This document shows, in pieces, positions 1 to 64,000 of a stretch of DNA of 64,000 nt. The stretch is from Saccharothrix espanaensis DSM 44229 (GTDB lineage Bacteria; Actinomycetota; Actinomycetes; Mycobacteriales; Pseudonocardiaceae): positions 62,001 through 126,000 of the forward strand of contig NC_019673.1 in the NCBI RefSeq assembly GCF_000328705.1, given 5' to 3'. The first letter of the stretch is position 1. The number at the start of each line of letters is the position of its first letter. Position numbers and translations under genes: made by a program. The notes beneath the pieces are model-generated. The model was given only the letters and a program-made list of their open reading frames with translations. It was not told where the DNA came from and did no database searches.

Positions 1-570
1 CTGCGCGCGACGCTCGGCGTCCTGCGCACCGGCGAGGGCGTCACGCCGGTGCCCTCGCTGTCCCGGCTGGCCGAGCTGGTCGGCCCGGTCCCGAAGGCGC
101 GCGTGGTGGGCGAGCCGGGCGAGCTGCCGGCCCCGGTGGACGCGGCGGCGTACCGGGTGGTGCAGGAGTCGCTCACCAACGCCCTGCGCTACGCCCCGGA
201 CGCGACCGCGATCACGATCACGTTCACCCGGGTCGAGCCGGTGCGGGGTGCGGCGGGGCGGCTGGAGATCTCGGTGCGCGACGACGGCACGGACACCGCG
301 CAGGCGGCGCAGGGCGCGGGGTCGGGGCTGCGCGGTATGCGGGAGCGGGTGGCGGCCCTGGGCGGTGGGCTGGAGGCCGGTCCCCGGCCGGGGGGCGGGT
401 TCGAGGTGCGTGCGGTTCTGCCGTGGGAGGTGGCGCGTGATCAGGGTGGTGCTGGCCGACGACCAGGTGCTGGTGCGGGCGGGGTTCCGCCTGCTGCTGG
501 ACACGGAGGACGGGTTCGAGGTGGTCGGCGAGGCCGGCGACGGGGCGGAGGCGCTGCTGCTGGCGCGTGA
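1..570 (+). CDS. Sensor histidine kinase, C-terminal part (5' end outside window)
   Basis: The window opens inside a two-component sensor kinase of the HisKA_3 type that pairs with NarL-family regulators. Visible are the N-box (VVQESLTNALRYAP), the ADP-binding strand (LEISVRDDG) and the G2 region (GSGLRGMRERVAALGG), which together form the ATPase domain. The phosphorylated His and any sensor domain lie upstream of the window. The frame stays open 44 codons past the usual family end (near VRAVLPWE) and overlaps the regulator gene by 134 bases. The extra tail is Gly/Arg-rich and is probably not a folded domain. The TGA at 438-440, which sits in the standard GTGA overlap with the regulator, is one frame away. 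Confidence 0.9.
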   Translation: MRATLGVLRTGEGVTPVPSLSRLAELVGPVPKARVVGEPGELPAPVDAAAYRVVQESLTNALRYAPDATAITITFTRVEPVRGAAGRLEISVRDDGTDTAQAAQGAGSGLRGMRERVAALGGGLEAGPRPGGGFEVRAVLPWEVARDQGGAGRRPGAGAGGVPPAAGHGGRVRGGRRGRRRGGGAAAGA

Positions 571-1096
571 GCACCGGCCGGACGTCGTGGTGATGGACAT
601 CCGGATGCCCGGTGTGGACGGGCTGACCGCGACCCGGGACATCTGCGCCGAGCTGCCGGACGTGAAGGTCCTCGTGCTGACCACGTTCGACGTCGACCAG
701 TACGTGTTCGAGGCGCTGCGCGGCGGCGCGTCGGGGTTCCTGCTCAAGGACGCCGACCCGGTCGAGCTGCTGCGCGCCCTGACCGTGGTGGCGCGGGGGG
801 ACGCGCTGCTCGCGCCGAGCGTCACCCGTCGCCTGATCGAGGAGTTCGCCGCTCGTCCGGAGCACCGCCGACCGGATCCGAAAGCGCTGCGTGAACTCAC
901 CGCCCGGGAACGGGAGATCCTGGCCCTGGTGGCGGGTGGCCTCTCCAACGACGAGATCGCCGAACACCTGGTCATCAGCCCGGCGACTTCGCGGACTCAC
1001 GTGAGCCGGGTGATGACGAAACTGGCCGCGCGGGATCGGGCACAACTCGTCGTGCTCGCCTACGAATCGGGTTTGGTGCGCGTCCGAAGGCCATAA
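437..1096 (+). CDS. NarL/LuxR-family response regulator
   Basis: A 219-residue DNA-binding response regulator that receives phosphate from the kinase encoded just upstream. The N-terminal receiver has the acidic pair (LADD), the phospho-acceptor Asp in VVMDIRMPG, the conserved Thr (LTTF) and Lys (LLKD). The C-terminal LuxR-type helix-turn-helix reads LTAREREILALVAGGLSNDEIAEHL when pieced from its two halves. The GTG start is supported by a GGGAGG Shine-Dalgarno at 425-430 with 6-base spacing. The gene lies within the 3' part of the kinase frame, so the two are co-transcribed and probably translationally coupled. The target genes cannot be inferred from the window. Confidence 0.95.
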   Translation: MIRVVLADDQVLVRAGFRLLLDTEDGFEVVGEAGDGAEALLLAREHRPDVVVMDIRMPGVDGLTATRDICAELPDVKVLVLTTFDVDQYVFEALRGGASGFLLKDADPVELLRALTVVARGDALLAPSVTRRLIEEFAARPEHRRPDPKALRELTAREREILALVAGGLSNDEIAEHLVISPATSRTHVSRVMTKLAARDRAQLVVLAYESGLVRVRRP

Positions 1097-1252
1097 CCCG
1101 ACAGTATGAGGAATTGTTATACCTCTGGTAACCCAGGGTATTGGTCGTATTGGTCACCCATTCCGGCGACTCCGGTACAAGGGTGCATATGCTCGTTACG
1201 GAAAGCGAGCGGACACCGATAAAAATGTACGGAGGGTGACCAACCCGAGAAG

Positions 1253-1273
1253 CCCCGCGTTGTTCGCGCGGGG
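1253..1273. terminator. Hairpin between convergent genes
   Basis: A perfect 7-bp GC stem (CCCCGCG / CGCGGGG) with a 7-base loop lies 20 bases downstream of the minus-strand gene ending at 1294, and also downstream of the response regulator. On the minus strand it is followed by CTTCT. It could stop transcription in both directions. No long T-run is present, as is usual in high-GC actinobacteria. Confidence 0.55.
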
Positions 1274-1293
1274 CGGGCGGATGGGAGCGGAAG

Positions 1294-1668
1294 TCAGGCG
1301 ATCGCGCCCGGCGGCAGCTTCAGCTTGAACGGCAGGGTCGTCACCACGGCCAGATCCGACGCGGTCCGCTTCATCAGCGTGGGCGCGTTGCGGGACCCGG
1401 GCTCGGGCAGGTCGAGCAGCCGGTCGACGGCCTCGACCAGCGGGCCCTCGTAGATCCAGACCGCCTGCGCGGCCCGCGTGCTGTCCCGAACCGCAGGTAG
1501 GCGGCCTGCGCGCGCCTCGGTCTCGGACCAGAACAGGATCGAGTCGATGAACCCTCTGCGTTGCTTGAACGCCATGATGCGATCGAGCTGTCCGTCCTCG
1601 TCCCGGAGGTGGAGGAACTGGAAACCGCTCTCGCGCAGCTCGATGACCTTGCTCAGTGCGAGATCCAT
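1294..1668 (-). CDS. Conserved hypothetical protein, 124 aa
   Basis: A small soluble protein with no signal peptide, membrane segment or cofactor motif. It begins MDLALSKVIELRESGF and ends in a Lys/Pro-rich LKLPPGAIA tail. The start chosen at 1668 has a GAGGTAGG Shine-Dalgarno just upstream; a longer frame reaches 2052 but its extra part does not look like protein. It is mixed alpha/beta with several Trp and aromatic residues (HLRDEDG, SILFWSETEARAG), reminiscent of small phage-tail or sensor-like domains, but I do not recognise the family. It stands alone between the response regulator and the glycan genes, transcribed divergently from gmd. Function unknown. Confidence 0.7.
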   Translation of the reverse strand: MDLALSKVIELRESGFQFLHLRDEDGQLDRIMAFKQRRGFIDSILFWSETEARAGRLPAVRDSTRAAQAVWIYEGPLVEAVDRLLDLPEPGSRNAPTLMKRTASDLAVVTTLPFKLKLPPGAIA

Positions 1669-2039
1669 GGCGCACCTACCTCTGTATCTGAGGTCCCCTA
1701 GCAGGCACAGGTCTGATGACCTGAAAAAGATCGTACGGCAAGCGCACAATCCGCCATAGGGCCTAGGTGGACGATGTGGTCTCAATGCGAGGACGATCGC
1801 TGTCTTTTCGATACGGACCGCAGCGTCCAAAGCGTGCGCGCCGAAAATGTGACCGCTCCCAAAGTGACCAGGCTCACAGCAAGCCACATCTGCTTCTCCG
1901 GTCTTCGGGGATGTCATCACCACAAGAGACGCCGCGCATGGCAAGGGGGTTGCCTGCCGCCCGCGCGACCAACCCCTGTCCCGACCGGCCCGCCCGGATC
2001 GGGTGAAGGCGGCGACGCGCCCACGGCTATCCTGGCGCG
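1669..2039. promoter_or_regulatory. Divergent intergenic region, likely leaderless gmd promoter
   Basis: This 371-base gap holds no convincing gene; the short frames in it lack start signals and protein-like composition. A TATCCT hexamer at 2028-2033 sits so close to the gmd GTG (2040) that a transcript would begin at or next to the start codon, and no Shine-Dalgarno precedes that GTG, so gmd is probably leaderless. No good -35 is visible. The left half is less GC-rich (GAAAAAGATCGTACGG region) and probably contains the promoter of the minus-strand gene. Confidence 0.5.
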
Positions 2040-3029
2040 GTGGCGCGTGCATTGATCACCGGTATCACCGGTCAGGACGGCCGTTATCTCGCCGAGCTCC
2101 TGCACAGCAAGGGGTACGAGGTCTTCGGCCTGGTCAAGGGGCAGAGCAACCCGCGCGCCGAGCTGGTGCAGCAGGAACTGCCGTTCGTCGAGGTGGTCTC
2201 GGCCGACCTCCAGGACCTGACCAGCCTCATCTCCGCCGTCGAGCAGACCCAGCCGGACGAGGTGTACAACCTCGCGGCCATCTCGTTCGTGGCGCTGAGC
2301 TTCAAGCAGGCCGAGCTGACCTCGAACGTCACCGGCCTGGGCGTCCTGCGGATGCTGGAGGCCATCCGGATGGCGGGCGGCAGCACCAACAACCCGATCC
2401 GCTTCTACCAGGCGTCCAGCTCCGAGATGTTCGGCAAGGTGCGGGAGACGCCGCAGCGCGAGACGACCCCGTTCTACCCGCGGTCGCCGTACGGCGTGGC
2501 CAAGGTCTTCGGCCACGACATCACGGTCAACTACCGCGACAGCTACCACCTCTACGCCTGCTCCGGGATCCTGTTCAACCACGAGTCGCCGCGCCGCGGG
2601 CTGGAGTTCGTCACCCGCAAGATCACCAACGCGGTGGCCCGGATCAAGCTCGGCCTGCAGGACACGCTGGCGCTGGGCGACCTCGAACCGCGCCGCGACT
2701 GGGGCTTCGCCGGCGACTACGTGCAGGCCATGTGGCAGATGCTCCAGCAGGACGAGCCCGACGACTACGTGATCGCGACCGGCCGCACGCACCGGGTGCG
2801 CGACTTCGTGCACGCCGCGTTCGCCCACGCGGGCATCGAGGACTGGGAGAAGCACGTCACCCAGGACCCGCGCTTCTTCCGCCCGGCCGAGGTCGACCTG
2901 CTGGTCGGCGACGCGTCCAAGGCGCACGAGAAGCTGGGCTGGAAGCCCGAGGTGGAGTTCGCCGAACTGGTCGCGATGATGGTCGACCACGACCTCGAAG
3001 TGGAAGCACGCAAGGCCGGCCGGCAGTGA
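2040..3029 (+). CDS. gmd: GDP-mannose 4,6-dehydratase
   Basis: A 329-residue extended short-chain dehydrogenase that converts GDP-D-mannose to GDP-4-dehydro-6-deoxy-D-mannose, precursor of GDP-rhamnose, GDP-fucose and related deoxysugars, in the cytoplasm. The N-terminal Rossmann motif is [18 protein letters not shown]; the catalytic region has the Ser/Thr of SSSEMFG and the YxxxK of SPYGVAK; substrate-binding segments NHESPRRG and [13 protein letters not shown] are typical of Gmd. Length is near the family norm. No epimerase/reductase partner (fucose synthase or Rmd) lies in the window, so the final sugar is unknown. The FkbM gene overlaps its stop by 4 bases, making a two-gene operon. Confidence 0.95.
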
Positions 3030-3919
3030 TCTCGTACGCGCAGAACGGCGAGGACGTCGTCCTCGCGCGGCTGTTCGGCGAGCGGTCCACCGGCCGGTAC
3101 GTCGACGTCGGCGCGGCCGACGCGGTCAAGGACTCGGTCACCAAGCACTTCTACGACCTGGGCTGGCGCGGCATCAACGTCGAGCCGATCCCGGAGCACG
3201 CCGAGAAGCTGCGCGAGGCCCGCCCGGAGGACGTGACGCTGGCCGTCGCGCTGGGCGCGGCCGGCGGCACCGCCACCCTGCACGTCGTGGAGGACCGCTC
3301 CGGCTGGTCCACCCTGGACACCGACCTGGCCACCGGCTACCGCGCCGAGTTCAAGGTGGTCGAGATCGAGGTCGAGGTGCGCACGCTCGCCGACGTGCTC
3401 GACGAGCACCCGGGCCCGGTCGACTTCCTCAAGATCGACGTCGAGGGCGCGGAGCGGGCCGTCATCGAGGGCGCGGACTGGGCCCGGCACGCGCCGCGGG
3501 TGGTCGTGGTCGAGGCGACCGAGCCCGGCTCGCCGACGCCCAACCACGAGGGCTGGGAGCCGCTGATGCTCGCGGCCGGCTACGTGTTCGTGCTGTTCGA
3601 CGGGCTCAACCGGTTCTACGCGCGGGAGTCCGACGCCGAGGCGCGCCGGGTGCTCGCCGCGCCCGCGAACGTGTTCGACGAGTTCGTGCCGGCCGACCTG
3701 GTCGAGCCGGTCGACCAGCGCGCCGCCCGGGTGGCCGAGGTCGGCTACATCCGGCGGATGGAGGACGCCCTGCGCGAGGCGCAGGAGGCGCGGGTCGAGG
3801 ACGCCGCCCGGATCGAGGAGCTGCGCGCCGCGCTGCGCGAGGCCGAGCAGCAGGTGGCGCGCTCGGACCGGCGGCTGGCCGCGCTGGAAGCCCGCCTGGT
3901 CGAGCTGGAGAACCGCTGA
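3026..3919 (+). CDS. FkbM-family methyltransferase with C-terminal coiled coil
   Basis: A 297-residue SAM-dependent methyltransferase of the FkbM type, a family that O-methylates sugars or polyketides. The N-terminal [16 protein letters not shown] and YVDVGA (SAM loop), the NVEPIP segment and [10 protein letters not shown] are the family signatures. From about residue 235 the chain becomes a long charged helix ([25 protein letters not shown]...) predicted to be a coiled coil, which suggests oligomerisation or docking to other glycan enzymes. The GTG start overlaps the gmd stop (GTGA). With gmd it probably makes or decorates a methylated deoxysugar used by the opposing glycosyltransferase cluster. 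Confidence 0.88.
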
Positions 3920-3979
3920 CCCGACCCGCGCGAGCGGGCCGGGCCCCCGAATCACCGCCCCCGAACCACCGCCCGGGAC

Positions 3980-6379
3980 TCACCGCCCGGCGGTCAGCCT
4001 CCGGTGCACGCCGCCGAGGTGCCTGCCCTCGGCGTAGATGGTCCTGATCCGGTCGCGCATCAGCGCGCCGACGGCCTCCGCGCCGCTGTGCGCCCGGATC
4101 GCCTGCTGCGCCCGCGCACCCATCCGCGCCCGCAGCGCCGGGCTGTCGGCGAGCCGCCGCAACCACTGGCCGGCCTGCGCCACGTCCGGCTCCGCCCACA
4201 GCTGGCCCGGCCGGTACCAGTCGGCGAACCGGTCGTCGTAGCGGTGGTCCTTCGCGGTGATCCGGCGGATGTCGTACCCGACGGTCGCCGCCGCGCCGGG
4301 CGGCATGAAGTCGGTGTTGCCGCCGTAGCCGGTGGCCACCACCGGTTTGCCGAGCAGCATCGCCTCCGCCATGCCCATCCCGAAGCCCTCGGAGCGGTGC
4401 AGCGACGCGTACACGTCGCACGACGCCAGCAGCGAGTCCATCTCGGCGCGGCTGAGGTTCTCGGCGATCAACGTCCCCCCGACGCTCGCGACGGCGTCGC
4501 TCAGCGCGGCGGCCATCAGCGGGAAGATGTCCAGGTCGACGGCCTTAATCACCAGCTGCGCGGTGGTGCCGCGCTCGTCGGCCGAGAACGCCCGGCGGAA
4601 CGCGTCGATCACGCCCCACGGGTTCTTCCGGGCGTCGCTGGAGGACGCGCTGAAGGTGAACAGCACCACGAACGCGTCCTCGGCCAGCCCGAACCGCGCC
4701 CGGTCCGGTGCCGTCGACACCTCCGGGATCACCGTGGGCACCACCATGATCGGGATGTCGGTGACCGTGCGGAACGTGTCGGCGATGAACGACGAGAGCA
4801 CCCACAGCTCGTCCAGCCTGGGCAGCTGGGCCAGCGTGTAGTCCAGGATCTCCGGCAGCTCCCACGCCCACAGCGCGATCGTGTAGCGGTCCAGCGCCGA
4901 GTCCGGGATGAGCTGGAACTCGTTGAGGTTGACCATCCACAGGTCGACCGGGTAGTCCTTGCCGCCGCGCAGCTCGGCGATCCGGGGCGGCACGGTGACC
5001 GTCCGGACCGGTGCGCGCGAGTTGAACTCGGTGAAGGTCAGGCCCGCGTCGGTGCCCGCCAGCGCCAGCGCGGCCCGCCGGAACGACTCGGACAGCCCGG
5101 TGGTGGCCCGCATGTCGCCGAACAGGTTCGCGCCCGGGACCGCGATGTCCAGCGGCGCGGTCACGTCCGCCGGCACCGCCGCCCGTGCGACCTGCGGCAC
5201 GTGGTCGGCCGACGCCTCCAGCGCCGCCCGGTACTGCCGGGCGACCACCGGCCAGGACGCGTTGGCCGCGACCCAGCCCCGGGCCAGCCGGCCCGCCGCG
5301 CGCACCTCGCCGGGCTCGACGATCATCCGCTCCATCAGCGCGGCCAGCGCCTCGGCCTCGGCCTGCGGCTCCAGCGGCACCCGGAAGCAGAACCGCTCGT
5401 CGTGGTGCCGGTTCTGCGGCAGGTCGCTGGTGATCACCGCCCGGCCCGCGCCGAACGCCCGCATCATCACCGCGCTGGTCTCCCCGGCCGTCGGCCAGCG
5501 CAGGTTCACCACCGCGTCGGACGCGCCGATCAGCCGCTCGAAGTCGTCCTTGGCCGGGCTGAGCACCACCTCCACGGACTGCTCCAGCCCGTACTGCTCC
5601 ATGGCCCGCACCACGTCGGCGTGCACGTCCGGGTAGTCCACGTGCCCGGCGATCAGCAGCCGGGCGTGCGGCCACCGCCGGCGCGCCTGCGCGAACGCCA
5701 GCACCACCACCAGGATCCGCTTGATCCGGTTGAACCCGCCGAACACGCCGAACACCACGTGCTCGTCGGTCCAGCCGAACCGGGACCGCACGGCGGCGCG
5801 CTCGGTGTCGTCGCGCACCGGCGCGCCGGAGTTGACGACGGACACCGGCAGCGCCGGGTACCGCTCGCGCAGCCGCGCCGCCGTGAACGGGTCGTGCACG
5901 ATGACGCCCTTGCTCGCGGCGAGCAGCCGCCGCTCCATGGTCATCGTCATGGCGTCGAGGTACCGGGTGCCGTCCGCCTCGACCGCCGGCCACCCGTGCA
6001 GCAGGGCCGGGTCGTGGACGTCGCCCCAGATGGGGCCGTGCGCGTAGACCAGTTCGTCGCGGAACCCGGGGGTGCCGATCCCGCCGTGGAAGCCCTGCTG
6101 GAAGTCCAGCAGGGAGGTGTCGTGCAGCACCACCACGCCCGGCTCGGCCAGCGCCCGCCGGTAGATCCACGAGTGCACGCCCGAGTGGTTGCCCATCTGG
6201 TAGACCGGCAGCCCGGTCGCCTCGGCGGGCGGGACCACCGGCACCGGCGCCACCACGTCGGCCGACCGCGACACGGCGGTCAGCGACACCTCGTCGGCCA
6301 GCGGGCCGAGCAGCTCGTAGGTGTAGTCCGAGATCCCGCTGCGCTCGGGCGGCAGCGGGCTCCACATGCCCACCCGCAT
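3980..6379 (-). CDS. Tandem GT4-type glycosyltransferase (two GT-B units)
   Basis: A 799-residue cytoplasmic protein carrying two glycosyltransferase family 4 units in one chain. Unit one (about 1-410) opens with the classic WSPLPPERSGISDY and has FGVFGGFNRIKR and a partial donor site (LRWPTAGETSAVMMRAFGAG). Unit two (about 430-799) has IALWAWELPEI, LFTFSASSSDARKNPWGVIDAF and the donor motif SLHRSEGFGMGMAEAMLLGKPVVATGYGG (split here as SLHRSEGFGMG and AEAMLLGKPVV) with the E-x7-E pattern. The start at 6379 is 2 bases after the methyltransferase stop; a longer frame upstream is a shadow of that gene. Together with the neighbours it probably adds consecutive sugars to a surface glycan. Confidence 0.85.
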   Translation of the reverse strand: MRVGMWSPLPPERSGISDYTYELLGPLADEVSLTAVSRSADVVAPVPVVPPAEATGLPVYQMGNHSGVHSWIYRRALAEPGVVVLHDTSLLDFQQGFHGGIGTPGFRDELVYAHGPIWGDVHDPALLHGWPAVEADGTRYLDAMTMTMERRLLAASKGVIVHDPFTAARLRERYPALPVSVVNSGAPVRDDTERAAVRSRFGWTDEHVVFGVFGGFNRIKRILVVVLAFAQARRRWPHARLLIAGHVDYPDVHADVVRAMEQYGLEQSVEVVLSPAKDDFERLIGASDAVVNLRWPTAGETSAVMMRAFGAGRAVITSDLPQNRHHDERFCFRVPLEPQAEAEALAALMERMIVEPGEVRAAGRLARGWVAANASWPVVARQYRAALEASADHVPQVARAAVPADVTAPLDIAVPGANLFGDMRATTGLSESFRRAALALAGTDAGLTFTEFNSRAPVRTVTVPPRIAELRGGKDYPVDLWMVNLNEFQLIPDSALDRYTIALWAWELPEILDYTLAQLPRLDELWVLSSFIADTFRTVTDIPIMVVPTVIPEVSTAPDRARFGLAEDAFVVLFTFSASSSDARKNPWGVIDAFRRAFSADERGTTAQLVIKAVDLDIFPLMAAALSDAVASVGGTLIAENLSRAEMDSLLASCDVYASLHRSEGFGMGMAEAMLLGKPVVATGYGGNTDFMPPGAAATVGYDIRRITAKDHRYDDRFADWYRPGQLWAEPDVAQAGQWLRRLADSPALRARMGARAQQAIRAHSGAEAVGALMRDRIRTIYAEGRHLGGVHRRLTAGR

Positions 6380-6381
6380 GG

Positions 6382-7542
6382 TCACACCCACGCCAGCAGG
6401 CAGTACCGGCCGGCCCGCGCCGCGTCGGTGGTGGCGGCGGTGACCGCCGTGGCGGGCCGCCGGTCCGGCGTCGTGGTGGGCCACCCGTCGAGCGGGCCGC
6501 CGTCCGGGTAGCGCACCTCGACCCGGGAGAACCCGGCGACCTCGGCCAGGAACCGCAGGAACGTCGGGTGCACCGGCCGCCGGGCGAACGGGTCGACGTG
6601 GAAGTCGACCGGGCCGCCGTCCGGGTCGGGCGTCTCCAGCACCAGCACGCCGCCGGGCTTGAGCGAGCGCGCGGCCAGGTCGAAGAACCGGGACAGCTCC
6701 GCCGGGTCGTGCCGCTCGGCGAACCGGAACGCGGTGACCGCGCCCAGCGACCGCTTGCCGGCGCGCTCCAGCACGTCCAGCGGGTCGGCCTCGGTCACCG
6801 GCAGCCCGAGCTCCGCGCAGTGCTTGACCACGAACGGGTTGGCCGACGCGCCGGACGCGGGCACCTGCGCCGCGCGCAGCACCTCCAGCCACTCGCCGCG
6901 GCTGGGCGACACGTCCAGCACCGGCCCGCCGGTCGCCCGCACCACCGGCACGTACGCCTCGCGGCCCGCGCGGACCCGGTCCTCGGGGCCGTCCAGCAGG
7001 TGCGCGACCGGGATCTCCAGGTTCGCCGCCCGGTCCGGCACCGCGCCCACCTCGACCTCGGGGGCGGTGGCCCGCGCCCGGTCCAGGAACAGGTCGAGCT
7101 GGGCGTGCCGCAGCCGGGTGTCCAGCGCCGCCGAGTCCAGGTCGGCCAGCTTGCGCTCGATCCGGTCCAGCCGCTCGGCCACCTCGTCGGTCGCGGTCTC
7201 CCGGTCGACCAGGCGCAGCCGCAGGTCGGTGACCTCGGTGCGGACGCCGCCGATCGCCGCGTACAGCCGCTGGTTGAGGCCCGCCACGATGTTCTGGTCG
7301 GCCGCGCGCAGCTGCTCCAGCTCCTCGCCGGTGGCGGCGCGGGCGGCACCGGCACCGCTCTGGCTCAGCGCGTCGACCGCGTCGCGGACCGCGAGGTTGA
7401 AGTCGACCTGCCCCTTGAGCTGCCGCTTCCAGAGCAGGCGCAGCAGGAACCGGCCGAACAGGTCCCGTGAGCGCAGCGGCAGGTTGAGGTTCCGGTGCTT
7501 CTCCAGGCGGATGATGGCGTCCGCCAGGCGTGCGTGCGACAT
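6382..7542 (-). CDS. SAM-dependent methyltransferase with N-terminal helical region
   Basis: A 386-residue protein. The first 170 or so residues are helical, with a basic amphipathic stretch (LFGRFLLRLLWKRQLKGQ) and a heptad-like coiled coil (LRLRLVDRETATDEVAERL). The C-terminal half is a class I methyltransferase: GGPVLDVSPSRGEWLEVL is the SAM-binding loop, in a form (degenerate GxGxG, RGEWLE) seen in methyltransferases that cap or modify O-antigen chains; SLKPGGVLVLETPDPDGGP is motif III-like. The start ATG at 7542 lacks a strong Shine-Dalgarno. It lies 2 bases before the tandem glycosyltransferase, so the two are co-transcribed. Role in glycan methylation or chain termination is inferred. 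Confidence 0.78.
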   Translation of the reverse strand: MSHARLADAIIRLEKHRNLNLPLRSRDLFGRFLLRLLWKRQLKGQVDFNLAVRDAVDALSQSGAGAARAATGEELEQLRAADQNIVAGLNQRLYAAIGGVRTEVTDLRLRLVDRETATDEVAERLDRIERKLADLDSAALDTRLRHAQLDLFLDRARATAPEVEVGAVPDRAANLEIPVAHLLDGPEDRVRAGREAYVPVVRATGGPVLDVSPSRGEWLEVLRAAQVPASGASANPFVVKHCAELGLPVTEADPLDVLERAGKRSLGAVTAFRFAERHDPAELSRFFDLAARSLKPGGVLVLETPDPDGGPVDFHVDPFARRPVHPTFLRFLAEVAGFSRVEVRYPDGGPLDGWPTTTPDRRPATAVTAATTDAARAGRYCLLAWV

Positions 7543-7633
7543 GGGCCGTCCAACGAAAGATCGAGGGTGAGGTCGCCGAGAGCGGCTGAGGGGCAGTCTA
7601 GGCCGGCACCGCGCGCGGGATGGCCGCAACGGG

Positions 7634-8932
7634 TCAGCGGACCGGCTTCGCCTTGAGCTGCGCGACGATCGTGTCGATGACGACCGGGCTGAGCAGGACC
7701 GGCGTGCCGGCCACCAGGCTGCGCTCGGCCACCTCGACGACGACCGCCGTGGTGTCGGCGAGCATCCTCCCGGCGGCCTCGCCCCGGTCGGGCGCGAGCT
7801 GCGCGTGGTGCATGATCGTCAGGTCGCAGAACGCGCTGCCCAGGTACTTGGTGGTGCGGGTGGTGAACGAGTCGCCGATCATCCCGACCCGCGGGCCGTA
7901 CGTGCCGATCCCGGTGGTGGTGTTGAGCCGCAACGGCTTGTCCAGGTCGCGGGGGGTGTCGTCGCGGGTCCGCGAGGTCTTGCCGTCGGGCAGGATCCGG
8001 TAGGACAGGCCGGTCGTGGTGCCGGTGCGGCCGATCAGCGGCGGCAGGTCGGCGTCCGACCGCCACGCCGGGCCCTCGTCCACCCGCCACGTCGAGGTCA
8101 GGCCGGGCCGCAGCTTCTCGGCGACCCGCCGGGCGGTCACCACCCCGCCCTCCTCGCCCCAGTGCGCGTCGACCGGGCCGTAGACCGGCGTGCCGAGCCG
8201 CTCGCCCCAGTCCGCCAGGTCCTGGCGCACGTCCAGGACGTAGTCCTCCCGGGACATCGCGGCCCAGAACTCGTCGACCACCTCGCGGTGGCACTCGCGG
8301 CCGGGCAGGTCGGCGGGCAGGTTCTGCGGGTAGAGGGTCGCCTTGTCCGGCGCGACCACCACGACGAACTGCCGGCCGGTCGACGTCACGCCGTCGCGCA
8401 GCGTCCGCAGCAGCCGCACGGTCTCGTCGGTGGCCAGCGACTGCGAGCAGTGGCTGGCCAGTTCGTTGCCCAGGTACAGCCAGCCGTTGGTGCCCTCCAC
8501 GACGTCCGGGAAGGTGACCGGCGGGCGCTTCGGCTTGGGGGCCTTGCTGGTCTCGGTCGGGATGACCGCGCCGGCCTGGTCGGACTTGGGCCGCGCGGGC
8601 GGCTCGCCGAACACGCCCCGGCTGATCGCGTCGTAGAGGCCGATCGCCTGCTCGCGCAGCGGCAGGTGGTCGCTCGCCCACGGCTGGAGCTTCTCGATCT
8701 CGGTGATCCCGGGGAACCCGGTCAGCGCCCGGTTCTCGAACTCGCGCGGGTGCGCGCCCAGCACGAACGCCACCGCGGGCAGCGTCAGGAACACCACCGC
8801 GCAGATCAGCGACACCCGCTGGGTGGCGCCGTGCCGGGGGCGGTGCAGGGCGTGCTCGGTGGGCAGCAGCGACTCGTGCACCGGCGGCAGCACGGTCGCG
8901 GCGTCCGGTTCGGCCTCGTGGTGAGCGGTCAT
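7634..8932 (-). CDS. AlgX/AlgJ-like SGNH O-acetyltransferase, membrane-anchored
   Basis: A 432-residue protein with a single N-terminal membrane anchor (VSLICAVVFLTLPAVAFVLG) and an extracytoplasmic SGNH-hydrolase-like domain of the AlgX/AlgJ type, which transfers acetyl groups to exopolysaccharides. Visible motifs are NGWLYLG near the domain start, the Asp-His pair in PVDAHWGEEGG, and the serine nucleophile in MIGDSFTT. The family usually works with a membrane-bound acyl donor protein (MBOAT, AlgI-like); none is encoded in this window. The ATG overlaps the stop of the upstream glycosyltransferase (ATGA), tying it into the glycan operon. Most likely it O-acetylates the polymer built by the neighbouring enzymes. 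Confidence 0.82.
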   Translation of the reverse strand: MTAHHEAEPDAATVLPPVHESLLPTEHALHRPRHGATQRVSLICAVVFLTLPAVAFVLGAHPREFENRALTGFPGITEIEKLQPWASDHLPLREQAIGLYDAISRGVFGEPPARPKSDQAGAVIPTETSKAPKPKRPPVTFPDVVEGTNGWLYLGNELASHCSQSLATDETVRLLRTLRDGVTSTGRQFVVVVAPDKATLYPQNLPADLPGRECHREVVDEFWAAMSREDYVLDVRQDLADWGERLGTPVYGPVDAHWGEEGGVVTARRVAEKLRPGLTSTWRVDEGPAWRSDADLPPLIGRTGTTTGLSYRILPDGKTSRTRDDTPRDLDKPLRLNTTTGIGTYGPRVGMIGDSFTTRTTKYLGSAFCDLTIMHHAQLAPDRGEAAGRMLADTTAVVVEVAERSLVAGTPVLLSPVVIDTIVAQLKAKPVR

Positions 8933-11274
8933 CGCCCGTCCAGTATGGCCTCCACCCGGCCCAGCGCGTGCCGGATCGGGCCGGCCGCCGGGCGGAGCAG
9001 CCGGCGCGCGGCGCGCACCAGCGGCGGTCGGGGCGGCGGTGGTGGCGGCGGTGTGTTGCGGGCCAGCCACGTCCGGTGCGCGGCGTCGAGGCGGGTGTGC
9101 AGCCACGCGGCGGCGACGTCGAACGACCGGGTGCGCAGCAGGTGCTCACGGGCGGCCAGGCCGCGCCGGTGCGCCTCCAGCGGGTCGTCGGCGATCTCGC
9201 GCAGGGCGCGCGCGGCGGCGTCCAGGTCGGGCTCGGCCCAGTGGGCGTCGGCCTGGTACGGCAGCCAGCCCGGACCGACGACCGACATGCCGTGCGGGAT
9301 CGGCCAGCCGACCGAGGCGTTGACGAACTCGGTTGTGCCGCCGTAGTCGGTGGACACGACCGCGAGGCCGCGCATCATCGCCTCCGCGACGGTCAGGCCG
9401 AAGCCCTCGCTGCGGTGCAGCGACACGTAGGCGTGGCTGCTCGCGTACAGCTCGGCCAACTCGCCCGCGGTCAGGTACCGCTCGACCAGGGTGATCCGCG
9501 GGTCGTCGGCGACCAGCAGCCGCAACCGCTCGGCCGCCCGCGTGTGGAGATGGGAATTCGTCGACTTGACGACCAGCTTCACGTCCGTGCGGCCCGGGAA
9601 CGCCCGCTGGAACGCCGTCACCACGCCCCACGGGTTCTTGCGCTGCGCGGTGCTGTTGTAGTCGAACGCGAACAGGAAGCCCGTGGTCTCGCCGGGCTCA
9701 CGCGGCGCGGTGCGCACCAGGCCGCGCTCCACCACCGGGACGGGCACGGTCCGCACCGGGACCGGCGAGTGCGGCTCGATCGCCCGGCGCACGAAGTCGC
9801 TGACCGTCCACACCTCGTCCACCAGGTCGAAGTGGTGCATGGTCGGCGGGAAGTCGGCCAGCTCCCACGCCCACAGCCCGATCCGGTACCGGCCGTGCCC
9901 CACCTCGGGGTCGGCCTCCAGCAGCGAGCGGGTGAAGTCGCCGTTCACCGTGATCAGGCTGACCGGGTACGTCGGCCGGCCCACCGAGTCCGGCGCGGCC
10001 ACGCCCGTGCGCACGTTGCCCTTCACCGAGTGCTCGTCCACGACGGACACGTGCGGCACGCCGGCGGCGGCCACCACGTCCAGCATCACCCGGCCCATCT
10101 CGCCGATGCCCAGTTCCGCCGTGTGGTAGCCGGCCACGTTCACGCCGAACGCCCGCGTCGGGCCGGCCGGTTCCACCGGCGGGGTCGGCAGCGCCCACAC
10201 CGGCACGCCCTCGTGCACGCCGTGCCGCCCGCACCAATCGCGGAAGCCGGAGTCAGCGGGGTCCAGTGGGCGCGGGAACGCGACCTGGAGGTCGACCCGG
10301 GACAGCCACAAGCCGTGCAGCAGCCGGTTCATGCCCGTCGTGCGCTGCGCGGGCGTCGCGGGGGAGGTGAGCCAGTCGCGGAACGCGGTGCCGTCGAACG
10401 CGTGCGGCGGCGGGATGACCGGGGTGTCGTCCAACGGGTCCGGCTCGACCCGCAGCGCCGCCTTGTACACCGCGCGCATCACGTCGTTGATCGGCTCGCC
10501 GTCCGGGAACGCGTCGAACGCCGACCGGGTCGTGACCGGGGTGTGCAGGTCGTAGATCCGGCGCCACTCCGGGTGCTCCGAGAGCAGCACGCGGTCGTGG
10601 CCCGGCGCGGTCAGCCACGGGTCCTCGTGGCCGGTGAAGTCGACCACCAGCGCCCGGGACGGCTCCCGCTCGTGCAGGTTCCCGGCGGCCACGCCCAGAC
10701 CCGGGTCGCGCGCCACGTGGTGCGCGAAGAGGGCGGCGGCGTCCCCGACCCACCCGCGCGGGGTCTGCGCGACCAGGTCGGCGCGGGCCCGGTCGGCCCA
10801 GAAGTCCACGAACGCCTTCGCGTCCCGGCCCACCGCCACGAGGTTCTCGGTGAACCCGCCCACCTCGCGCGGGTGCCGGCCGTCGTCGGGCAGCGGCCCG
10901 AGCAGCCTCGGGACCAGCGTCAGCCCGGCCGGGAAGTCCGGCAGCCGGCCCAGCACCAGCGAGTCCGACCCGAAGTGCACGACCAGGTCGTGCGCGTCGA
11001 GCAGCCGGCGGACCAGCAGCGGCGCGGCGAACCGGGCCAGCTCGTCGGCCGTCGCGCAGGTCGCCGCCCGCAGGTACTCCTGCGCCGGGACACCCAGGTC
11101 GCGCGCCGCGAGCACGGTGACGCCGGGCAGCTCTCCGGCGTCCTCCCACGCGTCGGCGACCAGCACCACGAAGCCGTGGTCCGGGTGGTGCTCCAGGTAG
11201 GAGCGGGCCAGGGCGCTCGCCGCGCCCGGCCCGCCGACCACCACCGCACAGCCGGCGACCCGCCGGTCAGGCAT
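8929..11274 (-). CDS. Large GT4-family glycosyltransferase, 781 aa
   Basis: The C-terminal half (about 355-740) is a GT4 GT-B glycosyltransferase with GVNVAGYHTAELGIGEMGR, IGLWAWELADFP, FDYNSTAQRKNPWGVVTAF and the donor-binding SLHRSEGFGLTVAEAMMRGL. The first 350 residues are a separate domain that contains HFGSDSLVLGRLPDF and TPRGWVGDAAALFAHH; this resembles the acceptor-side domains of surface-glycan transferases but I cannot assign it. The protein ends in a poly-Pro run and a basic amphipathic tail that may touch the membrane. It is a close relative of unit two of the tandem transferase at 3980-6379. The start overlaps the preceding stop by 8 bases. Confidence 0.83.
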   Translation of the reverse strand: MPDRRVAGCAVVVGGPGAASALARSYLEHHPDHGFVVLVADAWEDAGELPGVTVLAARDLGVPAQEYLRAATCATADELARFAAPLLVRRLLDAHDLVVHFGSDSLVLGRLPDFPAGLTLVPRLLGPLPDDGRHPREVGGFTENLVAVGRDAKAFVDFWADRARADLVAQTPRGWVGDAAALFAHHVARDPGLGVAAGNLHEREPSRALVVDFTGHEDPWLTAPGHDRVLLSEHPEWRRIYDLHTPVTTRSAFDAFPDGEPINDVMRAVYKAALRVEPDPLDDTPVIPPPHAFDGTAFRDWLTSPATPAQRTTGMNRLLHGLWLSRVDLQVAFPRPLDPADSGFRDWCGRHGVHEGVPVWALPTPPVEPAGPTRAFGVNVAGYHTAELGIGEMGRVMLDVVAAAGVPHVSVVDEHSVKGNVRTGVAAPDSVGRPTYPVSLITVNGDFTRSLLEADPEVGHGRYRIGLWAWELADFPPTMHHFDLVDEVWTVSDFVRRAIEPHSPVPVRTVPVPVVERGLVRTAPREPGETTGFLFAFDYNSTAQRKNPWGVVTAFQRAFPGRTDVKLVVKSTNSHLHTRAAERLRLLVADDPRITLVERYLTAGELAELYASSHAYVSLHRSEGFGLTVAEAMMRGLAVVSTDYGGTTEFVNASVGWPIPHGMSVVGPGWLPYQADAHWAEPDLDAAARALREIADDPLEAHRRGLAAREHLLRTRSFDVAAAWLHTRLDAAHRTWLARNTPPPPPPPRPPLVRAARRLLRPAAGPIRHALGRVEAILDGR

Positions 11275-12469
11275 CCACGGCCAGTTGCTCGATCTGCGCC
11301 GCCAGCAGGTCGTCGAACGCCTTGGCGACCTTCGCGAGGTCCTTGCCCGTCACCTGGACGCGGACCACGACGTCCTTGGAGATGTAGTGCGCGCGCACCA
11401 CGCCGAGGCCGTTGCCGGCCGGCGCGGTCTGGAACGCCGTGACGCCCTTGGGCAGCGTGCCGGTGTAGGGCTCCATCGCGTACTTCGCCTGGAGCACGCC
11501 CAGCGCGTCCACGGCGGTCTTCGCCTCGGGAGCACCGGTCATCCGCACGGTCAGCACCTGCGTGTACAGCTCGCCGCCGGACACCACCGAGCCGCCCAGC
11601 CGGGACCGGCCCGCGCCGGAGGCCTGGAACGTCTCGTTCTCCTCGGCGGTGAGCAGCTTGCCCGCCACCACGTCGGCGAAGTTCTGCACGCCGGACTGGT
11701 CCTGGCTCACGCCGGGCAGCTCCGCGACCTCCAGGCCGTCCTTCGGCTTGGTCGTGGTCGTGGTCGGCGGCGCACCGGTGGTCTGCTGCTGGGTCCCGCC
11801 GCCGGTCGTCGTGCTGTCCCGGGTGGTGAAGAACCAGATGCCGCCGCCGATCAGCGCCAGCACCACCACGATGCCGACGATCGCCAGCCACTTCTTGCCG
11901 CCGCCACCGCCGCTCTCGTCGAACACCTCGGGGCCCTGGGCGATCCAGCTCGGCGTCTGCTCGCCGACCACGCCAAAACCCTGGTCGTTGCCCCACGGCG
12001 GGGTGTTCGCCGGGGCCGCGCCACCCCAGCCGCCCGGCTGGGGCTGCTGCGGGGGCATCTGGTTCGGCGGCGGCGCGACCGGGCGCACGTACTGCGTGCG
12101 GTCCGCGTCGACCGGCCGCTGCTGCGCGCTGACCACCTGGGTGGCCTCCGGGTTCGCCGCCGGCTGTGGCACCGGAGGCTGCCCCTGCGGCGGCGACAGC
12201 GGCGGCTGTGCCACCGGAGGCTGTGCCACCGGCGGCTGGCCGGGCGTCACCACCTGCGTCGCGTCCGGGTTCGGGCCGCCCTGGGGCGGCTGCGAGGCCT
12301 CCCAGCGGAACGGCGCGCCGAACGGGCCGTTGGTCTGCGGTGGTTGTTGCGGCGCCGCGCCCGAGGCGGAAGCCAGGAGCTCGTCACGACGCCGGCGGTA
12401 TTCGTCGGCGCTGATCCGACCCTCCGCCAACGTCCTGTCCAGCTCCGCCAGGTCCTCTTGCCAGGCCAT
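11267..12469 (-). CDS. SHOCT-like, proline-rich single-pass membrane protein
   Basis: A 400-residue protein: an N-terminal SHOCT-like helix pair (LAELDRTLAEGRISADEYRRR), a disordered Pro/Gln-rich linker (about 40-200), one membrane helix (WLAIVGIVVVLALIGGGIWFF) and a Thr-rich stalk leading to an outer domain of about 160 residues of unknown fold. The linker carries three copies of a Thr-Gln motif (ATQVV, ATQVV, RTQYV) spaced along it. These fit the pT-x-x-V pattern that FHA domains read after Ser/Thr kinase action. The ATG at 12469 has a GGAGGGG Shine-Dalgarno; an upstream in-frame ATG at 12541 does not. It heads the minus-strand glycan operon. Function unknown. Confidence 0.75.
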   Translation of the reverse strand: MAWQEDLAELDRTLAEGRISADEYRRRRDELLASASGAAPQQPPQTNGPFGAPFRWEASQPPQGGPNPDATQVVTPGQPPVAQPPVAQPPLSPPQGQPPVPQPAANPEATQVVSAQQRPVDADRTQYVRPVAPPPNQMPPQQPQPGGWGGAAPANTPPWGNDQGFGVVGEQTPSWIAQGPEVFDESGGGGGKKWLAIVGIVVVLALIGGGIWFFTTRDSTTTGGGTQQQTTGAPPTTTTTKPKDGLEVAELPGVSQDQSGVQNFADVVAGKLLTAEENETFQASGAGRSRLGGSVVSGGELYTQVLTVRMTGAPEAKTAVDALGVLQAKYAMEPYTGTLPKGVTAFQTAPAGNGLGVVRAHYISKDVVVRVQVTGKDLAKVAKAFDDLLAAQIEQLAVDA

Positions 12470-12867
12470 CCGCCCCTCCAAAGTCGCCGCGCGGTCGCCA
12501 TTGTGGCCTATCGCCCCGCGGCGCTTTCGGGCATCCGCCACTTGTGATGCTGTCGTTGCCGTCGGTGAGCCGGGCTCACGTGCGGCGACCGGCCGGACCG
12601 GGCCGCCCCTGGGCTCCTTCTTGGGCTGAACGGCGCAGTGAATTGCTCTGATCAGGGCAATTCCCGGTCGGGTGGACCTTCGTCGGGCGAATCACCGGGC
12701 ACGACGCTGTGCGGTTCGTCCGCTCCAGTGGTCTTCGCGCTCGTGCCGACCACCGGGCGACGATGTCCTTCAGCGTCCGGAAGACGAGTCGGTAGGCGTC
12801 CGGCGGGCGAGTAGTGGTCAGGGGGACCGCGGCTCGCGGGTGCGCCCGTCTTCCAGGGGGAATCGAT
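12470..12867. other. Intergenic region with divergent promoters
   Basis: This 398-base gap separates the minus-strand glycan operon from the plus-strand secreted protein. I see no credible gene in it. It contains a near-perfect 24-base palindrome (listed separately) and, at its right end, the AGGGGG ribosome site for the TTG start at 12868. Confidence 0.6.
12640..12663. promoter_or_regulatory. 24-base palindrome, candidate operator
   Basis: The sequence GAATTGC-T-CTGATCAG-G-GCAATTC reads the same on both strands except for one mismatched pair. It is AT-rich for its surroundings, lies in the middle of a divergent intergenic region, and has no loop, which favours a dimeric repressor site over a transcription terminator. 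The binding protein is unknown. Confidence 0.5.
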
Positions 12868-14271
12868 TTGTCAGCGCTCAGAGCGCGCCTGTCGGCGCGC
12901 GTTCCGGTCGTGCTCGTCGCAGCCTTCGCCGCGGTCCTGGGATCGATCCCGGCCGCCCACGCCGGCACCGGGCCGGACCCGGCCCTCGCCGTGCAAGTGC
13001 CCACCGGGCCCTACCTGGTGGGGCAGGAGATCCCGATCCGGATCACCGCCGCCAACCGGGGCGACGTGGCCGAGAAGGTCTACGTCGGCACATCGCCCAC
13101 CTCCGGCTCGTACCTGAGCCTGAGCGGGCTGGGCCCGCTCGCCCACCCCGGCACGACCCTCGCGCCGGGCGCGTCGACCACCGTCGAGGTGACCGGCCGC
13201 ATCCACCACTGGCAGGGCGTTCCGGTCGTCCGGTTCTCCCTCTACGCCCCGTCCGACGTCGACCGGGGCAACAACGAGGCCGAGGTCCGGCTGCCGTTCA
13301 CCTCGCCGGACTCCGGCACCGGGACCGCCACCGGGCTCGTCTACGGCGACCGCGACGGCGACCAGGTCGCCGACCCGGGCGAAGGGCTCGCCGGCGTGCG
13401 CTTGCAGGCCCACGACGGGGACCTGTCGCACCACTACGTCGTCCGCACCGACGCCCAGGGCCGCTACCGGTTCACCGGGCTGCCGGTCCGGCGGTACCGG
13501 CTGTCCGTCGGCCAGGCACCGGACGGGTGGGTGCTGCCGCGCAGCGCTGAAGTCGACGTCGACGGCAACGGCGAGGAGTACGCCGAGCACCGGGCCGTGC
13601 GGCCGTTGAGCGACCGGCTCGGCGCGGTGGCCGGGTTCGACCAGGAGCACCACCTGGTCGGCGACCGCGCGCGGGTCTTCGTGACGCTGACCAACAACGG
13701 CCCCACCGACATCACCGGCATCAAGGCGGGCTGCGACCGCAGCGGCGGCGAGGGCCCGCACCTGGTCGACCTCGACGTCGGCGACCTGGCCTGGGACCGG
13801 CCGGGCGTGACCGTCCCGGCCGGCCAGTCGCGGGTGTACGTGATCAGCGGGACGGTGCCGGCCAAGGCCACCGGCTTCGGCACGGCGAACATCGGCTGCG
13901 ACTTCGGCCCCGACGGCGACCACGCGCCGGAGGGCTACCCCCGGGTCTTGCCCTACACCCGGGTCGACGCGCCGCGCGCGGACACCTGGCTGGTCTACTA
14001 CGAGGACCGCGACAACGACACGATCCGCGACCCGGACGAGGCCGTCGTCGACCTGGAGGTCCGGTTGACCGACGCGATCTCCGGCGTCGTCGCGGACACG
14101 GCCCGGACCGACGCGCGGGGCCGCGTGGACTTCCGCAACATCCCGGCCGGCCCGTACTGGGCGGTGCTGAACGGCCGGTGGAAGTACGAGCCCCCCAACG
14201 GCGGCGGGCTGTACGTCGGCACGTGCGTCCACTGCCGCGGTGGTCAGACGACTGCGGTGCTGCCCTCCTGA
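12868..14271 (+). CDS. Secreted protein with SdrD-B/Cna-B-like repeats
   Basis: A 467-residue exported protein. The signal peptide is about 32 residues (LSARVPVVLVAAFAAVLG, then AAHA cleavage site). Two SdrD-B/carboxypeptidase-regulatory-like modules are visible: GLVYGDRDGDQVADPGEGLAGV and VYYEDRDNDTIRDPDEAVVDL, each with the Asp-rich calcium-type loop and a downstream GRYRFTGLP or GRVDFRNIP strand. Between them are DUF11-like Ig strands (VFVTLTNNGPTDI). The TTG at 12868 is chosen because AGGGGG stands 7 bases upstream and it gives a clean signal peptide; the upstream GTG at 12814 has neither. No sortase motif or transmembrane tail is seen, so it is probably released or held non-covalently at the surface. 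Confidence 0.82.
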   Translation: MSALRARLSARVPVVLVAAFAAVLGSIPAAHAGTGPDPALAVQVPTGPYLVGQEIPIRITAANRGDVAEKVYVGTSPTSGSYLSLSGLGPLAHPGTTLAPGASTTVEVTGRIHHWQGVPVVRFSLYAPSDVDRGNNEAEVRLPFTSPDSGTGTATGLVYGDRDGDQVADPGEGLAGVRLQAHDGDLSHHYVVRTDAQGRYRFTGLPVRRYRLSVGQAPDGWVLPRSAEVDVDGNGEEYAEHRAVRPLSDRLGAVAGFDQEHHLVGDRARVFVTLTNNGPTDITGIKAGCDRSGGEGPHLVDLDVGDLAWDRPGVTVPAGQSRVYVISGTVPAKATGFGTANIGCDFGPDGDHAPEGYPRVLPYTRVDAPRADTWLVYYEDRDNDTIRDPDEAVVDLEVRLTDAISGVVADTARTDARGRVDFRNIPAGPYWAVLNGRWKYEPPNGGGLYVGTCVHCRGGQTTAVLPS

Positions 14272-14285
14272 TCGCCTGCACCTGA

Positions 14286-14313
14286 AGGCGGCCCCGCCGG
14301 CGCGGGGCCGCCT
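14286..14313. terminator. Bidirectional terminator hairpin
   Basis: A perfect 12-bp stem (AGGCGGCCCCGC / GCGGGGCCGCCT) with a 4-base loop lies exactly between two convergent genes, 14 bases past the stop at 14271 and 2 bases from the stop at 14316. It should terminate both. Confidence 0.8.
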
Positions 14314-14315
14314 GG

Positions 14316-15377
14316 TCAGTTGCGCTTGGTCAGGATGGTCGGCCCGACGATCCGCCGGGCGAGCCGCCGCAGCGCGCTCTTGGACCTGCCCTGGGCCGAC
14401 TCCTCCGCCTCCTCCTCCACCGGGGCGGGCGTCGGCTCCGCCTTCGGTTCCGGTGTGGCGGGCGCGAGCACCTCCGTACCGGCTTCGGAGGATGCGGGCG
14501 TCGCGGGTGCGGGCGCGGCTCCTGCCGGCGGGGTGGCGGGCGGTGGGGTGGCGGGCGGCCTGGTGACGGGCGCGAACACGACCGTCGCGGCGTGCGCGGC
14601 CGCGTTCTGGACCGGGGACACCGGTGCCGGGGGTTCCTCGACGGGCCGGGCGACCGGCTGGGAGGCAATCGCCTCCTTGACCTCGGCCACCGGTTGGGCC
14701 ACGACCGACTGGCCATTGGCGGCCGGCGGCACGACCGGCTTCGGCGGAACGGCCACCGGTGGCACGGACTTCACCGGCACGGACTTCACCGGCACGGACT
14801 TCACCGGCACGACCTTCACCGGCACGGACTTCACCGGCACGGGCGTGACCGGCGGTGCCGCCGGCACCACCTCCGCCACGGGCTCCTCCACCGGGACCGC
14901 CGGGGTGAACAAGCCGCGCGCCGAATCCGCCGCGACCGGCTCCACGACCGGCTCGGCCGGCGGGGACAGGACTCCCGCCATCGGGGCGGGCGTCACCGCG
15001 TCCACCGGTGCGGCCTCGACGCCCGGCGTGGCGACGGCTCTGGCGTCGACCACGCCGTCAGCCGGTCCGGGCGCCGCCGGGGCCGGCTTCGGGACGCCGT
15101 TCGGGACGGCCTTCGGGACGGCTTGGGCCGGCGCGGCACCGAGGGTGCCCGACCGCGAGGCCGGAGCCGGGATGGTGCCCGCCACGCCCGCCACGGAGGT
15201 CCGTTCGGCGGTCGCCACCGCCGAGGTGGACAGCGGCCTGGGTGCCGCGACAAGGCGGCTGCGGGTGGCAACGTGCGGCATGCGGAGGGTCGGCGCTTCG
15301 TTGCTCGGCTGGGACTTGTTCTGCGGGGACTGGTCAGGCTCCTGGCTGAACGTCACACCGGGATCTTGCCAAAACAC
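14316..15377 (-). CDS. Pro/Ala/Val-rich low-complexity protein with PVKSV repeats
   Basis: A 353-residue, almost wholly disordered protein with no signal peptide or membrane helix. Its centre carries PVKSV pentapeptide repeats from a 15-bp DNA repeat. It ends in a basic amphipathic segment (ALRRLARRIVGPTILTKRN) that could bind membrane or nucleic acid. The start is uncertain: GTG at 15377 and GTG at 15356 both lack a clear ribosome site. Composition is consistent with real coding (third-position GC bias on this strand), but no fold can be named. A neighbouring minus gene encodes a Thr-rich surface protein, so an envelope role is possible. Confidence 0.6.
   Translation of the reverse strand: MFWQDPGVTFSQEPDQSPQNKSQPSNEAPTLRMPHVATRSRLVAAPRPLSTSAVATAERTSVAGVAGTIPAPASRSGTLGAAPAQAVPKAVPNGVPKPAPAAPGPADGVVDARAVATPGVEAAPVDAVTPAPMAGVLSPPAEPVVEPVAADSARGLFTPAVPVEEPVAEVVPAAPPVTPVPVKSVPVKVVPVKSVPVKSVPVKSVPPVAVPPKPVVPPAANGQSVVAQPVAEVKEAIASQPVARPVEEPPAPVSPVQNAAAHAATVVFAPVTRPPATPPPATPPAGAAPAPATPASSEAGTEVLAPATPEPKAEPTPAPVEEEAEESAQGRSKSALRRLARRIVGPTILTKRN
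14761..14850. repeat. 15-bp tandem repeat inside coding sequence
   Basis: Five copies of GGCACGGACTTCACC (the fourth with two changes, GGCACGACCTTCACC) followed by a degenerate sixth (GGCACGGGCGTGACC). On the minus strand it encodes the PVKSV repeats of the low-complexity protein. Unit length is a multiple of three, so copy-number change keeps the frame. Confidence 0.9.
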
Positions 15378-15402
15378 GCTGAGTGAGTCAGTGGCAGGTG
15401 AA

Positions 15403-15810
15403 TCAGCAGAAGATCAACCCACACGGCCTGGTGGTCGTCGTGGTGGTTCGGGATGTCGTAGTCGTGGGCCGCGTGGTGGTGGTCGTCGGCCTGGTGGTCG
15501 TGCTCGCGGTGGTGGTCACGGCGGTGGTGGTCGTCGTCGTGCCGCTGCCCGTCGTCGTGGTGGTCGTGCTCGACGCCGCCGTGGTCGTCGTCGTGGTGCT
15601 CGACCGCGTGCCGCCGGTGGCCGAGGCGGCGGTCGTGGTGGTCCGGCCGGGCTGCGAGCTGTTGGTCACCACGACGATGTGCGCGTCACCCACCGGTTGG
15701 ACCGCCTGGGGCGCCTCGGTCATGGCCCCGTGGGCGAACAGGGCGGCGAGCACGGCACCGACCAACGCGCCGATCGCGAGCCGCGTCGAACCCCCCGCTG
15801 CGGTGAGCAT
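15403..15810 (-). CDS. Thr-rich secreted or anchored protein, 135 aa
   Basis: The N-terminus has a short basic-then-hydrophobic segment (RLAIGALVGAVLAALFAHGA) that acts as signal peptide or anchor. After a short ordered stretch (VGDAHIVVVTNSSQ) the rest is runs of Thr broken by Arg-Pro and Ser, ending in a Cys-containing RPCGLIFC. Such poly-Thr stalks are often glycosylated in actinobacteria and span the wall. ATG at 15810 is chosen; a longer frame to 16158 is a shadow of the OsmC gene. The ribosome site is weak. No function can be assigned. Confidence 0.65.
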   Translation of the reverse strand: MLTAAGGSTRLAIGALVGAVLAALFAHGAMTEAPQAVQPVGDAHIVVVTNSSQPGRTTTTAASATGGTRSSTTTTTTAASSTTTTTTGSGTTTTTTAVTTTASTTTRPTTTTTRPTTTTSRTTTTTTRPCGLIFC

Positions 15811-15861
15811 TGGCCTTGAGTACCGGCATCCCCCAGGCGGGTCAAATCGTTCCCGGGTGAT

Positions 15862-15900
15862 CGGTACCGGCTCGATACTCGTGATATCGAGCCGGTACCG
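15862..15900. terminator. 16-bp perfect hairpin downstream of osmC-like gene
   Basis: Arms CGGTACCGGCTCGATA and TATCGAGCCGGTACCG pair perfectly around a 7-base loop. The hairpin begins 6 bases past the stop of the minus-strand OsmC gene. Termination is the likely role; the symmetric CCGGTACCGG ends could also be a protein site. Confidence 0.65.
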
Positions 15901-15905
15901 GCGGT

Positions 15906-16334
15906 TCACCCCGCGAGTTCCGCGGTCAGCGTGATCGTGGTGCCGGTCAGCGCCTGGCTGACCGGGCAGTTCTTCTTCGCGGTCTCGGCGGCCTCGGCGA
16001 AACCGTCGGCGCTCAGGCCCGGCACGGTCGCCCGGACGGTCAGGTGGATGCCGGTGATGCCGGTGCCCGGCTGGAAGGTCACCTCGGCGGCGGTGTCGAC
16101 CTGCGTCGGCGGGGTGCCCGCCTGGGCCAGGCCGTGCGAGAGCGCCATCGAGTAGCACGACGAGTGGGCCGCCGCGATGAGCTCCTCGGGGCTGGTCTTG
16201 CCGTTCGCCTCCTCGGCGCGCGACGGCCAGGACACCGCGTACGAGCCGATGCCGGACGACTCCAGCGTCACGGTGCCGCTGCCCTGGAGCAGGTTGCCTT
16301 CCCAGTGCGTGGTCGCCTTGCGGGTGGTGGCCAT
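15906..16334 (-). CDS. OsmC-family peroxiredoxin
   Basis: A 142-residue cytoplasmic thiol peroxidase of the OsmC/Ohr superfamily, which reduces organic hydroperoxides. The two reactive cysteines are in AAAHSSCYSMALS and AKKNCPVSQAL, at the spacing typical of the OsmC branch. The N-terminal ATTHWEGNLLQGSGTV is also characteristic. Full family length. CGGAG lies upstream of the ATG. It is a monocistronic gene bounded by hairpins on its downstream side; no OhrR-like regulator is adjacent. Confidence 0.93.
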   Translation of the reverse strand: MATTRKATTHWEGNLLQGSGTVTLESSGIGSYAVSWPSRAEEANGKTSPEELIAAAHSSCYSMALSHGLAQAGTPPTQVDTAAEVTFQPGTGITGIHLTVRATVPGLSADGFAEAAETAKKNCPVSQALTGTTITLTAELAG

Positions 16335-16437
16335 GGTGGTGGACTCCGTATCCAGAACGTCGGAAAAGCCTTCGCCGCCAACCTAACGGCGATCACCCGG
16401 CGACGCCCGACCCGGCCCGCCGGATCACACCCGGAAA

Positions 16438-16478
16438 CGCCGAAAGGGCCCCGGAAATGTTCCGGAGCCCTTTCGGCG
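16438..16478. terminator. Terminator downstream of tRNA-Gly
   Basis: A 19-bp stem with a single mismatch (arms beginning CGCCGAAAGGG and ending CCCTTTCGGCG) and a 3-base loop lies 2 bases beyond the 3' end of the minus-strand tRNA. On that strand TTTCC follows. It is placed to end the tRNA transcript. Confidence 0.8.
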
Positions 16479-16480
16479 AG

Positions 16481-16553
16481 AGCGGATGACGAGACTCGAA
16501 CTCGCGACCCTCACCTTGGCAAGGTGATGCGCTACCAACTGCGCTACATCCGC
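16481..16553 (-). tRNA. tRNA-Gly (anticodon GCC)
   Basis: Read on the minus strand, the gene starts GCGGATGTAGCGCAGTTGG and closes with CATCCGC plus a T discriminator. The 7-bp acceptor stem is perfect, the D-loop has the GTTGGTA signature, the anticodon stem TCACC/GGTGA holds loop TTGCCAA, giving anticodon GCC, and the T-arm has TTCGAGT. CCA is not encoded. A strong hairpin follows. Confidence 0.95.
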
Positions 16554-16580
16554 CTGACACGAAGAACTATAGACCACGCC

Positions 16581-17060
16581 TCACACCGCATTGCGACCGG
16601 GGGGTGGTGTCGCCCCCAGCAACTGGTCTACCTCGGACAACCGCTCCGCGGGCCAGCGCCACTCCCACAGCGGCCGCACCTTGTCCACGACCTCGGCCGG
16701 CAACCAGGGCGCCACCTCGTCGCGCAGCTCCCACTCGTCGAACACGTGCTCGTAGAAGCTGACCACCGACGCGTTGGCCAGGAACTGCTCCGGCTGCTGG
16801 AAGCACCAGTGCGCGAAGCCGTAGACGCGGCCCAGCACGTCGTCGTCACCGGCCCGGTGCGCCTCGGCCGCGAGTTGCCACAACTCCGACAGGAACACGT
16901 GACAGGACCACGACTCGCGCTCGACGACCGCGCTCAGTTCGGGGAGGAGGGCCGAAGCCCTTGTGCGCCAATCGCCCACGAGGCGGGACCCTACCGGTCG
17001 AACGGCCCAACGCGGCGGGGCCGCCCACCAGCTGACGCCTACCCGTAACCGGTCCGTCAC
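16581..17060 (-). CDS. Conserved hypothetical protein (DUF7674-like), 159 aa
   Basis: A soluble, aromatic-rich helical protein. The stretch LPELSAVVERESWSCHVFLSELWQL and the following YGFAHWCFQQPEQFLANASVVSFYEHVFDEWELR resemble small helical proteins annotated as DUF7674, whose function is not known; the match is from memory of the pattern only. No signal peptide or metal motif is seen. The GTG at 17060 gives the longest protein; a start further in is possible because the first 28 residues (WWAAPPRWAVRPVG) are atypical and lack a ribosome site. It is transcribed towards the tRNA and divergently from the sigma factor. Confidence 0.65.
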   Translation of the reverse strand: MTDRLRVGVSWWAAPPRWAVRPVGSRLVGDWRTRASALLPELSAVVERESWSCHVFLSELWQLAAEAHRAGDDDVLGRVYGFAHWCFQQPEQFLANASVVSFYEHVFDEWELRDEVAPWLPAEVVDKVRPLWEWRWPAERLSEVDQLLGATPPPGRNAV

Positions 17061-17227
17061 CGAGTGCTAGCAGTGGGCGTTGGGATACCCAGAGTGGTCC
17101 CCTGCTCCGAACGGCCCACGCCGACTGTCGGGTCTTCGGTATCGGGTCGCTATCACTTCGGGGCGCGACCACCCGGTTGTGGCATCTTGACCTCGGACCA
17201 CAGTGCGGGCGGGAGGTGCCGGGCGGG

Positions 17228-18568
17228 ATGGCCGGAGATGCCGATTTCGACCGGGAACTGCTCGCCAGGGTGCGGTCCGGCGACGACTCGGCGTTCGGGG
17301 AGCTGTTCTCCCGGCACGCCGACGCGGTCCGGAGGTTCGCCCTCCGGCACGTCCGTGAACACGCCGAGGCCGACGACCTGACCGCCGAGGCGTTCTTCCG
17401 CGTCCTGCAGGCGATCCGCCGCGGCACCGGGCCGACCGACCACGTGCGCACCTACCTGCTGACCGTCGCCCGCCGCGTCGCGTGGGAGTGGAGCGGTCGG
17501 CGGCGGGACGTGCCGGTGGAGGACGAGGAGCTGTCCCGCCGGGTCGAGCCGTTCCCGGACGCCACCGCCGCGCGCCCCGAGCACGCGCTGATCTCGCGGG
17601 CGTTCACCAGCCTCCCGGAGCGCTGGCGGACCGTGCTGTGGCAGGTCGAGGTGGAGGGCGAGCGGCCCGCCGCCGTCGCGCCCAGCTTCGGCCTGAGCCC
17701 CAACGCGATGGCCGCCCTGGCCCGGCGGGCCCGCGAAGGGCTGCGCGCCGCCTACCTCCAGGCGCACCTGGCGGAGGACGTCGGGCCGCGCGCGTGCAGC
17801 TCCGTGGTCGCCAAGCTCGGCAACTACACCGCCGGCGGCGTCCAGGGCGCGGAGCAGCGGCGCATCCGCAAGCACCTGCAGACCTGCTCCTCCTGCAACT
17901 CGCTGCACGCCGAGCTGACCGAGGTGTGCTCGACGCTGCGGGCGCACGCGGCGAGCATCGCCGTGCCGGTCGCCGCGACCGCCCTGTTCGGCACCGCCGC
18001 GCTGGGCCAGGCCGTGCTGGGTCAGGCGGCGCTGGGCAAGGCGGCCTGGCTCACCGGCCGGGTCAAGCTGGCGCTCGCGGCGTCCGCGTCGGCCGTCGCG
18101 GTCGGCCTGTTCGGGGTGATCGCGGGCTCGTTCACCGGCGCACCCGGGCCGGCCCTGGTCGACGCCTCCCCGGACACCCCGAACGGCAGCGACGTGCTGG
18201 AGCTGCGCTCCACCGCGCCGACCGTCACCGGGTGGCCGACCAGCGAGACCTCCCCGGAACCGCCGCCGGCGCGGGAGCAGGTCGAGCACACCCGCGCGGC
18301 GGTCCGCGCGACCACCACCCAGCCGGCCAAGCCCGCCACGACGACGACGCGGGCGTCCGAGGCCGGGTCGGTGTCCGCCCCGGCCACGACGACCCGTGAG
18401 CTGCGGCTGTTCCAAGAGCCCGTGGACGACACCCAGACGTCCGCGACGACCACCTCCGAGACGCCGACGGCCCTGGTCGAAACCACCACGACCACCCCCG
18501 CCACGCCGACGGTCACCCCCACCACGGTGACGCTGCACCCGACGCCGAGCGCGCTCGAACCCTCCTGA
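17228..18568 (+). CDS. ECF sigma factor fused to zinc-finger anti-sigma-like and membrane segment
   Basis: A 446-residue protein. Residues 1-170 are an ECF sigma factor: region 2 (FGELFSRHADAVRRFALRHV, DDLTAEAFFRVLQAI) and region 4 (LPERWRTVLWQVEVEGERPA, then an HTH). Next comes a putative zinc-binding anti-sigma-like motif (RKHLQTCSSCNSLHAEL), a hydrophobic Ala-rich region with a likely membrane helix (LALAASASAVAVGLFGVIAGSF) and a Thr/Pro-rich outer tail of about 130 residues. Sigma and anti-sigma functions are thus in one chain, so activity may be released by proteolysis or a signal felt outside. ATG 17228 is chosen; GTG 17216 is in frame but sits on its own ribosome site. Confidence 0.85.
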   Translation: MAGDADFDRELLARVRSGDDSAFGELFSRHADAVRRFALRHVREHAEADDLTAEAFFRVLQAIRRGTGPTDHVRTYLLTVARRVAWEWSGRRRDVPVEDEELSRRVEPFPDATAARPEHALISRAFTSLPERWRTVLWQVEVEGERPAAVAPSFGLSPNAMAALARRAREGLRAAYLQAHLAEDVGPRACSSVVAKLGNYTAGGVQGAEQRRIRKHLQTCSSCNSLHAELTEVCSTLRAHAASIAVPVAATALFGTAALGQAVLGQAALGKAAWLTGRVKLALAASASAVAVGLFGVIAGSFTGAPGPALVDASPDTPNGSDVLELRSTAPTVTGWPTSETSPEPPPAREQVEHTRAAVRATTTQPAKPATTTTRASEAGSVSAPATTTRELRLFQEPVDDTQTSATTTSETPTALVETTTTTPATPTVTPTTVTLHPTPSALEPS

Positions 18569-18666
18569 TCACGGGCCGCGACCACCGGGTTCACCCACTG
18601 GTTGCAAGGGTTTGCCGGTAGCGTTGAGGCCGCTGAGTGATCGTTCGACGCCTGAGGAGCACGGTG

Positions 18667-19101
18667 ATGACGCGGCTGGTGCGCGGTGCGGACGGCCGGA
18701 TGTGGACGGTGCGCAGCCAGATCGAGTGGCGCAACCCGTCCGCCGACGCCGACTTCGAGCACGACGTGAGCGGCGGCCACGGGCCGGGCGTGCTCATGCT
18801 GGCGCTCGTGGTGGTGATGGGCGTGATCCTGGTCGCCTGGACGCCCCAGGAGGTCGTCGTCCCGGCGTGGCTGATCTTCGCCCTGGTCCTGGTGTTCCTG
18901 TTCTTCCCGGCCCGGTGGGCGGTGCGCCGGCCGTGGCTGGTGGCGGCCGAGGCGAAGAAGACCGACGAGCTGCCGCCGGAGCGCTGGGTGGGGTCCGTGC
19001 GCGGGTTCCTGACCGTGCGCAACGAGGTCTCCAACGTGGCCCGCAAGATCGAGATGTACTCCCTGCCGGACCTCGACGGCCCGCTGCAACCGGTCGACTG
19101 A
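18667..19101 (+). CDS. Two-helix membrane protein of unknown function
   Basis: A 144-residue protein. The soluble start (LVRGADGRMWTVRSQIEWRNP) is followed by two membrane helices (GVLMLALVVVMGVILVAW and WLIFALVLVFLFFPARWAV) and a cytoplasmic tail with a charged end (YSLPDLDGPLQPVD). Homologues in Pseudonocardiaceae are commonly labelled DUF983-like, a label I cannot verify. GAGGAG at 18654-18659 is correctly spaced for ATG 18667 (7 bases); GTG 18664 is also possible. It stands between the sigma factor and the DNA glycosylase, same strand, without overlap. Confidence 0.72.
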   Translation: MTRLVRGADGRMWTVRSQIEWRNPSADADFEHDVSGGHGPGVLMLALVVVMGVILVAWTPQEVVVPAWLIFALVLVFLFFPARWAVRRPWLVAAEAKKTDELPPERWVGSVRGFLTVRNEVSNVARKIEMYSLPDLDGPLQPVD

Positions 19102-19237
19102 CGCCCGCCGCCCGACTCCCCTCCGGCCGCGTTCACCGACCCGCCCGGCTCGGGACGACTCCCCGGTCGGCCCCTGGTCGACTCCCGGTCGGCCCGGTTG
19201 GGTCGACTGATCGGGTTTCGCGGGCGACACTGGTCCG

Positions 19238-20101
19238 GTGCCGGAACTACCCGAGGTCGAGGCGCTGGCCGACCACCTGCGCGAGCACGCCGTCGGGCGT
19301 GTCGTGCACCGGGTCGACGTGGCGTCGTTGCAGGTCTTGAAGACTTTCACGCCGCCGTGGACCGATCTGCAAGGTCGGACGGTGACCGGCGCGGGCCGGC
19401 ACGGCAAACACCTGGACCTGGACTGCGACGGGCTGCACCTGATCGTGCACCTGGCGCGGGCCGGCTGGCTGAGGTGGTCCGACACGATGTCGGCGGCCCC
19501 GCTCAAGCCCGGCAAGGGGCCGCTGGCGCTGCGCGTGCACCTGGGGCCGCCGGGGCAGGGGCCGGGGTTCGACCTGACCGAGGCGGGCACCAAGAAGGGG
19601 CTCGCGGCGTGGGTGACCACCGACCCGCGGACCGTGCCGGGCATCGCCCGGTTGGGGCCGGACGCGTTGTCGGTGTCGCGGGCGCGGCTGGAGGAGCTGT
19701 TCGCGGGCCGTGCGGAGCGGCTGAAGACGGCGCTGACGGACCAGACGCTCATGGCCGGGGTGGGCAACGCCTACTCGGACGAGATCATGCACACGGCCCG
19801 CCTGTCGCCTTATGCGACGGCGGGGAAGTTGAACGCCGAGGCGCTGGACCGGTTGCACGAGGCGTTGATCGGGGTGCTGACGGACGCCGTGGCGCGGTCC
19901 GTGGGGCAGTCCGCGGCGCGGCTGAAGGGTGAGAAGCGGTCCGGGCTTCGGGTGCACGCGCGCAACGGGCTGCCGTGCCCGGTGTGCGGGGACACGGTGC
20001 GCGAGGTGTCGTTCGCCGACAAGGCGTTCCAGTACTGCCCGACCTGCCAGACCGGCGGCAAGCCGCTGGCCGACCGCCGGATGTCCCGCCTGCTCAAGTA
20101 A
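19238..20101 (+). CDS. Fpg/Nei-family DNA glycosylase (AP lyase)
   Basis: A 287-residue base-excision repair enzyme that removes oxidised bases and cuts the abasic site. After Met removal the catalytic N-terminal Pro and Glu are present (PELPEVEALADHL); GRHGKHLDL carries the conserved Lys; LMAGVGNAYSDEI is the helix-two-turn-helix with the Asn; and the C-terminal zinc finger has four Cys (CPVC ... YCPTC), followed by QTGGKPLADRRMSRLLK in place of the usual C-terminal GR motif. The lesion-recognition sequence fits the actinobacterial Fpg2/Nei2-like group better than classical MutM. GTG start; the upstream 130 bases hold imperfect GACTCCC-GGTCGGCCC repeats and no gene. Confidence 0.9.
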   Translation: MPELPEVEALADHLREHAVGRVVHRVDVASLQVLKTFTPPWTDLQGRTVTGAGRHGKHLDLDCDGLHLIVHLARAGWLRWSDTMSAAPLKPGKGPLALRVHLGPPGQGPGFDLTEAGTKKGLAAWVTTDPRTVPGIARLGPDALSVSRARLEELFAGRAERLKTALTDQTLMAGVGNAYSDEIMHTARLSPYATAGKLNAEALDRLHEALIGVLTDAVARSVGQSAARLKGEKRSGLRVHARNGLPCPVCGDTVREVSFADKAFQYCPTCQTGGKPLADRRMSRLLK

Positions 20102-20427
20102 GCCGCCCTCAGCAGTGAGCTGCCCTCAGCAGCAAGTGCGGCCTCCGCAGCCGTCCCGCCGGGTGCGAAGAGTGACCGATCAGGTGACAAGTCACCCGAT
20201 GGGGAAGGTATGCACCCGTACCCGGTCGCACAGCGCGTGTCCGAAGCGTCCGACCGACCGTCCGAACAGCGCAGCGGAAACCGCCCGACGGCCCGCAGTG
20301 GTTCCATCGAGCAGGTGTAGGGACCGACTCAGGGTGTGCCTAACGCCACCGAGCGGAGGTGAATTCATCGGATGTCTACTCGATCCGGTGGACAACCCCT
20401 TGCTTAGAGGCCACTGGACGGCACAGC
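20102..20427. other. Intergenic region upstream of the LytS-type kinase
   Basis: This 326-base gap has no convincing gene. It contains a perfect inverted repeat at 20183-20196 and, at about 20239-20264, three close copies of GTCCGA (GTGTCCGAAGCGTCCGACC then GTCCGAAC). Both are in the right place to control the kinase gene. The first AUG-like candidates (GTG 20359) would add 23 poorly protein-like residues to the kinase. Confidence 0.5.
20183..20196. promoter_or_regulatory. GGTGAC-AA-GTCACC inverted repeat
   Basis: Perfect 6-bp arms around an AA centre, 232 bases before the first gene of the LytS/LytTR locus. A partial further copy (AGTGACC at 20171-20177) lies just upstream. Such symmetry suggests a dimeric regulator site; the regulator is unknown. 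Confidence 0.4.
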
Positions 20428-21687
20428 ATGGACGCCGTGCGTGACCTCCTGACCGAGCGCGCGGTGCTCGGTGTCATCGCGACCTTGGCCGTGCTGGGCC
20501 TCTTCGTGATGCTGTGCCGTGCCCGACGGGTGAGCACGTCGGTCGAAGACGCCGTGATGGACATGCTGCACCGGATGTCCAAGGCGTCCGCCGACCTGCG
20601 AGAAGGGCTCACGCAGGACGCGGCGGACAAGGCCACACCCCACCTGCGGGAGATGCTGCGGTGCGTCGCGGTCGGGATCACCGACCACGAGGGCACGCTG
20701 CTGTCGTGGGACGGCGGTGCCAACGACCACTACGAGTTCCTGCGGACCTACATCGAGCGGGCGATCGGCGAGTGCCACAAGGAGCACGTCGAACACCGGA
20801 AGCTCGACTGCGAGCTGCCCGGCCCGTGCTCGCTGCACTCGGCGGTGATCGTGCCGCTGATCGTCGAGTCCGAGGTCGCCGGGACGTTGATCGTGGTCAG
20901 CGGCGTGGCGAACAAGCGGCAGATCCGGATGGCGGAGGAGACCGCCAGGTTCGTCTCCACGCAGCTGGAGCTGGAAGTGCTGCAGAAGTCCCGGCAGGCG
21001 CTGGCACAGGCCGAGGTCCGGGCGCTGCGCGCGCAGATCTCGCCGCACTTCGTGTACAACGCGCTGAACACGATCTCGTCGCTGATCAGGACGGACCCGT
21101 CGCACGCGCGGGAGCTGCTCCAGGAGTTCGCCGAGTTCACCCGGTACTCGTTCCGGACCGACGGCTTCTTCACGACGTTGGCCGACGAGCTCACCAACAT
21201 CCACCGCTACCTGACCATCGAGCAGGCGCGGTACGGCCCGCGGCTCAACGTCAGGTTGAAGATCGCCCCCGAGGTGCTCCAGGTGGTCCTGCCGTTCCTG
21301 GTCCTGCAACCGCTGGTGGAGAACGCGGTCCGGCACGGCCTGGCGAAGAAGCCGGGCGGCGGCCTGCTGACGATCATCGCCGAGGACAACGGCGCGGAAG
21401 CCCTGATCTCGGTCGAGGACGACGGCCTCGGCATGGACCCGGACCGCCTGTTCGAAGACCTGAAGGACAGCCACCAGACCGGCGCCCACGTGGGTCTGGG
21501 CAACATCAACCACCGGATGAGGGCGGTCTTCGGCGACGACTACGCCCTGGTCGTCGAGACCGCGCCGGACGCCGGCATGAAGATCATCCTGAAGGTGCCC
21601 AAGTACTCGCCGGGTGTCCGCACCAACCTGCCGCTGGTTCCCCACAAACTGGAGGAGACCTCGGAACAGCCGGCCATACGCGCCTGA
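20428..21687 (+). CDS. LytS/BtsS-type sensor histidine kinase
   Basis: A 419-residue membrane-linked kinase. One membrane helix (AVLGVIATLAVLGLFVMLC) is followed by a GAF-like sensor region with several Cys (GECHKEHVEHRKLDCELPGPC) and then the His_kinase family domain: LRAQISPHFVYNALNTISSLI has the phospho-accepting His, and the ATPase part has LVENAVRHGL, VEDDGLGMD and GLGNINHRM. This class pairs with LytTR regulators and in E. coli (BtsS, YpdA) senses pyruvate. Its LytTR partner lies 1.3 kb downstream (23023), separated by two unrelated genes. The Cys-rich patch may bind metal or sense redox; that is inference. ATG 20428 chosen to place the helix at the N-terminus. Confidence 0.88.
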   Translation: MDAVRDLLTERAVLGVIATLAVLGLFVMLCRARRVSTSVEDAVMDMLHRMSKASADLREGLTQDAADKATPHLREMLRCVAVGITDHEGTLLSWDGGANDHYEFLRTYIERAIGECHKEHVEHRKLDCELPGPCSLHSAVIVPLIVESEVAGTLIVVSGVANKRQIRMAEETARFVSTQLELEVLQKSRQALAQAEVRALRAQISPHFVYNALNTISSLIRTDPSHARELLQEFAEFTRYSFRTDGFFTTLADELTNIHRYLTIEQARYGPRLNVRLKIAPEVLQVVLPFLVLQPLVENAVRHGLAKKPGGGLLTIIAEDNGAEALISVEDDGLGMDPDRLFEDLKDSHQTGAHVGLGNINHRMRAVFGDDYALVVETAPDAGMKIILKVPKYSPGVRTNLPLVPHKLEETSEQPAIRA

Positions 21688-21866
21688 CCAGCGGGTGTGC
21701 GTGATCACCTGTCGGTGGCGAACGCGGACCTGCGGCGGTGGTGGCGAACCCGGTCCTGGCGGGTCCATCGCGACGCGTGCCGCAGTGGCGACACTCGGCC
21801 CGTGCGGCGTGCGGCTCGGGTGGTGTTCGTTCGGTGGTGTGGCGTTCGGCTCGCGGGGTCGGCCTG

Positions 21867-22037
21867 TCAGGGGGCGGCGGCGACGGCCAGGGTGGTCACC
21901 AGCATCACCGCGCACACCGACCACACGATCCACATCCAGTAGATGTGCATGGAGGTCGGGCCGTCCGCGTTCTGCCGGCCTCGGTCGTCCCACCACTCGA
22001 CGTACCGCTCCAGCCACCGGATCGGGTTGAACGTCAC
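21867..22037 (-). CDS. Small single-pass membrane protein, 56 aa
   Basis: A short gene on the opposite strand between the kinase and the SppA-like gene. It reads MTFNPIRWLERYVEWWDD, then a polar GRQNADGPTSMHI, then a membrane helix YWMWIVWSVCAVMLVTTLAV, and stops. The Trp-rich amphipathic start and clean helix look like a real small membrane protein, and the reading is free of stops with the expected codon bias. GTG start; a GGAG lies 13 bases upstream, so ribosome binding is weak. Function unknown; close to a membrane kinase and protease, it may act as a regulator of one of them. Confidence 0.6.
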   Translation of the reverse strand: MTFNPIRWLERYVEWWDDRGRQNADGPTSMHIYWMWIVWSVCAVMLVTTLAVAAAP

Positions 22038-22092
22038 CGGCCGATGTTAGCTCCGCCACCCTCGTTTTCGACCTCCGACGTAAGGTCGACGC

Positions 22093-22959
22093 ATGAGCGT
22101 GACGGACAAGATCGCCGCCCGGCTGCCCAAGATCGTCAGTGACCGCGCCGAGCGCGGGCCGGTCGTCGCCGCCGTGCGGTTGCACGGGGTGATCACGCCC
22201 ACCCCGACGCCCATGGCGCGCAACACGATCAGCATGCAGACCGTCGAGAGCGCGCTGACCCGCGCGTTCGACCACGACCGGCTGGTCGCGGTCGCGTTGC
22301 TGATCAACTCGCCGGGGGGTGCGCCGACGCAGTCCGCGCTGATCGCCGAGCGGATCCGCGAGCTGGCCGCCAAGAAGCGGGTTCCGGTGCTGGCGTTCTG
22401 CGAGGACCTCGCGGCGTCCGGTGGCTACTGGCTGGCCTGCGCGGCGGACGAGGTCTTCGCGCACGGGACGTCGCTGGTCGGGTCGATCGGCGTGGTGAGC
22501 GCGGGGTTCGGGCTCGACGGGCTGTTGCAGCGGCACGGGATCGAGCGGCGGGTGTTCACCGCCGGGGAGCACAAGGTGCGGCTCGACCCGTTCCAGCCGG
22601 TCAAGGCCGAGGACGTCGAGTGGCTCAAGGGGTTGCACGTCGACCTGCACGCGCAGTTCACCGCCTGGGTGCGGGAGCGGCGCGGGCCGAAGCTCACCGG
22701 GTCCGACGAGGAGCTGTTCACCGGCGAGATCTGGACCGGTTCGCAGGCTCGCGACCTGGGCCTGGTGGACGGGATCGGCACGTTGCGCTCGGTCGTCGCC
22801 AAGCGCTACCCGGACGCCGAGATCGCGGTCGCGGAACCCCGCCGCCCGCTGCTCGCCCGCCTCGGGCTCGCCGGCAGCACCACCCGATCGGGGGACTTCG
22901 TACCGGCCGCGCTGGCCGCGTTGGAGGAGCGGGCACGCTGGTCGCGATTCGGGTTGTAG
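22093..22959 (+). CDS. S49-family (SppA-like) serine peptidase
   Basis: A 288-residue protein of the signal-peptide-peptidase A family, which uses a Ser-Lys dyad to cut membrane-derived peptides. The Clp-like fold is seen in VVAAVRLHGVI, VALLINSPGGAPTQS, the nucleophile in DLAASGGYWLACAADEVFA, LVGSIGVVS, and the general-base Lys in TAGEHKVRLDPFQP. No signal peptide or membrane helix is evident, so this is a short soluble or peripheral form, similar in size to SohB-like half-length members. AAGG lies 8 bases before the ATG. It sits between the LytS kinase and the LytTR regulator, which is unusual. Confidence 0.9.
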   Translation: MSVTDKIAARLPKIVSDRAERGPVVAAVRLHGVITPTPTPMARNTISMQTVESALTRAFDHDRLVAVALLINSPGGAPTQSALIAERIRELAAKKRVPVLAFCEDLAASGGYWLACAADEVFAHGTSLVGSIGVVSAGFGLDGLLQRHGIERRVFTAGEHKVRLDPFQPVKAEDVEWLKGLHVDLHAQFTAWVRERRGPKLTGSDEELFTGEIWTGSQARDLGLVDGIGTLRSVVAKRYPDAEIAVAEPRRPLLARLGLAGSTTRSGDFVPAALAALEERARWSRFGL

Positions 22960-23022
22960 CGCGGTCCGAGGTCACGGTCGGCGTCGACTCCCCCTACCCC
23001 ACGTAGACACAGACCGGCGTAA

Positions 23023-23877
23023 ATGGGCAAGATGCGCGGCACAGTGAGCACCCACGACAACACCGGCCTCCTCGTTCTGGCGGTGGACGACGAGGCACCC
23101 GGTCTGAGCGAGATCAAGTATCTGCTCGAGAGCAGCCCGCACATTCGGCGCGTGCTGACCGCCTTCGACGCCGCCGAGGCCCTGCGCATCCTCCGGGGCG
23201 ACTACGACCCCGAGGTGATGGAGCGCACCAAGGCCGGCCTGCCGCCGGTCGACGCGGTGTTCGCCGACATCAACATGCCGGGGCTCAGCGGCACGGACCT
23301 GGCGCGCGTGCTGGGCGCCTTCCGCGCGCCGCCGGCGCTGGTGTTCGTGACGGGCGTGGAGCACTCGGAGGCGGTGGTGGCCTTCGAGGTCGGCGCGCTG
23401 GACTTCGTGACCAAGCCGATCAACGAGGACCGCATCAACAAGGCGATCTCGCGGGTGGTGGACCGGGTGGCGGTGACGCCCGCGGTCACGCCCGAGCCGG
23501 TGGCGCAGGAGCCGACCGACGACGAGGTCATCCCGGTCGAGCTGGGTGGCACCATCAAGCTCGTGCCCCGGGCCAGCGTCCGCTACGTCGAAGCGCAGGG
23601 CGACTACGCGCGCCTGCACACCAGCGACGGCCAGAGCCACCTGGTGCGGATCCCGCTCGCCCAACTGGAGGAACGGTGGGAGAACGCGGGTTTCGTCCGC
23701 ATCCACCGCTCCTTCCTGGTGGCGCTGCCGCTGGTGACCGAGCTGCGGATGACCTCGAACGGCTACGCGGTGGTGATCGGCTCCGGCGAGGGCGCCAAGG
23801 AGCTGCCGGTGAGCCGGCGGCACACCCGTGAGCTGAAGGAGCGGATCGTCCGGCCGCCCAAGAGCAGTTGGGGATGA
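23023..23877 (+). CDS. LytTR-family response regulator
   Basis: A 284-residue DNA-binding response regulator. The receiver domain has AVDDEAPG, phospho-acceptor in VFADINMPG, the Thr of VFVTGVE and Lys of DFVTKPI; an insertion (YDPEVMERTKAGLPP) lengthens the loop before the acceptor Asp. After a Pro/Val-rich linker (about 145-170) the LytTR domain follows: VRYVEAQGDYARLHTSDG, FVRIHRSFLVAL and the final VSRRHTRELKERI. LytTR proteins bind direct repeats near promoters. The stop overlaps the next gene by 4 bases (ATGA), which links it to the membrane protein and symporter, the likely regulated functions. Confidence 0.93.
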   Translation: MGKMRGTVSTHDNTGLLVLAVDDEAPGLSEIKYLLESSPHIRRVLTAFDAAEALRILRGDYDPEVMERTKAGLPPVDAVFADINMPGLSGTDLARVLGAFRAPPALVFVTGVEHSEAVVAFEVGALDFVTKPINEDRINKAISRVVDRVAVTPAVTPEPVAQEPTDDEVIPVELGGTIKLVPRASVRYVEAQGDYARLHTSDGQSHLVRIPLAQLEERWENAGFVRIHRSFLVALPLVTELRMTSNGYAVVIGSGEGAKELPVSRRHTRELKERIVRPPKSSWG

Positions 23878-24314
23878 GCAAGCACTCCGGCCCGCCGGGG
23901 CAGCCCGACCAGCCGCAGCCCGGGGAGCGGGATGCCTGGCTGTCGGTGGCGGCGCGCAAGAACCGCCGCCGGCGGGTGGTGCTGGCCGATCCGCGCGGCC
24001 GGGGCCGGGTGCTGCGCACGATCATCGAGCTGGAGGAGCAGACCAGCGTCGGCGAGAAGCTGATCCGCGACCTGATCAGGCAGCAGCTCAAGACCGCGTT
24101 CCTGCTCGGCGGCGGCACGCTGACCCTGCTCGCCCTGCTGCCGCTGGTGTTCTACTTCGTGCCCGCGCTGTCCGGCGTGGAGCTGGCGGGCGTGCGGCTG
24201 CCGTGGCTGATCCTCGGCGTCGTGCCGTTCCCGCTCTGCTACGCCGTGGGCTACGCGTACCGAAGACTCGCCGAACGCCACGAGCACGACTTCGTGAGCT
24301 CGGTGGACCGGTGA
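23874..24314 (+). CDS. Two-helix membrane protein, symporter partner
   Basis: A 146-residue protein with a disordered, Pro/Gln-rich start, a basic segment (ARKNRRRRVVLADPRGRG), a helical region (IIELEEQTSVGEKLIRDLI) and two membrane helices (AFLLGGGTLTLLALLPLVFYF and LPWLILGVVPFPLCYAVGYAY). It overlaps the regulator start/stop upstream and the symporter downstream by 4 bases each. Position matches the DUF485 subunit that accompanies acetate symporters, although the sequence is not an obvious DUF485. A role in symporter assembly or control is inferred. Confidence 0.78.
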   Translation: MSKHSGPPGQPDQPQPGERDAWLSVAARKNRRRRVVLADPRGRGRVLRTIIELEEQTSVGEKLIRDLIRQQLKTAFLLGGGTLTLLALLPLVFYFVPALSGVELAGVRLPWLILGVVPFPLCYAVGYAYRRLAERHEHDFVSSVDR

Positions 24315-32922: not shown

Positions 32923-33294
32923 TTACCGGGTCGGTGCGATCGTCGCGCCGGGGCTCGTCGTCACCGTGCTGGACGGGTGTTGCGGCTTGGTGGTGACCGT
33001 GCTGGACGGGTGTTCCGGCTTGGTCGTCACCGTGCTGGTCGGCTGCTCCGGCTTGGTGGTGACCGAGCTGCTCGGCTCGCTCGCACCGGGGCTGGTGGTG
33101 ACCGTGCTGACCGGCGCTTCCGGGCTGGTCGTGACGGTCGACTCCGGCTTGGTGGTCACGCTGATCGGTGCGGGCACCGTCGGCGACGGGTCGGCCAGCG
33201 CGGTCACCGTGATGCCGCCGCCGGCCAGGACGCCGATCGCGACGGCGGTCGCCACCAGCGCGCGGCGGGAGCGTAGGGCGGTCGGGAAACGCAT
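32923..33294 (-). CDS. Secreted Ser/Thr/Pro-repeat protein, 123 aa
   Basis: A signal or anchor segment (RALVATAVAIGVLAGGGITVTALA) is followed by about ten near-repeats built on STVTTKPEHPS and VTTSPGA. There is no folded domain; it resembles a wall-spanning, probably glycosylated stalk. AGGAGG stands 7 bases upstream of the ATG at 33294. The same STVTTKPE motif occurs in the tail of the neighbouring anti-sigma-like gene, which suggests a common origin of the repeat. Confidence 0.72.
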   Translation of the reverse strand: MRFPTALRSRRALVATAVAIGVLAGGGITVTALADPSPTVPAPISVTTKPESTVTTSPEAPVSTVTTSPGASEPSSSVTTKPEQPTSTVTTKPEHPSSTVTTKPQHPSSTVTTSPGATIAPTR

Positions 33295-33376
33295 GGGAGA
33301 TCCTCCTGGAGTCGGTGTCGCTGTTCCCATGCGGCTCGACGCGGATCTGTTGCACTTGGCGGGGAATCCGCCGGAA

Positions 33377-33757
33377 TCAGTTCGTCGGGCCGGGTTGCGA
33401 AGTCTGCGTGGTCCGGGTGGGGCCTTCAGCGCGGCTGGTGGTGACCGTGCTGCTCGGCGCCTCCGGCTTGGTCGTGACGGATTCCGGCGTCGGGCTCACC
33501 GTGCTGGACGTGGTCGTCGTGGGTCCGACGGTCGGCACCTGGCCGGGTTCGGACGCGCCCGGACCGCGCGGGATCAGCAGCAGGCTGACCGCCACGACCG
33601 CGAGCACCGCGGCGGCCGAGATCAGCGGGGCGAAGCGGCGCAGCGGGCGGCGGCGGGCCGACGCGCGGGCGCGGATCGCCGGCCCCGACAGCGTCGAGCG
33701 GACCCGGCCGGCTTGTCTGCCGAGCATCCGGCGCAGCTCTTCCTCGGTCTCAGTCAT
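33377..33757 (-). CDS. Anti-sigma-like membrane protein with repeat tail
   Basis: A 126-residue single-pass protein. The cytoplasmic start (TEEELRRMLGRQAGRVRSTL) is typical of proteins encoded behind SigE-family sigma genes; one membrane helix follows (FAPLISAAAVLAVVAVSLLLI), then an outer Thr-rich tail with VTTKPEAPSSTVTTS. No zinc motif. Its start overlaps the sigma gene by 8 bases, so it is probably the partner that holds the sigma factor at the membrane; this is inference from context. Confidence 0.75.
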   Translation of the reverse strand: MTETEEELRRMLGRQAGRVRSTLSGPAIRARASARRRPLRRFAPLISAAAVLAVVAVSLLLIPRGPGASEPGQVPTVGPTTTTSSTVSPTPESVTTKPEAPSSTVTTSRAEGPTRTTQTSQPGPTN

Positions 33758-34286
33758 GGCCCCTCCACGCGCGTTCCGGCATCCCGATCGCCGACCTCAG
33801 CCCGGCCAGGCCGCGACTGACATGGGACCGCACGGTCGCCAACCGGCACCCGAGCACCTGCGAGATCTCCTCGTCGGTCAGGTCCTCGTAGTACCGCAGC
33901 ACCACCGCCGCCCGCTGCTGCCGGGGAAGCTCCCGCAACAGCCGCCACAACCGCTCGTCCCGCTCCCCCCAGAGCCGGTCGACGTGCTCGCCCTCCGGCA
34001 GGTCGTCCCCGGCGGGCCGGATGTGCCGGGTGCTCCACCGCCGTCGCCACGAGAGGTGCTCGTTGGTCACCGCGCGCCGGACGTAGGCGTAGGCGGTGGC
34101 CGGGGTCAGGTCGCCCCAGCGCGGGAAGACCCGGACGAGCACCTCCTGCACCATGTCCTCGGCGTCGGCCCGGCTGCCGGACAGCAGCACGGCGTACCGG
34201 ACCAGTGCCTGCTGGTTGTCGTGGACGAACTGGTCGAACGACGACGCGACGTCCACACCGCTCTCCGTCCTGGTCACGTGGCACAC
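33750..34286 (-). CDS. SigE-family (ECF-like) RNA polymerase sigma factor
   Basis: A 178-residue sigma factor of the actinobacterial SigE family. Region 2: FDQFVHDNQQALVRYAVLL and DAEDMVQEVLVRVFPRW. Region 4: LPRQQRAAVVLRYYEDLTDE, EISQVLGCRLATVRSHVSRG. GTG starts at 34286 and 34277 are both possible and neither has a strong ribosome site; the domain itself begins near residue 16. It overlaps the anti-sigma-like gene, forming a sigma/anti-sigma unit. It is a paralogue of the protein encoded at 40965. Confidence 0.9.
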   Translation of the reverse strand: MCHVTRTESGVDVASSFDQFVHDNQQALVRYAVLLSGSRADAEDMVQEVLVRVFPRWGDLTPATAYAYVRRAVTNEHLSWRRRWSTRHIRPAGDDLPEGEHVDRLWGERDERLWRLLRELPRQQRAAVVLRYYEDLTDEEISQVLGCRLATVRSHVSRGLAGLRSAIGMPERAWRGHD

Positions 34287-34304
34287 CCGGTGACTAGACG
34301 CGGC

Positions 34305-34574
34305 TCAGTCCCGTTCTGTTGCTCCGGTGACGTGGAACACGGCGTCGTGCTCCTGCTCCTCGAAGTCCCACACGAGCCGCAGCGGCAGCCGGCGGCCCCA
34401 ACGCCGCAGGGCGGCCTCGGCGGAGCTGTGCTGCGCGACGAGGCTGCGGCCCGTGGCGGGGTCGCGGCGGTAGAGGACCGTGTCGGTGCGGTCGTCGTCC
34501 ACGATCTCCATCCCCCACGCGTAGACGAGGGACGGATCGGACTCGGACACCAGCGAGAACAGGTTCGCTTCCAT
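34305..34574 (-). CDS. Small hypothetical protein, 89 aa
   Basis: A short, acidic, soluble protein (begins MEANLFSLVSESDPSLVY, contains YAWGMEIVDDDRTDTVLYRRD and ends VFHVTGATERD). No known domain. Proteins of this type are often found opposite XRE/DUF5753 regulators. It starts at 34574 and diverges from the regulator at 34666 across a 91-base region; it shows no ribosome site, so it may be leaderless. Possible target of the adjacent regulator. Confidence 0.65.
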   Translation of the reverse strand: MEANLFSLVSESDPSLVYAWGMEIVDDDRTDTVLYRRDPATGRSLVAQHSSAEAALRRWGRRLPLRLVWDFEEQEHDAVFHVTGATERD

Positions 34575-34665
34575 GGGAAACACTGTGCTGGCGGGACGAA
34601 CACTCTTTGGTGTGAACACTTCCGGGAATCCCGAAATCGATCTTTTCGCCGGCATACTCGATGTC

Positions 34666-35493
34666 GTGAGCACCCAACCCCCGTTCCGTCGACGCCGCCT
34701 CGGCAGGAAGCTCGCCCGGATGCGTACTTCCGCCGACATGACGCTCGACGTCGCCGCCCAGTGCCTGTTCAAGACCAGGTCCGCCCTGCACCGGATAGAG
34801 AAGGGCGAGACCCTGGTCGACGTCCACCTGGTCAAATCGATGATGGACCTCTACGACGCCTACGACCCCGGCCTGGTCGAGGAAACGGTCCGCGCCCGCG
34901 AGCGCGGCTGGTGGCTCTCGCTGGGCGTCGAGAACCAAGGCTACCTCGACGTGGAGACCGAAGCCGGGGAGATCCGCGAGTTCTGCATGGCGGTCGTGCC
35001 GGGTCTGCTGCAAACCTCCGAGTACACCCGCGCGGTGTTCCAAGCGCACCCGTTGCAGCGCACCAGGCGCTGGCTGGAGGCCGACCTCAAAGTCCGGCGG
35101 ATCAGGCAGAAACGGCTGACCGACCCGGAGAACCTGTTGCGGCTGGAGGCGATCATCGACGAGTCCGCGCTGCGCAGACCGGTCGGCGGCGCGGAGACCA
35201 TGCGCGAGCAGTTGGTGCACGTGGTCCGGATGGCGGACCTCCCCAACGTGACCATCCGTGTCCTGTCCAACGAGCGGGGCGCGCACAGTTCGATGGCAGG
35301 GGGCTTCACCGTGCTGAACTTCCCCGACGCCGCCGACCCGTCCGTCCTCTACGTGGAGCACCCGTTCGGTTCACTGCACATGGAGGAGGAAAGGCTGACG
35401 GTCGAAGCTAAGGTGGCATTCGGGCACCTGGCGAACCAGGCGTTGAGCCCTGAGGAGTCGGTCGCCCTGTTGGAGCGGATCCTGACCGAGTGA
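34666..35493 (+). CDS. XRE-family regulator with DUF5753 domain
   Basis: A 275-residue regulator of the class abundant in filamentous actinomycetes. The N-terminal helix-turn-helix reads RRLGRKLARMRTSADMTLDV, then LFKTRSALHRIEKGE; the DUF5753 domain follows with FCMAVVPGLLQTSEYTRAVF, EAIIDESALRRPVGG, VTIRVLSNERG and ALSPEESVALLERIL. GTG 34666 is chosen; upstream residues in the same frame are unlike the family. The stop overlaps the DUF397 frame, the usual XRE-DUF397 pairing (as in BldB/WhiJ-like modules of Streptomyces). Confidence 0.92.
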   Translation: MSTQPPFRRRRLGRKLARMRTSADMTLDVAAQCLFKTRSALHRIEKGETLVDVHLVKSMMDLYDAYDPGLVEETVRARERGWWLSLGVENQGYLDVETEAGEIREFCMAVVPGLLQTSEYTRAVFQAHPLQRTRRWLEADLKVRRIRQKRLTDPENLLRLEAIIDESALRRPVGGAETMREQLVHVVRMADLPNVTIRVLSNERGAHSSMAGGFTVLNFPDAADPSVLYVEHPFGSLHMEEERLTVEAKVAFGHLANQALSPEESVALLERILTE

Positions 35494-35501
35494 AAGAGGC
35501 G

Positions 35502-35702
35502 ATGTCCGTGTCCACTGTGGACTCCACCGGTCTGGTGTGGCGCAAGAGCAGCCGAAGCGGCGGTGGGAGCAACGGCAACTGCGTGGAGGTGGCGTTCGCG
35601 GGGGCGGCGGTCGCCGTGCGGGACTCCAAGAACCCGGCCGCCGGCGTGCTCGCGTTCCCCGCTGCGCAGTGGGCGTTCTTCCGACGGGGCCTGGGTTCCT
35701 GA
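35502..35702 (+). CDS. DUF397 protein
   Basis: A 66-residue DUF397 protein: LVWRKSSRSGGGSNGNCVEV, VAVRDSKNPAAGVL, then FPAAQWAFFRRGL. DUF397 proteins are encoded next to XRE/DUF5753 regulators and act with them, probably by antagonising the regulator. ATG 35502 is chosen; GTG 35490 would overlap the regulator stop (GTGA) and add four residues. A second, broken copy of its 3' end lies 650 bases downstream. Confidence 0.9.
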   Translation: MSVSTVDSTGLVWRKSSRSGGGSNGNCVEVAFAGAAVAVRDSKNPAAGVLAFPAAQWAFFRRGLGS

Positions 35703-35858
35703 CCCTCGCGAACCCGCCGTGCCGCGCCAGGTGGCGGCCGGTCTGAGACGGGTTCGTCAGCCCTGTTCACGTTGGACGTGTGGTTGGGGCTGAACCGGTG
35801 CGCTTCGGGTCGGCAGACGGCACAATGGGCGGCCCGGTCAGCGTGGCAGGAGGCACCC

Positions 35859-36296
35859 ATCACAGCCCAGGAACTGACCTTGTTGGCGCTGGGAATTCCG
35901 TTCGGCGTCGCGGCGAACGCCCTCTACCAGTACCTCCGGGGTGTCATCAGTCGACGGATGGACCCGATCAGCCTGGCGGGTCAGTGGGGCGAGCTGATCA
36001 GCGGCATAGACGAGCGCCGGTGCAGCATCGGCGAGATCCGGTACGACCTGCGTCGGAGGATGTGGGTGTTCGACGGGACGAACTAGCACAACGACGGTCG
36101 GCCGTTCTGCCGCTGGACGACTGTGGCGAGCTACCTGGACAAGTCGAGAAGAGGTTGGTGCCCGACAACGGCTTCTTCATCTCGGGCCAGGAAGGCGAGT
36201 CCTTCAGGTCGTTCAAGCTCATCAGGCTGGAGCGGATTCCGGACGACCTCGACTCGATTCGTGCGGTCCTGGCCGGGCTCGTACGCAAGGAGGGGG
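35859..36296 (+). pseudogene. Decayed gene of an actinobacterial hypothetical family
   Basis: The frame TAQELTLLALGIPFGVAANA to IGEIRYDLRRRMWVFDGTN is protein-like and preceded by a perfect AGGAGG, but the expected start is ATC (35859) instead of ATG. TAG at 36084 replaces the Tyr expected in FDGTNYHNDG; the same frame then continues HNDGRPFCRWTTVASYLDK. After about 36145 the protein-like reading switches to another frame (RLVPDNGFFISGQEGESFRS, KLIRLERIP), with roughly 40 family residues apparently missing between. At least three lesions mark it as a pseudogene. The family motif (GTNY, RxFCxWRTxASYL) is recalled from uncharacterised actinobacterial proteins. Confidence 0.72.
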
Positions 36297-36302
36297 TCCG
36301 GG

Positions 36303-36360
36303 GTCGGCCTCCTGTTCCCCGCTGTTCAGTGGGCGTTCTTCCGGCGGGGCTTGGGTTGCT
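36303..36360 (+). pseudogene. DUF397 3'-end fossil
   Basis: Bases 36311-36360 match 35651-35700, the end of the intact DUF397 gene, at 43 of 50 positions. It reads GLLFPAVQWAFFRRGLG in one frame but has no DUF397 start or core and its stop is gone. It is the remnant of a second DUF397 copy, joined to the decayed gene just upstream. Confidence 0.8.
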
Positions 36361-36386
36361 GGCCGGTGGCGTGCCACGGTGGCCCC

Positions 36387-37412
36387 ATGCGGGCACTCGG
36401 AGTATCGGTGGCTGTCGTGGTGGTCGGGGCGTTGGTCTCGTCGGGGGTCGCCCAGGCGCACCACCGGAGGGCGTTCGACCTCCAGGCCCACCGGGGTGGG
36501 ATCGGGTTGACGGTGGAGAGCACGCTCGCCGCGTTCGGCCGGGCGCTCGAAACCGGGGTGACCACGCTCGAACTCGACGTCCAGATCACCAAGGACGGGC
36601 GCGAGGTGATCACGCACGACCGCAGGACCAACCCGGCCAAGTGCGCCGACACCACACCCGCCACCCCCGGCGATCCCGCTTTCCCCTACGCCGGCAAGTA
36701 CGTCAAGGACCTCACCTTCGCCCAGGTCCGCACGCTGGACTGCGGGTCCCGGCCGCACCCGGACTTCCCCGGCCAGGTCGCCTCTCCCGGCGCCAGGATG
36801 CCGACCCTCGCCGAACTGTTCGCGCTGGCCCGCGAGTACCGCGCGTGGGACGTGAAGTTCAACATCGAGACCAAGGTCGAGGCCGCCGCCCCGCACGAGA
36901 CCGCGCCGCGCGAGCAGTTCGTGGAGGTCACCTCGCGCGAGATCCGCCGGTCCGGCTTCTACCGCAACGTCACCGTCCAGTCCTTCGACTGGGGCACCTT
37001 GATGCTGTGGCGCGAGAAGGAGCCGCGCCTCCCGCTGGTCGCGCTGACCCAGCCCGAGTTCCTGCGCCCCGGCTCGCCGTGGACCGGCGGGCTCGAACTC
37101 GCCGACTTCGGCGGCAGCGTCGTCAAGGCGGTGCGGAGCTTCGGCGCGTCCGCGCTCTCGCCGGTGCACGGCAACCCGCAGAACGGCAAGGTCGGCGACC
37201 CGAACTACGTCCCGTTCACCACCAAGGCCCTGGTGGACGAGGCGCACCGGCACCACCTCAAGGTCGTCCCGTGGACCATCGACGACCCCGCGACCATGGA
37301 CAAGCTGATCGGCGACGGCGTGGACGGCATCATCACCGACTACCCAGACCGGCTCCGCACCGTTCTCAAGGAGCGCGGGTTCAAGCTCGCGCGCACCTAC
37401 AAGAAGCGTTGA
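36387..37412 (+). CDS. Secreted glycerophosphodiester phosphodiesterase
   Basis: A 341-residue exported enzyme that splits glycerophosphodiesters to glycerol 3-phosphate and an alcohol. The signal peptide (LGVSVAVVVVGALVSSGVAQA) is followed by the GDPD TIM barrel: LQAHRGGIGLTVESTLAAF (catalytic His-Arg), LELDVQITKDG (metal Glu/Asp), VITHDRRTN, FNIETK, TVQSFDW and VVPWTIDDP ... GIITDYPDR. It is the longer, periplasmic-type member; the cytoplasmic form is at 38755. ATG 36387 is chosen for the signal peptide. A role in phosphate or glycerol scavenging from lipids or teichoic acids is likely. Confidence 0.93.
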   Translation: MRALGVSVAVVVVGALVSSGVAQAHHRRAFDLQAHRGGIGLTVESTLAAFGRALETGVTTLELDVQITKDGREVITHDRRTNPAKCADTTPATPGDPAFPYAGKYVKDLTFAQVRTLDCGSRPHPDFPGQVASPGARMPTLAELFALAREYRAWDVKFNIETKVEAAAPHETAPREQFVEVTSREIRRSGFYRNVTVQSFDWGTLMLWREKEPRLPLVALTQPEFLRPGSPWTGGLELADFGGSVVKAVRSFGASALSPVHGNPQNGKVGDPNYVPFTTKALVDEAHRHHLKVVPWTIDDPATMDKLIGDGVDGIITDYPDRLRTVLKERGFKLARTYKKR

Positions 37413-37428
37413 CCTGGAGGCCCGGCCG

Positions 37429-38661
37429 TCAGCTGTCGGCCAGCGGGAGTTCGTGCAGGCCGCGGATGACGAACTCGGCGCGGCGGCGGGGTTCGGCCGC
37501 CAAGACCGCGCCGGGCAGCTTGCGGGTCAGCGAGGACAGGGCGGCCTGGACCTCGATCCGGGCCAGCGGCGCGCCCAGGCAGTAGTGGATGCCCATGCCG
37601 AAACCCAGGTGGGCGTTGGGCGTGCGGCTCACGTCCAGCTCGTCCGGGCGGTCGAACACCTTCGGGTCGCGGGCCGCCGCGCCCAGCAGCGCGGCGATCT
37701 TCTGGCCCTCCTCGACCGCGAACCCGGCGATCTCCACCCGTTCGGTGGCGGTCCGCTCGAAGAGCTGGAGGGGCGAGTCGTAGCGGATCAGTTCCTCGAC
37801 CGCCGTGGAGAGGAGGGACTGATCCGCTACCACCCTTTCCCACTGGTCGCGGTGGGCCAGGAGGGCGTTCACGCCGTTGCCGATGACGTTGACGGTGGCC
37901 TCGTGGCCGGCCATGAGCAGCAGGACAGCCGTGGCGACCAGCTCGTCCTCGGTGAGCTTCGCGCCGTCGGTGTCGGTGACCGCGACGAGGTCGGACACCA
38001 GGTCGTCGCCGGGCGTCCTGCGCCGCAGTGCGACCAGTTCGCGCAGGTAGGCCACGAACTCGGTGGCGGCCCGCTCGGCCGCCGCCTTCTTCTCCGGTGC
38101 CAGGCCGTACTCGTACATCTTCACGATCGCGTTCGACCACGGCTGGAGCAGCGCGCGGTCGCCCGCGGGCACGCCCAGCAGTTCGGCGATGACCTCGACC
38201 GGCAGCGGCGCGGCGACGTGCGAGAGCAGGTCGGCCTGACCCTCGGTGCGGACCTTGGCGACCAGCTCGTCCACCAGGCGGTCGGCCAGGTCGGCGATCC
38301 ACGGGCGCAGCCGCTCGACGTGCCCGCGGCCGAAGGCGGCGGCGACCAGCCGGCGCAGCCGGGTGTGCGTCGGGGGCTCGTTCTCCAGCAGCGAGTTGCG
38401 GTGCAGCAGGTTGAAGCCGGTGAACTCCTCGACGGGCTTCGCGTCGGTCCACAGCCGGCCCAGGCCGCGGTGGCGCAGCACGGCCGACGCGGACGCGTGC
38501 GACACCGCGACGGCGACGCCCATCTGCTCGTGCCAGTGCACCTCGGCCCGCGCGCGCAGCGCGGCGAACACCGGGTACGGATCGGCGAGGAAAGCCGGAT
38601 CGTGCTGGTCGAAGGGTGCCACGGTCACGGACGGTAGGTCTTGAGCGCGGCTCGCGTCCAT
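37429..38661 (-). CDS. Cytochrome P450
   Basis: A 410-residue soluble bacterial P450 of the CYP107-like kind. Landmarks: I-helix LLLMAGHEATVN (oxygen-binding Glu-Ala-Thr), the ExxR of VEELIRYDSPLQ, the PERF-like region and the heme loop LGFGMGIHYCLGAPLARIE with the Cys ligand. The N-terminus has NEPPTHTRLRRLV for the C-helix. It needs ferredoxin partners not encoded here. It stands alone between two glycerophosphodiesterase genes, not in a biosynthetic cluster, so its substrate is unknown. Confidence 0.95.
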   Translation of the reverse strand: MDASRAQDLPSVTVAPFDQHDPAFLADPYPVFAALRARAEVHWHEQMGVAVAVSHASASAVLRHRGLGRLWTDAKPVEEFTGFNLLHRNSLLENEPPTHTRLRRLVAAAFGRGHVERLRPWIADLADRLVDELVAKVRTEGQADLLSHVAAPLPVEVIAELLGVPAGDRALLQPWSNAIVKMYEYGLAPEKKAAAERAATEFVAYLRELVALRRRTPGDDLVSDLVAVTDTDGAKLTEDELVATAVLLLMAGHEATVNVIGNGVNALLAHRDQWERVVADQSLLSTAVEELIRYDSPLQLFERTATERVEIAGFAVEEGQKIAALLGAAARDPKVFDRPDELDVSRTPNAHLGFGMGIHYCLGAPLARIEVQAALSSLTRKLPGAVLAAEPRRRAEFVIRGLHELPLADS

Positions 38662-38754
38662 CCGGGAGTGGTTGTTCCTTCAAATATTCAGCTACCCGTG
38701 ACCAGAAGTAGTCGGGTTGACCCGTTCGGTGCTCCACCAGGAGCATTCCCGACT

Positions 38755-39462
38755 GTGCCGCCCGAACTGATCGCCCACCGAGGGGCGTCCGCGCTCCGCC
38801 CGGAGCACACCCTGGCCGCGTACGAACTGGCGGTCGCCCAAGGCGCGGACGGCGTCGAGTGCGACGTCCGGCTGACCCGCGACGGGCACCTGGTGTGCGT
38901 CCACGACCGCACCGTCGACCGCACCAGCGACGGGCGAGGCGTCGTGAGCGCGATGACGCTCGAAGAGCTGCGCCGGCACGACTACGGCACGGCGCTCGGC
39001 GGCGCACCCGCGCCCCTGCTGACCTTCGAGGACCTGCTGGGGCTGGTCGCGGACAGCGGCGTGCGGCTGTTCGTGGAGACCAAGCACCCGGTCCGCCACC
39101 GGGGCGCGGTGGAGCGCGCGCTGGTCGAACCGCTCGCCCGGCACCGGGTGGACGCGGTGATGATGTCGTTCTCCGTGGCCGCAGTGCGGCGGTTCAAGGC
39201 GCTGGTGCCCGCGACGCCGACCGTGCTGCTGTTCGGGAGGTACTGGCCGCAGCGGCTGCCGGCCTTCGCCGACCTCCCCGGACCGGGCGTCGACCTGCTC
39301 AGACGCCACCCGGGCCGGGGTGCGGGCGCGTACTGCTGGACGGTGGACGAGCCCGCCGACATCGCGTTGTGCGTCGAGCGCGGGGTGCGGTACCTGGCGA
39401 CCAACAACCCGGCGCAGACCCGTGGCGTGCTAGCGGCTAACTTGACGCCCGACCAGCCCTGA
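38755..39462 (+). CDS. Cytoplasmic glycerophosphodiester phosphodiesterase
   Basis: A 235-residue GDPD enzyme without signal peptide. Catalytic pieces: LIAHRGASALRPEHTLAAYE, VECDVRLTRDG, CVHDRTVDRT, FVETKHP and YCWTVDEPADI ... YLATNNPAQ. The segment GVDLLRRHPGRGAGAYCWTV is roughly 10-15 residues shorter than in usual members, an apparent small deletion between the last barrel strands; the catalytic residues remain. GTG 38755 fits the usual family start, though the GGAG upstream is too far; longer starts to 38641 are possible. Confidence 0.88.
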   Translation: MPPELIAHRGASALRPEHTLAAYELAVAQGADGVECDVRLTRDGHLVCVHDRTVDRTSDGRGVVSAMTLEELRRHDYGTALGGAPAPLLTFEDLLGLVADSGVRLFVETKHPVRHRGAVERALVEPLARHRVDAVMMSFSVAAVRRFKALVPATPTVLLFGRYWPQRLPAFADLPGPGVDLLRRHPGRGAGAYCWTVDEPADIALCVERGVRYLATNNPAQTRGVLAANLTPDQP

Positions 39463-39487
39463 CGGGCACGACCTGAAGGAGGCGGCG

Positions 39488-40432
39488 GTGGCGAAGCGGA
39501 CGGCCGTGAAGAACCAGTCGGCGGACGGCGTCAACCCGCGCCAACCCTGCCCGTGTGGCTCCGGCAAGCGCTACAAGGCCTGCCACGGCGGGGCCGGCGG
39601 CGGGGCGGACGTCATCGTGGCCCGGCCGTTCGAGGGGCTCGCGGCGGAGACCGAGCTGATCGCGCTGCGCGAGTTCGTGCCGTCGGCCACGATGAAGCTG
39701 CCGCTCAAGGACGCCGGGCGCGAGGTGGTGCTCGCCTCGGTGCTGCCGATGGCCGCCGCCGCGCTGATCCGCGCCGACGGGACGGCGTTCGTCGGCCTCC
39801 AGGTCCAGACACGTTCGGGTGATTTGAGCCGGGACCTGGCCCGCGCGGTCCAGTGGGTGCTCACCGCCGAGACCGGTGACGCCCTCCCGGTGGTCGGCCC
39901 GGACGACGGCACGAACCCCGGCCGGTTGCAGGACCTGCTCGACGCGGACGCGACCGTCACCCCCGAGTTGCACACCGACTTCGCGTGGTGGATGCCGCCG
40001 GACAACGAGCCGGCCGGCGACGTGGCGTTGTCGCTGGAGCGGGCCAACGCGGCGATCCTGCCGACCGAGCGGGTCGACGCGCCGGGCGTGCACGCGGCGT
40101 ACTGGGTGGACGCGGGCGACAAGGCGCACCTGCGCTGGGTGCGCCCGGAGCCCGAGGAGCGGTTGCTGGCGGCGCTGGCGCGGCTGTCCGTGCGCGGCGA
40201 GCTGGACCTGGGCGAGGGCTCCCGGTACGCGGGGTCGTTCCGGGCGCACGGACTGCTGGTGCCGGTGTGGGACCTCGACCGCGAACTGCACTCCAGCGAG
40301 TGGGCATCGCCCGCCGAGGGTTTGAGCAAGCGTTTGCGGGATGCGCTGACCAGCCTGGACGACGAGCCGCTGACCGAGGCCGAGCGGCGCGCGCGGGACG
40401 GCCTGCGCGGTCGGCAGATCACGCTGAGGTAG
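39488..40432 (+). CDS. DUF5926 protein with N-terminal SEC-C zinc motif
   Basis: A 314-residue actinobacterial protein. The N-terminal SEC-C motif (PRQPCPCGSGKRYKACHGG) binds zinc in SecA and other proteins. The rest is the DUF5926 domain (FVPSATMKLPLK, FAWWMPPDNEPAGDVALSL, AYWVDAGDKAHLRWVRPEPEE). Function unknown; a link to protein export or to ribosomes is sometimes assumed from SEC-C only. GGAGG precedes the GTG by 7 bases. A DnaA-box cluster begins on the base after its stop codon. Confidence 0.9.
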   Translation: MAKRTAVKNQSADGVNPRQPCPCGSGKRYKACHGGAGGGADVIVARPFEGLAAETELIALREFVPSATMKLPLKDAGREVVLASVLPMAAAALIRADGTAFVGLQVQTRSGDLSRDLARAVQWVLTAETGDALPVVGPDDGTNPGRLQDLLDADATVTPELHTDFAWWMPPDNEPAGDVALSLERANAAILPTERVDAPGVHAAYWVDAGDKAHLRWVRPEPEERLLAALARLSVRGELDLGEGSRYAGSFRAHGLLVPVWDLDRELHSSEWASPAEGLSKRLRDALTSLDDEPLTEAERRARDGLRGRQITLR

Positions 40433-40490
40433 TTGTCCACAGAGTTATCCCCAGTTGTCCACAGCGGCCTGTGGATAGGGTTGTGGACAA
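40433..40490. promoter_or_regulatory. Cluster of five DnaA boxes
   Basis: Within 58 bases: TTGTCCACA at 40433-40441 and 40455-40463 (forward), TTGTCCACA at 40482-40490 (reverse), and two one-mismatch boxes, TTATCCCCA at 40445-40453 and CTATCCACA at 40470-40478 (reverse). TTGTCCACA is the actinobacterial DnaA-box consensus. Box starts are 10-15 bases apart, about one helical turn. There is no dnaA or dnaN and no AT-rich unwinding region, so this is not oriC; it is a candidate DnaA-titration or regulatory cluster located just upstream of the DUF952 gene. Confidence 0.9.
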
Positions 40491-40512
40491 CTTCAGGGGA
40501 AGGTGTGGACGG

Positions 40513-40839
40513 ATGCTGCTGCGGATCGCTTCACGGGACGAGTGGGCGCGCGACCGGGAAGCCGGCGCGATCCCGCTCGACCCGGACGGCTTCGTGCACT
40601 GCTCGGACCCCGGCACGGTCCACCTGCCGGCCAACCGGGTCTTCCCCGGCCGGCACGACCTGGTGCTGCTGGTGATCGACCCCGAGGGCCTGCCCGTGCT
40701 GTGGGAGCCGGGCGACGGCGACGAGACCGGGCCGTGGTTCCCGCACGTCTACGGCCCCGTCCCGGCCGATGCCGTGGTGGCCGTGCAGGAGTTCACGCCC
40801 GACACCGACGGCGTGTTCCGCCCGCCGCCCGTCCTGTGA
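40513..40839 (+). CDS. DUF952 protein
   Basis: A 108-residue soluble protein of the DUF952 family: LLRIASRDEWARDREAGAI, DGFVHCSDPGTV, then LLVIDPEGL and GPWFPHVYGPVPADAVV. The fold resembles ADP-ribosyl-binding or glutathione-transferase-like small domains; no activity is established. GGGGAAGG lies 8-15 bases upstream of the ATG. It follows the DnaA-box cluster directly (22 bases), so DnaA binding could influence its transcription. Confidence 0.88.
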   Translation: MLLRIASRDEWARDREAGAIPLDPDGFVHCSDPGTVHLPANRVFPGRHDLVLLVIDPEGLPVLWEPGDGDETGPWFPHVYGPVPADAVVAVQEFTPDTDGVFRPPPVL

Positions 40840-40842
40840 CCT

Positions 40843-40906
40843 GATCCGGGGCAACCCAGATCCGGGGCAACCCAGATCCGGGGCAACCCAGATCCGGGGC
40901 AACCCA
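40843..40906. repeat. Four perfect 16-bp tandem repeats
   Basis: GATCCGGGGCAACCCA is repeated four times without a single change, starting 3 bases after the DUF952 stop and ending 58 bases before the sigma-factor start. Each unit contains the imperfect dyad GGGGCAACCC. The array lies in the 5' region of a sigma/anti-sigma operon. Confidence 0.97.
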
Positions 40907-40911
40907 GAGTG

Positions 40912-40951
40912 GGGTTCGCGCGTGAACCCACCGACGACGGGAGGTCGTCGG
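40912..40951 (+). promoter_or_regulatory. Two inverted repeats in the sigma-gene leader
   Basis: GGGTTC-gcgcgt-GAACCC at 40912-40929 is followed by CCGACGAC-ggga(g)-GTCGTCGG at 40931-40951. The second ends just before the GGGGAG ribosome site of the sigma gene. They may be an operator plus an mRNA hairpin, or a terminator for DUF952 read-through. Confidence 0.5.
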
Positions 40952-40964
40952 GAAGGGGAGCGAG

Positions 40965-41474
40965 GTGACCGCGGTCCTGTCCGCCGACCGGTCCCAGGTC
41001 CAGGCCGACTTCGGGGAGTTCGTCCGGGTGAACCTGCCCGGTCTGCTCCGGTACGCGCACGCGCTGACCGGCAACCCGCACGACGCCGCCGACCTGGTGC
41101 AGACCGTGCTGGAGAAAGTCGGCTCGCGCTGGGGCGCGGTGCTGCGCAAGGACGTCGAACCGATCGCGTACGCGCGGCGGGCGCTGGCCAACGCGCACAT
41201 CAGCCGCTGGCGGCGGCACCGCCGCGAGCACCTGGTGGCCGACCTCCCCGAGGTCGTCGCCGCGGCCGGCGTCGACCGGCTGGAGCACGAACCGCTGTGG
41301 CAGGCGTTGCGCGCGCTGCCGCCGCGCCAGCGGGCCGTGGTGGTGCTGCGCTTCTACGAGGGCCTGTCCGAACAGGAGATCGCCGCGACGCTGGGCATCT
41401 CGCCGGGCACGGTCAAGAGCCAGAACAGCAAGGCGATGGCCACGCTGCGGCGTCGGCTGGAGCCGGAGGGGTGA
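40965..41474 (+). CDS. SigE-family RNA polymerase sigma factor
   Basis: A 169-residue SigE-type sigma factor. Region 2: FGEFVRVNLPGLLRYAHALTG and DAADLVQTVLEKVGSRWG; region 4: LPPRQRAVVVLRFYEGLSEQ and EIAATLGISPGTVKSQNSKA. GTG start with GGGGAG 6 bases upstream. It overlaps the following membrane protein by 4 bases (GTGA). The operon continues with a lipoprotein. The upstream 16-bp repeat array and hairpins suggest special control, possibly self-control. Confidence 0.92.
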   Translation: MTAVLSADRSQVQADFGEFVRVNLPGLLRYAHALTGNPHDAADLVQTVLEKVGSRWGAVLRKDVEPIAYARRALANAHISRWRRHRREHLVADLPEVVAAAGVDRLEHEPLWQALRALPPRQRAVVVLRFYEGLSEQEIAATLGISPGTVKSQNSKAMATLRRRLEPEG

Positions 41475-42106
41475 CCCGGGTGGAGCTGGACGAGCGGTTG
41501 CGCGAGCTGTTCGAGGACCAGCGGCTCGACCTCCCGGCGCGGCCGGGGGCGTCGGACGGGATCGTGGCGGGCGCGCGCCGCCGGCGGCGCAACCGGGTCG
41601 CCGGCGCGGGCGCGCTCGCGGTGGTCGTGGTCGGCTTGGGCGCGTTCGGCGCGGCCGGGTTGCGCGGTGCCGTCGAGTCGGACGTGGGCACGCCGCGGCA
41701 GGAGGTGGTCAGCGTGTCGCCGCAGTCGTTGGAACGGCCCGCCTTCGGCCACTTCCGGCTGGGGATGACCGACGCCGAGGCGCGCGCCACGGGCGTGCTG
41801 CGGCTGCCCGGCCAGGGCACCGGGTGCGTGGCCTACGCGGTCAACGGGCAGCCTGGCGACGGTGTGCTGGTGTCGCCGACCGAGGGCGTCGTGGGGATCA
41901 CGCTCCCGCAGGCGGGCGCCACCCCGTCCGGGGTCGGCGAGGGTACGACGGTGGACGCCGCGCGGGCCGCGTACCCGTCCCTGGTGGTCGACGGGGGCAA
42001 GGCGGTCGTGCCGATGGGTGGCTGGCGCTACACGTTCCTGCTCGACGGCCAGGCCGTGGCCGCCGTGCGGATCGAGAAGGAGGGCACCGCGTGCGCCGGG
42101 TCCTGA
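41471..42106 (+). CDS. Anti-sigma-like single-pass membrane protein
   Basis: A 211-residue protein: cytoplasmic start (LDERLRELFEDQRLDLPARP) with a basic stretch (ARRRRRNRVAG), one membrane helix (GALAVVVVGLGAFGAAGL), and an outer domain of about 140 residues with two Cys (GTGCVAYAVNG, EGTACAGS) that could form a disulfide. No zinc-binding HxxxCxxC. Its place right after a SigE-type gene argues for an anti-sigma role. The outer domain resembles that of the following lipoprotein (both contain the pattern RLGxxDAxxRAxG/RLGARLADLRAAG), so the two may bind the same ligand. Confidence 0.8.
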   Translation: MTRVELDERLRELFEDQRLDLPARPGASDGIVAGARRRRRNRVAGAGALAVVVVGLGAFGAAGLRGAVESDVGTPRQEVVSVSPQSLERPAFGHFRLGMTDAEARATGVLRLPGQGTGCVAYAVNGQPGDGVLVSPTEGVVGITLPQAGATPSGVGEGTTVDAARAAYPSLVVDGGKAVVPMGGWRYTFLLDGQAVAAVRIEKEGTACAGS

Positions 42107-42612
42107 TCGTGCTGACCGCCCTGCTCGCCGCGGGTTGCTCCCCGCCGACCGGGCGCGAGCCGTCGATCGGGCGCGAGCCGTCGATCGGCTCGATCGCGCC
42201 GACCCGGACGGTGGTGGTGGACGACGTGCCGGTGCTGCTGCCCGAGGGGCTGGGCGAGGTCCGGCTGGGGGCCCGGCTGGCCGACCTGCGGGCGGCCGGC
42301 GAGATCGGGGAGGCCGTCGAGGACGTGACCGCGAACTGCCCGGTGCACGCGCTGGCGAAAACCCGGGGCCGGGTCGCGGTGGCCGACGGGGAGGTGGCGC
42401 GGATCCGGGTGGAGGCCCGCGTGCGGACCCCGGAAGGGCTGCGCCTGGGTGATTCCCGGGCACGGCTGCGGGAGCTTTACCCGGATGTCGTGGCAGATCC
42501 GCACCGGTTCACCGTGGACGTGACCGGGAACACCCGCTACGAATTCTATTTCCTCGGTGGCGGGGACACCGTGACCGCTATCGGGACGGGGCGGCCGGAC
42601 AGCGGCTGCTGA
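42091..42612 (+). CDS. Lipoprotein, 173 aa
   Basis: The start RRVLIVLTALLAAGCSPPT has a clear lipobox (LAAGC), giving a mature lipid-linked Cys at about residue 16. A short repeat (GREPSIGREPSIG) is followed by a globular domain with two more Cys (ANCPVHAL and the final DSGC). The segments LGEVRLGARLADLRAAG and LRLGDSRARLRELYP are paired copies of one motif, also seen in the preceding anti-sigma-like protein. The GTG start overlaps that gene by 16 bases, so the three are one operon. Function unknown; it could be the outer sensor of the sigma system. Confidence 0.85.
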   Translation: MRRVLIVLTALLAAGCSPPTGREPSIGREPSIGSIAPTRTVVVDDVPVLLPEGLGEVRLGARLADLRAAGEIGEAVEDVTANCPVHALAKTRGRVAVADGEVARIRVEARVRTPEGLRLGDSRARLRELYPDVVADPHRFTVDVTGNTRYEFYFLGGGDTVTAIGTGRPDSGC

Positions 42613-42680
42613 TTGTCCGCGCGCGAGGAACGCGCCGCCCGTTCGGGGGAAGGGCGGCGCGTCCGGCCTCGGGCGGGGTG

Positions 42681-43238
42681 TTACAGGGCACCGCCGGCCG
42701 CGCGCGGCGCGGTCGGGTCGGACTCCTCGCGGCTCGCCTCGCGGACCAGGAAGTTCTCCACGTGGAACAGGTTGCCCTCGGCGCGGTCGACCACGGTCAG
42801 CAACGTCGACATCGACGCGACCTCCTCCACCTGCTCCTTGAGGAACCACTGGAGGAACTGCTCGCCCAGGTAGTCGCCCTCGTCGCGGGCGGTCCGGGCC
42901 AGCGCCACGATCTGGTCGGTCACCGTGCGCTCCTGCTGGAGGGCGAGCTCGACCGGCTCACGGGCGCTGGAGAAGTCGTTGCGCACCTCGTCCACGCCCG
43001 GGACGGTGACCTTGAGGTCGCTGTCGAGCAGGTACTGGACGATCATCATCGCGTGGTTGCGCTCTTCCAGCGCCTGCGCGTAGAAGTGCGCCGCGAGGCG
43101 CGGCAGGTCCTGGTTGTCGTACCAGACCGCGATCGCCGTGTACTGCTGCGAGGCGGTGAACTCGTGCCGCACCTGCTCCTGGAGCAGTTCGTGGAACCTG
43201 GACGCGCGGGCTGGAATCTGCTTCACGTTGGAGGCCAT
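42681..43238 (-). CDS. Ferritin
   Basis: A 185-residue non-heme ferritin, a 24-mer iron store. Ferroxidase-site pieces are visible: QVRHEFTASQQYTAIAVWYD, AQALEERNHAMMIVQYLLD, LQQERTVTDQIVALARTA and DYLGEQFLQWFLKEQVEEV. Size matches mycobacterial BfrB. ATG 43238 is chosen; a longer frame to 43274 has non-family residues. Its upstream region carries two IdeR/DtxR-like iron boxes, consistent with IdeR activation known for mycobacterial bfrB. Confidence 0.93.
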   Translation of the reverse strand: MASNVKQIPARASRFHELLQEQVRHEFTASQQYTAIAVWYDNQDLPRLAAHFYAQALEERNHAMMIVQYLLDSDLKVTVPGVDEVRNDFSSAREPVELALQQERTVTDQIVALARTARDEGDYLGEQFLQWFLKEQVEEVASMSTLLTVVDRAEGNLFHVENFLVREASREESDPTAPRAAGGAL

Positions 43239-43300
43239 GCGGCTCACATTAGCCGAGGATAAAGTCCTGCGCATTGAAGGCCAGCCTAATAATGGTATAG

Positions 43301-43369
43301 GAAGGTTTGCCTCACAAAGGCCGGCCTCGGCCGGTTTCGGCTCTCTCGGGTAAAGGTAGGCAAACCTTC
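43301..43369 (-). promoter_or_regulatory. Pair of IdeR/DtxR-like iron boxes upstream of ferritin
   Basis: Compared with TTAGGTTAGSCTAACCTAA, the minus-strand segment at 43351-43369 (GAAGGTTTGCCTACCTTTA) matches 13 of 19 and that at 43301-43319 (CTTTGTGAGGCAAACCTTC) matches 12 of 19. The two share an exact 13-base inverted repeat, GGAAGGTTTGCCT (43300-43312) with AGGCAAACCTTCC (43358-43370). The boxes lie 63 and 113 bases before the ferritin start, as expected for activation by IdeR. An inner CCGGCC-TC-GGCCGG hairpin (43321-43334) may terminate arcA. Confidence 0.55.
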
Positions 43370-43376
43370 CCCGGTT

Positions 43377-44627
43377 TTATCGGACCAGTGCCGCGCGGTC
43401 GATCGGGCAGGACATGCAGCGCGGCCCGCCCCGGCCCGAGCCCAGTTCCGACCCGCTGATCCGGAGCACCTCGACGCCCGCGTCCTCCAGCCGGGCGTTG
43501 GTCTCCACGTTGCGCTCGTAGGCCACGACCAGGCCCGGCCCGACGGCCAGCGTGTTGTTGCCGTCGTCCCACTGCTCGCGCTCGGCGGTCACCGGGTCCA
43601 GCCCGGTGTCGATGACCCGCAGCTTCGCGATGCCCATCGCGTCGGCGGCGGCTTCCAGGAACGGCGCGCGGTCCTCGACCACGACGCCGCCGTCGCCGTC
43701 CGAGCGGACGGGGAAGGCGAACAGGTTGTCGCGCACCGCCGGGTACATCACCACGGCGTCCCGGTCGACCATCGTGCACACGGTGTCCAGGTGCATCGTG
43801 GCGCGCTCCTGGGTGATCGGCACCGCCAGCACGGTGTGCGCGAGCCCGTCGCTGAGCGCGGACCGGGCGAACGACTCCGCGCCCGCCGGCGTGGTCCGCT
43901 CGCCGACGCCGATCGCCAGCACGCCCGGCGCGAGCAGCAGCACGTCACCGCCCTCGACCGGCGCGGAGTGGGCCCCGTAGGCGCGGCCGGTCTTGCGGAA
44001 GCGCGGGTGGTAGGCGTAGATCAGGTCGGTCAGCGCGGTCTCCCGGTCGCGCGCGGGCAGCGCCAGCGACGTGATCGCGACCCGGTCGCCCACCCACACC
44101 GACGAGTCGCGGGTGAACAGCAGGTTCGGCAGCGGGTCGACCGCGAAGTCGATCGGGTGGTGCATCTTGCGCACCAGCGACGCGCCCTCGGCGGCCGGCA
44201 GCTCCTCGAAGGTCATGCCGGTCATCAGGGCGGTGGCCAGCTGCTCCGGCGCGATCGACTCCAGGTGCGAGCGCAGCGCGTCGGCCAGGTCGATGCCCAG
44301 CCGGCGCTCGTTGACCGCGCTGTGGATGCCCGCGATCCGCGCCCGGTCGTCGTGCAGCGCCGCGACCAGCAGGTCGGACAGCAGCAGCACCTCCACGCCC
44401 CGGCCGCGCAGCACCTCGGCGAACGCGTCGTGCTCCTCCTGGGCGCGGTCCACCCACGGCACGCCGTCGAACAGGAGCTGGTCGTTGTTGCGCGGGGTCA
44501 GGCGCTTGAGCTCGGCGCCGGGCCGGTGCAGCAGCACCGTCCGCAGTGGACCGACCTCGCTGTCGACCCTCGGCGCCGGCGAGGGCGCGCCGTCGGTGGG
44601 ATCCGTCTGGGCGATGTGCGCAGTCAC
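43377..44627 (-). CDS. arcA: Arginine deiminase
   Basis: A 416-residue enzyme that converts arginine to citrulline and ammonia, first step of the arginine deiminase pathway. Motifs: [66 protein letters not shown] and the catalytic Cys loop [17 protein letters not shown] 44627 gives the usual family start; ATG 44660 is in frame. No arcB or arcC lies nearby, so the enzyme may serve ammonia production or acid/hypoxia survival alone. No clear ribosome site; the transcript may be leaderless. Confidence 0.94.
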
Positions 44628-44829
44628 GTAGGCGAGGGTAACTCGACGATGGCGATACATGCAGCTCTGAGTGGCCTAGCTTGGCGAAACTCGATCGTAT
44701 GAACGGCTGAATGCAGCGATTCGTTAAGTCCGATGGGGCATGCGACAGGCAAACGTTGCGTTGTGAGGTGGACTGCCTCGGCCCGCTCGGCTCCTGGGAT
44801 GATCGTGCCCCGAACGGGAGGGGATCGCT

Positions 44830-45189
44830 GTGTTCCACTTGACGGTCGACGCACCGGGCAGTGCCGCGTCCGCGACGAACATGCTGCTCGACGAGCTGGT
44901 GCGGGGTGCGCGGGTGGACGTCCGGCACGCGCCCGCCGAGCTGCCCGACGGCGCGAAGTCGGGCACCGGGATGGCGTTGACCGAACTGCTGCTCAACGGC
45001 GCGGTGCCGGCCGCCGTGGCCGCCGCCGTCGCGTCCGTGGTGACGGCGTTCGTGCAGCGCGGCAGCGCGCGCAAGGTCGTGATCAAGAAGGGCGACTCGA
45101 CCATCACCGTCCAGGGCGGCGACGCGCGCACCCAGAAGGCGCTGGTCGAGCAGTGGCTCAAGGAGCAGGCGCCCGAGGTCGAGGGCTGA
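44830..45189 (+). CDS. EACC1-like small protein (effector-associated constant component)
   Basis: A 119-residue protein with a beta-strand start (FHLTVDAPGS), a Gly/Ala-rich helix hairpin that looks membrane-prone (LLNGAVPAAVAAAVASVVTAFV) and a C-terminal beta-hairpin-helix (KVVIKKGDSTITVQGG, ALVEQWLKEQ). This layout matches the effector-associated constant component 1 family, which is encoded next to varied effectors, often caspases, in actinobacterial conflict systems; the assignment is by pattern. GGGAGGGG precedes the GTG by 6 bases. It lies one base before the caspase-chaperonin gene, so the two are one operon. Confidence 0.82.
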   Translation: MFHLTVDAPGSAASATNMLLDELVRGARVDVRHAPAELPDGAKSGTGMALTELLLNGAVPAAVAAAVASVVTAFVQRGSARKVVIKKGDSTITVQGGDARTQKALVEQWLKEQAPEVEG

Positions 45190-45190
45190 G

Positions 45191-47263
45191 GTGGGGCGCT
45201 ACGCGCTGCTCGTCGCCACCGGGGAGTACCAGGACGTCGGGCTGAGCCGGCTGCGCGCGCCGGCCCAGGACGTCGAGCGGCTCGCCGCGCTGCTGGAAGA
45301 CCCCGACGTGGGTGGGTTCACCGAGGTCCGGGTGCTGCGCGACGCCGACGACGACGAGATCCGGCGGGCCGTGGAGGACGTGCTGGCGGCGCGCTCCCCG
45401 GACGACCTGGTGCTGGTCTACTTCTCCTGCCACGGCCTGACCACGCCCACCCGGCGGCTCTACTTCGCCGCCGCCAACACCGTGCGGGACCGGCCCGCCG
45501 GCAGCGCCGTGCCCCGGTCGTTCGTGCACGAGCAGCTGGAGGACTGCCGGGCCGCCGGGCGGATCCTGGTGCTCGACTGCTGCTTCAGCGGCGCGTTCGT
45601 GGAGGGGTTCAAGGCCGGCGACGCGCCCGTGCTGGACGCCTCGACCGGGTACGTCGTGCTGACCGCCTCGAACGCCTACGAGTACGCGTTCGAGGAGGAC
45701 ACGCTGTCGCTGGAGGCCCCGCGCGCGTCGCTGTTCACCGACGTGCTGATCGAAGGGCTCGCCAGTGGGTCGGCCGACCTGGACGGGGACGGCTGGGTCG
45801 ACGTCAACGAGCTGTTCTCCTACGCGTCGCGGGAGGTGCGGCGGCGGCGCCCGGACCAGACGCCGCAGTTCTTCGCGCAGTCCTCCGGCGGGGCGCTGCG
45901 GGTCGCGCGGGCCGGCGGGGTGCCGGTGGTGGTGCGCCGCTCGGCGTCCTACACCTCCGGGCAGTTGTTGGTGGCGCGCGGTTTCCGGTCGGCGGCCGAA
46001 CCGGTGTGCCGGACCCTGGGGCCGTTGGGCCGGCGGGCCGTGGTGTTCGTGGACGGCCGGCCGGTGGAGCTGGGCGACGCGGCGGCCATCGCGGCGGCGT
46101 TCCACCCGGACGACCCCCGCGACTCGCTGGGGGCTTCCTACGTGCGGGAACTGATCACCGCCGTGCACCGGGAGTGCGGTGACGGCGGTGCGACGGCGGT
46201 GGCCGTCGCGCAGGGCGCGGTGACCAGGCTGATCGAGGCCATGCGCGAGGGCCACAACCCGGTGCGGCTGCTGCGCGGCCTGCGCGAGGCGGCGGAGCGG
46301 GCCGACCGGCTGATCGGCACGTCGAGCCAGCCGCTGGTGATGGCCGACCTGCCCCGGGTCGCCGGCACGGCGGCCTGCGACGAGGTGATCGGCGCCCTGG
46401 TGGGCGACGTGGTCACGATGGCCGGGCGGCGCGGCGCGGTGCTGGTCGAGGAGAGCAACCGGGCCGGGATGTCCTACGAGACCGCGCGCGGGCTGCGGTT
46501 CACCGGCGGGTACGCGACGGCGCAGTTCGTCACCGACCCCGCGCGGAGGGAGGCCGTGTTGGTCGACGCCGCGGTCGCGCTGTTCACCGGGCGGCTCCCC
46601 GAACGGGCGCTCGTGCTGCTGAAAAGGCGGGAGCCGCACGACCTGCTCGTGGTGTGCGAGGAGCTGTCCGACGCGCTGCTGGCGGAAGTGCTGCACCTGT
46701 CGGAGCCGACCCGCCGGATCGTCGTGGTGACGGCCGAACCCGAGATGGTCCGGCGGTTGCACCCCGTCGTGGGCGGTCTGGTGCTCGACGCCGACCTGGC
46801 CGCGGCGGCCGACATCTCCGCGTTCGGGTCGGCGGCCAAGGTCGTGGCCACCGACCGCGACACGATCGTGATCGGCGCGCGGACCGGCGAGGCGTTCGGG
46901 TCGGTCGCCTCGATCCCCGACACCGGCGTCCGCATCCGGGCCGGCGCGGCGGACGTCGGCCGGGTCGAACGGGCCGTGCGCGCGGTCCGCAGCGCCGCGT
47001 ACGACGGGGTGCTGCCCGGCGGCGGTGCCGGGCTGGCCGAGATCGGCGAGCGGCTCGCGCGGATGGCGGGCGGGGACGCCGCGCACGTGGCCGGGTGGCG
47101 GGCGTTGGCCGGTGCGCTCGGCGAGCCGTCGCGGTGGATCGCGGAGAACTCGGCGGTGCCGGCGGGGGAGCTGGACCCGTCGTTGATCGACTCGGCGGGC
47201 ACCGCGCGGGCCGTGGTCGCCGCCGCCGCGCGCACGGCCGAGAGGTTCCTGCTGGTCGCCTAG
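45191..47263 (+). CDS. Caspase fused to degenerate GroEL-type chaperonin
   Basis: A 690-residue protein. Residues 1-235 are a caspase-like (C14) protease: YALLVATGEY, VYFSCHGL with catalytic His81, VLDCCFSGAF with catalytic Cys131. Residues about 250-690 align with group I chaperonin: RTLGPLGRRAVVF (GroEL TLGPKGRNVVL), GDGGATAVAVAQ (GDGTTTATVLAQ), GLRFTGGYATAQFVTDP (apical GMQFDRGYLSPYF), RVERAVRAVRSAAYDGVLPG then GG ([22 protein letters not shown]) and ELDPSLIDSAGTARAVVAAA (ILDPTKVTRSALQYAASV). The Asp equivalent to GroEL D398 is Arg594, two of the three ATP-loop Thr are lost, and the region is about 100 residues shorter than GroEL. It is probably an inactive chaperonin controlled by the protease. 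Confidence 0.88.
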   Translation: MGRYALLVATGEYQDVGLSRLRAPAQDVERLAALLEDPDVGGFTEVRVLRDADDDEIRRAVEDVLAARSPDDLVLVYFSCHGLTTPTRRLYFAAANTVRDRPAGSAVPRSFVHEQLEDCRAAGRILVLDCCFSGAFVEGFKAGDAPVLDASTGYVVLTASNAYEYAFEEDTLSLEAPRASLFTDVLIEGLASGSADLDGDGWVDVNELFSYASREVRRRRPDQTPQFFAQSSGGALRVARAGGVPVVVRRSASYTSGQLLVARGFRSAAEPVCRTLGPLGRRAVVFVDGRPVELGDAAAIAAAFHPDDPRDSLGASYVRELITAVHRECGDGGATAVAVAQGAVTRLIEAMREGHNPVRLLRGLREAAERADRLIGTSSQPLVMADLPRVAGTAACDEVIGALVGDVVTMAGRRGAVLVEESNRAGMSYETARGLRFTGGYATAQFVTDPARREAVLVDAAVALFTGRLPERALVLLKRREPHDLLVVCEELSDALLAEVLHLSEPTRRIVVVTAEPEMVRRLHPVVGGLVLDADLAAAADISAFGSAAKVVATDRDTIVIGARTGEAFGSVASIPDTGVRIRAGAADVGRVERAVRAVRSAAYDGVLPGGGAGLAEIGERLARMAGGDAAHVAGWRALAGALGEPSRWIAENSAVPAGELDPSLIDSAGTARAVVAAAARTAERFLLVA

Positions 47264-47267
47264 GTGC

Positions 47268-47927
47268 TCAGGAGGTCGTGGTCGACGGGATGATCACGGC
47301 GACCATCACCGCCGTCAGCGCGGCCTGCACCTCCTCGATCGCCTTGCGGGTGGCGTCGGCCGCCCACCCGCCTTCGGAGATCTCCCTGAGGCGCTTCTTG
47401 ACCCGGTCCCGGGGCTGGGTGAAGACCTTCCGGTCGAACTGGACGGCCTTGATGATCGAGCACAGCGCGGCGGTGCGCGGGTCCACCTTGTCGTCGGTCT
47501 CGATCGCCTTCGCCAGCCGGCGGCGCACCTCGGTCTCCAGCGCCGGCTCCACCCCGCCCGGCGAGGGGAACCTGGTGCGCGGGAACACCCACAGCACCTT
47601 GTCCTGCTCGCGGCGCAGGACCTCCTGGTCGGCCAGGCCGTCCAGGACGTCGTCGGTGAGGCCCTTGGCCAGCTTCTGCACCCACTCCTTGGGCCTGCGC
47701 AGCTTGTCGTCCGCGATCGTGGTCAGCGCCGCGTCCAGCACCGGGTGGCCGATGGGGGCCGTGCTCAGCGCCGCGACCCGCTTGTCCACCACGTCGACCC
47801 GGCCCGCGATGGCCAGTTCCACCAGCACCGCGCCGGCCAGGCCGTAGCCCAGGGAGGGCTGGCCCAGCCGGCACGTGCCGTCGTCGTCGTAGGCCAACAG
47901 GGCCAGCTCGTCGGCGAGAGTCAACAT
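47268..47927 (-). CDS. GPP34 (GOLPH3-like) phosphoprotein
   Basis: A 219-residue protein of the GOLPH3/VPS74 family, common in actinobacteria. Markers: TLADELALLAYDDDGTCRLG at the start, YGLAGAVLVELAIAGRVDVVD, and VFPRTRFPSPGGVEPALE. Eukaryotic members bind phosphoinositides and glycosyltransferases; bacterial roles are unknown. An amphipathic C-terminus (ALTAVMVAVIIPST) may touch the membrane. Convergent with the caspase-chaperonin gene, 4 bases apart. Confidence 0.92.
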   Translation of the reverse strand: MLTLADELALLAYDDDGTCRLGQPSLGYGLAGAVLVELAIAGRVDVVDKRVAALSTAPIGHPVLDAALTTIADDKLRRPKEWVQKLAKGLTDDVLDGLADQEVLRREQDKVLWVFPRTRFPSPGGVEPALETEVRRRLAKAIETDDKVDPRTAALCSIIKAVQFDRKVFTQPRDRVKKRLREISEGGWAADATRKAIEEVQAALTAVMVAVIIPSTTTS

Positions 47928-47952
47928 GGGTCCACCATAAGCGGACCGCAGG

Positions 47953-49215
47953 TCAGACGATGAACCTCGTGTCCGGGTGGCGGGCCGGTCCGGCCGGGCC
48001 GAACAGCCGGCCGTCGCGGCGCTTGAGGTGGTGGTCGAAGAAACCGCCGAAGTACTCGTGCTGCGCCTTGAGCGAGCGGTTCGCGTCGATCGCGCCGACC
48101 AGTTCCTCCTTCTTGCCGGGCTTGAGCACCGAGGTCAGCTGCGGCGCGACGATCTGCAGGTCGGTGAAGCTGTAGTGGGTGCTCTTGTCGAAGTGCAGGT
48201 CGCGCTTCCAACCCCGCTGCGTGGACCAGAACGCGCCCCAGGTCGGGTCGATGGTGGTGTCGACGTGCGAGTGCTCGAAGACCTGGCCCGTCGCCGGGTC
48301 CACGAGATCGCCGCCGACCAGCATGAACGGCCGGTCCAGGCCGTGCTTGACGGCCTCGCCGTACTCGGTGTCGCTCCAGGCCATCGAGCCGTCGACGTTC
48401 ATGCCCGCGTCGAACCGGCGGTCGTGGTACATCGTCTCGGCGGCGGTGTACCCGCCGTAGGAGTGGCCGTAGATGCCGACCTTCGACAGGTCCAGGGAGC
48501 CGGCCAGCCCGCGTGGCAGCGGGTCGCGCTCGGCATCCGGGTTGTCGCCCCGCTCCAGCCTGGTCAGCTGGTCCAGCACGAACCGGCTGTCGGCCACCCG
48601 GGCGTCGATCGAGGGCTTCCAGATCGACGGGTCTTCCTGGTCGAGCGAGGCCGGCACGACCCGGCCGCCCGGGAACTCCACGGCCGCCGCCTCGCCGGTG
48701 TGCGAGATCGACGCCACGACGTAGCCCCGGCTCGCCAGGTCGTCGGTGAGGCCCGCGTTGAGTTCCTTGGAGCTGCCGAAACCGTGCGAGAACACCACCA
48801 CGGGCCAGTCGTCCGAGCGGTCGGCGGTGGCCCCGGTGCGCGCCTGGCGCCGGGAGCCCGCCCAGTCGACGGTGCCGACCGGCAGGTCGAGCAGGTCCGG
48901 GATGGAGGCGAGCGCGTCGACGTGCGGTGCGACGCCGGGGGTCATCCAGTCGGTGCGCTGCCCGTCGCGCTTGGCCGGGTAGGTGACGGTGACCATCAGC
49001 TCGCGCTTCACGGCCGGCTGCCACGGGTCCTGGCGGGCGTTGTCCACCAGGTGCAGGTCGGTGGTCCCGACCGGGTAGCGCCCGCTGAGCGCGGGCAGGG
49101 TGATCTTGATGCCGGTCTTGGCCGGGTCGGCGATCGCGGCCGGTGCGACCAGCAGCGTGGAGGTCACGGCGAGGCCGGCGGCCAGGGCCAGGACGCGTTC
49201 GTGCGGTGTGGACAC
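47953..49215 (-). CDS. Secreted alpha/beta hydrolase (PAF-acetylhydrolase/lipase-like)
   Basis: A 420-residue exported hydrolase. The signal peptide (VLALAAGLAVTSTLLVAPAAIA) precedes an alpha/beta fold: PVVVFSHGFGSSKELN (oxyanion loop), GIYGHSYGGYTAAE with the nucleophile Ser, MNVDGSMAW, and a late His in the FFDHHLKRR region. The layout matches bacterial platelet-activating-factor acetylhydrolase-like lipases and cutinase-like enzymes. GTG start at 49215. Standing alone downstream of a CPBP gene on the same strand. Confidence 0.88.
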   Translation of the reverse strand: MSTPHERVLALAAGLAVTSTLLVAPAAIADPAKTGIKITLPALSGRYPVGTTDLHLVDNARQDPWQPAVKRELMVTVTYPAKRDGQRTDWMTPGVAPHVDALASIPDLLDLPVGTVDWAGSRRQARTGATADRSDDWPVVVFSHGFGSSKELNAGLTDDLASRGYVVASISHTGEAAAVEFPGGRVVPASLDQEDPSIWKPSIDARVADSRFVLDQLTRLERGDNPDAERDPLPRGLAGSLDLSKVGIYGHSYGGYTAAETMYHDRRFDAGMNVDGSMAWSDTEYGEAVKHGLDRPFMLVGGDLVDPATGQVFEHSHVDTTIDPTWGAFWSTQRGWKRDLHFDKSTHYSFTDLQIVAPQLTSVLKPGKKEELVGAIDANRSLKAQHEYFGGFFDHHLKRRDGRLFGPAGPARHPDTRFIV

Positions 49216-49326
49216 TTCGGGTTCGTCCCCTCGGGAGGCCAGTGGTTCCGGCCCATGCTGACAAGGGGCGGATCACGTGCGCGTCAACCTGGCGGTTGAG
49301 GCGGCCTACCTCGCGCGGGGGATGCG

Positions 49327-50088
49327 CTACGGCAGCCAGGAGACCTTGCCGCGCAACAGGGTGTAGCCGAGGAACGCGACCACGTCGAGCAGGGTGTGCG
49401 CGACGATCAGGATCCACAGCCGGTTCGTCCGCTGGAACACCTTGCCGAACACCAGGCCCATCACCACGTTGCCGATGAACCCGCCGAAGCCCTGGTACAG
49501 GTGGTAGCTGCCGCGCAGGACCGAACTCGCCAGCAGCGCGGTGCCGTCCCGCCACCCGAGTTGCTTGAGCCGGGTGAGCAGGTAGCCGACGACCAGGACC
49601 TCCTCGGCCCACGCGTTGCCGAACGCGGCCAGCACCAGCGTGACGCTCCGCCACCACGATTCGTCCAAGGTGGACGGTTGGACGGCCAGGTTGAGGCCGA
49701 GCTTCCAGGCCGCGAAGTACAGCGCCAGGCCGGGGATGCCGATGACCGCCGCCAGGCCGAGGCTGCCCAGCGCGTCCGGGCCGATCCGGGAGCGGTCCAG
49801 CCCCAGCGCCCTGAGCCTGGTGCCGCCGCGCCACAGCAGGTAGAGGCCGAGCCCGCCCCACGCGGCCAGCTGCACGACGCCGAGCAGCTGGGCGACGAGG
49901 TCGAGCAGGTCGAACCGGGCCTGCGGCACGTTGATCGCCACGGACTGCTGGTCGAGCGGCTTGGGCTGGAGCAGGCTGTCCGCCAGCCGGACCAGGCTGC
50001 GCAGCCCCGACAGGCCCAGCGTCACCGCGAACACCAGGACGATCTCGATCCGGTACGCGCGGCGGTCCGGCAGGTGCTCCTCGATCAC
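49327..50088 (-). CDS. CPBP-family intramembrane metalloprotease
   Basis: A 253-residue membrane protein with about seven helices. CPBP/Abi motifs are seen: motif 1 AWAEEVLVVGYLLTRL (Glu-Glu, with Arg replaced in position by the later TRL), motif 2 LRGSYHLYQGFGGFIGNVV (His) and motif 3 WILIVAHTLLDVVAF (His, Asp). Members mature peptides or give immunity to bacteriocins. ATG 50088. Nine bases separate it from the DUF2470 gene stop, so it is probably in the same transcript and thus possibly iron-regulated. Confidence 0.9.
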   Translation of the reverse strand: MIEEHLPDRRAYRIEIVLVFAVTLGLSGLRSLVRLADSLLQPKPLDQQSVAINVPQARFDLLDLVAQLLGVVQLAAWGGLGLYLLWRGGTRLRALGLDRSRIGPDALGSLGLAAVIGIPGLALYFAAWKLGLNLAVQPSTLDESWWRSVTLVLAAFGNAWAEEVLVVGYLLTRLKQLGWRDGTALLASSVLRGSYHLYQGFGGFIGNVVMGLVFGKVFQRTNRLWILIVAHTLLDVVAFLGYTLLRGKVSWLP

Positions 50089-50097
50089 CAGCGCAGG

Positions 50098-50856
50098 TTA
50101 GCCCCGTTGCGCCAGGAACGGGCAGCCCATCAGCCTGCGCAGCTCCACCGCCAGCTCACCCGCCGTGGACACCGGGCGGGAGAACGCGATCCGCACGTCG
50201 TGGTCCTCCTCGGTGGTCTCCACCCGCAGCCGCAGCCCGAACCGGTCCAGGCCGAGCGGGCGGACGTGGCCACCGCGCAGCTGCTCCGGCAGGTGCCCGG
50301 CCAGCAGGCCCACCACGTCCCGGTGGGACAGCTCCAGGTGCCGCAGCCAGTGGTCCTCCTGCCGGTGGAACGGGTCCGGGTCGGCCTGCGCGAACAGCTC
50401 CGGGCGCAGCGACGTCGTGCCCTCCGCGTCGGCCACCACCAGCGACGCCGGGCTCAGCCGCAGCACCGACGCGCCGTGGCCCACGTCCAGCAGGCGCGGG
50501 TCCGGGCGCTCGTCGGCCACGTCGAGGCACGCGGTGCGCGCCTCCCGCGGGTCGAGCGTGCGCAGCCAGCCGGTGATCCACAGCAGGCCGCGGACCGGCT
50601 CGCGCAACTGCACGGCCGCGTGGTCGGCGATCTCCAGCATCGCGGTGATCTCGGTGCCGCGCGCCGCGCCGGTCAGCGGGTGCTCGTCCGGCAGCACGAT
50701 CGTGGCGTCACCGCGGGCGTGCACGTGGTGCAGCACCGGGACCACCCGGTGCTCCGTGCCGTCCGACGGCAACAGGGCCGCGCGCCCGCCCCGGGCGGCG
50801 ATGGTGCGCGCGCGCTCCGCCGGGTGCGGGGCGGGCGGTCGACGGTTCTCGGTCAC
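50098..50856 (-). CDS. DUF2470 protein, candidate iron/heme function
   Basis: A 252-residue soluble protein with an N-terminal split-barrel-like part (GRAALLPSDGTEHRVVPVL, ARGTEITAMLEIADHAAV) and a C-terminal DUF2470 domain (HLELSHRDVVGLLAGHLPE, LRPLGLDRFGLRLRV). DUF2470 is found in HugZ-type heme oxygenases and in genes beside siderophore clusters. GGGAGG lies 6 bases before the GTG at 50856, and a strong IdeR-like box lies just upstream, so the gene is probably repressed by iron. Heme or siderophore-iron handling is inferred. Confidence 0.85.
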   Translation of the reverse strand: MTENRRPPAPHPAERARTIAARGGRAALLPSDGTEHRVVPVLHHVHARGDATIVLPDEHPLTGAARGTEITAMLEIADHAAVQLREPVRGLLWITGWLRTLDPREARTACLDVADERPDPRLLDVGHGASVLRLSPASLVVADAEGTTSLRPELFAQADPDPFHRQEDHWLRHLELSHRDVVGLLAGHLPEQLRGGHVRPLGLDRFGLRLRVETTEEDHDVRIAFSRPVSTAGELAVELRRLMGCPFLAQRG

Positions 50857-50871
50857 CGCTCACCTCCCAAC

Positions 50872-50890
50872 TTAGGGCAGCCTAACTTGG
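50872..50890 (-). promoter_or_regulatory. IdeR/DtxR-like iron box
   Basis: TTAGGGCAGCCTAACTTGG matches TTAGGTTAGSCTAACCTAA at 14 of 19 positions and keeps the full TTAGG-nn-AGCCTAAC core. It lies 16 bases upstream of the GTG of the DUF2470 gene and abuts its ribosome site, the position for repression. Confidence 0.7.
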
Positions 50891-50999
50891 AGGCGGCCGT
50901 GCGCGGTAGTCCCACTATCGTCGTATCACTTCGTGGTCGCCCGCTGACGCGGTGCGGGTGGTGGCCCTAGCCTGGGTGCCGCCTTGGCGGAGGTGCCCG

Positions 51000-51473
51000 T
51001 TGGTCGTGCCGAAGAAGCCGTCCACCGAAGGTGCGGCGCTCGATGACCAGTGGACCCGGCACTGCCTGGAGATAGCGAGTCGACGGGCGTTCGCGTGGGT
51101 CGTCCTCGGCGTGCTCGCGTTCGGCGGGCAGCTGGCCCTGGTGTTCGTCGCGGACGTGCGGTCCGACCTGCCCGTGGCGCTGCTCGGGTTCTCGGTCGTG
51201 GTCGTGGTGCTCGCGGCGTCGCGCCGGCGGCCGTTGGCCCCGGTGCTCTCCGACCGCGAGTGGCGTTACGTGCGGGTGCACTGGCGCAACGGGCTGCTCG
51301 TCGTGCACGGGGAGCGGTCGCTGGTGCTGGACGTGAGCGCCGGGCCGCTGGCGCGCGGGCGGATCAGCCGGCACCGCCGGGCCTGGCTCGTCGCACCGGA
51401 CCGGTTCGGCAACACCGTGCTCACCTTCCGCGGCGTGCCCCGCCTGTTCCCGGCCCGCGTGCGGCGGCGCTGA
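51000..51473 (+). CDS. Two-helix membrane protein, paralogue A
   Basis: A 157-residue protein: a polar start (VPKKPSTEGAALDDQWTRHC), two membrane helices (FAWVVLGVLAFGGQLALVFVA and LPVALLGFSVVVVVLAAS) and a C-terminal domain of short beta strands (GLLVVHGERSLVLDVS, VLTFRGVPRLFPAR). TTG 51000 is favoured because GGAGG (50989-50993) is 6 bases away; GTG 51006 is the alternative. It shares start, size and layout with the next gene, a tandem duplicate. Function unknown. Confidence 0.75.
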   Translation: MVVPKKPSTEGAALDDQWTRHCLEIASRRAFAWVVLGVLAFGGQLALVFVADVRSDLPVALLGFSVVVVVLAASRRRPLAPVLSDREWRYVRVHWRNGLLVVHGERSLVLDVSAGPLARGRISRHRRAWLVAPDRFGNTVLTFRGVPRLFPARVRRR

Positions 51474-51553
51474 GTGGTCGTTCGAGTGCGGCCGGTTGCT
51501 GAGAGTTTTGTCTCCACCGGGTTTGATGATCATTTTTTCGGCTACCCCAGCCG

Positions 51554-52051
51554 GTGCCGAAAGAATCTGGTTTTGTGGGAGCAGTGGTGGGCGAGGAGTG
51601 GACGCAGCGGTGCCTGACCCGAGCCGATCGGCGCGCGGTCGGGTTCATCGTGATCGCGCTCCTGTCGTTCGGGGTGCTGTGGCTGGTGTCGCTGTGGATC
51701 GGGTCGAAGTGGGTCTTCGTGCTGATCCCGCTGTGCATCGAGTTCGCGGTGCCGGGACTGCGGCACTTCTTCAGCCGGCGGGTGGTGCGCCGGCTCGCGG
51801 CGTCGTTCCCGTGGCACCAGGTGGCGGTGACGTTCGTGCCCGGCCGGGCCCGCGTCGGGCGGCAGGCGTACCTGGAGACCGCCGGGTCGGACCGGACGTT
51901 CCTGCGGCTGCCCGAGATGCCCGAGCGGGTGCGTGAACAGGTCCGGCGCACCGGCCGGCTGTGGCTGGCCGGCCCCGACGACCGCGGCCGCACCGCCGTG
52001 CTGACCCGCGGCACGCCGTTCGTCACCCTCGGCCGAGTGGTGATCCGCTAG
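51554..52051 (+). CDS. Two-helix membrane protein, paralogue B
   Basis: A 165-residue protein with the same layout as the preceding gene: VPKESGFVGAVVGEEWTQRC, two helices (VGFIVIALLSFGVLWLVSL and VFVLIPLCIEFAV), and a beta-rich C-terminal half (VAVTFVPGRARVG, LWLAGPDDRGRTAVLTRGTP). GTG 51554 without a clear ribosome site. Its stop codon lies in a 20-bp tandem duplication. Unknown function. Confidence 0.75.
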   Translation: MPKESGFVGAVVGEEWTQRCLTRADRRAVGFIVIALLSFGVLWLVSLWIGSKWVFVLIPLCIEFAVPGLRHFFSRRVVRRLAASFPWHQVAVTFVPGRARVGRQAYLETAGSDRTFLRLPEMPERVREQVRRTGRLWLAGPDDRGRTAVLTRGTPFVTLGRVVIR

Positions 52052-52070
52052 GCCGAGTGGTGATCCGCCA
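52031..52070. repeat. 20-bp tandem duplication over a stop codon
   Basis: GGCCGAGTGGTGATCCGC followed by TA, then the same 18 bases followed by CA, back to back. The first copy encodes the last residues (GRVVIR) and the TAG of paralogue B; the second lies beyond the stop. Confidence 0.95.
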
Positions 52071-52108
52071 GGCCCTCTTGGGAGCCGCGGGCCCCGGACT
52101 TCGCCGGG

Positions 52109-53287
52109 TCAGCGGCCCACCGGGATGTCGTTGCGCTCCGCCCACGCCGCGACGTCCTCCTTGCGCAGCGCCGTCGCCAGCAGGTCCGGGAAGCGGTCCG
52201 GGGTGCAGGCGAACGCGGGCGCGCCGAGGTCGGACAGCTTCGCCGCCAGCTCGTGGTCGTAGGCCGGGGTCCCGCTGTCCGACAACGCCAGCAGCACCAC
52301 CACCGTCACCCCGCTGCGCACCAGCTCGCGCACCCGGCGCTGCAGCTCGCGCGCCACCCCGCCCTCGTAGAGGTCGCTGATCAGGACCATGACCGTGTCC
52401 GACGGCCGGCGCACCAGCGACTGCCCGTACGCCACCGCCCGGTTGATGTCCGTGCCGCCGCCCAGCTGCGTGGCGAACAGCAGGTCGACCGGGTCCTTGA
52501 GCTCCTCGGTCAGGTCGACCACCTCGGTGTCGAACACGACCAGCTTCGTGTCCACCGCCTTGAGCGAGGCCAGGCTCGCGCCCATCACGGCGGAGTAGAC
52601 CACCGACTCGGCCATCGACCCCGACTGGTCCACCAGCAGGATCACGTCCTTGAGCGCCGCCGACCGGCTGCGCCGGGTGTTGCCGACCAGCCGCTGCACC
52701 ACCACCGTGCGCTGGTCCGGTTGGTAGTGCTTGAGGTTCGCGCGGATCGTGCGCGACCAGTCGACGTCGGCCAGGCGCGGGCGGCTGGTGCGCTTGGAGT
52801 GGTCGACCGCCCCGTGCACGGCGGCCAGCAGGCGGTCGGCCAGCCGGCGCTCGATGTCCTCCACGACCTTGCGGACCACGGCGCGGGCGGTCTCCCGGGT
52901 GCGCGCGGGGATCGCGGAGGACAGCGACACCAGCGTGCCCACCAGGTTCACGTCCGGTTCGACGGAGGCCAGCAGCTCCGGTTCGAGCAGCAGTTGGCGC
53001 AGGCCCAGCCGGTCCACGGCGTCGCGCTGCATCACCTGCACGACGGAGGTCGGGAAGTACGTGCGGATGTCGCCCAGCCAGCGGTGCAGCACCGGCGAGG
53101 AACCCCCGAGCCCCGCGCTGCGCTTGCCGTTGGCGTCGGGCGCGTCGCTCGCCGTCGTCGGCGCGCCGCCACCGTAGAGGCCGGTCAGGGCCGCGTCGCG
53201 GCGGCGGTCGTCCTCGGCGAGCGCGGACAGCTCACCGGACGCCCCGCCGAGCAGCAGTCGCCAGCGGCGCAGGCGTTCGTCGGTCAT
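52109..53287 (-). CDS. VWA-domain protein of the MoxR-SWIM operon
   Basis: A 392-residue protein. The N-terminal helical half (about 1-210) is followed by a von Willebrand A domain with an intact metal site: VILLVDQSGSMAESVV (D220, S222, S224), then LGGGTDINRAVAYG with the MIDAS Thr and SDLYEGGV with the Asp. It matches E. coli YehP in arrangement. VWA proteins work with MoxR AAA proteins as substrate adaptors or metal-insertion chaperones. Last gene of the five-gene minus-strand operon, set apart from the previous gene by the 13-bp repeat array. Confidence 0.9.
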   Translation of the reverse strand: MTDERLRRWRLLLGGASGELSALAEDDRRRDAALTGLYGGGAPTTASDAPDANGKRSAGLGGSSPVLHRWLGDIRTYFPTSVVQVMQRDAVDRLGLRQLLLEPELLASVEPDVNLVGTLVSLSSAIPARTRETARAVVRKVVEDIERRLADRLLAAVHGAVDHSKRTSRPRLADVDWSRTIRANLKHYQPDQRTVVVQRLVGNTRRSRSAALKDVILLVDQSGSMAESVVYSAVMGASLASLKAVDTKLVVFDTEVVDLTEELKDPVDLLFATQLGGGTDINRAVAYGQSLVRRPSDTVMVLISDLYEGGVARELQRRVRELVRSGVTVVVLLALSDSGTPAYDHELAAKLSDLGAPAFACTPDRFPDLLATALRKEDVAAWAERNDIPVGR

Positions 53288-53313
53288 CCGGGCTCCTCGG
53301 CGCGTCTCGGGGC

Positions 53314-53412
53314 GGTGCGGTCAGGCGGTCAGGCGGTGCGGTCAGGCGGTGCGGTCAGGCGGTGCGGTCAGGCGGTGCGGTCAGGCGGTGCGGTCAGGCG
53401 GTGCGGTCAGGC
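53314..53412. repeat. 13-bp VNTR array in the MoxR-SWIM operon
   Basis: Six uninterrupted, identical copies of GGTGCGGTCAGGC (53335-53412), preceded by an 8-base part-copy and one more full copy at 53314-53326. The last unit supplies the stop codon of the DUF5682 gene (53407-53409); the rest lies in the spacer before the VWA gene. Unit length is not a multiple of three, but variation would alter only the spacer. Confidence 0.97.
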
Positions 53413-55716
53413 GGTCGCGGTGAGCAGGGCGCGGACGTGGGTGGCCAGCCGGGCGGCCAGGTCCTCGTCCCAGTCCGCGGTGTCGCCGGTGGTGGCGGTG
53501 GTGCCCTTCACCCGGTCGCCGAGCATTCGGCGTTCGGCCGGGGTGAAGTCGGTGACGGCCTTGCGCAGCAGGGGGAGCGCGGCCTCGAAGTCGGTCGTCG
53601 CCAGGCCGGAGAGCCAGTCGTCCACGACGCCGAACAGCCTCGGGTCGGCGGTGAGCAGGGCCGCCGAGCCGCGCAGGAAGCCCGCCACGAAGGCCGTCGC
53701 GCCGGCCGCCAGGGAGACCGCGCGGTGCAGGCGCGCGGCGACCGCGTCCGAGTCGAGGGTGCCCGCCTCCCACAGCAGCCTGGTCGCGCGGCCGGTGGGC
53801 AGGCCGTGGGCGTCGGGCATGCCCACCAGGGATTCCAGCGCGCGCCGCCAGGTCGCCCGGTGGTCCTCGTCGGCGGCCAGGCGCACGGCGTCGTCCGCGC
53901 CGTCCACCGCCGTCACCGCGCGTTCCGCCGTGTCCTCGTCCACCGAGCGGCACGCCAGCGGCAGGCCGACCGCGCCGCGGGTCAGCAGGCCGTGCAGGGC
54001 GACCCGCAGCAGCTCCGGGTCGGTGCCGCGGACCGAGCCGTAGCGGACGGTGTTGGCCAGGTTCGGCAGTGCCGCCAGCAGTTCGAGGGCGTCGGTCGCC
54101 GCCGCGGCGCAGCGGTCCAGCGCCGTCCGGGCGGCGGCGACCGCCTGCTCGATCTCGCAGCCGACGGCCTGGCTCAGCGCGTCGGCCGCGTCCACGACCC
54201 GGGTGGCGTCGGCCGAGCGCCGGGTCAGCACGTGCCCGGCGGCGGCCTCGACGGTCGTGCCGTGGCGGGCGGCGGTCGCCAGGGCGATCGCGAACTCCGG
54301 CCGCCAGTGCAGCTGCCACGCCTCGGCGAACGTGCCCAGCGTCCGGGTGGTGTCCGGCGTCCCCCACGGCACGCCCAGCACCTCCAGCCGGCGCAGCAGC
54401 TTGGACCGCTCCCGGTCGGTGTCCTTGCGCAGGTCGAGCCGGATCGGTCTCGGGGTGGCGTTGAACGGCAGCCGCAGCCGCCGGGTCAGCCGGTTGAGGT
54501 CGGCGGCCAGCGGCGAGGTCGGGACGTCCTCGCCCACCTCGCCGAGCCGCTCGCCCACCACCAGCCGGGCGTGGACCAGGTCCAGCGGCACCTGCTCGCC
54601 GTGGCAGAGCACGGCTTTCGCGGCCTCCATCACCTCGGACAGGCCCGGTGACGGGCGGCCGCGCAGCGCCGCCAGGGTGTCGGCCAGGCGGACCGCCTCC
54701 ACCGCGCTCGCCGTCGACGCCGGGAGGTCCTCGCCGCGCAGCACGGCGCTCGCCCGGGAGAACCAGCGCGCCACCGTGTCGCCCTTCGGCGCGCACTCCC
54801 ACAGGTGGGCGTACCAGCCGGGCGAGGCGACGCCCGCGCCGTAGCCGGACTCGGCGGCCAGCTTGCCGTGGCTCCACGGCACCCACGTGCCGGAGATCTT
54901 CTTGCGCGGCAGGCCCTTGAGCGCTGCCGCGTCGGTGGTGGCGGGCGGCAGGTCGGTCAGCGCCGGGACGTGCCACGCGCCGCACACCACGGCGATCGCG
55001 CCCTCGGTGTCCTTCAACGCCCGGCGCAGGTTCTGCCGCATCGCGGCCTCCCGGCGCAGGGTCCGGGCGTCGACCTCGTCGGCGAACTCCTCGCGCAGCG
55101 CGGTCATCGCCTCCGCCACCGCCTCGGCCAGGTCCGCCGGGTCGGTGTGGTGCTCGACCACGTCCTCCCACCAGCGTTCCGGGTCGTCGAAGCCCGCCGC
55201 CTCGGCGAGGGTGCCCAGCGGGTCGAGCGAGGGCCGGACGGGCCTGGCCGACTCGCCGCCCGGTCCTTCTCCGTCCGGTGCGCCGCCGTCCGGCTGTTCG
55301 TCGTCCGGTGCGCCGCCATCCGGCGTTTCGTCGTCCGGTGTGTCGCGGTCCGGTCGTTCGCGCGTCGGTGCGCCGCCGGCCGGTGCTTCGGCCAGGGAGG
55401 CGGCGGCGGGCAGGTCGAAGAAGCGCACCTCGACGTCGTTGCGGTGCGCCCACACCATGGCCCGCCACTCCGGCGAGAACTCGGCGAACGGCCAGAACGC
55501 GGCGCTCGACGGCTCCGCCTCGTCGTGCAGCAGCAGCGCCACCGGCGGCACCAGGTCCGGCAGGTGCCGCAGCAGGGCGTCGCCCTCCGGCGGGCCCTCG
55601 ATCAGCACCAGCTCGGGCTTCGTGCGGGCCAGCGCCGCCTCGACCATCCGGGCCGAGCCCGGACCGTGGTGGCGGATGCCGAGCAGGGTGACCCGGTCGG
55701 GTAGTCCACGCGCCAT
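53407..55716 (-). CDS. DUF5682 protein of the MoxR-SWIM operon
   Basis: A 769-residue soluble protein. The start (RVTLLGIRHHGPGSARMVEA, then ELVLIEGPPEGDALL and FDLPAA) resembles TraB/ChaN-like metal-dependent folds with conserved His and Glu, but activity is unproven; AIAVVCGAWHVPAL continues this pattern. An acidic Pro/Asp/Gly insert with PDGGAPDDE-type repeats lies at about 120-160. The C-terminal part is helical. It starts one base inside the MoxR stop (TGATG). Homologous position to E. coli YehM-type proteins. Confidence 0.88.
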   Translation of the reverse strand: MARGLPDRVTLLGIRHHGPGSARMVEAALARTKPELVLIEGPPEGDALLRHLPDLVPPVALLLHDEAEPSSAAFWPFAEFSPEWRAMVWAHRNDVEVRFFDLPAAASLAEAPAGGAPTRERPDRDTPDDETPDGGAPDDEQPDGGAPDGEGPGGESARPVRPSLDPLGTLAEAAGFDDPERWWEDVVEHHTDPADLAEAVAEAMTALREEFADEVDARTLRREAAMRQNLRRALKDTEGAIAVVCGAWHVPALTDLPPATTDAAALKGLPRKKISGTWVPWSHGKLAAESGYGAGVASPGWYAHLWECAPKGDTVARWFSRASAVLRGEDLPASTASAVEAVRLADTLAALRGRPSPGLSEVMEAAKAVLCHGEQVPLDLVHARLVVGERLGEVGEDVPTSPLAADLNRLTRRLRLPFNATPRPIRLDLRKDTDRERSKLLRRLEVLGVPWGTPDTTRTLGTFAEAWQLHWRPEFAIALATAARHGTTVEAAAGHVLTRRSADATRVVDAADALSQAVGCEIEQAVAAARTALDRCAAAATDALELLAALPNLANTVRYGSVRGTDPELLRVALHGLLTRGAVGLPLACRSVDEDTAERAVTAVDGADDAVRLAADEDHRATWRRALESLVGMPDAHGLPTGRATRLLWEAGTLDSDAVAARLHRAVSLAAGATAFVAGFLRGSAALLTADPRLFGVVDDWLSGLATTDFEAALPLLRKAVTDFTPAERRMLGDRVKGTTATTGDTADWDEDLAARLATHVRALLTATA

Positions 55717-56798
55717 CAGCGGTCCTGGCACGCTCGGTAGAGGTCGCGCCAGTCGGCGCGCTCCTTGACCACGGCCTCCAGGTACTCCCGCCACGCGGCG
55801 GTGTCCGACACGCGGTCCTTCACCACCGCGCCCAGCAGGCCCGACGCCAGCTCGTCGGCGGTGATCGTGCCGTCGCCGAAGTGGCCGGCCAGCGCCATGC
55901 CGCTGGTGATCACCGAGATCGCCTCGGCGGTCGACAGGCTGCCGCTGGGCTTCTTCAGCTGGGTGCGACCGTCCACAGTGGACCCGTTGCGCAGCTCGCG
56001 GAAGATCCGCACCACCCGGCGCACCTCGTCCAGCGCGGGCGGTTCGGCGGGCAGCTCCAGCGCCCGGCCCAGCTGCGCGGCGCGCGCCGACACGATCCGC
56101 ACCTCGTCGTCCTCGGACGCGGGCGGCGGCAGCACGACGGTGTTGAAGCGGCGGGCCAGCGCCGACGACATCTGGTTGACGCCCCGGTCCCGGTCGTTCG
56201 CGGTCGCGATCACGGTGAAACCGGGGACGGCCTGCACCTGGATCCCCAGCTCCGGCACCGGCAGCGACTTCTCCGACAGGATGGTGATGAACGAGTCCTG
56301 CACCTCGGCGGGCATCCGGGTCAGCTCCTCGATCCGGGCCACCGCGCCCTCGCGCATCGCCGACATCACCGGGCTCGGCACGATCGCCGCCTCGCTCGGG
56401 CCCTCGGCGATCAGCCGGGCGTAGTTCCAGCCGTAGCGGACCGAGTCCTCGCCGGTGCCCGCCGTGCCCTGCACGACCCGGGTCGAATCGCCGCTGACCG
56501 CCGCCGCGATGTGCTCGGACAGCCACGACTTCGCCGTCCCCGGCACGCCCACCAGCAGCAGCGCCCGGTCGGTGACCAGGGTGCCCACGGCGATCTCCAC
56601 CAGCCGGCGGTCGCCGACGTACTTCGGGCTGATCACCGTGCCGTCGGCCAGCGTGCCGCCGAGCACGTACCGCACCACGGCCTGCGGCGACATCCGCCAG
56701 CGCGGCGGGCGCGCCCGGTCGTCCGTGCGCACCAGGGCTTCGAGCTCGTCGGCGTACTGGTGCTCCGCGGACGGGCGCAGCACGGTCTCGGTGGTCAC
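55716..56798 (-). CDS. MoxR-family AAA ATPase
   Basis: A 360-residue AAA protein. Walker A is LLLVGVPGTAKSWLSEH (residues 84-91), Walker B-like GAVARIEELTRMP, sensor 1 TVIATANDRDRGVNQM and arginine-finger region SSALARRFNTVVLP. MoxR proteins act as chaperones with VWA partners. GTG 56798 overlaps the stop of DUF5691 (GTGA), and the gene is followed at once by DUF5682. It corresponds to E. coli YehL. The ATPase site looks intact. Confidence 0.93.
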   Translation of the reverse strand: MTTETVLRPSAEHQYADELEALVRTDDRARPPRWRMSPQAVVRYVLGGTLADGTVISPKYVGDRRLVEIAVGTLVTDRALLLVGVPGTAKSWLSEHIAAAVSGDSTRVVQGTAGTGEDSVRYGWNYARLIAEGPSEAAIVPSPVMSAMREGAVARIEELTRMPAEVQDSFITILSEKSLPVPELGIQVQAVPGFTVIATANDRDRGVNQMSSALARRFNTVVLPPPASEDDEVRIVSARAAQLGRALELPAEPPALDEVRRVVRIFRELRNGSTVDGRTQLKKPSGSLSTAEAISVITSGMALAGHFGDGTITADELASGLLGAVVKDRVSDTAAWREYLEAVVKERADWRDLYRACQDR

Positions 56799-58225
56799 GG
56801 GAGGGGTCCTTCCGGTCGGGGGGCGAAGGCGTCGCGGAGCTGCATCCGCAGGCGGAGCACGTCGAGGTCGGCGGTCTGCTCGGGCCACCGGGCGGTGATC
56901 GCGGCCCAGTGCGCGCCGAGCACCTCGGCGTCACCCCGGGCGAGCAGCACGGCCGGCGGCCGGCCGGCCCGCCACCTCGGGTCGCGCATGTCGGTGTAGC
57001 GCGCCAGCAGTTCCTCGGTCGCGGCCGGCGACCACGGCGCGGGCAGTTGCGAGCAGGCGTGGTCGAGCAGGTCGTAGTTCCAGTTCCGGGACACCTCGGC
57101 GATGGTCCGGGCGGCCAGTTCGGCGGGCAGCGTCGCCAGCATCTCCAACTGCTCCATGCCGGTCAGCGTCCGGGTCGCGGCGACCGCCCACGGCCCGGCG
57201 TCCACCGCCAGCCGCAGCCGCTGGGCCACGCCGCGCAGCAGCGACGCCGCCCACGGGCCGCGCTCCAGCTCGACGGCCGCGCCCGCGTCGTCGGTGTCCA
57301 GCCGGGCGGTCCAGTGGCCCGGCGGCACGCTCGCCGCGGCACCCCGCAACCGGCCCGCCACGCCCGTCTCGGAACCGTCGCGCAGCAGGTCGCGGGCCTC
57401 GTCCGGCTCGGGGTCGGGTTCGGTCCACAGCTCCTCGCTCTGCACGTCGAACCCGTCGGCGGTCAGCCACAGGCCGCGGTGCAGGCGTTCCGCGGCGCGC
57501 TCGGCCAATTGGGAGCCGGGCAGGCCGCGCAGCAGCCGCAGCGCCTCGTCGTGCACGCCGATCGCCCGGTCGTCCAGGGCCTGCTCCAGCAGCGGCTCGT
57601 CGGCCGCCGAGAGGCCGGTCTCCAGGGCGGCGACGAGGGCCTGCCGGTCGGTCGCCCGGCGCTGCCCGGCGAACCGCTCGGCCAGGAACCCGCCGGTGCC
57701 CGCCGGATCGGCGGCCCGCGCCCGGCGCAGCGCCGAGGCGCGGGCGGTGCCCGGCAGGTCCAGCGCCGACTCCAGGTCGACCTCGTCGGCCGACCCGTCG
57801 ACCGCCCACCCCCACCCCGGCCGCACCGAGGCCAGCCACCGCCCGCGCCCGCCGAGCACCTTGCCGACCGCCTGCCGCAGGCCGGGGTGCCCGGTGGCCA
57901 GGCCGAGGAGCGCAGGCAGCTCCCGGGGGTGCGCGACGACCCCGCGCCGGGCCGCCAGCCCGCACCACTCGGTGAGCAGGATCTGGTCGTCCAGCGCCAG
58001 GACCTGCGCCAGCACCGCCCGCGCCGGCCGTTCGGCGACCCGGTCGGCGGACGCGGGCGCGGCGGCCAGCACCGGCCCGTCGAGCACGGCCGGCAGCCGC
58101 GCGGCGTGCGCGGCCACCCCCAGCGCGGCACACCGGTCCAGCAGCCCACCCGGCTCCACCCCGGCCCGGTGCGCGCCGATCACCAGCGCCTGCACGGTGT
58201 CGTCCCACTCGGCTTTCACGCTCAT
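56795..58225 (-). CDS. DUF5691 protein of the MoxR-SWIM operon
   Basis: A 476-residue helical-repeat protein of the DUF5691 family, always found with MoxR, SWIM and VWA genes. HEAT-like helices run through the middle (ERFAGQRRATDRQALVAALE, DRAIGVHDEALRLLRGLPG). No enzyme motif. ATG 58225 overlaps the SWIM stop (ATGA) and its own stop overlaps the MoxR start. Probably a scaffold or substrate-recognition subunit; that is inference. Confidence 0.88.
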   Translation of the reverse strand: MSVKAEWDDTVQALVIGAHRAGVEPGGLLDRCAALGVAAHAARLPAVLDGPVLAAAPASADRVAERPARAVLAQVLALDDQILLTEWCGLAARRGVVAHPRELPALLGLATGHPGLRQAVGKVLGGRGRWLASVRPGWGWAVDGSADEVDLESALDLPGTARASALRRARAADPAGTGGFLAERFAGQRRATDRQALVAALETGLSAADEPLLEQALDDRAIGVHDEALRLLRGLPGSQLAERAAERLHRGLWLTADGFDVQSEELWTEPDPEPDEARDLLRDGSETGVAGRLRGAAASVPPGHWTARLDTDDAGAAVELERGPWAASLLRGVAQRLRLAVDAGPWAVAATRTLTGMEQLEMLATLPAELAARTIAEVSRNWNYDLLDHACSQLPAPWSPAATEELLARYTDMRDPRWRAGRPPAVLLARGDAEVLGAHWAAITARWPEQTADLDVLRLRMQLRDAFAPRPEGPLP

Positions 58226-59490
58226 CCGAGCACCTCCGGGGCGCCGCCCGGCTCGGCGACCGCGCCCAGGCGCAGCTCGCGGCCGTTCCACAGGCCCCAC
58301 GCGTCGAACGGGTCGCCGGCCGTCAGCGCGATCGCCTGGTCCAGCGCCTGGTCGTCGCGCACCGGCAGGCCGCGGCCCGCCGCGTCGAGCAGGTGGCGGG
58401 TGTCGGCGGTCAGCCGGACCCCGGCGCAGCCCAGCGGGTGCAGCCGCAGCCACGGATCGGCCTCCAGCGTCTCCACCAGGCCCGCCAGCGCCTCCCGCCA
58501 GCCCGGCGGCGCGGCCAACCGGCTGGTCGGCTCCTCGCCCGCCACGTCGCCCACCGCGACCCGGCGCGGGGCCGAGCCCGGGTACGGGTGCAGCACGGCC
58601 CGCACCTCGACGCCGTGCGCCAGCGGCGGGAGCGGGCGGGTGCCGCCGCCCGCGTGCCGGACCGCCGTCACCCAGCCGTGCGCGCGGCCCCACACCCACT
58701 GCCGGACGGTGCGCACCAGGCCGTCGTCGGTCTCCAGCTTCAGCAGCGGCAGCCAGCGGTCGGACCACGACTCGCCGGCCCGCACCTCCTCCTCGGTCAC
58801 CGAGAAGCCCAGCCGGCGGCGCACCACGTCGGTGTCGGTGCCGGCCAGCCGCGCCAGCAGGTGCAGGCCGCCCACCCGGTCGGCCGCCTCGTGCGCCCAC
58901 TCCGGGCCGCCCGCCGCGACCACCGAGCGCAGCTCCTCCAGCGCCGTGGCCAGGCCCTTGGCCTGCGCGTCGACCATCCGCGCGCCGATCGCGTGCCACC
59001 AGGCCGCGTCCCGCGCGGGCAGGCCGGCGATGCCCGCCGCCGCCACGTCGGCCAGCCAGTCGGCCAGCCCCGCGACGCCGCCGCGCACCGCCTCGGCCCG
59101 GTTGCGGGCGGTCTTCTCCTTCGCGCGGGCGCGGCGCTGCTCGGCCTCGGGCGAGGTGTCCGGCGGGGCGGCGACCTTCTGCCGCCGGTCCAGCCACTCC
59201 ACCACCCAGTCCGGCGCCTCGCCCTCGGGCAGCGGGTCACGCGCGTCGAGCAGTTGCAGCGCCAGGCCGTGCTTGCAGGGGAACTTGCGGGACGGGCACG
59301 AGCACTTCGCGGCGCGGTCGGCCAGGTCGACGCACACCCGGTACGGGGTGCGCCCGCTGCCCTTGCACTGCCCCCACAGCGCCTCGGCGCTGCGGCCCGA
59401 ACCGGACCAGCCCGACGACCCGGCCAGCCGGGTGGCGCTGCTCGCCACCTGGCTGTCGGGTGCCAGGGCCAGAACCGCTTGTGCGTCCAT
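58222..59490 (-). CDS. SWIM zinc-finger protein heading the MoxR operon
   Basis: A 422-residue protein with an N-terminal SWIM zinc finger: C63-x-C65 and C72-x-H74 in AKCSCPSRKFPCKHGLALQL. SWIM domains bind nucleic acid or protein. The rest is helical followed by a beta-rich region (GVEVRAVLHPYPGSAPRRV). It is the first gene of the five-gene operon and corresponds to E. coli YehQ. Only 39 bases separate its start from the stop of the hmgA gene, so a promoter must lie within hmgA's end or the operon is read through from it. Confidence 0.92.
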   Translation of the reverse strand: MDAQAVLALAPDSQVASSATRLAGSSGWSGSGRSAEALWGQCKGSGRTPYRVCVDLADRAAKCSCPSRKFPCKHGLALQLLDARDPLPEGEAPDWVVEWLDRRQKVAAPPDTSPEAEQRRARAKEKTARNRAEAVRGGVAGLADWLADVAAAGIAGLPARDAAWWHAIGARMVDAQAKGLATALEELRSVVAAGGPEWAHEAADRVGGLHLLARLAGTDTDVVRRRLGFSVTEEEVRAGESWSDRWLPLLKLETDDGLVRTVRQWVWGRAHGWVTAVRHAGGGTRPLPPLAHGVEVRAVLHPYPGSAPRRVAVGDVAGEEPTSRLAAPPGWREALAGLVETLEADPWLRLHPLGCAGVRLTADTRHLLDAAGRGLPVRDDQALDQAIALTAGDPFDAWGLWNGRELRLGAVAEPGGAPEVLG

Positions 59491-59529
59491 GACCGCCGAC
59501 GGTAGTGGCGACCACCGACAAAAAGTCGA

Positions 59530-60705
59530 TCACCCCTGGTCGGGACCCCGACGTGCCCAGGTCCAGGCGTAGCCGGGGTCCTCGGCGGCCAGCGCCGCCT
59601 CGCCCAGCTCCAGCGGGCGGAACGTGTCGACCATGACCGCGGTCTCGTCGAAGAAGTCCGCGCCCAGCGACGCCTCGACCGCGCCCGGCTGCGGGCCGTG
59701 CGTGCAGCCCGACGGGTGCAGCGACAGCGAGCCGACGCCGATGCCGGAGCCCTTGCGGGCCTCGTAGTTGCCGCCCACGTAGAACATCAGCTCGTCGGAG
59801 TCGACGTTCGCGTGGTTGTAGGGCACGGGCACCGCGAGCGGGTGGTAGTCGACCTTGCGCGGCATGAACGAGCACACCACGAAGTTCGGGCCCTCGAACG
59901 TCTGGTGCACGGGCGGCGGCTGGTGCACGCGGCCCGTGATCGGCTCGAAGTCGCGGATGTGGAAGACCCACGGGTACAGGCAGCCGTCCCAGCCCACCAC
60001 GTCGAACGGGTGGTTGGCGTAGGTGAACCTGGTCAGGCCCGCGCGGTGGCGCACGAGCACCTCGACGTCCTCGCCGTCGACCAGCAGCGGCTCGACCGGG
60101 CCGCGGATGTCCCGCTCGCAGTACGGCGAGTGCTCCAGGAACTGGCCCTTGGCCGACAGGTAGCGCTTCGGCGGTCCGATGTGACCCGTTGCTTCCAGCA
60201 CGAGGATGTTCATCGGATTGCGGGGCACGACGCGGTACGTGCACGACGTCGGCAACACAACGTAATCGCCCTCGCCGACCGGGAGGGCGCCGTAGATGGT
60301 CTCGACGACACCGTCGCCGGACTGGACGTACAGGAGCTCGTCGCCGGCCGCGTTGCGGTACAGCGGGCTCGGGGCGTTCGCGGTGACGAAGCCGATCGTC
60401 ACGTCCGGGTTGCCGAACAGGCGGCGGCGGCCGGTGACCGCGTCCACATCGCCCGACCAGGTCAGATCCTGGGTCTTGAAAGCGCGCGGCTTGAGCGGCA
60501 GGTTCGCCGCGAGCGGGCCGCGGACGTCCTCGACGGTCTCCGCGTTCACGATCGCGGTCGGCAGGTGGCGGTGGTAGAGCAGGGCCGAATCGGCCGAGAA
60601 ACCCTCTACCCCCATCAGCTCTTCCGCGTACAGCCCGCCCTCCGGGGTGCGGAACTGCGTGTGGCGCTTTCGGGGGATCTCACCCACCTGGCGGTAGTAC
60701 GCCAT
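59530..60705 (-). CDS. hmgA: Homogentisate 1,2-dioxygenase
   Basis: A 391-residue non-heme iron enzyme that opens homogentisate to maleylacetoacetate in tyrosine and phenylalanine breakdown. Family pieces: LYHRHLPTAIV, GDGVVETIYGALPVGEGDYV, WVFHIRDFEPITGRVHQPP, the iron-ligand region NVDSDELMFYVGG (Glu) and SLSLHPSGCTHGPQPG (His). Length is that of the short bacterial group. Divergent from the fahA operon across 60 bases. The isomerase step is not encoded nearby. Confidence 0.95.
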   Translation of the reverse strand: MAYYRQVGEIPRKRHTQFRTPEGGLYAEELMGVEGFSADSALLYHRHLPTAIVNAETVEDVRGPLAANLPLKPRAFKTQDLTWSGDVDAVTGRRRLFGNPDVTIGFVTANAPSPLYRNAAGDELLYVQSGDGVVETIYGALPVGEGDYVVLPTSCTYRVVPRNPMNILVLEATGHIGPPKRYLSAKGQFLEHSPYCERDIRGPVEPLLVDGEDVEVLVRHRAGLTRFTYANHPFDVVGWDGCLYPWVFHIRDFEPITGRVHQPPPVHQTFEGPNFVVCSFMPRKVDYHPLAVPVPYNHANVDSDELMFYVGGNYEARKGSGIGVGSLSLHPSGCTHGPQPGAVEASLGADFFDETAVMVDTFRPLELGEAALAAEDPGYAWTWARRGPDQG

Positions 60706-60765
60706 CGTTCACTCCGGGCGTTCGATAGTCGGACATCTTTGTTCATTGGCCGGTACACCACTAGC
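60706..60765. promoter_or_regulatory. 60-base divergent hmg/fah promoter region
   Basis: A short, AT-richer gap between two divergent starts. TACACC at 60754-60759 is close enough to GTG 60766 for a leaderless transcript. Two TTCATT/GTTCA-type half-sites (TTGTTCATTGG and CGTTCACTCC in opposite arms) may form the operator of the IclR protein encoded downstream. Confidence 0.45.
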
Positions 60766-61641
60766 GTGTCAGCCGTGTCAAGCGCCTTCGAACTCCGTGC
60801 GCCCGGTCCCCGCGGCACTCCGCCCCTGCTCGCGCGGCTAGTCGACGACGCCGCGCTGTTCCCGCCGGGCAACGCGACCATGCCCGACGCCGTCCGCGGT
60901 CACCTCGACGCGCGGGTCGGCGAGTGGGCCGGCGCGGTCGGGCTGTTCCTGTGTCCCGCGTCACGTCTGGCCGAGCTGATCACCGAACTGATCAAGGTCA
61001 AGCCGGTGAAGCCCATCGCGCTGTCCCTGATCATCGACACCGGGCTGGGCGGCGTGCCCAAGGCCGTGTCGATCGTCGAGTCGCGCAGCGAGCTGCTCGC
61101 GCTGCGCATGGTCGAGATGCCCGCCCCGTCCGACGTGGACGAGGTGTGGCTGGAACGCGTCTCCGAGTTCGTCCCGGAGGACGTGATCCGCGTCGTGGAG
61201 CCCCGCCGGGGCGCCCCCGAGTGGCTCGACGGCGTGCGCCGCGTCATCGAGCACGGCAGCTGGCCCAAGCTGCGCTGCGGAGGTCTCTCCCGGGAGAACT
61301 TCCCCAGCGCGGACGAGGTCGCCGACTTCCTGTCGGTGGTCGCCGCGGGCGGCGTCGCCTTCAAAGCCACCGCCGGGCTGCACCACGCCGTCCGGTACAC
61401 CGACGAGAAGACCGGGTTCACCCACCACGGGTTCCTGAACCTGCTCGTGGCCACCGGGCGCGCCCTGTCGGGCGGTGACGTGCGGGAAGCGCTGTCGTCG
61501 TCGGACCAGGAAGCGCTCGCGGCCGAGGCCAAGGGGCTGTCCGACCAGGCCGCGCACGCCGTGCGCGGGGTATTCGCCTCCTACGGCTCGTGCTCGCTCG
61601 ACGAGCCCATCACCGACCTCGAAGAACTGGGCCTCCTGTGA
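60766..61641 (+). CDS. Conserved protein of the homogentisate operon, function unknown
   Basis: A 291-residue soluble protein that looks like a TIM-barrel-type fold: VGLFLCPASRLAELI, ALSLIIDTGLGGVP, RVVEPRRGAPEW, WPKLRCGGLSRENFPSADEV and VAFKATAGLHHAVRY are regular strand-helix pieces with conserved Lys and His. It is seen beside fahA in other actinobacteria and may replace the missing maleylacetoacetate isomerase or process a pathway side product; neither is shown. GTG 60766; the stop overlaps the fahA start (GTGA). Confidence 0.82.
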   Translation: MSAVSSAFELRAPGPRGTPPLLARLVDDAALFPPGNATMPDAVRGHLDARVGEWAGAVGLFLCPASRLAELITELIKVKPVKPIALSLIIDTGLGGVPKAVSIVESRSELLALRMVEMPAPSDVDEVWLERVSEFVPEDVIRVVEPRRGAPEWLDGVRRVIEHGSWPKLRCGGLSRENFPSADEVADFLSVVAAGGVAFKATAGLHHAVRYTDEKTGFTHHGFLNLLVATGRALSGGDVREALSSSDQEALAAEAKGLSDQAAHAVRGVFASYGSCSLDEPITDLEELGLL

Positions 61642-62816
61642 CCTGGATCGAAGACCCGGCGTTCGTCGCCGACGCGCCCTTCGGGCCGCAGACCCTGCCT
61701 TACGGCGTGCTCGGCGACGACGGCATCGCGGTGCGCGTCGGCGACCAGGCGTTGCCGCTGCGGCCCATCGCCGACCACTTCGGGGCACTGGCCCCGCTGG
61801 TGTCGGCGGGCGATCTGAACCCGCTGCTGGCCGCAGGGCGGCCCGCGTGGAGCGAATTGCGGGCGCGGGTGCTGGAACTGGTCACGGCGGCCTCAGCGCC
61901 GCGTGGGGCCGTCCTGGCGGCCTTGGGCGGCGAGGTGCTGCCGTTCCAGGTCGCCGACTACGTCGACTTCTACTCGTCGCGGCACCACGCCGAGAACGTC
62001 GGCCGGATCTTCCGGCCCGACGGCGAGCCGCTGCTGCCCAACTGGACCCACATCCCGATCGGCTACCACGGGCGGGCCGGGACGGTCGTCGTCTCCGGCA
62101 CGCCCGTCGTCCGGCCGCACGGGCAGCGCAAGACGCCCGAGGGGCCCGTGTTCGGGCCGTCGCAGCGGCTCGACATCGAAGCCGAGGTCGGGTTCGTGTG
62201 CGGTGGGCCGGTGGCGTCGCGGTTGACGCCGTCGCGGGCCGTGGACCACGTGTTCGGCGTGGCCCTGGTCAACGACTGGTCCGCGCGCGACGTGCAGGCG
62301 TGGGAGTACCAGCCGCTCGGGCCGTTCCTGGGCAAGTCGTTCGCCACGTCGATCTCGGCGTGGATCACCCCGCTGGAGGCGTTCGCGGTCGCCCGCGTGA
62401 CGCCGCCGCCGCTGGGCAACGACGTGCTGCCCTACCTGGTCGAGGAACGCCCGTGGGGGCTCGACGTCCGGCTCGAGGTCGAGTGGAACGGGACGCTGGT
62501 CTCCAAGCCGCCGTTCCGCGAGATGTCGTGGACGTTCGCGCAGCAACTCGCGCACCTGTCGGCGAACGGCGCTACCGTTCGGCCGGGCGACTTGATCGCG
62601 TCGGGCACCGTCTCCGGTCCCTCCCGTGACGAGCGCGGCTCCTTCCTGGAGCTGAGCTGGGGAGGTAAGGAACAGGTCGACGTCGACGGCGGCCGGACGT
62701 TCCTGGAGGACGGCGACACGGTGCGGATCACCGCGACGGCCCCCGGCGAACACGGCTCGCTGGTCGGCTTGGCCGAGGTGGTCGGCACGATCGCGCCCGC
62801 CGACACGGAAAGGTAG
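61638..62816 (+). CDS. fahA: Fumarylacetoacetase
   Basis: A 392-residue enzyme that splits fumarylacetoacetate to fumarate and acetoacetate, the last step of tyrosine breakdown. Markers: DYVDFYSSRHHAENVGRIFR (catalytic His), IPIGYHGRAGTVVVSG, the metal-binding Glu pair in LDIEAEVGFVCGG, VNDWSARDVQAWEYQPLGPF and the LGKSFATSIS loop. GTG start overlaps the upstream stop. The IclR gene follows after 8 bases. Confidence 0.95.
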   Translation: MTWIEDPAFVADAPFGPQTLPYGVLGDDGIAVRVGDQALPLRPIADHFGALAPLVSAGDLNPLLAAGRPAWSELRARVLELVTAASAPRGAVLAALGGEVLPFQVADYVDFYSSRHHAENVGRIFRPDGEPLLPNWTHIPIGYHGRAGTVVVSGTPVVRPHGQRKTPEGPVFGPSQRLDIEAEVGFVCGGPVASRLTPSRAVDHVFGVALVNDWSARDVQAWEYQPLGPFLGKSFATSISAWITPLEAFAVARVTPPPLGNDVLPYLVEERPWGLDVRLEVEWNGTLVSKPPFREMSWTFAQQLAHLSANGATVRPGDLIASGTVSGPSRDERGSFLELSWGGKEQVDVDGGRTFLEDGDTVRITATAPGEHGSLVGLAEVVGTIAPADTER

Positions 62817-62824
62817 GGCGACCG

Positions 62825-63496
62825 GTGGGCAGACCCGACCCGCGCGGCCGACTGCCGGTACCGGCCGGGTCGAAGGAGAGCTCGCTGACCCTGGAGCGGG
62901 GCCTGGCCCTGCTCCAGGCGGTGGCCGACGCCGAGTCGGAGGCACCGTCGATCAGCGAGCTCGCCGCCGCCATCGGCGCGTCCCGGGCGGCGGTCTACCG
63001 GCTGCTGGTGCCGTTGCAGTCGCGCGGCCTGGTGCGGCGCGAGGGGTCGAAGGTGCGGCTCGGGCTGGGCGTGCTCCGGCTGGCGTCCAACGTGCTGCCG
63101 CAGCTGCGGCTGGCCGCCCAACCCGCGCTGCGGACGTTGGCCGAGCACGTCGGCGCGACCTCGCACCTGACGGTCGCGGACGGCACCGAGGCCCAGGCGG
63201 TCGCGGTGGTGGAGCCGTCCTGGACGGCCTACCACGTGGCCTACCGGGTCGGCTCGCGCCACCCGGTGCACCGGGGCGCGGCGGGCAAGGCGATCGGGCT
63301 CTCGGTGGAGGGCCGGCAGTGGGTCCACTCGACCGGCGAGCTGCAACCCGGGGCGTTCGGCGTGGCCGCGCCGGTGCGCGGGGTGCCGGGCCTGCGGGCC
63401 AGCGTCGGCGTGGTGGCCCTGGAGAAGCTGGACGGTGACGTCGTCGGACCGCAGGTGGTGCGGGCGGCGCAGGAGGTCGCCGACGCGCTGCGGTGA
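62825..63496 (+). CDS. IclR-family transcriptional regulator
   Basis: A 223-residue regulator. The N-terminal winged helix (LERGLALLQAVADAESEAPS, ISELAAAIGASRAAVYRLLV) is followed by a ligand-binding domain (LAEHVGATSHLTVADGTEAQ, VHRGAAGKAIGLS, GVAAPVRGVPGLRASVGVV). It is slightly shorter than usual IclR proteins. GTG start. As the last gene of the fahA operon it most likely controls the homogentisate genes through the divergent promoter. Confidence 0.93.
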   Translation: MGRPDPRGRLPVPAGSKESSLTLERGLALLQAVADAESEAPSISELAAAIGASRAAVYRLLVPLQSRGLVRREGSKVRLGLGVLRLASNVLPQLRLAAQPALRTLAEHVGATSHLTVADGTEAQAVAVVEPSWTAYHVAYRVGSRHPVHRGAAGKAIGLSVEGRQWVHSTGELQPGAFGVAAPVRGVPGLRASVGVVALEKLDGDVVGPQVVRAAQEVADALR

Positions 63497-63514
63497 CCCC
63501 GGGGAGCGCCGTTC

Positions 63515-63539
63515 CGTGGAATTGACCGACCATTCCACG
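63515..63539. terminator. Hairpin between convergent genes
   Basis: Perfect 8-bp arms CGTGGAAT / ATTCCACG around a 9-base loop, 19 bases after the IclR stop. A second small stem (CCCGGA / TCCGGG, 63569-63587) overlaps the stop of the minus-strand gene. Confidence 0.6.
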
Positions 63540-63578
63540 AATCGCGCGCGATGGAATTCCGGCGGTGTCCCGGACCTG

Positions 63579-64000
63579 CTATCCGGGCGTCCCGCCGCGC
63601 TTTTCGGCGAGCTGCCGGAGCTGCCATTCGCAGACGTCCGGCAGCCAATCCCGGCCGAACGTGGCCAAGGGGCCGATGCGCGGGTCGTCGGGTGTGCGGC
63701 CGTCGCGCAGGGCGAGCACGTACGCCAGGTCCTGGTCGATCCGCGCGCGTACCTCGCCGGCTCCGCCGACGGAGCCGTGACCTGGGATGACGACCTCGAC
63801 GTCGGCCGCCACGCCGTCGAGCAGCCGCAGCCCGTCGAGGTAGTCCCCGATCGGGTCCTCGGCACCCAGGTCGGGGAACGGGACCAGGACGTCGGAAAGC
63901 ATGTCGCCGGCGATGAGCACACCGCTTTCCCCGACCAGCAGCGCCGCGTGACCCTGGGCGTGCGCCGGGTGTTCGACGATCCGGACTTCGGGACCGTCCC
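63579..64000 (-). CDS. MBL-fold metallo-hydrolase, C-terminal part (5' end outside window)
   Basis: The frame runs open to the window edge. It holds the second half of a metallo-beta-lactamase fold: VEHPAHAQGHAALLVG (metal His of motif 3), VLIAGDMLSDV (bridging Asp) and VVIPGHGSVGG (last metal His). The tail is GPLATFGRDWLPDVCEWQLRQ. The HxHxDH motif lies outside. Substrate unknown. A GTG at 63920 in the same frame is not the start, since motif 3 lies before it. Confidence 0.88.
   Translation of the reverse strand, partial: DGPEVRIVEHPAHAQGHAALLVGESGVLIAGDMLSDVLVPFPDLGAEDPIGDYLDGLRLLDGVAADVEVVIPGHGSVGGAGEVRARIDQDLAYVLALRDGRTPDDPRIGPLATFGRDWLPDVCEWQLRQLAEKRGGTPG

Follow-up and report, generated by a model that had tools for sequence, protein, structure and literature searches.

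The window analyzed here is a 64,000-nucleotide stretch of Saccharothrix espanaensis DSM 44229, corresponding to positions 62001-126000 of a single 9,360,653-base contig. Its central feature is a cluster of five DnaA boxes that fills the gap separating the stop codon of a DUF5926 / SEC-C gene from the DUF952 start, with an ECF-type sigma factor gene farther downstream (Table 1). A sequence-only reading of this DNA had placed five boxes in 58 bp, in both orientations, between the same two genes. Both the boxes and their placement are confirmed, with three exact copies of TTGTCCACA accompanied by two weaker boxes.

Table 1. DnaA boxes and neighboring genes, in window coordinates.
Feature	Position	Strand	Remark
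DUF5926 / SEC-C gene	39488..40432	+	Immediately upstream; stop codon abuts box 1
DnaA box 1, TTGTCCACA, perfect	40433..40441	+	Outer box; the spacing to box 3 is exactly 22 bp in all 25 genus genomes
Weak DnaA box 2, TTATCCCCA	40445..40453	+	
DnaA box 3, TTGTCCACA, perfect	40455..40463	+	Forward member of the opposing (head-to-head) pair
DnaA box 4, CTATCCACA	40470..40478	-	Reverse member of the opposing pair, at a spacing of 15 bp to box 3
DnaA box 5, TTGTCCACA, perfect	40482..40490	-	12 bp past box 4
DUF952 gene	40513..40839	+	Downstream of the cluster
ECF-type sigma factor gene	40965..41474	+	Farther downstream, context only

Box composition and local context

The five boxes run in the order + + + - - with start-to-start spacings of 12, 10, 15, and 12 bp. 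Boxes 2 and 4 each differ at one position from TTATCCACA, the DnaA box of the E. coli/B. subtilis type, and at two positions from TTGTCCACA. TTGTCCACA is the same sequence as the high-affinity box published for S. coelicolor and M. tuberculosis (Table 1 of PMC4285127). Third-order Markov simulations of the window (150 replicates) produced at most 1 exact box, and at most 2 boxes with ≤1 mismatch, per 66 bp; the cluster contains 3 and 5, respectively. Exact-pattern searches, the basis of the genome-wide box statistics, found 41 exact boxes in 9.36 Mb.

The sequence-only reading had reported no dnaA, dnaN, or AT-rich element. Neither gene is in the window, and no AT-rich stretch lies within 1 kb of the cluster, where no 30-bp segment exceeds 53% AT, a value reached at the cluster itself; oriC reaches 67%. 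A second replication origin is ruled out because an AT-rich region is absent and dnaA and dnaN are located elsewhere. Between the DUF952 and sigma factor genes, window positions 40843-40908 hold a perfect 16-bp tandem repeat, GATCCGGGGCAACCCA, in 4.1 copies.

Conservation in Saccharothrix and related genera

The cluster directly follows DUF5926, at the same place, in all 25 Saccharothrix genomes compared. Each of the 25 has a forward box, a second forward box exactly 22 bp on, and then an opposing box at 14-15 bp. The spacing of the opposing pair is 15 bp in 18 of these genomes and 14 bp in 7, and each opposing box is invariant across the genus at 7 of its 9 positions. A weak box with ≤3 mismatches lies 10-12 bp upstream of the opposing pair (box 3) in 22/25 genomes, and the extra reverse box, box 5, is unique to this genome among the 25.

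The analysis was extended to a sample of 43 other genera of the family. A similar cluster lies between DUF5926 and the next gene in five (Lentzea, Umezawaea, g72, g80, and g83). The g80 cluster (locus L144) is followed by a convergent reading frame, and no DUF952 or sigma factor gene was found beside it. The arrangement differs in genus g70 (locus L133), where only 4 bp separate DUF5926 from DUF952 and the boxes sit behind the latter gene. The other 37 of the 43 genera have DUF5926 with no cluster, and DUF5926 and DUF952, where adjacent, nearly abut in most of them. An independent DNA pattern scan recovered at least 23 Lentzea, Umezawaea, and Saccharothrix loci with the cluster at the same genes, S. 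carnea and S. yanglingensis among the Saccharothrix species. The opposing spacing in these loci is 15 bp in at least 20 and 14 bp in at least 3. Across 297 family genomes, the triplet pattern matched in 24 genomes and the reversed control in 0. Conservation of the boxes next to DUF5926, which the sequence-only reading had named as a check, thus extends through all 25 genus genomes and several related genera.

Outside the family, two Streptomycetaceae DUF5926 loci have no boxes. The triplet scan of 81 Streptomycetaceae genomes gave matches in 6, and four of these are oriC itself, between dnaA and dnaN. Homology with a Streptomyces cluster is not supported on these two grounds, the box-free DUF5926 loci and triplet matches that are mostly oriC.

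Position relative to oriC and other box groups

In chromosome coordinates, dnaA occupies 1-1554 and oriC 1555-2576, and dnaN starts at about 2577. The cluster lies downstream of dnaA/oriC at a distance of 100 kb, or 1.1% of the chromosome length. Its earlier description as away from oriC is correct in that dnaA and dnaN fall outside the window, but the site is only 100 kb off and is better called oriC-proximal. The distance from dnaA is both short and stable, at 81-106 kb (94 ± 7 kb), always on the dnaN side, in the 25 genus genomes. Exact boxes outside oriC are also concentrated in this part of the chromosome, where 16 of 39 lie within 250 kb of oriC compared with about 2 expected (p = 5e-11). 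The enrichment persists when each cluster is counted once (8/30 within 250 kb, p = 1e-4). A genome-wide density scan and the distance to oriC were both proposed in the sequence-only reading, and the boxes are indeed densest around oriC.

The constant distance itself was considered as a sign of selection on the boxes and rejected, because relatives without boxes share the gene position, with DUF5926 93-128 kb from dnaA. The S. espanaensis genome paper describes strong synteny around oriC across the family (PMC3469384). Since box-less relatives keep the DUF5926 position and the family is syntenic here, the stable distance is a property of the gene neighborhood. Selection on this predicted DnaA target is evidenced by box sequence and spacing, with distance excluded.

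Fixed positions in the genus are also occupied by at least three further DnaA-box pairs. Only genomes known from a prior listing to carry such a pair were compared, so the counts that follow describe conserved context and spacing, not frequency: the pair at about +130 kb has the same genes and the same 22-bp spacing in 8 other genus genomes, and for the pairs at about +310 kb and -200 kb the context is shared by 6 others each. The first follows a GNAT gene (136328-136371, 10 kb past the window end) and consists of two forward boxes 22 bp apart with an opposing TTGTGCACA 13 bp on (12-13 bp across the genus). The +310 kb pair (317015-317042) is in a SerB/CpaE-like intergenic region and is tandem-only with a spacing of 18-19 bp. 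The -200 kb pair (9139185-9139214), in a glyoxalase/Hmp-like intergenic region, is tandem-only with a spacing of 21 bp. Another DnaA-box group (9273025-9273249) lies between rplI and dnaB, the replicative helicase gene, just upstream of dnaB and about 90 kb before oriC. In several genus genomes, box pairs in opposite orientation with a spacing of 18-19 bp bound stretches of either about 2.5 kb or 6-7 kb (G153:C1:401553/407781, G156:C53:279023/284854, G157:C1:5402386/5408237, G158:C2:39697/46630, and G161:C1:3761928/3764405).

Predicted function and comparison with known systems

By sequence, the cluster is a real, conserved, oriC-proximal, non-coding DnaA-binding element, and it is very probably a switch that tunes the start of chromosome copying. 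The favored reading, with a probability of roughly 0.55, is a predicted DnaA sink near oriC that restrains re-initiation in the manner of Streptomyces and Bacillus. Cooperative loading of DnaA would be expected both along the tandem boxes and at the opposing pair. The site would be duplicated soon after initiation because it is about 100 kb from oriC, each new round would double a high-affinity sink, and the supply of DnaA for another start at oriC would then fall. We infer for this cluster that DnaA binds, that binding is cooperative, and that the effect on initiation is negative. S. coelicolor and B. subtilis clusters near oriC are reported to repress untimely initiation (PMC4585315, PMC5742627; B. 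subtilis, PMC5295017). Titration is consistent with a compact, non-coding box group outside oriC that exceeds chance and is kept among relatives, and the oriC-proximal position favors it over activation. Several observations count against it. A simple sink does not need the strict 22/14-15 bp spacing, which suggests a defined complex over a loose sink; the opposing pair is the hallmark of DARS, an activating element; and the cluster is missing from most related genera.

The cluster may instead be DARS-like, although this is rather improbable. The opposing boxes and their tandem neighbor would release ADP from ADP-DnaA to give ATP-DnaA and so promote initiation. The cores of E. coli DARS1 and DARS2, read from the MG1655 sequence, have a forward box at 0 and reverse boxes at +14 and +26. 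Boxes 3, 4, and 5 of the window are at 0/+15/+27 in the same orientations, with box I opposed to II/III, and box 4 is identical in sequence to the middle box of DARS2. The loci of the genus Umezawaea (L137 and L162), read on the other strand, are exactly 0/14/26, and Lentzea is 0/15/27. Identical spacing at both DARS and a box I in opposite orientation are described features of these elements (PMC5742627, PMC10380432). This geometry was rejected as proof. In a scan of the genomes of 84,980 species that allowed opposing spacings of 12-18 bp and gives rough frequencies, an opposing pair with a tandem neighbor is widespread in bacteria among the matches listed, mostly at 12-14 bp, with 12-13 bp the more frequent, and for the most part at 12 bp close to dnaA. 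What characterizes the present cluster is the 14-15 bp spacing alone. An opposing pair, at 12 bp, likewise occurs in the E. coli datA region. Position argues against this assignment as well, in that DARS1 and DARS2 of E. coli lie far from oriC and timely initiation is impaired when DARS2 is relocated close to it (PMC5742627). A literature search for DARS in actinobacteria found nothing. We know of none described in this phylum.

A composite scheme is somewhat less probable still. Here a conserved opposing-box DnaA complex near oriC would recharge ADP-DnaA, and the conserved tandem-only pairs at about -200 kb and +310 kb would have a restraining effect. If true, Saccharothrix and related genera would have a two-sided DnaA control circuit.

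Slightly lower again is the chance that DnaA at these boxes regulates transcription of DUF952, the sigma factor gene, or DUF5926. The boxes closely precede the DUF952 start, in some genomes with the last one overlapping the ribosome-binding region, and DnaA is described as a gene regulator (PMC8203912). A DUF952 operator is nevertheless unlikely because the cluster persists where DUF952 is missing beside it, together with the sigma factor gene (L144), or is on its other side (L133). The near-abutting of DUF5926 and DUF952 in box-less genera also counts against regulation.

An RNA hairpin or terminator that ends DUF5926, in place of a DnaA site, is very improbable. Boxes 3 and 5 (AGTTGTCCACA / TGTGGACAACT) could serve as complementary arms, as could TTGTCCACAGG..CCTGTGGACAA in several relatives. 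Covariation between the arms is lacking, which makes a hairpin unlikely: 214 of 225 pairs match compared with 215.3 in shuffled combinations, so what the arms keep is the box sequence and not the pairing. The conserved outer box 22 bp away falls outside the hairpin, and in some relatives (L137, L161, and L162) the boxes are preceded by an inverted repeat of their own. Chance or neutral debris, to which the confinement of the cluster to some genera of the family would be suited, can be set aside given about 2e-6 expected triples of exact boxes this tight, three in 58 bp, per genome and the fixed spacing kept in 25/25 genus genomes.

The sequence-only reading had proposed an equivalent of the Streptomyces clusters that titrate DnaA. 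Conservation with DUF5926, box density, and the distance to oriC agree with that proposal, which is nonetheless only partly supported in view of an opposing geometry like the E. coli DARS core, which has the opposite effect, and of the two box-free Streptomycetaceae loci. As a predicted member, the cluster adds to the known class of regulatory DnaA-box clusters, of which S. coelicolor is the only actinobacterial example outside oriC in the literature found. It offers a 58-bp target of fixed geometry that is present in several genera and absent from close relatives, on which a passive sink can be tested against a structured complex that changes the nucleotide state of DnaA. The same target bears on whether DARS-like reactivation exists beyond proteobacteria.

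The cluster shares features with four known systems. The S. coelicolor clusters (Smulczyk-Krawczyszyn et al. 2006, PMID 16923885) are likewise actinobacterial, have TTGTCCACA-type boxes, lie near but outside oriC, and are reported to repress untimely initiation (PMC4585315, PMC5742627); the two Streptomycetaceae DUF5926 loci are without a cluster, unlike those of Saccharothrix. In B. subtilis, which belongs to another phylum, several clusters outside oriC act jointly and removal of six leads to early initiation (Okumura et al. 2012, as stated in PMC5295017). E. coli datA is also a DnaA-box cluster close to oriC and has a negative role (PMC4585315), but it spans about 260 bp or more and needs IHF between its boxes (PMC5742627), whereas the Saccharothrix cluster is contained within 58 bp. 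E. coli DARS differs in its distance from oriC, far compared with near, and the Saccharothrix cluster has extra tandem boxes on the other side of the opposing pair.
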